Below are positions 1 to 32,489 of a DNA stretch of 32,489 nucleotides, piece after piece. This stretch comes from Myxococcota bacterium. Lineage in GTDB: Bacteria > Myxococcota_A > UBA9042 > DTJE01. A program made the position numbers and the translations under genes. The notes under the pieces were generated by a model that was not told the DNA's origin, made no database searches, and saw only the letters and a list, made by a program, of their open reading frames with translations. The DNA lies in the NCBI GenBank assembly GCA_029975745.1, contig JARKOL010000182.1:1-32489 (forward strand), read 5' to 3'. Every line of letters starts with the position of its first letter. The first letter of the stretch is position 1.

Positions 1-2
1 TG

Positions 3-35
3 GCGGTGCTGTTCGTGCTGCGGTTCGTCGTGTAG
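3..35 (+). CDS. C-terminal end of an upstream CDS truncated by the window edge (...AVLFVLRFVV*)
   Basis: Open frame from the window start to TAG at 33-35, convergent with the next gene; too short to identify. Confidence 0.35.
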   Translation, partial: AVLFVLRFVV

Positions 36-57
36 GGCCGGGGGTTCAAGGCGGCGT

Positions 58-774
58 TCAGAACAGGTGGATCGGCCAGCCGTGTTCGCGGGCGACCGGC
101 AGCAGGCTGGCGGGCTTGTCGTGCCGGCCGACGACCATGGCCTGGCGGGCGTCCAGCAGCATCTCCAGATCGCCCTTGCTGTCGCCGAACGCCAGGTCCG
201 GGCGGCGCCCGATGACCTTGCCGATGGCCTCGACCTTGCCGGCGTTCGCGATCAGGGGCAACTCGGGCCGGTCCGTCAGGCGACCGTCCTCGACGACCAC
301 CGACATCCCGATGACGCGGTCCGGCATGAAGCCCATCCGCCGACCGCCCTCGGTCACCGTCCAGCGGTTCGTCGCGGACACGATCCAGATGTCGAATCCG
401 GCCGCCGCCAGTCCCTGGGCCAGCGCCTGCATCTTGGGACGGTAGTTCGGCCAGGCGTGGGCCAACTGGCGCGACCACCGGACCACGTCCTGGACGGGGA
501 TGCCGGCCATGGCCTGGACCGCCCAGGAATAGCCCTCGGCGCGGCTGACCTCGACCCGCGCCTCGTAGTCCGCGTAGATGTCGCGTCCGCAGTCGTGCTG
601 GGGCAGCAGGTCCCCCGCGATCAGCCAGCGAAAGAACGCCTCGCCCAGATCCTCGGACCACAGGGTGCCGTCGGCGTCGAAGCACGCCAGCGGCGCGGGG
701 CCGGGGGCATCCAGCACGGCCTGGATGGCGTCACGGAACTCGGGATCGAACGGGGCAAGCCAGGTCGGGGTCAT
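58..774 (-). CDS. HAD-superfamily (HAD-IB-like) phosphatase
   Basis: Motifs CFDADGTLW (DxDGT), IVSATNRWTV, FGDSKGDLEML. Start placed at the internal Met (MTPTWLAPFDP) rather than the longer ORF start at 840. Confidence 0.8.
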   Translation of the reverse strand: MTPTWLAPFDPEFRDAIQAVLDAPGPAPLACFDADGTLWSEDLGEAFFRWLIAGDLLPQHDCGRDIYADYEARVEVSRAEGYSWAVQAMAGIPVQDVVRWSRQLAHAWPNYRPKMQALAQGLAAAGFDIWIVSATNRWTVTEGGRRMGFMPDRVIGMSVVVEDGRLTDRPELPLIANAGKVEAIGKVIGRRPDLAFGDSKGDLEMLLDARQAMVVGRHDKPASLLPVAREHGWPIHLF

Positions 775-858
775 GTCCACCTCCACAGTCCGCTCGTTTC
801 TCGCATCGGGGCCGGGCGGTGTCAACGGAAAACGGCGCAAGCAGGCACGAAAGCGCCC

Positions 859-1716
859 TCAGATCGGTGGGGCCTTGAACCCGTGACCGATGACCTCGGT
901 GACATCGTGGACGAACGTGAATGCCTGGGGATCGATGTCCTTGACCGCCTTGGTCGCCACGGCCAGTTGGCGGGTTCGCAGGATGACCAGGACGACGGGC
1001 CGAGGCTCCCCGGTGTACGCGCCGCTGGCCGCCAGGATGGTGGCGCCGCGGTCCAGCCGCTCCATCAGGGCCTGGGACACCTCCTCGGGGCGCGAGGTCA
1101 CCGTCAGCATGGCCTTGTTCGCGTCGATGCCGATGATGGTCCGTTCGACCACCACCGATTCGATTCCGATGACGACGACGGTCGCCAGGGCAGGCTCCAG
1201 GCCATAGACGGCGGCCAGAACCAGCACCACCGCCCCGTTCAGCACGAACAGCAGCACGCCGATGCTCAGCGAACTGACCTTGCGCACGGCGGCGGCGATG
1301 ACGTCGGTGCCGCCCTGGGACGCCCGCGCCCGGAAGATCAGTCCGGTCCCGAACCCGGTGATGACGCTGCCGAAGATCAGGTTCAGGTACAGATCCTGGA
1401 CCGGGTGCCAGTCGGCCAGCGGCGCGGTGGCCCACAACGCCACCGACAGACCGGCCATCCCGACCAGGCTGCCGGCCAGGAACTCCCGATTCAGGTAGCG
1501 GCGCGACAGCCAGAACACGGGAATGTTCAGCAGGAACAGCCCGATGCCCGCCGGAATCGGCGTGACGTACGACAGCAGGACCGCCAGGCCCGCGACCCCC
1601 GCCGTCACCAGGTGGGCGGGGACCAGGAACACCTGGATTCCCACAGCCGCAAACAGGGACCCCAGCACGATCAGGACGGCCTGGTTGATCCGATCCCGGT
1701 TGATCTTGAACCGCAT
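859..1716 (-). CDS. YitT family integral membrane protein (DUF161/DUF2179 type)
   Basis: MRFKINRDRINQAVLIVLGSLFAAVGIQVFLVPAHLVTAGVAGLAVLLSY..., hydrophobic helices, C-terminal cytosolic domain (TVTSRPEEVSQALMERLDRGATILAASGAYTGEPRPVVLVILRTRQL) typical of YitT. Confidence 0.85.
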   Translation of the reverse strand: MRFKINRDRINQAVLIVLGSLFAAVGIQVFLVPAHLVTAGVAGLAVLLSYVTPIPAGIGLFLLNIPVFWLSRRYLNREFLAGSLVGMAGLSVALWATAPLADWHPVQDLYLNLIFGSVITGFGTGLIFRARASQGGTDVIAAAVRKVSSLSIGVLLFVLNGAVVLVLAAVYGLEPALATVVVIGIESVVVERTIIGIDANKAMLTVTSRPEEVSQALMERLDRGATILAASGAYTGEPRPVVLVILRTRQLAVATKAVKDIDPQAFTFVHDVTEVIGHGFKAPPI

Positions 1717-1836
1717 GATCCACTCCGCATCCCGGCCGGCCCCGTTGCCGGTTTTCGGGCGCGCGGATGGTACCCGAAACGGCCGCTTTCGCCTACAATC
1801 CGCCCCCGGGTCGGCGACCAGGAAGGAGAAGAGGCG

Positions 1837-2661
1837 ATGATCGAACGGACCCCCGGCGCGCTGCGGCGCCTTCACGAAGTCGGCGCGTTCGCGCTGGACA
1901 TGGACGGCACGGTCTATCTGGGGGCGCGGGTGTTGCCCGGCGCCCACGACTTCGTGTCGCGGTGTCGTCGGGACGGCATTCCCTTCGCGATGCTGACGAA
2001 CAATTCTTCGAAAAGTCGTCGTGAATACGGCGAAAAACTGGCGCGAATGGGGCTGGATGTCGGCGAGGACGGCGTGATGACGTCGGGCGAGGCGACGATC
2101 CGGTACCTGCACCGCGAGCACCCTGGGCGGCGGGTCTATCTGGTCGCCACGCCTTCCTACGAGGCCGAGGTCCGGGAGGGCGGCGTGCCCCTGGCTGCCG
2201 GGCGTTCGGACGCCGACGTGGCCGTGCTGGCCTTCGACACCGGCCTGACGTTCGACAAGCTGGTCGTGCTGTGCGACCTGGTTCGCGACGGCAAGCCGTT
2301 CATCGCCACGCACCCGGACTTCAATTGCCCGGTGGACGGGGGGTACATTCCCGACGTCGGGTCGTTCCTGGCCCTGGTGCAGGCCTCGACCGGCCGCCGG
2401 CCCGACGTGATCATCGGCAAGCCCGGCCGGATGATGGTCGCGGCGCTGTGCGAACGCTGGAACCTGCCCGCCGAACGCATCGCGTACGTGGGCGACCGCC
2501 TGTACACCGACATCGCGATGGCCGCCGATTCGGGGATGCTGGGCATCCTGGTGTTGTCGGGCGAAACGTCGCTGGCGGACCTGGAGGGCTCCCCGCACCA
2601 GCCGGACCTGGTCATCGATGGCCTGGCGGAACTGGTGGAGCTTCTGGGACAGCGGGCCTGA
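1837..2661 (+). CDS. HAD-IIA family hydrolase (NagD/phosphoglycolate phosphatase-like)
   Basis: ALDMDGTVYLGARVLPGA, MLTNNSSKSRREY, IIGKPGRMM, YVGDRLYTDIAMA; upstream RBS AAGGAG. Confidence 0.88.
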   Translation: MIERTPGALRRLHEVGAFALDMDGTVYLGARVLPGAHDFVSRCRRDGIPFAMLTNNSSKSRREYGEKLARMGLDVGEDGVMTSGEATIRYLHREHPGRRVYLVATPSYEAEVREGGVPLAAGRSDADVAVLAFDTGLTFDKLVVLCDLVRDGKPFIATHPDFNCPVDGGYIPDVGSFLALVQASTGRRPDVIIGKPGRMMVAALCERWNLPAERIAYVGDRLYTDIAMAADSGMLGILVLSGETSLADLEGSPHQPDLVIDGLAELVELLGQRA

Positions 2662-2674
2662 CCGGTCGCACGGC

Positions 2675-4276
2675 CTACAGGATCTGCCACGAGAATCGCA
2701 GCATCAGCCGGTGTTCCGTCTGCAGGTGGTCGGACCGATCGTTGTCCAACAGCAGCTTGAACACGTAGTTCAGCGACACGAACGAGGCCAGCCGAAGGCC
2801 GATATTGCTTTCCCAGTCCACGATCGGGTGCTTCCAGTCGTGGACCGGTTCCAGCAGTTCCAGTTCCGTGGTCGCCAGCACCCAGCGCGAGATGCGCAGC
2901 GAAGCGACCGCGGTGGCCTCGATGCCGTACTGGGATGCGTCGTCTCGCCGGAACACCCGGAACACGCCCTTGGTGTCGGAAGGGCGGCTGCTCAGCAGGC
3001 CCCGCGTGAACAGCATCCGACCGCCGAACCCGACGCGGATGTTGGCGTCGAACCAGTTGGACGCGACGACGATGAAACCCAGGCCCGCACCGCCCTTCAG
3101 TTCGCTGGGGGCCAGCGGCCGGGACATCTCGAACTCGCCCTTGTGCGTGCCCAGGCTGCGAATCGGCTGGTCGTTGCCATCGACCTGGATGACCTCGGTG
3201 GGGCTGTCGAAGTTCACGGTGCCGGGAAACAGGGCCGTCTGGGCGCCCACCCGAACGTAGGGACCGAACCACGGCACCACCCGATACACGTACACCGTGT
3301 CGAACTTCAGTTCGTCCAGGTCCTTCTGGAACGGCTCGCCGGGCAGCTTGACCTGCTTTTCCTCCAGCTTCAGCCGGGCATAGACGAAGTGCTTGGGGGG
3401 CTTGTACTGCAACAGGAAATCGACGAACCCGCCCACGGTGAATCCGAAACCGGACCGGAACCCCACGACGTCCGAGCGGCGGTTGGCCTCGGCGTCGCCG
3501 CCCAGGACCAGGTTGACCCGCAGATCCTTGTTGCGGACGACGCGGTCCGGCAGTTCGATTTCGCCGGCCCCCATGAACGAACCGTCTTCCTTGTCGATGA
3601 CCAGCGTCAGGTCGATCTGCTCGCCCGGACCCACCCGGAAGGTGAAGAAGTCGCGTCGCGCCTGGAAGTTCTCGCCGGTGCGGATCAGCATGTACCGGCC
3701 GGGCGCCAGGATCCAGGTGCGGACCTCGTCGCCCAGTTCGACGTCAGCCCCCAGGCCCACGCCCAGCGACCGTCGTTCGGGCAGTGCCAGCAGTTCGTAG
3801 TTGCCCCGGAAGGGCGTGAACCGCTCATCGACGACCTGGATGACGACGGCGCCCCACGTCGCGGGCACGACCGTCGTCTGGCCCTCCTTGACCAGGACGC
3901 GCCGTCGCTGGCGCTGTTCCGCCGGGCCCGAACCCAGGCGGATTTCGTAGATGCCGGGATCCACGACCGCGCGTCGGCCGGTGGGAACCGTCTGCAGGAT
4001 CCGGCCGTCCTTCATCACCAGATAGGGCGGTTCCAGGCGCGGATCGGTCATCGCCGGCACGAACACCGCCCCCTGGGCCGGGGGGATCAGGGTCGGATCG
4101 GCGGCCAACTGCTCGGCGGGTGGCAGCGCGTCCCAGGTGTCGGCACGCTCCCGGGCTCGGCGACTGGCGGCACCGGCGTCGCCGGGCCAGGCGATCAGGA
4201 TCATCGTCGCCAACAACAGGCACGCCGTCGGCCCCAGGCCGCTGCGGAGCATTCCGTGTGGCGCCTCCCTCCTCAT
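2675..4276 (-). CDS. Predicted exported protein: Ig-like periplasmic N-terminal region plus C-terminal outer-membrane beta-barrel-like region; unknown function
   Basis: Hydrophobic signal segment (ACLLLATMILIAWPGDAGAA), alternating aromatic/polar strands to the C-terminus (SLNYVFKLLLDNDRSDHLQTEHRLMLRFSWQIL). Start overlaps the stop of the PqiC-like gene (ATGA at 4276-4273). Confidence 0.65.
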   Translation of the reverse strand: MRREAPHGMLRSGLGPTACLLLATMILIAWPGDAGAASRRARERADTWDALPPAEQLAADPTLIPPAQGAVFVPAMTDPRLEPPYLVMKDGRILQTVPTGRRAVVDPGIYEIRLGSGPAEQRQRRRVLVKEGQTTVVPATWGAVVIQVVDERFTPFRGNYELLALPERRSLGVGLGADVELGDEVRTWILAPGRYMLIRTGENFQARRDFFTFRVGPGEQIDLTLVIDKEDGSFMGAGEIELPDRVVRNKDLRVNLVLGGDAEANRRSDVVGFRSGFGFTVGGFVDFLLQYKPPKHFVYARLKLEEKQVKLPGEPFQKDLDELKFDTVYVYRVVPWFGPYVRVGAQTALFPGTVNFDSPTEVIQVDGNDQPIRSLGTHKGEFEMSRPLAPSELKGGAGLGFIVVASNWFDANIRVGFGGRMLFTRGLLSSRPSDTKGVFRVFRRDDASQYGIEATAVASLRISRWVLATTELELLEPVHDWKHPIVDWESNIGLRLASFVSLNYVFKLLLDNDRSDHLQTEHRLMLRFSWQIL

Positions 4277-5166
4277 GGCGAGGTCTCCGGCGGCTCGGAC
4301 GTGGCCGGGGGCTTGGGAAGCGCGGCGGGTTCGTCCGGCACGATCAGGTCGTCGTCCCATCCGGTGGGGTCCGGCGTCTGGCCGCGCTCCGGGGAGGCCC
4401 CCGAGGGGCGTGTCCGCTGCTGCCGCGTGCGCTGCTCGATCAAGGTGGGCGCCTCGTCGTCCACGGCGGGCGGCGGCATCTCGAGCGTTGCCGGCACATC
4501 ACGATCGGCGCTGATCACCCGGTCCAGTTCCGCGGTGACCCGGACCATCTCCTCGGCCAGGATCTGGGACAGCGTGCGAACCACATAGACGGGCTGCTTC
4601 TCGTACACCTTGCGCTGGCGGTCGAAGTGGTAGTTCCACAAGGGCATCTTGTCGTGGAATCGCACCAGCTCGAATCGCATGGCCAGGTGGCCGTACCAGA
4701 CGGGACCCGAGTCGTATTCCTCGATCGCCAGCACCTCGGCGGTCAGTTCGTAGTCCGGGTAGCGCTCGCCGTAGTCGCGGGTCACCTCGGCCACCAGGCG
4801 GGTGGATTCGATGTGGGTCTGGACCAGTTCGCGCAGCATCCGCTGGGGCTTCGCGGCCCACAACTGGTACACGTAGTACTGGAACTCGAACGGCGACTGG
4901 CGATAGACGATCTGGGGCCGGTCGTAGGGCAGGCCGACGCCGAACGGCTTGATCCGCAACTGGACCGGATGCAGGGGCGGGCGCGACTCGGTGGCGCGGT
5001 CGCGCACCATGGGGTAACTGAGCGTGTAGTAGCGGCGCGTGGGCGTCGAGGCGCACGCCGCCGCGCCGATTGCCAGCACGACCAGCAGGCCCCACGCGGC
5101 GATCCGGAAGGCTCCGGGCCGTGCTCGCGGGGCTTCGGGCCGTTGTCGATTGGGTGCGGTCGTCAT
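4273..5166 (-). CDS. ABC-type transport auxiliary lipoprotein (PqiC/DUF330-like)
   Basis: Lipobox IGAAACAS; RRYYTLSYP..., LRIKPFGVGLPYDRPQIVYRQSPFEFQYYVYQLWAAKPQRMLRELV. Adjacent to the MCE operon; proline/acid-rich C-terminal tail. Confidence 0.82.
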   Translation of the reverse strand: MTTAPNRQRPEAPRARPGAFRIAAWGLLVVLAIGAAACASTPTRRYYTLSYPMVRDRATESRPPLHPVQLRIKPFGVGLPYDRPQIVYRQSPFEFQYYVYQLWAAKPQRMLRELVQTHIESTRLVAEVTRDYGERYPDYELTAEVLAIEEYDSGPVWYGHLAMRFELVRFHDKMPLWNYHFDRQRKVYEKQPVYVVRTLSQILAEEMVRVTAELDRVISADRDVPATLEMPPPAVDDEAPTLIEQRTRQQRTRPSGASPERGQTPDPTGWDDDLIVPDEPAALPKPPATSEPPETSP

Positions 5167-6176
5167 TTCAACTTCCTTTCCTGTTCGTCGGAACTGCCCA
5201 GCAGCAGGGACGGGGTTTCGCGAATCAATCGCGAGAACTCGGTCAGGTTTTCCAGCGTCTCCAGCAGGTACGCCAGGCTTGCGAACACGTCCTCGCGCCC
5301 GCGCAGGATGGTCAACTCGAGGCTGTCGGACACCCGCCGGGCGGACGACACGAATTCCTTGACCTGCACGGCCATCGCCGGCACGTCCGCCTTCTCGACG
5401 GCGCGCTTCAGGTCCGCGGTCACGCGCTCGACGTTGCTTACCACCCGACGCACCTGCCGCGCATCGACCTCGCGCGACAGGCCTTCGGACAGGTCCCGGA
5501 TGGCGCGCATCGTGCGCTTGGCGTCGGCCTCCAGCTCGATCAGGGTCTTGTCCAGACGTTCCGCCGACCCGCCGACCGTCGTCGTGATGCGCAGGATGTT
5601 GGGACGGTTTTCCTCGATGGTGCCTCGGGTGGTGACCACCAGCTCGTCGATGTGATCGACGACGCGATAGAACTGCTCGCGTTTCTCGTCGGTCGTGTAG
5701 GTCGCGATCTGGTTGACCAGCAGCTCGATCTTCTCGGCGATGGACTCGGCCCGCCCCGTCAGCCGGTCGAACATCGACTCGCCGGCCAGGATCTCGCCGC
5801 CGGGCGCGACGAATTCGGACAGCGACGTGCCCCCCGACAGTTCGATGAACTTCAGCCCCGTGATGCCGGCCATGTTGACGACGGCCTTGGTGTCCTTCTT
5901 GATCGGCGTGCCCTGTTCCAGACTGACCCGGACGATCACCTCGCCGACGTCCTGGGGGTTGATCTTGATGACGGTCACGCTGCCGACGCGGACGCCGTTG
6001 TACTTGACCTGGGCGCCGGGCTCCAGCCCCGAGAGCGACATGTGATAGCGGATGGTGTACTCGTCGCGCCGCTCGCCCAGCCGAATGCCCGCCAGGACGA
6101 CCAGCGTCCCGACGAACAGGGTCAGCGAGGCCGCAACGAATATGCCGAGCCGCACCTTCTGGGCACGCGTGATCAT
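5163..6176 (-). CDS. MlaD family (MCE domain) lipid-transport substrate-binding protein
   Basis: N-terminal TM, GLEPGAQVKYNGVRVGSVTVIKINPQ...VRVSLEQGTPIKKDTKAVVNMAGITGLKFIELSGG, helical C-terminal region. ATGA overlap with flanking genes. Confidence 0.92.
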   Translation of the reverse strand: MITRAQKVRLGIFVAASLTLFVGTLVVLAGIRLGERRDEYTIRYHMSLSGLEPGAQVKYNGVRVGSVTVIKINPQDVGEVIVRVSLEQGTPIKKDTKAVVNMAGITGLKFIELSGGTSLSEFVAPGGEILAGESMFDRLTGRAESIAEKIELLVNQIATYTTDEKREQFYRVVDHIDELVVTTRGTIEENRPNILRITTTVGGSAERLDKTLIELEADAKRTMRAIRDLSEGLSREVDARQVRRVVSNVERVTADLKRAVEKADVPAMAVQVKEFVSSARRVSDSLELTILRGREDVFASLAYLLETLENLTEFSRLIRETPSLLLGSSDEQERKLK

Positions 6177-6970
6177 GCGGGTTCCTCCAGGACGTCCAGC
6201 AGGGATCGCGTCCCCGCGGGCATGTCGGGCATCCTCCGGGCGAAGAAGTCCGCGACGGCCGGGTGGGTACAGGCCTTGGCGTCCGCCAGGGGACCGGCGA
6301 AGTGCAGGGTGCCGCCGCGCCCCAGGAACACGACGTCGTCGGCGATGGCGTCAATGCTGGCCAGTTCGTGCGTGACGACGATGACGGTCATGTGGAACGT
6401 GCGCTTCAATCGCAGGATCAGGGCATCCAGGTCCGCGGCGGTCTGGGGGTCCAGGCCGGCGGACGGCTCGTCGCACAGCAGCACGTCGGGATCCAGGACC
6501 ATGGCTCGCGCCAGTGCCGCGCGCTTTCGCATGCCGCCGGACAGCTCGGAAGGCAGCATGGCGCCGGCGTGGCCCAGGCCGACCAGGTCCAGTTTCAGGC
6601 GGACGATTTCGTCGATCACCGGCCGGGGCAGGGTGGTGTGGACCGACAGCGGCAGGACGATGTTTTCGGACACCGTGATCGAGTTCAACATCGCCCCGGC
6701 CTGGAACAGCAGGCCCACGCGCGCCAGGGCGCTCGCCAGCGCCTCCTCGGACAGGTCGGTCAGGACGCGACCATCGACGGTGACGCTGCCGGACCAGGGG
6801 GTCAGCAGGCCGACGATGCACTTCAACAGCGTGCTCTTGCCGCAGCCGGACCCGCCTACGATGGTCGTGACGCGCCCCCGCGGAAAGTCCACGGACAGGT
6901 CGTCCAGCACCTTGCGGTCGCCGTATCCGGCCGTCAGGTTGCGCACGCTGATGATCGCGTCCCCGTTCAT
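6173..6970 (-). CDS. MlaF-like ABC transporter ATP-binding protein
   Basis: Walker A GGSGCGKST, signature LSGGMRKRAALARAM, Walker B VLLCDEPSAGLDP; MlaF-type LLFQAGAMLNSITVSENI. Confidence 0.94.
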   Translation of the reverse strand: MNGDAIISVRNLTAGYGDRKVLDDLSVDFPRGRVTTIVGGSGCGKSTLLKCIVGLLTPWSGSVTVDGRVLTDLSEEALASALARVGLLFQAGAMLNSITVSENIVLPLSVHTTLPRPVIDEIVRLKLDLVGLGHAGAMLPSELSGGMRKRAALARAMVLDPDVLLCDEPSAGLDPQTAADLDALILRLKRTFHMTVIVVTHELASIDAIADDVVFLGRGGTLHFAGPLADAKACTHPAVADFFARRMPDMPAGTRSLLDVLEEPA

Positions 6971-6972
6971 GC

Positions 6973-8079
6973 TCACCCGAAATAGAAAATCAGCGAAAAG
7001 AAGGCGTCCGCCGCGATGACCATGAAGATGGCCTGGACGACCGACGACGTGGTCGCGATGCCGACGCCCTCGGCGCCGCCCTTCACCTGGAATCCGCGGT
7101 GCGCGCCCACGAACACGATGATCCAGCCGAACGAGATGCTCTTGACCAGGCCCGTCAACAGATCCTTGACCCGCAGGGCGTCCAGCAACTGGTTCAGGAA
7201 CACGCTGGGCGACAGGTCCAGATAGGTGATCGCGATCAGGAAGCCGCCGGCGATGCCCAGCAGATTCGCGACCACCGTCAGCAGGGGCTGGGTGATCGTG
7301 ATGGCCAGGAATCGCGGGACGACCAGATAGCGGATCGGGTGGATGCCCATCGTCTTCAGGGCATCGACTTCCTCGGTGATCGTCATCGTGGCGATCTCGG
7401 CCGCGGTGGCCGAACCGATGCGGCCCGCCAGCAGGATCGCGGTCATCAAAGGGCCCATCTCGGCGGTCATGGCGATGCCGACCAGGTCCGCGATGAAGAT
7501 GTTGGCCCCGAACTGGCGCAACTGGGCCGCCGACTGCAGCGCCACGACCAGGCCCACCAGCAGCGACACCAGCGCGATGATGCCCAGCGACTCGAGCCCG
7601 ATGCGGACCATCTGCTCGACCACGGCGGACACGCGGACGCGCTCGCGGGGGCGGAACAGGCCGACCACCGTGAAGTGCAGCGTGTCCACGAACAGGACCA
7701 GCAGCAGGACCATGCCCTCCCAGGCTCGCGCGGTCTGGTCGCCCAGCCGCTCGAAGAAGCCGGGGCGCGTGACCTGGCCATCCAGGCCGTCCAGCCGGAT
7801 GCGGAACACCGACAGGGCATCGCGTGCGGTCGGGCTGGCGCCGGTCAGCAGCAGGCGGCCGCCGTCCCGGGCGACGCGACGCTTCAGGACGTGGCAGAAC
7901 GCCGCGCCGGCGCTGTCCATCGAGGTGACCGCGCCCAGATCCAGGTGCGTCGGGGCGCCACGCCGCGCGGCCAGCAGCGGCTGGATTCGCGCGTGGTGGG
8001 CGGGGACCGTGGACCGATCGAGCACGCCCTCGATGCGCAGTTCCAGCGGCTGGGCGGTCGGGACGGTCGGTGCGGACAT
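6973..8079 (-). CDS. MlaE family ABC transporter permease with N-terminal STAS-like domain
   Basis: STAS-like N-terminus (LRIEGVLDRSTVPAHHARIQPLLAARRGAPTHLDLGAVTSMDSAGAAF) then MlaE permease motifs (LLAGRIGSATAAEIATMTITEEVDALKTMGIHPIRYLVVPRFLA). Internal Met chosen. Confidence 0.92.
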   Translation of the reverse strand: MSAPTVPTAQPLELRIEGVLDRSTVPAHHARIQPLLAARRGAPTHLDLGAVTSMDSAGAAFCHVLKRRVARDGGRLLLTGASPTARDALSVFRIRLDGLDGQVTRPGFFERLGDQTARAWEGMVLLLVLFVDTLHFTVVGLFRPRERVRVSAVVEQMVRIGLESLGIIALVSLLVGLVVALQSAAQLRQFGANIFIADLVGIAMTAEMGPLMTAILLAGRIGSATAAEIATMTITEEVDALKTMGIHPIRYLVVPRFLAITITQPLLTVVANLLGIAGGFLIAITYLDLSPSVFLNQLLDALRVKDLLTGLVKSISFGWIIVFVGAHRGFQVKGGAEGVGIATTSSVVQAIFMVIAADAFFSLIFYFG

Positions 8080-8226
8080 GGGCCTCCCCGCTGCGGCCGG
8101 CCCGCCCGCTGCAGGATTCCCGGGGCAAACAAGGCCGGACAAGCCCATCGATTGTCCGTCCGCGGGCCCCGGGGGTCAAGTTTGCGGGCGCGTCGTGCGC
8201 GCGAAGGCGACCTCGGTGGGCCGCTC

Positions 8227-8262
8227 TTGACAAAATGCGCATGAGGTACAGAATATGCGCAT
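8227..8262 (+). promoter_or_regulatory. Candidate sigma70-type promoter (TTGACA at 8227-8232) with two copies of palindrome ATGCGCAT (8235-8242, 8255-8262), putative ArgR operator
   Basis: Two identical self-complementary octamers at 20 bp centre spacing within and just after the candidate promoter, directly upstream of argR. Confidence 0.5.
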
Positions 8263-8302
8263 TCTTGCGGCGGCCCCTGCGGGACGCCACGGAGGGCGAA
8301 CG

Positions 8303-8773
8303 ATGCCGGTCAAGGACGATCGCTGGGCGGAACGCCTTGCTGCCATCCGGGATCTGCTGGGAAGTCGATCCGTTCGACGCCAGGAGGATCTGTCGATGGC
8401 CCTGCGCAGCCAGGGGTTTTCGGTGACGCAATCCAGCGTGTCCCGGGATCTGGCGGAACTGGGGGCGATCAAGGTCGAGGGGCGGTACGTGCTGCCCATC
8501 GCTGCCGGCACGGGGTCGGGCGTCAGCGAGGTCGCCGAAGTGGCGGCGGCCCTGCGAGGGATCCGTCCGGCCGGGCCCAACCTGCTGGTGCTGCTGACGC
8601 CACCGGGCCGCGCGCAATGGGTCGGTCTGGCGATCGATCGGGCCGCGTATGCCGAGGTGGTCGGCACCATTGCCGGGGACGACACGGTGTTCGTCGCCAC
8701 CTCGGGGCGGCGGGGCCAGGAACGCGTGGTGGCGCGGCTGAACCTGGCGGCGCGGGAGGCCGGAAATGCATGA
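8303..8773 (+). CDS. argR: Arginine repressor ArgR
   Basis: Winged-helix N-terminus ([48 protein letters not shown]) and C-terminal oligomerisation/Arg-binding region ([11 protein letters not shown]); first gene of the arginine operon. Confidence 0.88.
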
Positions 8774-9974
8774 ACCCATCGTGCTGGCGTTCTCGGGTGG
8801 CCTGGACACGTCGTTCTGCGTTCCCTGGCTGATCGAGCGTCATGGCCGACCCGTGATGACCGTCACGGTCGATACCGGCGGTCTGGACGACTCGGATCGC
8901 GCGCGATTGGAGTCCCGCGCGCTGGAACTGGGAGCGAGTCGGCACGTCCTGGAGGATGCCCGGGGGGCGTTCTTCGACGACACGCTGCGGTTCCTGATCA
9001 TGGGCAACGTCCTGCGCGGTCATCTGTACCCGTTGTGCGTGGGCGCCGAGCGGACGTTGCAGGCGCGCGAGGTCGCGCGGGTCGCTCGGGAGGTGGGCGC
9101 CTGGGCGGTCGCGCACGGTTCGACCGCCGCGGGAAACGACCAGGTCCGGTTCGAGGCGGCGCTTCGGGTGCTGGCGCCGGGGATGGAACTGCTGGCGCCG
9201 ATCCGGGACGAGGGCCTGTCCCGCGAGGCCGAAACGGCATGGCTGGTCAAGCGGGGCTTCGAGGTGCCGGCGAAGACGACGGCGTACTCGATCAACCGCG
9301 GCCTGTGGGGCTGCACCATCGGCGGTCGCGAAACGAATGACACCGTCGAGTCCCTGCCCGAGGACGCGTGGGTCCTGACGCGGGGGGCGTTCGAGGGTGC
9401 GCGGGAAAGCCAGGTCCATCGACTGGCATTCGAGCGAGGGGTGCCCGTGGGGATCGACGGCCAGGCACTTTCCCCGGTGGCCCTGATCGAGCGGCTGGAC
9501 GCCCTGGCCGGCCCGTTCGGGGTCGGTCGCGGCATTCACCTGGGGGACACGATCTTCGGGTTGAAGGGGCGCGTGGCGTTCGAGGCGCCCGCCGCGACGG
9601 TGCTGATCACGGCGCATCGGGAGCTCGAGAAACTGGTGCTGACGGCGCGCCAGCAGCGGGTCAAGGATTCGGTGGCGGTGATCTATGGCGATCTGGTCCA
9701 CGAGGCCCAGGCCCTGGAGCCCGCGTGCCGCGACATCGAGGCGCTGTTCCTGCGCAGCCAGCAGCGCGTGACCGGCGAGGTGCGGTTCCGGCTGCGTCCC
9801 GGCGGGCTGTTCGTCGAGGGCGTGACGTCGGCGCATTCGCTGCGGGACGCATCGAAGGGGGTGTACGGCGAGGCGGCGGGGGAGTGGACCGCGGCGGACG
9901 CACGCGGTTTCGCCCGGATGCTGGCGATCCCGGCGATGCTCGCGGCGCGGGCCGACGGAGGGGGTGCGGCGTGA
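8766..9974 (+). CDS. argG: Argininosuccinate synthase
   Basis: [16 protein letters not shown] (PP-loop), [56 protein letters not shown]. Confidence 0.93.
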
Positions 9975-11059
9975 GAACGGTGTTCGTGGACAAGATCGGG
10001 TCCGTGACGATGAACTGCCGACTGTCTCGCGAGGTGCGCCTGGGGGACGACATTCCGGCCATCGAGGGCGGGGTGGTCGCGGTCCGGGTGCTGAATTCCA
10101 AGGGGTCCTACAACCAGTTGGAGCTGCCCTCCGGTCGGTTCTCGAAGATCAAGCCCGGCGACGTCGCGGCGGTGGCGCTGGGACATCGCAAGGCGCTGGT
10201 GGGGTATTCGGGGCATCTTCCGGCCTCGGTCCACGTGGGCGACCGATTGAACCTGCTGAACCTGGGCGGCGTGCTGGGCAAGGTGGACAGCATCAACCCG
10301 GACTTCGGCGAGCCGTTCGTCTGCGAGGTGCTGGGGCAGGTTCTGGCGTTTCCCTACCTGGGCCAACGCGTCGGCGTTCCAGCCCACATTCGCCAGGGGG
10401 CGATTCCGCTGGCGCAGACGCTGGACACGCGGGGCATCCCGGTCATCGCCATCGTCGGCAGTTCGATGAATGCCGGCAAGACGGCGGCTGCATGCTCGCT
10501 GGTTCAGGCGCTGTCGCACAAGGGGTATGTCGTGGCCGCGGGCAAGGCCACGGGGGTGTCCCTGCGCCGCGACATCCTGGCGATGGAGGATGCGGGGGCA
10601 CGGCGGACCCTGATCTTCACGGACCTGGGCATCGTCACCACGACGGCCGAAAACGCCCCGCCCGCGGCGCGAACGCTGCTGACCCAGCTTGCGGCGTCCA
10701 GCCCGGACGTGATCGTGCTGGAGCTGGGGGACGGGCTGCTGGGGCTGTACGGGGTCGATGCCATCCTGGGCGATCCGGAACTGCGCGCGTCGTTTGGCGC
10801 GGTGGTGCTGGCGGCGGCGGACCCGGTGGCCGCCTGGGGGGGCGTGCGCCTGCTGAAGGAGCGGCACGGGCTGGACACGACGGTCGTCACCGGGCCCGCG
10901 ACGGACAACGACGCGGGGATCGGACTGGTCCAGCGCCAGACCGGAATCCCGGGGCGCAACGCGCGGGCGAATCCCGCGGCGCTGGCGGACCGGGTGCTGG
11001 AGATCCTGGGGATGGCCGAGCGGCGCGCCGCGGGCGCGGGAGGCGAACTTGGCGACTGA
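9971..11059 (+). CDS. Uncharacterised P-loop protein (BioD/DUF1611-like Walker A) embedded in the arginine operon ('X')
   Basis: GTG start overlapping argG stop (GTGA 9971-9974); beta-rich N-terminal region then IAIVGSSMNAGKTAAACSLVQALSHKGYVVAAGKATG with BioD-like motif spacing (GTDTxVGKT). Confidence 0.8.
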   Translation: MRTVFVDKIGSVTMNCRLSREVRLGDDIPAIEGGVVAVRVLNSKGSYNQLELPSGRFSKIKPGDVAAVALGHRKALVGYSGHLPASVHVGDRLNLLNLGGVLGKVDSINPDFGEPFVCEVLGQVLAFPYLGQRVGVPAHIRQGAIPLAQTLDTRGIPVIAIVGSSMNAGKTAAACSLVQALSHKGYVVAAGKATGVSLRRDILAMEDAGARRTLIFTDLGIVTTTAENAPPAARTLLTQLAASSPDVIVLELGDGLLGLYGVDAILGDPELRASFGAVVLAAADPVAAWGGVRLLKERHGLDTTVVTGPATDNDAGIGLVQRQTGIPGRNARANPAALADRVLEILGMAERRAAGAGGELGD

Positions 11060-12152
11060 TGCGGCCATCGGGTTGGAAACCGCCCCAGGGAGGGAAGTTC
11101 CGATCGTGATTCTGGGGGGAACGGGCTACGTGTCCGGCGAGGCGCTGCGGCTGCTGGCGGGTCATCCGGTTTTTCGCGTGGCGGCCGTGGTCTCGAAGGG
11201 CCATGCGGGTCAGCCGATCGTCCAGGCCTTTCCGCACCTGCGCGGGGTGCTGCCGCCGGGAATGACGTTCGTGGGACCGGACGCGCCGGCGTCCTGCTGG
11301 CGCTCGGGGCATCCCGCGGGGGTGTTGGCGGCGACGCCCCACGGGGCGACCGCGGCCCTGCTGGATCGCGTGCTGGCGACGGCCGAGGCCGCCGGGGCCC
11401 AGGTGCGCGCGGTGGATCTTTCGGCGGACTTCAGGTTCGCCGATGGGGGGCGCTACCAGGCGATCTACGGGCACCCCCACGGGGCACCCCACCGGATTCC
11501 GCAGTTCACATGCATGGTGCCCGAACTCTACGCCGGCGTGCCGCCGCGGCACGCGACGCAGCCCGGGTGCTTCACGACGGCGGTCGTGATGGCGGCCTGG
11601 CCGTTCCTCCGAGCAGGCCTGGTCGAGGGCGAGGTGTTCGCGTCGGCCGTCACCGGCAGTTCCGGCAGCGGCAGGACCCCATCCGACGGGACGCATCATC
11701 CCGGGCGCCACGCCGACCTGCGGGCGTACGGATGGCTGGCCCACCGGCACGAGCCCGAGATGGCGATGCTGCTAGGGGCCGCGTGCCAGGTTCCCGAACC
11801 CGAAGTCGCGTTCGTGCCGCACTCGGGGCCCTTCGTGCGCGGCATTCACGCCACGGTGCGGATGACCTTGCGCAAGCCGGCGACCGCTTCGGACTTGGCC
11901 CAGATTGCGGCGACCGCCTATGCCGACGCGCCGTTCGTCCACGCGGGCGTCGAGCCGCCACGACTGGTCGATGTGGTCGGGACGAACCGCTGTCACCTGG
12001 GGGTTGCGGCTCGGGGAAGGACGCTGGTGGTCGCGTCGGTGATCGACAACCTGGCGAAGGGGGCGGCCGGCGGGGGCATCCAGTGGATGAATCGATTGTT
12101 CGGGTTGCCGGATGCGACCGGGCTTATGTTGGGCGGCCCCGGATGGTTCTGA
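11049..12152 (+). CDS. argC: N-acyl-gamma-glutamyl-phosphate reductase
   Basis: ILGGTGYVSGEALRLLAGHP, VDLSADFRF, PELY...ATQPGCFTTAVVMAAWP, GSSGSGRTPSDGTHHP. Start codon uncertain (TTG 11049 or GTG 11106). Confidence 0.9.
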   Translation: MATDAAIGLETAPGREVPIVILGGTGYVSGEALRLLAGHPVFRVAAVVSKGHAGQPIVQAFPHLRGVLPPGMTFVGPDAPASCWRSGHPAGVLAATPHGATAALLDRVLATAEAAGAQVRAVDLSADFRFADGGRYQAIYGHPHGAPHRIPQFTCMVPELYAGVPPRHATQPGCFTTAVVMAAWPFLRAGLVEGEVFASAVTGSSGSGRTPSDGTHHPGRHADLRAYGWLAHRHEPEMAMLLGAACQVPEPEVAFVPHSGPFVRGIHATVRMTLRKPATASDLAQIAATAYADAPFVHAGVEPPRLVDVVGTNRCHLGVAARGRTLVVASVIDNLAKGAAGGGIQWMNRLFGLPDATGLMLGGPGWF

Positions 12153-12183
12153 AGGATCGTTGCGCGTGGGCATGGGGGCTGGA

Positions 12184-13338
12184 ATGGTGACTGCCGGGAA
12201 TGGCCAGGATTCCGCGCTGCTGGACGTCTTTTCGACGATCCCGATCGAGCCGGTTCGTGGCGACGGCGTCTGGCTGGAGGCGTCCGATGGTCGGCGTTAT
12301 CTGGACTTCTATGGGGGGCATGCGGTCGCGCTGCTGGGCTATGGCCACCCGGCGCTGGTGGACGCGCTGGCCTCCCAGGCCCGGACGCTGTTCTTCCAGT
12401 CGAACCTGGTCCCGCTGGCGGTGCGCGAGCGGGCGGCGCGCGCCCTGGTTGACTTCGGGCCACCCGGCTTGTCGCGCGTCTTCTTCGTGAACTCGGGTGC
12501 CGAAGCCAACGAAAACGCGCTGCGAATCGCGTTTCGTGCCACCGGACGGCCGGTGGCCGTGGCCATCGAGGGGGCGTTTCACGGACGAACCGCGGCGGCG
12601 GCGGCCGTGACGGCCGGCTCCCAGCGGTGGAACGGGTTTCCCGCGAATCCCTTCACGGTGCGCACGGTGCCGTTCAACGACGTCGCCGCGCTGGAGGCCG
12701 CGGTCGATGACGATACGGCGGCCTTGATCGTCGAGCCTGTGCAGGGGGTCGCCGGCGCGCGGGCGGTGTCCCGGACCTTCCTGTCGCGAGCGCGCGAGGT
12801 GACGCGGCGACATCGTGCCCTGCTGATCCTGGACGAGGTCCAGTGCGGCATGGGACGCACCGGGTGGCCCTTCGCGGCCCAGGCGTACGGCGTCGAACCG
12901 GACCTGCTGACCGTCGCGAAGGGGCTGGGGGGCGGGTTTCCCGTCGGCGCGCTGCTGGTTCGCGACGAGGTCGCGGCCACGATCGGCCGGGGCGACCTGG
13001 GGACGACGTTTGGCGGCGGCCCAATGGCGTGCGCACTGGTCGAAACGGTCGTCGCGACGATTCGGGAAGGGCGCCTGCTGGACGAAGTCCGGAGGTTGTC
13101 GGCCCGGATGGCGCGGGAGTGTCTTGTCGGTCCGGTCGTTGCCGTCCAGGGCATGGGGTTCCTGCTGGGCTTGCGGACCGCGGTGCCGGCGACACGGGTG
13201 CTGGCGGGGTTGCGCGAGCGGGGCATCCTGGCCGGCGGCAGCGCCGATCCCGACGTCGTTCGGCTGCTGCCGCCCCTGGTGCTGCGCGACGAGCACGTGG
13301 ACCTGCTGGTCCAGGCGCTCAAGGAGTGGACGCCATGA
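12184..13338 (+). CDS. argD: N-acylornithine aminotransferase (class III PLP)
   Basis: FVNSGAEANENALRIAFR, IEGAFHGRT, LILDEVQCGMGRTGWPFA, TVAKGLGGGFPVGALL. Confidence 0.92.
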   Translation: MVTAGNGQDSALLDVFSTIPIEPVRGDGVWLEASDGRRYLDFYGGHAVALLGYGHPALVDALASQARTLFFQSNLVPLAVRERAARALVDFGPPGLSRVFFVNSGAEANENALRIAFRATGRPVAVAIEGAFHGRTAAAAAVTAGSQRWNGFPANPFTVRTVPFNDVAALEAAVDDDTAALIVEPVQGVAGARAVSRTFLSRAREVTRRHRALLILDEVQCGMGRTGWPFAAQAYGVEPDLLTVAKGLGGGFPVGALLVRDEVAATIGRGDLGTTFGGGPMACALVETVVATIREGRLLDEVRRLSARMARECLVGPVVAVQGMGFLLGLRTAVPATRVLAGLRERGILAGGSADPDVVRLLPPLVLRDEHVDLLVQALKEWTP

Positions 13339-14351
13339 ATCGCTTCCTGGACCTGGACGATCTGTCGGATTCGGCACTCGATGCCGTCCTGGCGCGCGCT
13401 CGGCGGCTGGAGCACTCGCCCGTGACCGACGACCTGCGCGGGCGCACCGTCGGGCTGCTGTTCCTGAATCCGTCCGTGCGCACCCTGGCCTCGATGCAGG
13501 CGGGCGTGACGCAACTGGGCGGCCAGACGTTCGTGGTCCACTCCGGTGCGGGGTCGTGGAAGCTGGAGACCCGGGACGGCGTCGTCATGGATGGCGAGGC
13601 GGCCGAGCACGTGCGCGAGGCGATTCCCGTGCTGGCGCAGTACTGCGACCTGCTGGCGGTGCGATGCTTCGCCGAGGGGCGGGATCTGGCGACCGACCTG
13701 TCGGACCGCCTGATCGCGACGATGGCGGATCTGTGTCCCAAGCCGTTCGTCAGTCTGGAGTCGTCGCTGGCCCACCCGTGCCAGGCGCTGGGGGACTACA
13801 AGACGCTGGACGACCTGGACATTCCGCGTCGCGGCGGCCGGTTCGTCCTGTCCTGGGCCTGGCATCCGAAGGCGCTGGCCTTCGCGGTTCCGGCCTCGAC
13901 CCTGGCCATGGCCGCAAGGCGCGGGATGGAGGTGACCGTGCTGCGACCCGACGGATTCGACCTGCCGGATCCGGTGATGGCTCGGGCGCGGGCCACCGCG
14001 GCCCGGTCCGGCGGCTCGATCACGGTGACGTCGGATCGCCGGGTCGCGATGGAAGGGGCCCACGTGCTGTACGCGAAGTCGTGGGCGGCGCCTGGGCACT
14101 ATGGCCGCCCCCAGGACGAGGCGTCCCTGCGCGCGCCGCTGAAGGGGATGTGGTGCGTCGATGAGCCCTGGTTTGCTTCCGCCCGGCCGGATGCGCGATT
14201 CATGCACTGCCTGCCGGTGCGACGGAACGTGAAGGTGACGGACGCGGTCCTGGACGGGCCGCGAAGCGTGGTGGTGCGGCAGGCGGGCAACCGGCTGCAC
14301 GCCCAGAAGGCGTTGCTGGTCCAGATGCTGGGACGGGAGGTGGTTCGATGA
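13335..14351 (+). CDS. argF': N-acylornithine carbamoyltransferase (AOTCase/SOTCase family)
   Basis: LFLNPSVRTLASMQAGVTQLGG, SWKLETRDGVVMDGEAAEHVREAIPVLAQYCDLLAVRCF, AHPCQALGDY, FMHCLPVRRNVKVTDAVLD; closer to remembered AOTCase/SOTCase than to OTCase. ATGA overlap with argD. Confidence 0.88.
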   Translation: MNRFLDLDDLSDSALDAVLARARRLEHSPVTDDLRGRTVGLLFLNPSVRTLASMQAGVTQLGGQTFVVHSGAGSWKLETRDGVVMDGEAAEHVREAIPVLAQYCDLLAVRCFAEGRDLATDLSDRLIATMADLCPKPFVSLESSLAHPCQALGDYKTLDDLDIPRRGGRFVLSWAWHPKALAFAVPASTLAMAARRGMEVTVLRPDGFDLPDPVMARARATAARSGGSITVTSDRRVAMEGAHVLYAKSWAAPGHYGRPQDEASLRAPLKGMWCVDEPWFASARPDARFMHCLPVRRNVKVTDAVLDGPRSVVVRQAGNRLHAQKALLVQMLGREVVR

Positions 14352-15283
14352 CTGGAGGGCCCTTCGATCCGGAGGCGGGGGTGGTCGGGTTGCGGCGGGC
14401 GTTGCCGTACATCCGGCTGTTCAAGGGGGCGACGTTCGTGATCAAGGTCGGCGGCGTGCCGTGCGCGGACCCCGAGGTGCTGCGCGACCTGGCCGAGCAG
14501 GTGGGTGTCCTGACGGCGGTGGGCATCCGCGTCGTGGTCGTCCACGGCGGCGGCCCGCAGGCGACGGCCCTGGCCCATCGACTGGGCGTTCAGACCCCGA
14601 TGGTGGGGGGGCGCCGCGTCACGGACGCCGCCGGCCTGGAAGTCGTGACGATGGCGCTGAACGGCACCATCAACACTGCGGTCCTGGCGGCGTTCCGTTC
14701 GGCCGAGGTCCCCGCGGCAGGGCTGTCGGGCATCGATGGCGGCCTGATCTACGCGCGCCGGCGACCGCCCCGCACGATGGACGTGGAGGGCCGGCCGACC
14801 GAGGTCGATTTCGGGTGGGTTGGCGACATCGTCGATGTCAACGTCGAGATTCTGGACCGTCTGCTGGACGGCGGATTCGTGCCCGTGGTCAGTCCCCTGT
14901 GCGCCGACGAGGGCGGGCAGGTGCTGAACATCAACGCGGACACCGTGGCGTCCGCCATCGCGCGGGCGCTTGGGGCCGAGAAGCTGGTGTTCCTGACCGA
15001 CATCCCGGGCCTGCTCGAGAACGCGGCCGATTCCCGCTCGCTGGTCAGCTACGTCGATCTGCCGGGCGTGGACGAGATGGAGCAGCGCGGCGCGATCACG
15101 GGCGGAATGCTGCCGAAGGTCGCGGCGGCGCGAGAGGCGCTGGGTGGGGGCGTGGCCCGCGTCCACATGGTGGGCTACCGGGTCCGGTCCGGCCTGCTGC
15201 GCGAGGTGTTCACCAACGAGGGGGCCGGCACGCTGATGGTGCGCGACCAGGCGGAGCTGCTGCCCGGGGAACTGGCGCAATGA
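14348..15283 (+). CDS. argB: N-acylglutamate kinase
   Basis: FVIKVGGVPCADPEVL, VVVVHGGGPQATALAHRLG, INADTVASAIARALGAEKLVFLTDIPGLL, ITGGMLPKVAAAREAL. ATGA overlap both sides. Confidence 0.92.
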   Translation: MTGGPFDPEAGVVGLRRALPYIRLFKGATFVIKVGGVPCADPEVLRDLAEQVGVLTAVGIRVVVVHGGGPQATALAHRLGVQTPMVGGRRVTDAAGLEVVTMALNGTINTAVLAAFRSAEVPAAGLSGIDGGLIYARRRPPRTMDVEGRPTEVDFGWVGDIVDVNVEILDRLLDGGFVPVVSPLCADEGGQVLNINADTVASAIARALGAEKLVFLTDIPGLLENAADSRSLVSYVDLPGVDEMEQRGAITGGMLPKVAAAREALGGGVARVHMVGYRVRSGLLREVFTNEGAGTLMVRDQAELLPGELAQ

Positions 15284-16386
15284 ACGATCGGGAACTGCTG
15301 GCGTTCCACCAGGAGATCGTCGCGACCCCGTCGGTGTCCCGCGACGAGGGCCGCCTGACGACGCGCATCCAGGCGTTCCTGCGCGATCGGGGCGTGTCGG
15401 TGGTGCGATACGGGGACAACCTGTACGCGCTGACGGGGGACGCGGGGCCGCTGCTGGCGTTCAACAGCCACATGGACACCGTGCCGCCCGCCGAGGGCTG
15501 GACCCGGAAGCCCTGGGAACCTTGCGTGGTCGAGGGGCGCGTGTACGGGCTGGGCAGCAACGACGCGAAGGCGTCGGTGGCCGCGATGACTGCGGCATTC
15601 CTGCGTCTTCACGCCGGCGGTGGCGCGCAGGGCTTCAGGGTCCTGCTGACCCTGGTGGTCCAGGAGGAAACCGGCGGCGCCGGGGCCGAGATCCTGGTGC
15701 CGGAACTTGCGCGTCGGGGGCTGGCTCCCGATGTCGCGGTGATCGGCGAGCCGACGGGGCTGGACGTGGCCGTGGCCCAGAAGGGGCTGCTGATGCTGGA
15801 ACTGCGCTCGGTCGGCCAGGCCTGCCACGCCGCGCACGGTCGAGCGCTGGGGGCGCGCAATGCCGTCCGGGAACTGGCCCGGGATCTGGTGGCGCTGGAA
15901 TCCGTGTCCCTGGGACCGGACGACCCGGTTCTGGGGCCGGTGACGCTGGAGCCGACGCTGCTGACCGGGGGCACCGCGCGCAACGTGGTGCCGGCCGCCG
16001 CCTCCTGTGCCCTGGATGTCCGGATCAATCCGGGACCGGATGGCGAGGCGCTGCTGGGGCGCCTGCGGGACGCCGTCCAGGGCGAGATCGCGGTTCGCAG
16101 CGATCGCCTGAAACCGTGTCGGACGGACGCGGCGCACCCCCTGGCGCGGGCGGCGTTGGCCGCGCGGCCGGGCGCGGTCGCGTTCGGATCCCGAGGGTTG
16201 TCGGACTGGGTCTATTTCCGGGATTGTCCGGCGGTCAAGGTCGGGCCGGGGCGCACCGAGCGTTCGCACACGCCGGACGAGTTCGTGCTGGAGTCGGAGA
16301 TCCTCGAGGGCGCGGCCTTCTTCGAGAGGCTGGCACTGGGCTGGGGGCGTACGGCGGTTGATGCCGCCCGGGGGGCGATGCCATGA
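15280..16386 (+). CDS. argE: M20-family N-acylcitrulline/N-acylornithine deacylase (ArgE/DapE-like)
   Basis: LLAFNSHMDTVPPAEGWTRKPW, GLGSNDAKASVAAM, LVVQEETGGAGAEIL, TGGTARNVVPAAASCALDVRINP. Confidence 0.88.
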   Translation: MNDRELLAFHQEIVATPSVSRDEGRLTTRIQAFLRDRGVSVVRYGDNLYALTGDAGPLLAFNSHMDTVPPAEGWTRKPWEPCVVEGRVYGLGSNDAKASVAAMTAAFLRLHAGGGAQGFRVLLTLVVQEETGGAGAEILVPELARRGLAPDVAVIGEPTGLDVAVAQKGLLMLELRSVGQACHAAHGRALGARNAVRELARDLVALESVSLGPDDPVLGPVTLEPTLLTGGTARNVVPAAASCALDVRINPGPDGEALLGRLRDAVQGEIAVRSDRLKPCRTDAAHPLARAALAARPGAVAFGSRGLSDWVYFRDCPAVKVGPGRTERSHTPDEFVLESEILEGAAFFERLALGWGRTAVDAARGAMP

Positions 16387-17567
16387 GCCGACTGTGGGAC
16401 CGCGGCGAGCCGCTGGACGATCGGGTTTTGCGCTACACGGCGGGCGAGGACGCGATCCTGGACGAGGCCCTGGTGGCCTACGACCTGCGGGCCTCGGCCG
16501 CCCACGCGGGCATGCTGCACCGGTGCGGGTACCTGACGGCCCGGGACCACGCCCAACTGGTCCAGGCGATGGCGGACCTGGCTGCGGCCCACGCCCAGGG
16601 CCAGTGGCGGATCGCGCCCCAGGAGGAGGACTGCCACACGGCGATCGAGAACCGCCTGACCCAGCGTCTGGGAGAACTGGGGGGGGCGATCCACCTGGGG
16701 CGCTCGCGCAATGACCAGGTGCTGGCGGCCCTGCGACTGTGGCTGAAGGACCGGCTGGAGGAACTGGCCGGGATGGCCCATGCGGTGGCGGCGGCGCTGG
16801 ACGGTCTGGCGGCCGGGCAGGGTGACCTGGCCATGCCGGGCTACACCCATGGTCAGCGGGCGATGCCGACGACCGTCGCGTTGTGGGCGGGGGGCTGGGC
16901 CGCGGAACTGCGGGATGACGCCACGGGGCTGCTGGCGGCGCGTCGCAGGGCGGATCGGAACCCGCTGGGGTCCGCGGCGGGCTTCGGCGTGCCCGTGCTG
17001 GCGCTGGATCGGGGCGTGACAACCCAGGAATTGGGGTTCGGGTCCACGCACGAACCCGTGACGGCCGTGCAGTCGTCCCGGGGCAAGGCCGAGGCGACGG
17101 CGCTGTTCGAGGCCGCGTTGCTGGCCCAGGATCTGGGCCGTCTATCGGCCGAGGTCTGCCTGTTCGCGACGGCCGAGTTCGGGTTCGTGTCCCTGCCCGT
17201 GTCCTGCACGACCGGCTCGTCCATCATGCCGCAGAAGCGGAACCCCGACGTGTTCGAGATTGCACGTGGCCGGACCGCCGAGGCCGTCGCGGCGCTGAAC
17301 GAGGTGCTGGCGGTGACGGCGAAGCTGCCCTCCGGGTATCACCGGGACTTGCAGTTGATCAAGAAGCCGCTGTTCCGGGGCCTGCAGTCGGTCCGGGACA
17401 CGGCCGAGGTGCTGGCATGGACGCTGCCTGGGCTGGTCTTTGACGCCGACCGGATGGCCGCGGCGATAGAGCCCGCGATGCGGGCGACCGAGCAGGCCTA
17501 TGAGCTGGTCCAGCAGCAGGGCGTGCCCTTCCGCGAGGCGTATCGCCGGGTCAAGGACGGCCTGTAG
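16383..17567 (+). CDS. argH: Argininosuccinate lyase
   Basis: HTAIENRLTQRLGELGGAIHLGRSRNDQVLAALRLW, TTGSSIMPQKRNPDVFEIARGR; no C-terminal acetyltransferase extension. Confidence 0.93.
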   Translation: MSRLWDRGEPLDDRVLRYTAGEDAILDEALVAYDLRASAAHAGMLHRCGYLTARDHAQLVQAMADLAAAHAQGQWRIAPQEEDCHTAIENRLTQRLGELGGAIHLGRSRNDQVLAALRLWLKDRLEELAGMAHAVAAALDGLAAGQGDLAMPGYTHGQRAMPTTVALWAGGWAAELRDDATGLLAARRRADRNPLGSAAGFGVPVLALDRGVTTQELGFGSTHEPVTAVQSSRGKAEATALFEAALLAQDLGRLSAEVCLFATAEFGFVSLPVSCTTGSSIMPQKRNPDVFEIARGRTAEAVAALNEVLAVTAKLPSGYHRDLQLIKKPLFRGLQSVRDTAEVLAWTLPGLVFDADRMAAAIEPAMRATEQAYELVQQQGVPFREAYRRVKDGL

Positions 17568-17598
17568 TCGCGTGGCCGCGGCGCGTCCCCCGCGCCTG

Positions 17599-17620
17599 GG
17601 CGTCAATCGTGGATGACGCC
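17599..17620. repeat. Perfect inverted repeat GGCGTCA-N8-TGACGCC between argH and the next gene
   Basis: 7-bp arms read directly; no downstream T-tract, so terminator versus operator is undecided. Confidence 0.5.
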
Positions 17621-17703
17621 GGTCGTAGTAATGAATACACTTGCGCCGAATCGCCGGGACCTGCTGGACGGTTCCCGTTTCTTGCACCCTGCTGGAGGCG
17701 CCC

Positions 17704-18672
17704 ATGATCCGGACCCGATTGACCGAGCTTTGTGGCATCGAACATCCCATCGTGGGTGGCGCCATGGCCCACCTGTCGGACGCGCGCCTGGTTGGGGCCA
17801 TCTCGGAGGCCGGCGGCCTGGGGGTGCTGGCCTCGGCCAACTACAAGACGGCCCAGGAATTCCGGCAGGAACTCCGGCGGATTCGCCAGTTCACGACCAG
17901 GCCCTATGCCGTCAACCTGAACCTGTTTCCGATGATGCGCCCCATCGACAACATGGAGTACCTGGACGTTCTGTGCGAGGAAGGCTGCACGGTTGTCGAG
18001 ACCTCGGGTCATGAACTGCCCCCGGAACTGACCCAGGCCGTCAAGGCGCGGGGGCTGGTCTGGATTCACAAGTGCGTCCTGCCGCGGCACGCCCAGCGCG
18101 CCCAGCGCCTGGGGGCGGACGCGGTGACGGTGGTGGGGTACGAAAACGGCGGCGCGACGGGCCGCTGGGACATCGGCACCATGGTGCTGGTGCCGGCCGT
18201 GGTCCAGGCGGTGGACATCCCGGTGATCGGCGGGGGCGGCGTGGTGGACGGTCGCGGTCTGGCGGCCCTGCTGGCGCTGGGAGCCGAGGGGGCGATCATG
18301 GGCAGCCGGTTCGTCCTGGCCGAGGACTGCGCCATCCACGACAATGTCCGCCAGATGCTCTGCGACGCGTCCGTCACCGACACGATGCTGGTCATGCGCG
18401 CCATCGGGGCCACCCATCGGGTGATCGCCAACGAGGCCGCCCGGCGGCTTGCCGAGATCGAGGCCCGGCCGGATGCGGGCCTGGAGGACGTGCTGCCGTT
18501 CGTGCTGGGCGAAAAGAGTCGCGAGGTCTATTTCGACGGCAACGTGGACGCGGGCATGTGCTACATCAGCCAGGCCGTCGGCCTGATGTCGTCGGTTCGG
18601 CCCGCCGCCGCGATCGTCCAGGAATCGGTGGCCCAGGCCGAGGCCATTCTTGGCCGACTGTCGGGCCGGTAG
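17704..18672 (+). CDS. Nitronate monooxygenase / 2-nitropropane dioxygenase family FMN protein (atypical active site)
   Basis: CGIEHPIVGGAMAHLSDARLVGAISEAGGLGVLASANY, GADAVTVVGYENGGATG, VIGGGGVVDGRGLAALLALGAEGAIMGSRFV. Confidence 0.8.
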   Translation: MIRTRLTELCGIEHPIVGGAMAHLSDARLVGAISEAGGLGVLASANYKTAQEFRQELRRIRQFTTRPYAVNLNLFPMMRPIDNMEYLDVLCEEGCTVVETSGHELPPELTQAVKARGLVWIHKCVLPRHAQRAQRLGADAVTVVGYENGGATGRWDIGTMVLVPAVVQAVDIPVIGGGGVVDGRGLAALLALGAEGAIMGSRFVLAEDCAIHDNVRQMLCDASVTDTMLVMRAIGATHRVIANEAARRLAEIEARPDAGLEDVLPFVLGEKSREVYFDGNVDAGMCYISQAVGLMSSVRPAAAIVQESVAQAEAILGRLSGR

Positions 18673-18737
18673 GGCGCCGCACAGGGACATTTCCTCGACG
18701 TGTATGATATGCTGGCCCTCAACGTGGAGGAGACCCC

Positions 18738-19895
18738 ATGATTGAGGCCCGGATTTCAAGGACGGTTCGGACGGCCCTGGCATCGCTCGTCGTGCTGGCA
18801 TTCTGTGCCTGCGACACCGGGTCAAACGACAGCATTCCCCAGGACGCCACCTCGGGCAATGACGTGCCGATCGCGGACCTGCTCGACGAACTTCCCGCTA
18901 TCCCGGATGTCCCCCCCGAGGATCCCGCCGGTCCGGACGACCTGCCCCCGACGGGCGAGGACTCCGGCCTCGATGTCGCCCAGGACCCCGGGCTCGACGG
19001 CGCCCTGGACACCCCGCCCGTCGAGGATTCGGGGGCGGATGTCATGCCGGATGCGTGCGTTCCGGAATGCGGCGCCCTGGAGTGCGGACCGGACCCGGTG
19101 TGCGGCGTCGAATGCGGCCCGTGCTCCCAGGGGTACGCGTGCTCGGACGAGCGTCTGTGCGTCGGATTCCCCGGCATGGCGTTCGTTGCCGCCGGGCCCT
19201 TCTGGATGGGCTGCAACGAGGCGGTCGAGGACGACTGCTCCTTCACGGAAAAGCCCTATCATCAGGTCACCCTGAAGTCCTTCTTCATCGACCGGACCGA
19301 GGTGACCGTCGCCGCCTACGACGCGTGCGTCCAGGCGAGTGCGTGCGACACGCCCACCATCGAAAGCGAGTGGTGTCATTACGGGAAGGAGGGGGTCGCG
19401 GCGCTTCCCATGAACTGCGTCCGCTGGGCGGAGGCCGCCGACTACTGCGACTGGGCCGGCAAGCGCCTGCCCACCGAGGCGGACTGGGAAAAGGCGGCCC
19501 GGGGCGACGATGGACGGAAGCATCCGTGGGGCAACGAGGCGGCCACCTGCGACCATGCCGTCATGAACTATCAGGACCAGTCGGGTTGCGGGACGGATGC
19601 CCCCTGGGAGGTGTGCAGCCGGTCGCCGACCGGGGACAGTCCCTACGGCCTGTGCGACATGGTGGGCAACGTCTGGGAATGGGTTGCGGACTGGTACGAC
19701 GAGGACTACTACGCGGCCAGTCCGGCGACGGACCCGCAGGGCCCCGACAGCGGCACGTACCGGGTCGCTCGGGGCGGCAGCTACCTCGGCCCCGTCAGCT
19801 ACATGCGCGCATCCCGTCGCCTGAACGAGTGGCCCGCCGCCCGCAGCGACGGCCTGGGCTTCCGCTGCGTCAAGGACGTCCCCGCGGCCGAATAG
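18738..19895 (+). CDS. Lipoprotein with Asp/Pro-rich linker, Cys-rich motif and SUMF1/formylglycine-generating-enzyme-like domain
   Basis: Signal/lipobox VLAFCAC; CVPECGALECGPDPVCGVECGPCSQGYACSDERLC; SUMF1 motifs FIDRTEVTVAAYDACV, LPTEADWEKAARG, DMVGNVWEWVADWYDEDYY, RVARGGSY, GLGFRCV. RBS GGAGG. Confidence 0.85.
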   Translation: MIEARISRTVRTALASLVVLAFCACDTGSNDSIPQDATSGNDVPIADLLDELPAIPDVPPEDPAGPDDLPPTGEDSGLDVAQDPGLDGALDTPPVEDSGADVMPDACVPECGALECGPDPVCGVECGPCSQGYACSDERLCVGFPGMAFVAAGPFWMGCNEAVEDDCSFTEKPYHQVTLKSFFIDRTEVTVAAYDACVQASACDTPTIESEWCHYGKEGVAALPMNCVRWAEAADYCDWAGKRLPTEADWEKAARGDDGRKHPWGNEAATCDHAVMNYQDQSGCGTDAPWEVCSRSPTGDSPYGLCDMVGNVWEWVADWYDEDYYAASPATDPQGPDSGTYRVARGGSYLGPVSYMRASRRLNEWPAARSDGLGFRCVKDVPAAE

Positions 19896-19959
19896 CCCGC
19901 GCCGTCGCAGCCGCCCGCAGGCGCCCGCCGCAGTAAGTCGGAGATCTCTTCACAAGCCC

Positions 19960-21099
19960 TCAGGGCGTCTGGATCACGTTGTACCGGATGCGGGCGGTTG
20001 CTCGAACCGCGTGGGTCATGGTGTCGGCGGGCTCGACCTCGATCCGGTAGGCGATGCCGTTCGAGCCGGACTCGTTCTTCGCGGCCTGATCGACCAGCGC
20101 GTACCAGTAGGTGTACCCCTGCCCGTTCTCCTCGGAATGGAAGATGCTGAACGGGGACGAAACCAGCCGCTCGGGGAAGGTGCCCCAGACTGTGCCGAAC
20201 GTCTCGATGACGGGGGGCTGGGTGCCGGATCTGGCCAGCGTCTCGTCGGCGAAGCGCAGTTCCAGCAGCATCTTCGCGTGTGTGTTCTTGTCGGCGTTGA
20301 AGTCGTCCGAGCAGTCGTAGGTGGCCAAACGGAAGGGCTCGCCGCCGGGATGCACGATGCCGACCTTCTGGATGCTGTTGAACCCGGGAGTCATGGGATC
20401 GCCGCAGTCCTCGTTGGCCTTCATGTCCAGTCCCACGTTCAGCAGCGGCATGTCGCCCTTCACAAGACCGAACGACGGGTGGTACCAGAGCTCGACGTCC
20501 AGGGGCACGCCCGCGACCAGGGCTGGGGCTGCCTCGCCCTGCAAGGTCACCGTGCCGGAAAAGTGCTTGACCCCGGACAGCGTGCCGAAGGCGGTCTGGA
20601 CCGTGACATCGTCGGATTCCTTGACGTATTCAACGACCGCGGTCCCGGTCTGGGATTCACCCGACTGGAACGTGGTCGCGGTCGCCCCGAACTCCACCGT
20701 CTGGGGGACGCCCACGGGGCCGTCGGTCCGAATGGTGTGCGGACGGTCGGCCACCACCGACATCACTCCCGGCTCCGCATAGCCCTGGAACGTGAAGGTG
20801 TCGTCGTCCTCCTTGTCGATCCAGAGCTCGATGCCGTTTTGCGGGTGCACGGGATCCATTGCGACCTTGTACGACTGGAACGTGCGACCGTCGATCACCG
20901 TTTCGCCGACGATGCGGATGGTGCCCGACGGGGTTTCGCCCCCGGGCAGACGGGCGACCATCGTGGCCACGGTCGATGGGCCGAACGAATGGTAGGGCGC
21001 GCGGACATCCTCGCGGGATCCCTCACCGCACGCAGCCAGCGCCAGCGGCAGCAGAATTCCGATTGCCAAGATGGGATGGACAGGGTTCGGTCGCTTCAT
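19960..21099 (-). CDS. Hypothetical lipoprotein
   Basis: MKRPNPVHPILAIGILLPLALAACGEGS (lipobox LAAC); no domain recognised. Confidence 0.65.
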   Translation of the reverse strand: MKRPNPVHPILAIGILLPLALAACGEGSREDVRAPYHSFGPSTVATMVARLPGGETPSGTIRIVGETVIDGRTFQSYKVAMDPVHPQNGIELWIDKEDDDTFTFQGYAEPGVMSVVADRPHTIRTDGPVGVPQTVEFGATATTFQSGESQTGTAVVEYVKESDDVTVQTAFGTLSGVKHFSGTVTLQGEAAPALVAGVPLDVELWYHPSFGLVKGDMPLLNVGLDMKANEDCGDPMTPGFNSIQKVGIVHPGGEPFRLATYDCSDDFNADKNTHAKMLLELRFADETLARSGTQPPVIETFGTVWGTFPERLVSSPFSIFHSEENGQGYTYWYALVDQAAKNESGSNGIAYRIEVEPADTMTHAVRATARIRYNVIQTP

Positions 21100-21285
21100 G
21101 AGGCCACCCGGTTGAGGCTGGGCCAAGTCTGCCCCCGGACGTGAGGGCCGTCAATCGCCGAATGCACTCCCCATGCGATTTCTGGGATCTGAAAGGCCCA
21201 GGGCGTTTCGCCACCGGTTTCCCAGCGACCCGGATTCACGCTATCCTGACCCCGGCGGACGTCCCGCCGCATCCGGGAGCCCGAA

Positions 21286-23295
21286 TTGACCGACGAAGTC
21301 CTGCGCCAGTCCATGGAGTCCCTGTTCGAACGCGTCGCGGACCCCGGATCGGACACGCTTGACGCGCTGGTCGAACTGGTCGCGCTGATCCGCCCGCCGC
21401 GGGCGGACGACCTTGCGCATGCCGCGCGCGCCCTGCGCCAACTGACGACGCTGCTGAAGACGCGCCGGGACTTCGCGGACGCGCTGCGCGACTGCCTGCG
21501 CGACCTGATGTCCACGTGCAAGCACATTTCGCTGTACGTGGATTCGGGCATCTTCCCGAACACCGGGTTCGTCGGCGAGATCCGTCGGCGCATTGGCCAC
21601 AAGCTGCTGCCCGAGGTGCCGGATCGCAGCCACCTGCGGGACGTGTTGCGGCTTCTGTTCGACCGTCCCTCGGATGCCGATTGGGTCACTGCCGTCGAGG
21701 ACAAGACGTTCCTGGAAGTGATCGACGCGCTGGACATCGATGCGAAGCCCGACGTGCGCTCGTTGTCCCATGCCGCGGCCCAGATTCTCGAGGCGCTGCA
21801 GATCCTGTCGTATCGGATCTCGGCACTTGGGCTGGAGCCCGAGCTGGTCCGGGTGGACCCGGACCTCGAGCGATTCGCGTCGCCCTTTCTGGCCCAGAAC
21901 GTCGAGATGCTGGCGTTCCTGGACACCTACCGCCGGACCTGGACCGACCCGGATATCTCGTTCAGGAGCGACAAGCATCTGCACGTCCTGCTGGCCCAGT
22001 GCAGGGACGTGATCGTCCGCGTTCGCCGTCTGGCCTCGAACAACGGGACCAGCATCCACCTGACCTTCACCCTCGAGCGCCTGCGACAGCATCTGGGCCG
22101 CACCGAAAGACTTCTGGAGATCCTGGAGGCGATCTGGGAGCGCCCCGATGGGCGGGCCGTGTTTCCCCCCGCCGTCCGTCTGTTCAAGCGTCTGGTTGCC
22201 GCGGAGTGTCGCACCAACACGCTGAAGCACTACCTGCGGCAGAACGTGTCGATCCTGGCGCTTCGGGTTGCCGAGAACACCGGCCGAAAGGGGGGACACT
22301 ACATCTCGACGACCCGGGCGGAGTACTTTCAGATGGCCCGTTCGGCGATGCTGGGCGGACTGGTCATCACGTTCATGTCGTTGTTCAAGATCCTGCTGGC
22401 ATATCTGCACCTTCCTCCGCTGACCGAGGCGCTGCTGTTCTGCCTGAACTACGGACTGGGCTTCGTGTTCATTCATGTCATTCACGGCACGGTGGCGACC
22501 AAGCAGCCCGCGATGACCGCCAATGTTATCGCTGCGACGATTGGTGACGGGAACGCACGGGGGCGCGATCTGGAGGGGTTGACCACCTTGATGGCGAGGA
22601 CCTCCAGAACCCAGATCGTGGCGATTCTGGGAAACGTCGGGGTCGCCATGCCCCTGGCGATGCTGCTCTCGCTGGCTTCGTACGCGGTTTTCGGAACCCA
22701 CGTGGCGACGCCGGCCAAGGCGGGTACGCTGCTGGCCGAAGTGCATCCGCTGTTCAGCGGCACGATTCTCTATGCTGCGATTGCCGGGTTCTGGTTGTTC
22801 CTGTCCGGCCTGACCGCGGGCTACTACGACAATGTCGCCGCCTACCAGAACATCCCCGAACGCATCCGCAGTCTGCCCTGGCTGGGACGCCTCGTTGGCC
22901 CCGCCCGACGGGCACGTCTGGCCGCCTACGTCCGGGACAACCTGGGCGCCATGGCGGGGAACTTCTTCTTCGGGTTCATGCTGGGGGGGTCGTACGCGGT
23001 CGGTTCGCTGTTCGGGGTTCCCTTCGACATCCGGCACATCGCCTTCTCGTCCGCCTTCGTGGGCTTCGGCATCGCCGGCAAGGGCTTCACGCCGGCCGGG
23101 TCGGACCTTGCGGCGGCCCTCGTCGGGGTCGTCCTGATCGGGACGATGAACCTCGCCGTCAGCTTCTCCCTGGCACTTCTGGTGGCCCTGCGAGCGCGTC
23201 GGGTCACCTTCGCGCAGCGTCGCCAGTTGACCGCCAGCGTCCTGCAGCGGATGAGGCGGCAGCCGTGGGACTTCTTCCTGCCGCCCCGCAACTGA
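21286..23295 (+). CDS. 'Site-specific recombinase' family protein (PF10136 SpecificRecomb-like); appears to be a polytopic membrane protein
   Basis: RVAENTGRKGGHYISTTRAEYFQMARSAMLGGLVITFMSLFKILL and several hydrophobic segments (LFCLNYGLGFVFIHVIHGTVATKQPAMTANVI; AAIAGFWLFLSGLTAGYYDN; NFFFGFMLGGSYAVGSLFGVPFDIRHIAFSSAFVGFG). TTG start likely. Confidence 0.75.
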   Translation: MTDEVLRQSMESLFERVADPGSDTLDALVELVALIRPPRADDLAHAARALRQLTTLLKTRRDFADALRDCLRDLMSTCKHISLYVDSGIFPNTGFVGEIRRRIGHKLLPEVPDRSHLRDVLRLLFDRPSDADWVTAVEDKTFLEVIDALDIDAKPDVRSLSHAAAQILEALQILSYRISALGLEPELVRVDPDLERFASPFLAQNVEMLAFLDTYRRTWTDPDISFRSDKHLHVLLAQCRDVIVRVRRLASNNGTSIHLTFTLERLRQHLGRTERLLEILEAIWERPDGRAVFPPAVRLFKRLVAAECRTNTLKHYLRQNVSILALRVAENTGRKGGHYISTTRAEYFQMARSAMLGGLVITFMSLFKILLAYLHLPPLTEALLFCLNYGLGFVFIHVIHGTVATKQPAMTANVIAATIGDGNARGRDLEGLTTLMARTSRTQIVAILGNVGVAMPLAMLLSLASYAVFGTHVATPAKAGTLLAEVHPLFSGTILYAAIAGFWLFLSGLTAGYYDNVAAYQNIPERIRSLPWLGRLVGPARRARLAAYVRDNLGAMAGNFFFGFMLGGSYAVGSLFGVPFDIRHIAFSSAFVGFGIAGKGFTPAGSDLAAALVGVVLIGTMNLAVSFSLALLVALRARRVTFAQRRQLTASVLQRMRRQPWDFFLPPRN

Positions 23296-23429
23296 GCCGA
23301 TCCGATGCTCCTGCATTCGGAGCCGGCGACGCGGGTTCACGGGCGATTCGCCTGACGCTTTCCGATGCCTGCGCCTGCGGGTTCTGGTATCGTTCCCGGG
23401 ACCTGTTGACGGACGCGGGAGGGAAGCGG

Positions 23430-25142
23430 ATGAGGCGTGTCTCGAAGTCGATGATCCCAGGGCTCCTCGTGTGGTCGGTGGCCCTCGCGGCCTGCGGCGG
23501 TGACCCCGACGGGGGCACGGATGCGGTCGGGGCGGATGTCGGCCCGTCGGATGCGTGGGTGGATTCGGGGTCTGGGGTGGATTCCGGTGGGGCCCAGGAC
23601 GCGGATGCCACCGGTGTCGGCGATACCCCGTCCGTCGATGCCGAGCCGACGGATGCGGTCCAGGATTTCGGGCTTGAGGACGCAACCGCGGACACCGTCG
23701 TGGAGTTGCCGGAACCCGAGCCTGACCCGGTGCTGCCGATGCGTGCCGCGGGCTGGATGTCCGGGGATCTGCACTTGCACACGGTTCACAGCGACGGCGA
23801 GGACCCCGTGCGCGTGGTGATCGCGCTGGCCGAGTACCTGTCGTCCGAGACGTTCCTGGCAGCCCATCCGGAGTACCGGGGAAACCCCATTGACTTCATC
23901 GCGCTGACGGACCACCGAACCGTCGCCCAGAACAGCGATCCCGAGTTCGTCAGCGGTTCCGTCATCCTGATTCCCGGCGAGGAGTTCGGCGGGCCGGGCC
24001 ACGCGAACATCTTCGGCGTGACAGAGTTCGTGCCTCACGACCCCGACCGCAACGGCGCCAACGCGGCGGACTACCAGGCCGGGCCGGGCCTGGCCCACGA
24101 CCAGGGGGCCCTGTTTTCGATCAACCACCCCACGCTGACGGGGATTCCGTTCCCCTGGGACGTCCGGAATCACGACGCGATGGAGATCTGGAACGCCGGC
24201 TGGGGTCTGCACTCCACGCCCTACAGCGAGACGTTGCTGGCGAAGTGGGAAGCCGCGAACGGTCCGGCCAGTCCGCTGTTCCACAAGGTGCTTCAGTATC
24301 AGGGCGGCAGCGCGTCCAGCCAGGCATTGCGGCTGTACGAGGCCCAGTTGGCGCGGGGAATCCACGTCGCCGTCGTGGCCGGCAGCGACCGGCACGTCGT
24401 GTTTCCGGTGGGATTCCCGACGACCTGGCTCCACGCGACCTCGCGGGACCTGGCGGGCGTTCTGGACGGGATTCGCGCTCGCCACACCTTCGTTTCCCGG
24501 ACGCCCGTTTCGGCGACCGTGGAGCTGGAGGTCGCGGTCGGGGACGTGGTCTACGCGATGGGGGACGCGATTCCGGTGCCGTCCGACGGTGTGTCGGCCG
24601 AGGTCACGGTCCGCGTGCGCCGCGCCGAGGGCGCGCGGGTGCGTCTGATCCAGGGCGCCCGCGTAGCGACCGACGAGGCGCTGGCGGACGCCGCCCTGGG
24701 GCAGGTGGCCTTTGAAACGATGGCCGATTCCCGGGATTTCGAGGCCGTGACGACGCTGGAACTGGGGCCCGGCGACTGGTTCTATCCGGTGGTTCACGAA
24801 CCGCTGGTTCCACAGGGCCTGGATGCCGAACTGGTCGCCGCGATTCCGTCGATGGCGGCGGCGATGGGCGAGTTCAGCGACGAGAACTACGCCCCGTTGA
24901 TCACGGCCCTGATCGACTACCTCGACACCGAGATCCTGCTGTACCCCGAGGACTGCGATCCCGCCACATGGAATCCGAACCACCTCCAGTGCCTGCCCGC
25001 GGACGACTTCGCGATGGCCACCTACTTCATCCCGGACTGGATCAACCGGGTCATCAACATCCTGGCCGAGGACGGCCAGATGACGGACTGGACCATGGGG
25101 GCGGTGGGCAGCGCCGTGATGGCTCGCGGCATGACGGAGTGA
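23430..25142 (+). CDS. Lipoprotein with PHP-type (CehA/McbA-like) metallohydrolase domain
   Basis: Lipobox VALAACGG, acidic Asp/Gly/Ala-rich linker, GDLHLHTVHSDGEDP, IDFIALTDHRTV, FSINHPTL, VVAGSDRHV. Confidence 0.85.
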   Translation: MRRVSKSMIPGLLVWSVALAACGGDPDGGTDAVGADVGPSDAWVDSGSGVDSGGAQDADATGVGDTPSVDAEPTDAVQDFGLEDATADTVVELPEPEPDPVLPMRAAGWMSGDLHLHTVHSDGEDPVRVVIALAEYLSSETFLAAHPEYRGNPIDFIALTDHRTVAQNSDPEFVSGSVILIPGEEFGGPGHANIFGVTEFVPHDPDRNGANAADYQAGPGLAHDQGALFSINHPTLTGIPFPWDVRNHDAMEIWNAGWGLHSTPYSETLLAKWEAANGPASPLFHKVLQYQGGSASSQALRLYEAQLARGIHVAVVAGSDRHVVFPVGFPTTWLHATSRDLAGVLDGIRARHTFVSRTPVSATVELEVAVGDVVYAMGDAIPVPSDGVSAEVTVRVRRAEGARVRLIQGARVATDEALADAALGQVAFETMADSRDFEAVTTLELGPGDWFYPVVHEPLVPQGLDAELVAAIPSMAAAMGEFSDENYAPLITALIDYLDTEILLYPEDCDPATWNPNHLQCLPADDFAMATYFIPDWINRVINILAEDGQMTDWTMGAVGSAVMARGMTE

Positions 25143-25232
25143 CGCCTGTTCGCCCGCCCCTTGGCGCGGTCGCTGCGACCGGCCCGAATCACGAACGGGA
25201 TGACGGCAACGCCGGGTGAGGGCTCGGGGAGG

Positions 25233-26543
25233 TCACGGATTCGAGGCGGTTTCGGTCCGGCCCTTCCTGCGTGCCACGACCTTGCAGACCAGCACGTAGA
25301 TGGCGTTCGACAGGCGATTCAGCCCGTGCAGCAGCGCATCGCGGTTCGCCGGGGCCAGATGCGATTCATCGCCGTGCGCGTCGGACGCGGCGATCTCGAC
25401 CTCGCGGCATGTCGCACGCAGCAGGTTCAGCTTGACGGCCGTCGCGCCCATGGTGACGTCGGGGACGACCCAGCCGACACCAAAGAATTTCATGGTGTTG
25501 TGGGACAGTCGATGCAGCTCCTCGGCGTCGAAGCCGCCCACGCTGAGGACGGGCATCGGACGACCCGAGACCTCGGCCCCCAGCAGCTGCCGCAGGAACC
25601 GCAGCACGTCCTCCAGGTCGGACACGATGTCGGCCATTCCCTCGGCATGCGCGGCGACCTGGGCGTCCAGCACCAGGGCCTGAAGCAGGTCCAGCTTCCC
25701 CCGGAAGCGGATCGCCGGGTGGCCCTTGGGCACCAGGCTGCGATTGTCGAACAGGTGGGTACACGCGTCCGGCTTTTCGGCCAGTTCCAGCCCGCTTTCC
25801 AGGATTCGGTAGGGCAGGGTGCCGCCGGCGCCCTTGACCGCACGCGTCCGGGCAACCGAGGCGGTCAGGCATTCCAGGTCCGGTGCCGGCGTGACGACGC
25901 GCGGCCGCACCGCCAGGTCCACCACGGTGTTCTGGAACGCGCTGGCCGCGGCCTGGACGGACTCGATCGAGCCGGTCAGCAGCCCGCCCGCGTAGTTCGT
26001 TTCCGACGGGGGGGCATAGAAGACCTTCAGATCGACTTCGGCGGCCTTCAATGCGGCATCCAGGCCCAGGGTCGCCTCGATGGGCGGGGCGATCAGGTAC
26101 GCCATCGGGGTTCCGACGGGCACCCCCGCCAGACCCGCCAGGTATCGACCGACCGACGGGATCACGTGCGGGAAGAAGGCCAGCTTGCCCGCCTCGTCCG
26201 CGGCATAGAACCAGGCGGAGGTCTCCAGGTACCCCAGGGCCGCGGACAGTCCGCTGGCGACGATCTCCTCGTCGGCCGCGGCCAGGATGCCGATCACCTC
26301 GCCCGACAGCGGCCCCGACGCGTGCGCGGCCCCCGCGTAGAAGGAGCGGGCATAGACGACATCCACCTCGGCCGCCTTGGTCCCCGCGTCCAGCGCGGTG
26401 TACAGCGCATCGTCGCTGGTGCAGGTGATCAGCCCCAAGGCCCGGTGGTGGGGCTGCAACTTCAGGTCGCGCGCCAGCTGCGGATCCACGTTCGGGATCG
26501 CCCGCAGGCCCAGCACGCGCGGCTTGATGGGTTCCAGGATCAT
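25233..26543 (-). CDS. EutL-EutT fusion: N-terminal EutL (BMC-T shell) domain, C-terminal EutT-type cob(I)alamin adenosyltransferase-like domain
   Basis: aa 1-~214: LGLRAIPNVDPQLARDLKLQPHHRALGLITCTSDD...VYARSFYAGAAHASGPLSGEVIGIL...PMAYLIAPPIEATLGLDAALKAAEVDLKVFYAPPSETNYAGGLLTGS (EutL). aa ~250-436: EKPDACTHLFDNRSLVPKGHPAIRFRGKLDLLQALVLDAQV...LHRLSHNTMKFFG...LNLLRATCREVEIAA...LLHGLNRLSNAIYVLVCKVV (EutT-like). One uninterrupted frame. Confidence 0.85.
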   Translation of the reverse strand: MILEPIKPRVLGLRAIPNVDPQLARDLKLQPHHRALGLITCTSDDALYTALDAGTKAAEVDVVYARSFYAGAAHASGPLSGEVIGILAAADEEIVASGLSAALGYLETSAWFYAADEAGKLAFFPHVIPSVGRYLAGLAGVPVGTPMAYLIAPPIEATLGLDAALKAAEVDLKVFYAPPSETNYAGGLLTGSIESVQAAASAFQNTVVDLAVRPRVVTPAPDLECLTASVARTRAVKGAGGTLPYRILESGLELAEKPDACTHLFDNRSLVPKGHPAIRFRGKLDLLQALVLDAQVAAHAEGMADIVSDLEDVLRFLRQLLGAEVSGRPMPVLSVGGFDAEELHRLSHNTMKFFGVGWVVPDVTMGATAVKLNLLRATCREVEIAASDAHGDESHLAPANRDALLHGLNRLSNAIYVLVCKVVARRKGRTETASNP

Positions 26544-26546
26544 CGG

Positions 26547-27452
26547 TCACCCGCCGGTCGCATCGACGCCGGTCCGTTTGTCCTTGAGTGCCCGCAGCAC
26601 GCCCTGGACCAGTTGGCCCGCGGCCTCGGCGGGCGGCAGGCCCCCGGCGTGGATGTTCGAGGTGACGTTGCGCATCGCCTCGTTGAATTGGCGGACCTTC
26701 ATGTACGTGACGTAGCCGCCCATCGACTCGGCGGTCTTCAGGCCCGGCCGCTCGCCGACGAACAGCAGCAGCACCTCGGCCCCCGCCAGCCGCGCCACCT
26801 CGTCGGCGACGACGACCCGGCCCAGATTCACCAGAAACGGCGTGCCCAGGCGGATTCCCGCGCGCGTCAGTTCGTCGGTGATGCGCGGCAGGATGATCGG
26901 CAGGTTCGCCGTCAGCGCGGCCGCGGACAGGCCGTCGCAGCAGACGATCTGGACCTGGGGCGCGTGGACGCCCCGCTTCTGGACGATTTCGCGGGAGGCG
27001 TCGTTCAGGCGCCTGCCCAGGTCCGGCCGCTTCAGGAATTCGGCGCGATCCCGCGCCGCCGACTGCAGGGACACCAGGCCCAGTTTCGCGACCACCGCCG
27101 GATCGACCGACGACGACACGGCATCCTTGGCCGCCGCATGGTCGGTCAGGAATCGCAATAGCGTGTCGGTGCGGTAGCGGACGCCCGCGGCGCCGACGCC
27201 CAGCCGGGCGGGGGTCCGCTCCAGGTAGTAGGCTCGCGTACCCACGGGGCGCCAGGAGGCCAGCACCGGGGGCTGGGCGGGCGATGCCCCCATCCACGCG
27301 GCGGCGCGCTTGGCCAGCGCCAGGTCCGCCGGGGAACGTCGCGGGTCGGGGCGCACCCGCTCCAGGCGCGCCTTCTCGGCCTCGGCTTCCTGGCCGGACA
27401 AGGCGCCGACCACGACCGCCCGGACCAGTTCGCGCAGTTCCCGCTCGTCCAT
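26547..27452 (-). CDS. eutC: Ethanolamine ammonia-lyase small (light) subunit
   Basis: TPARLGVGAAGVRYRTDTLLRFLTDHAAAKDAV, VQIVCCDGLSAAALTANL, FVGERPGLKTAESMGGYVTYMKVRQFNEAMRNVTSNIHAGGLPP. Confidence 0.92.
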   Translation of the reverse strand: MDERELRELVRAVVVGALSGQEAEAEKARLERVRPDPRRSPADLALAKRAAAWMGASPAQPPVLASWRPVGTRAYYLERTPARLGVGAAGVRYRTDTLLRFLTDHAAAKDAVSSSVDPAVVAKLGLVSLQSAARDRAEFLKRPDLGRRLNDASREIVQKRGVHAPQVQIVCCDGLSAAALTANLPIILPRITDELTRAGIRLGTPFLVNLGRVVVADEVARLAGAEVLLLFVGERPGLKTAESMGGYVTYMKVRQFNEAMRNVTSNIHAGGLPPAEAAGQLVQGVLRALKDKRTGVDATGG

Positions 27453-27489
27453 CGACCCCGTCTCCGGTGCCCCCAGGCAGGGGCAGACC

Positions 27490-28851
27490 CTACAAGAACA
27501 CCCGCATGTCCCCGGCCAGACCCGTCAGCCGACCGTCCTTGATCAAGCCCAGCCGCTCCATCCACGCCTCGAACTCCGGCGTGGGACGCAGTCCCAGCAG
27601 CTCGCGAAGCGCCGCGTTGTCGTGGAACGACGTGGACTGGTAGTTCAGCATGATGTCGTCGCCCATCGGCAGGCCCATGAAGAAGTTGCAGCCCGCCGAC
27701 GCCAGCAGCACGGCCAGGTTCTCCAGGTCGTTCTGGTCGGCGTCCATGTGGTTCGTGTAGCAGACGTCGCACCCCATCGGCAGGCCGTGCAGCTTGCCCA
27801 TGAAGTGGTCCTCGAGGCCGGCGCGGGCGACCTGCTTGCCGTTGAACAGGTACTCGGGCCCGATGAATCCGACGACCGTGTTCACCATGAACGGCTTGTA
27901 GTGGCGCGCCAGGCCGTAGCAGCGCGCCTCCATGACCACCTGGTCGGCACCGTGGTGGCCGCCGCTGGACAGCTCGGACCCCTGGCCCGTCTCGAAGTAC
28001 ATCAGGTTCGGGCCGGGGGCGGTGCCCTTTTCGGCGATCATGGCCGCGGCTTCGTCCAGCATCGCGTTGGTGATGCCGAAGGCGTTGCAACTGATCTCGC
28101 TGCCGGCCAGGCTCTGGAACATCACGTCCATGGGGGCGCCGACCTTCAGCGCCTCCATCTGGGTCGTGACGTGGGCCAGGCAGCAGATCTGGGTCGGCAC
28201 CGCCCAGGCGCGGGTGAACTCGTACAGGTTTTCCAGCACGGCCCGCGTGGCCTCGACCGTGTCCGTCACGGGGTTGACGCCGATCAGCGCGTCGCCCGAG
28301 CCCCAGGACAGCCCCTCCATCGTCGAGGCCAGGATGCCGTGGGGGTCGTCGGTCGTGTGGTTCGGCTGCAGCCGGACGCTGTGGCGACCGCGCAGGCCCA
28401 GCGTGGTGTTCGCGTGGGTGACCACCCGCATCTTCGAACCCGCCAGAATCAGGTCCAGGTTGGACATCAACTTGGCGACCGCGGCGATGCATTCGCTGGT
28501 CAGGCCCCGGCCGATCGCCAGCATGTCCTCGCCGGTGGTCGTGGGCGCCAGCAGGTGTTCGCGCAACTGCGCCACGGTCCAATCCTTGACCTGGGCGAAG
28601 CGCGTCTTGTCCAGATCGTCCTCGATCAGTCGAGTGACTTCGTCCTGTTCGTAGGGCGCGACGGGGCTTTCGCGCAGTTCGTTCAGTCGGACCTCGGCAA
28701 GCACCTGGCGCGCGGCGACTCGCTCCGCAGCGTTCTCGGCGGCGACACCTGCCAGTTCGTCGCCGGACTTGAGCTCGTTGGCCTTGGCCAGGACCTCCTT
28801 CAGGTCCCGGAAGGTGTAGTGTCGGCTCCGAACTGTGGTCGTCCGATTCAT
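27490..28851 (-). CDS. eutB: Ethanolamine ammonia-lyase large (heavy) subunit
   Basis: TLGLRGRHSVRLQPNHTTDDPHGILASTMEGLSWGSGDALIGVNPVTD, MFQSLAGSEISCNAFGI, YFETGQGSELSSGGHHGADQVVMEARCYGLAR, GCDVCYTNHMDADQNDLENLAVLLASAGCNFFMGLPMGDDIMLNYQSTSFHD. Confidence 0.95.
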   Translation of the reverse strand: MNRTTTVRSRHYTFRDLKEVLAKANELKSGDELAGVAAENAAERVAARQVLAEVRLNELRESPVAPYEQDEVTRLIEDDLDKTRFAQVKDWTVAQLREHLLAPTTTGEDMLAIGRGLTSECIAAVAKLMSNLDLILAGSKMRVVTHANTTLGLRGRHSVRLQPNHTTDDPHGILASTMEGLSWGSGDALIGVNPVTDTVEATRAVLENLYEFTRAWAVPTQICCLAHVTTQMEALKVGAPMDVMFQSLAGSEISCNAFGITNAMLDEAAAMIAEKGTAPGPNLMYFETGQGSELSSGGHHGADQVVMEARCYGLARHYKPFMVNTVVGFIGPEYLFNGKQVARAGLEDHFMGKLHGLPMGCDVCYTNHMDADQNDLENLAVLLASAGCNFFMGLPMGDDIMLNYQSTSFHDNAALRELLGLRPTPEFEAWMERLGLIKDGRLTGLAGDMRVFL

Positions 28852-29068
28852 GCGGGCAAGGGTACCCGGGGACGGGCTCGCGCGTCAATCACGTCGGTGC
28901 CGGGATTGCCCAGCACGGTGTCCCTCGGACGCCGGCTTCGACGGGCCCGTTTGCCCCGTCGGCGGGAATCGCCCTAAGTGCCTGCATGAACAGACGGATC
29001 GAACGGTCCGATTTGACGGGGCAATCCGGATCCTGAATTCTGTGGTTTCCAGGACTTGGAGAATCGTT

Positions 29069-30658
29069 GTGGCCCACATCCTGAACCCTGACGAGAACGT
29101 GCTGGTGTCGATCGACCCGGCCACGCTGGAACCGCTGGGCCGGGAACCCCTGGCGACCGCCGAGGACGTTCGCATGGCCGTGGCGCGCGCGGACGCGGCG
29201 TTCCCCGCCTGGGCGGCCCTGACCGTGGCGCAACGTGCCGCGTTCCTGCTGCGCGCGCGGGACGACATGCTGGCGCGCCTGGACGAGGTCTGTGCCCTGA
29301 TCTCGGCCGAAAACGGCAAGCCGCGCACCGAGGCCTTGACCGCCGAGGTCCACGTGGTGGCCGAGTTGATCACCCTGTACGCGAAGCGGGCGCCGTCCCT
29401 GCTGGCGGACCGCCCGATTCCCTTGGCGAATCCCCTGCTGGCCCGCATGAAGTCGTCGCGGATCGCGTACGAGCCGCTGGGCGTCGTCAGCGTGGTCTCG
29501 CCCTGGAACTACCCGTTCGCCATCCCGATGTCCGGAATCGCGATGGCGCTGCTGGCCGGCAACACCGTCGTGTTCAAGCCGGCCTCGGACGCGGCGCTCG
29601 TCGGTCGGATGATCGACCGGATCCTGAACGTCGGGGGCGGGCTGCCCGCGGGCGTGCTGAACACGGTGATTGCGACGGGCGCCTCGATGGGGGAAACGCT
29701 GTTCTCGCCACCCATCCGCAAGGTCGTCTTCACCGGCAGCACCGCGGTCGGACGACGGATCCAGGAGATTGCGGCTCGGCACTTCATTCCGACGGTCATG
29801 GAACTGGGTGGCAAGGACGCGATGATCGTCTGTCGCGACGCCGACCTGGACCTGGCCGCCCAGGGCGCGGTCTGGGGGGCGTTCACCAACTGCGGTCAGG
29901 TCTGCGCCTCGGTCGAACGCGTCTATGTCGATCGCGAAGTCCACGACGCGTTCGTCGAAAAGGTCGTGGCGGTGGCGTCGCGTCTTCGCGTGGGGCGGGA
30001 CTCGGGCGAACACGACATCGACCTGGGGCCGCTGGCGAACGCGTCCCAGCGCGACCTGGTGGCCCGGCACGTCGCGGACGCCGTGGCGAAGGGGGCGCGC
30101 ATCCGGGTTGGTGGGCATCCGCCCGAGGGGCTGTCGGGCTACTTCTTCATGCCCACGGTGCTGACGGAATGTGACCACTCGATGCAGGCGGTGGTGGAAG
30201 AAACGTTCGGCCCTCTGCTGCCGATCCTGTCGTATTCCACCGAGGACGAAGCGGTGCGGCAGGCCAACGACTCGATCTATGGCCTCGGCGCCTCGGTGTG
30301 GACAAGGGACCGGGAACGCGGACTGGCCCTGGCGCGACGGCTTCAGGCCGGGTCCGTGCTGGTGAATGACGTCACGTACTCCTACGGGCTGGTCGATACG
30401 CCGTGGCAGGGCATGAAGGAATCCGGCATGGGGCGCTCGCACTCGGACGAGGGGTTGCTGGAGTTCGTCTATCCCAAGCACATCAACATCGATCGGTCGC
30501 CGGCGTTCATGCGTCGTCGAATGTGGTGGTTCCCGTACTCGACGACCGGGTACGAACTGCTGAAGAAGGTGGTCCGGGCCTTCGTGGAACCCCTGCGTCT
30601 GCCGCGACTGCTTGCGACCGTGTTGGCCAGCAAGGCGGCCCGCAAGATCCTGTATTGA
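29069..30658 (+). CDS. NAD(P)-dependent aldehyde dehydrogenase (classical, non-CoA-acylating type)
   Basis: SPWNYPFAIPMSGIAMALLAGNTVVFKPA, VFTGSTAVGRRI, VMELGGKDAMIV, FTNCGQVCASVERVYV, VVEETFGPLLPIL. GTG start inferred. Confidence 0.88.
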   Translation: MAHILNPDENVLVSIDPATLEPLGREPLATAEDVRMAVARADAAFPAWAALTVAQRAAFLLRARDDMLARLDEVCALISAENGKPRTEALTAEVHVVAELITLYAKRAPSLLADRPIPLANPLLARMKSSRIAYEPLGVVSVVSPWNYPFAIPMSGIAMALLAGNTVVFKPASDAALVGRMIDRILNVGGGLPAGVLNTVIATGASMGETLFSPPIRKVVFTGSTAVGRRIQEIAARHFIPTVMELGGKDAMIVCRDADLDLAAQGAVWGAFTNCGQVCASVERVYVDREVHDAFVEKVVAVASRLRVGRDSGEHDIDLGPLANASQRDLVARHVADAVAKGARIRVGGHPPEGLSGYFFMPTVLTECDHSMQAVVEETFGPLLPILSYSTEDEAVRQANDSIYGLGASVWTRDRERGLALARRLQAGSVLVNDVTYSYGLVDTPWQGMKESGMGRSHSDEGLLEFVYPKHINIDRSPAFMRRRMWWFPYSTTGYELLKKVVRAFVEPLRLPRLLATVLASKAARKILY

Positions 30659-30688
30659 CACGATGCGGCAGGGCAGGGCGCGGGTCTC

Positions 30689-30716
30689 CTTGCGTCCCGA
30701 GGGACCTTCACGCAAG
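30689..30716. terminator. Possible hairpin (CTTGC-GTCCC-GA-GGGAC-CTTCAC-GCAAG) downstream of the aldehyde dehydrogenase
   Basis: Two nested arms read directly, no T-tract; could also be part of the thiD leader. Confidence 0.3.
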
Positions 30717-30862
30717 CCCGCGATGTGCCGTCGTCCGCCGCGGCCCCGGATTCACCGCCTTCGCTGCGATTCGGTCGTCGGCTTGACGCCGATATGGGAC
30801 GGCCCCGCCGCTTTGACATCGCGACCCGTTCCGGCCAGACTGGCGCGACGTTGGGAGGCCAC

Positions 30863-31702
30863 ATGAACGCGTCCTCGTTCCGGGTCGCCGCGCCGCCAGG
30901 CCAGGGATATCCCACCGCGTTGACGATCGCCGGATCGGATTGCAGCGGGGGGGCGGGCATCCAGGCGGACCTGAAGACCTTCGAGGCGTTCGGCGTGTTC
31001 GGCCAGTCGGTCGTCACCGCCGTCGTTGCCGAGAACACCGTGGGCGTCCAGGGCGTCCTGCCCGTGTCGTCCGCGTTCGTCGTCACCCAGATCGATAGTT
31101 GCCTGGACGACATTGGCGCGAGGGCCGTCAAGACCGGCATGCTGGTCGATGGGCCCACGGTCCGCGCCGTGGCCGATGCCCTGGAACGGCACAAGGTGTC
31201 AGATCTGGTCGTGGACCCCGTCATGCGCGCCAAGGGCGGCGATCCCCTGATCGACCCCGACGCCGTGCGCGAACTGGTGACGCGCATCTTCCCCCTGGCG
31301 GCCGTGGTGACGCCCAACGTGCCCGAGGCCGAGGCGCTGGTGGGCCGGTCCCTGGCGACCGAGGCGGACTTCCGGGATGCGGCGCGCACGATCCGGGAAA
31401 TGGGCCCGCGCGTGGTCGTCATGAAGGGGGGGCACAATCCGTTCACGGCCCCGGACGTGTCGATTGATTTCGTCTGGGACGGCATCTCGTGGACGGCGTT
31501 TTCCGCCCCCCGGGAACCGTCCCGGAACACCCACGGCACCGGGTGTACGTTCTCGGCCGCCATCGCGGCGAACCTGGCCCTGGGCGCCGGTGTCCTGGAC
31601 GCGGTCGCCGCGGCCAAGCGCTACATCACGCGGGCGGTCGCGGAGGCGCCGAACCTGGGGCGCGGGCATGGTCCCGTGCGCCACGCGGTGTCCGGTCGGT
31701 AG
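30863..31702 (+). CDS. thiD: Hydroxymethylpyrimidine/phosphomethylpyrimidine kinase
   Basis: ALTIAGSDCSGGAGIQADLKTFEAFGVFGQSVVTAVVAENT, VDPVMRAKGGDPL, TPNVPEAEAL, VVVMKGGH, NTHGTGCTFSAAIAANLALG. Confidence 0.92.
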   Translation: MNASSFRVAAPPGQGYPTALTIAGSDCSGGAGIQADLKTFEAFGVFGQSVVTAVVAENTVGVQGVLPVSSAFVVTQIDSCLDDIGARAVKTGMLVDGPTVRAVADALERHKVSDLVVDPVMRAKGGDPLIDPDAVRELVTRIFPLAAVVTPNVPEAEALVGRSLATEADFRDAARTIREMGPRVVVMKGGHNPFTAPDVSIDFVWDGISWTAFSAPREPSRNTHGTGCTFSAAIAANLALGAGVLDAVAAAKRYITRAVAEAPNLGRGHGPVRHAVSGR

Positions 31703-31732
31703 GGGTTGTGTTCGGAACCCCTCGATTTGTGG

Positions 31733-31761
31733 TTGTGCCCGCGGTTTGCGTCCCATAGAAT
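31733..31761 (+). promoter_or_regulatory. Candidate sigma70-type promoter TTGTGC-N17-TAGAAT
   Basis: Spacing read from the sequence; followed by a GCGGCG-tACCCT-CGCCGC hairpin (31773-31790) in the inferred 5' UTR of the terminal lipoprotein gene. Confidence 0.4.
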
Positions 31762-31814
31762 CCCCCCGGGAAGCGGCGTACCCTCGCCGCGTGGATTGGA
31801 CGAAGGAGGCCACC

Positions 31815-32489
31815 TTGAAGCGCTTCATGGGATTGCTGATCGCGGGCGTGCTGGCGCTGGCGCCGGTCGCGTGCGAGAACGACAACGGGGGAACGACGGA
31901 CAACGGGACCCCGGACACGATCCTGCCGGACGATCCGGGGACCGAGGATACCGTCGAGCCGCCTCTGGATCAGGGGCCGACCGACCTGGGCACCGAGGAT
32001 CCCGGCATCGAGGACCCGGGCCAGGCGGGCGACGAGGGGCTGGATGTTCCGCCGGGGGACGTGCCGGTCGATGTCCCCATGGAAACGCGGCACTTCACGT
32101 TCCGCGCCATCTCGGGTGTGTCGATGGGCGCCGCCGCGCTGACCGTCGCCGGCCACTATCCCCACCTGTTCGACGTGGTGGGCGCGATGGGCGGCTACGT
32201 GGACTACCGCTACGTCGGTCGCCTGATGAAGGACATGCTGGGCGGCGGGTTCTGTCCGATGGATCAACTGCTGCAGCCCGAGGTACTGGCCGACATCAAC
32301 AATCCCGAGAATCCGATGGTGTTCTGCGGCAACCAGACGCCGTTGCAGCCCTACGAATACTACTGGGACTTCAACCACTTCCACTACGACGACGACGGCG
32401 GCACCTGGGACCGCCAGAACTACTTCGACGTGCTCAACAGCATGGTCTACGCGTTCGGCAACTTCATGTTCTACAACCCCGACAACCCG
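31815..32489 (+). CDS. Lipoprotein with Asp/Pro/Gly-rich linker and alpha/beta-hydrolase (esterase-like) domain; truncated at the window end
   Basis: TTG start with AAGGAGG RBS (31803-31809); MKRFMGLLIAGVLALAPVACENDN lipobox; linker DNGTPDTILPDDPGTEDTVEPPLDQGPTDLGTEDPG; GVSMGAAAL nucleophile-elbow-like motif. Open to the last base. Confidence 0.7.
   Translation, partial: MKRFMGLLIAGVLALAPVACENDNGGTTDNGTPDTILPDDPGTEDTVEPPLDQGPTDLGTEDPGIEDPGQAGDEGLDVPPGDVPVDVPMETRHFTFRAISGVSMGAAALTVAGHYPHLFDVVGAMGGYVDYRYVGRLMKDMLGGGFCPMDQLLQPEVLADINNPENPMVFCGNQTPLQPYEYYWDFNHFHYDDDGGTWDRQNYFDVLNSMVYAFGNFMFYNPDNP

Follow-up and report, generated by a model that had tools for sequence, protein, structure and literature searches.

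A EutL shell protein fused to a EutT-type adenosyltransferase domain in Myxococcota, a probable shell-anchored enzyme of a satellite ethanolamine module

A single gene of a Myxococcota bacterium joins the microcompartment shell protein EutL to a EutT-type cobalamin adenosyltransferase domain, and the EutL part occupies the place in which standalone EutT proteins carry an N-terminal module resembling the shell-binding region of EutQ. We consider it probable, at roughly 65%, that the fusion is a shell-anchored ATP:cob(I)alamin adenosyltransferase of a Haliangium-type microcompartment (BMC) that supplies encapsulated ethanolamine ammonia-lyase (EutBC), the covalent link replacing the docking module. 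The evidence for this reading comes from the gene and its neighborhood, from its recurrence in related genomes, and from comparison with the standalone members of both protein families.

The fusion gene and its two halves

The window, that is, the whole stretch of 32,489 nucleotides that was analyzed, encodes the fusion on the minus strand at 25233 to 26543, with an ATG at 26541 to 26543 and a stop codon at 25233 to 25235. As the earlier note had described, without giving the strand, this is one uninterrupted frame of 436 codons, encoding 436 amino acids. It closes a set of three genes on one strand, in the order eutB-eutC-eutLT, with gaps of 37 and 3 bases. The large subunit of ethanolamine ammonia-lyase is encoded by eutB (27490 to 28851, minus strand; PF06751, 696 bits) and the small subunit by eutC (26547 to 27452, minus strand; PF05985), the stop of which lies 3 bases before the start of the fusion, so the placement of EutBC just upstream was also correct. 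The N terminus of EutC reads as an EutC-type encapsulation peptide, MDERELRELVRAVVVGALSG, which resembles that of E. coli EutC (MDQKQIEEIVRSVMASMG) and is alike in the other fusion loci compared; in Salmonella, residues 2 to 19 of EutC constitute the encapsulation peptide (PMC12487888).

No shell gene, EutA, EutH, or EutQ adjoins the eutB-eutC-eutLT locus of the window, and no cobalamin riboswitch or other RNA was found in the window at Rfam gathering scores. The neighbor of eutB on the other side is a divergent aldehyde dehydrogenase gene (29033 to 30658, plus strand), the product of which falls below all equivalog cutoffs and scores with succinate-semialdehyde and aminobutyraldehyde types, not with the acylating EutE kind; a gene of this kind occupies the same place in one related contig (L043). 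Further away, at 8766 to 17567 (plus strand), the window carries a nearly back-to-back run of genes whose translations, read by eye, are arginine biosynthesis-like, with argG-, argC-, argD-, argF/OTC-, argB-, argE/dapE-, and argH-like frames.

The assignment of the first ~214 residues to EutL, already proposed in the earlier note, is well borne out. Residues 5 to 215 (25899 to 26531, minus strand) match the NCBIfam EutL model TIGR04502 with 297.4 bits, just below the cutoff of 300, and the EutL model PRK15405 with 287 bits against a cutoff of 198. This half is of full length and contains two stretches of the BMC domain PF00936. Its best matches among solved structures are EutL crystal structures, both by sequence (E = 5e-63) and, for the monomer model, by fold (Foldseek, E = 1e-17). 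It is about 42 to 51% identical to crystallized EutL and, like EutL, is encoded beside eutC, but it differs in its C-terminal enzyme domain and in the absence of a surrounding eut shell operon.

The two halves are joined by a linker at about residues 216 to 253 (25785 to 25898, minus strand), which varies in both sequence and length in the alignment of the fusions. AlphaFold2 predicts residues 214 to 240 with a pLDDT below 50; it models the C-terminal domain confidently, as a bundle of helices with pLDDT values mostly above 85, and it gives the halves no confident relative placement (pTM, 0.46).

The last ~185 residues had been read as EutT, and this too is upheld by profile and fold. The core of this half, residues 254 to 425 (25269 to 25784, minus strand), matches the EutT model PRK15020 (E = 3.6e-29), and residues 262 to 420 match PF01923 (Cob_adeno_trans) with 44.4 bits against a cutoff of 24 (E = 2.5e-11). 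By fold, the domain matches the human adenosyltransferase ATR (6d5x; Foldseek, E = 7e-4). A chance resemblance of the C-terminal half to EutT is ruled out by these three matches. A phmmer search of the PDB with the whole fusion protein found no adenosyltransferase, and the A1 profile gave only a weak match there, to 1nog (E = 0.02). The EutT equivalog cutoff of 226 bits (NF011595) is missed, at 101.7 bits over model positions 87 to 251 of 267, and is reached by no member of the class, in part because the N-terminal region of the EutT model is absent from the fusion. The nearest annotated relative among plasmid records is a Listeria EutT, with 38.5% identity over the whole C-terminal domain.

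A conserved active site

The fused domain aligns with EutT over its full length and shares its invariant residues: D285, R376, R380, E383, and N409 (fusion numbering) do not vary in any of the fused and standalone EutT sequences compared. The HX11CCX2C stretch of the E. coli and Pseudomonas enzymes is missing, but it is likewise missing from the EutT of Listeria and Clostridioides difficile. With the PduO type, to which human ATR and PduO belong, the domain has in common the fold and the R-x3-R-x2-E and LNR-S motifs, whereas it belongs to the EutT branch and does not reach back to the N-terminal ATP motif of that type, its profile match beginning at position 11. The window's genome encodes an ordinary PduO-type enzyme elsewhere, and in an hhalign comparison R376-x3-R380-x2-E383 pairs with the R-x3-R-x2-E of that enzyme, R380 and E383 lining up with the CRxxE motif of the type. 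In human ATR, R190 is catalytic and E193 contacts adenine (PMC8633584); by our own motif-based correspondence, these match the second R and the E of R-x3-R-x2-E.

Given this second adenosyltransferase, the fused domain need not be the sole source of adenosylcobalamin (AdoCbl), which also lends some weight to a noncatalytic role, in which the domain would serve as a corrinoid-binding, chaperone, or trimerization module that loads or off-loads the EutBC cofactor. ATR-type proteins are also AdoCbl chaperones (PMC8633584), and where EutA is lacking something else must handle damaged cofactor. However, neither the catalytic arginine nor the adenine-contacting glutamate varies in any of the fused and standalone sequences compared, and dN/dS of the EutT part is low (0.08 to 0.16 in the four computable pairs, synonymous sites being saturated in the fifth), which makes the noncatalytic role quite improbable. 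In most of these pairs, the linker is less constrained than the EutT domain.

Distribution and descent of the fusion

A survey for further genomes with the fusion, as the earlier note had advised, was productive. Within the class, 36 of 52 genomes match the fusion query, 15 with the full fusion (13 in the window's family and 2 in another) and 21 with EutL only, and the EutT model finds exactly those 15 genomes, always as a fusion. Across the phylum, 22 of 379 genomes have a EutT domain, which is fused in one frame in 21 and split in one, where the EutL and EutT parts sit at two contig ends; the search of all 379 turned up no standalone EutT. The six fusions beyond the class comprise one nearer relative and five that are about 42 to 47% identical in the EutT half. 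A pattern scan of further contigs returned 15 fusion loci, named mostly as Myxococcales, Myxococcota, and Deltaproteobacteria with a few other or doubtful names, as well as three standalone EutT, in a deltaproteobacterial metagenome-assembled genome (L058), Pseudomonas (L059), and a clostridial one (L060). The patterns used were close to the window's clade, and the 15 loci, which probably overlap with the genomes surveyed above, are left out of the counts.

The genome to which the window belongs is a draft in 408 contigs, in which a frameshift or misassembly could in principle have joined two neighboring genes. Such an artifact would, however, have to recur as the same uninterrupted frame in 21 genomes, 19 of them outside the window's genus and with EutT-half identity down to ~42%, and under purifying selection on both halves, so that its likelihood is negligible; with the same frame seen in 15 of the 52 class genomes and in six more of the phylum, a frameshift is excluded even without read mapping.

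Of the 22 genomes with a EutT domain, 20 were seen to have EutB: in 13 genomes of the class it adjoins the fusion, and in seven others it was located by search. In the remaining two, the contig ends before eutB could appear. In four genomes (G113, G267, G323, and G332), eutB lies on another contig than eutLT, and only eutC or neither gene adjoins the fusion.

In a tree with eight standalone EutT, the fused EutT domains group as a single clade (support, 99/98). The EutL proteins of the phylum likewise form one group, which comprises two groups of fusions and EutL-only lineages. This pattern would fit either a single fusion with a later single loss of EutT or a single fusion in the sister lineage of the EutL-only ones. 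Sister lineages retain EutBC and EutL without any EutT, which indicates that the EutT domain is dispensable in related systems. The second fusion group (L093 to L097) has a C-terminal tail of ~20 residues, RRxGPxxGWxP, which the window's group lacks.

Docking, sidedness, and the microcompartment

All eight standalone EutT proteins compared open with an N-terminal module of ~50 residues (ITExxLR...LTPSAxxxLxxRxI). A profile search found no match to this EutQ-like module in the fusion, and EutL stands in its place. In pairwise comparison, the EutT N terminus resembles EutQ over residues 1 to 50 (z values of 6.6 and 5.5, with 0 of 2,000 shuffles for the former; the single-profile test was nonsignificant at E = 0.47), and the module also matches the C terminus of the ethanolamine protein family TIGR02536 (E = 1e-7). 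The N-terminal domain of EutQ is a shell-cargo adaptor, and in Salmonella its residues 9 to 41 (H1/H2) bind the shell; the authors' model places them where EutL and EutM meet (PMC12487888). Since the N terminus of canonical EutT is homologous to this H1/H2 region, we infer that the N-terminal module likewise attaches canonical EutT to the shell. EutQ itself is found in none of the 22 genomes with EutT, two weak partial cupin matches aside; both the adaptor and its EutT counterpart are missing, and EutL takes the place. The suggestion in the earlier note that cofactor synthesis is fixed to a facet of the microcompartment thus gains support from this comparison. The alternative raised there was that cofactor delivery might be coupled to the pore. 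Seen with a Listeria gene (L113:9029-9601), a module of ~45 residues (ITExdv..lTPlAkdyL.e..I) recurs at the N termini of EutT and EutQ and at the C termini of TIGR02536 proteins, and it may serve Eut proteins more generally for docking on the shell.

We therefore envisage, on the preferred reading of a shell-anchored enzyme, that the EutL half would form trimeric BMC-T tiles in a facet of a Haliangium-type BMC encoded elsewhere in the genome, and that the EutT half would hang off the C terminus of the tile via a flexible linker of ~35 residues. There it would convert corrinoid to AdoCbl beside encapsulated EutBC, the cofactor of which is damaged in turnover, the covalent link taking over from the docking module that would hold ordinary EutT to the shell.

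On which side of the shell the enzyme would reside can be approached by analogy. EutL is a circularly permuted BMC-T of the BMC-Tsp type (PMC8217296); with permutation of the PduU kind, the termini come to lie on the convex side (PMC6109187), and the convex side faces the lumen (PMC11157265). Taken together, these relations suggest that the EutT domain is on the lumen side. They also argue against an anchored enzyme that faces the cytosol, drawing on cytosolic ATP and corrinoid and passing AdoCbl inward through the EutL pore. Such an arrangement would suit an ATP-using enzyme, given that shells are believed to let little ATP through (PMC11334477, PMC12487888) and that no EutQ was found to make ATP inside, and it would make use of the EutL pore that has been proposed to admit AdoCbl (PMC5821096). 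On balance, we regard the cytosolic orientation as unlikely.

A more elaborate version of the shell-anchored enzyme can be imagined. Both EutL and ATR-type enzymes are trimers, which makes a coaxial stack over the pore possible, and EutL is presumably the cobalamin-bound shell protein of the 2014 crystallographic work. The title of that work (Thompson 2014, cited in PMC5853799) reports a shell protein crystallized with cobalamin. In such a two-story, 3-fold device, an adenosyltransferase trimer would sit over the EutL pore, and corrinoid passing the gate would receive its adenosyl group at the mouth of the pore and then be transferred to EutBC. This geometry is a tentative possibility that we rather doubt; if it were true, the shell tile itself would be the cofactor-loading enzyme.

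The earlier note had missed the absence of EutA, EutQ, and other shell genes from the locus, which resembles a satellite of a BMC encoded elsewhere. EutA is absent beside the locus, and none of the 22 genomes with the EutT domain has a recognizable one; its model PF06277 gives only short partial matches (~40 to 75 of 475 positions), which we read as FtsA-like ATPases. Shell vertex proteins (BMC-P) are encoded in all 22 genomes with the EutT domain. In the window's genome, another contig (C155) carries a PduP/EutE-like acylating aldehyde dehydrogenase, a EutM-like BMC-H, a BMC-P, and CcmP-like and PduT-like BMC-T genes, and the composition of this main BMC, with its CcmP-like BMC-T, EutM-like BMC-H, and PduP/EutE-like dehydrogenase, appears to fit the HO type. 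Two tandem BMC domains are also encoded by a second gene, on contig C73 (L023:6266-6772, minus strand) and away from the main BMC locus, which is possibly another satellite shell gene. Sutter et al. 2021 (PMC8217296) describe EutL-containing "EUT modules" that accompany HO BMCs and, more broadly, HO/SPU BMCs as satellites and in which eutB, eutC, and a EutL-type BMC-T are distal from the main BMC locus, as here; the window's module differs in lacking EutA, and a EutL-EutT fusion is unmentioned in the main text of that paper. Most likely, then, a Haliangium-type BMC has EutBC-EutLT as its satellite module for ethanolamine, and the adenosyltransferase would be a permanent part of the shell and provide AdoCbl to EutBC.

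The earlier note knew of no described EutL-EutT fusion, and we likewise found no published description in a search of open-access main texts. Both domains and the idea of satellite modules were already known; what is new is that the two domains are covalently joined, that this union is old, and that it replaces the docking module. The finding bears on how B12-dependent microcompartments obtain and repair AdoCbl behind a shell that is thought to be poorly crossed by ATP and corrinoids. In this natural and old fusion, a proposed cofactor gate, EutL, is genetically tied to an adenosyltransferase, and sidedness, stoichiometry, and channeling can all be tested on one protein. Likewise, it offers a natural precedent for the loading of an enzyme by fusion to a BMC-T tile.
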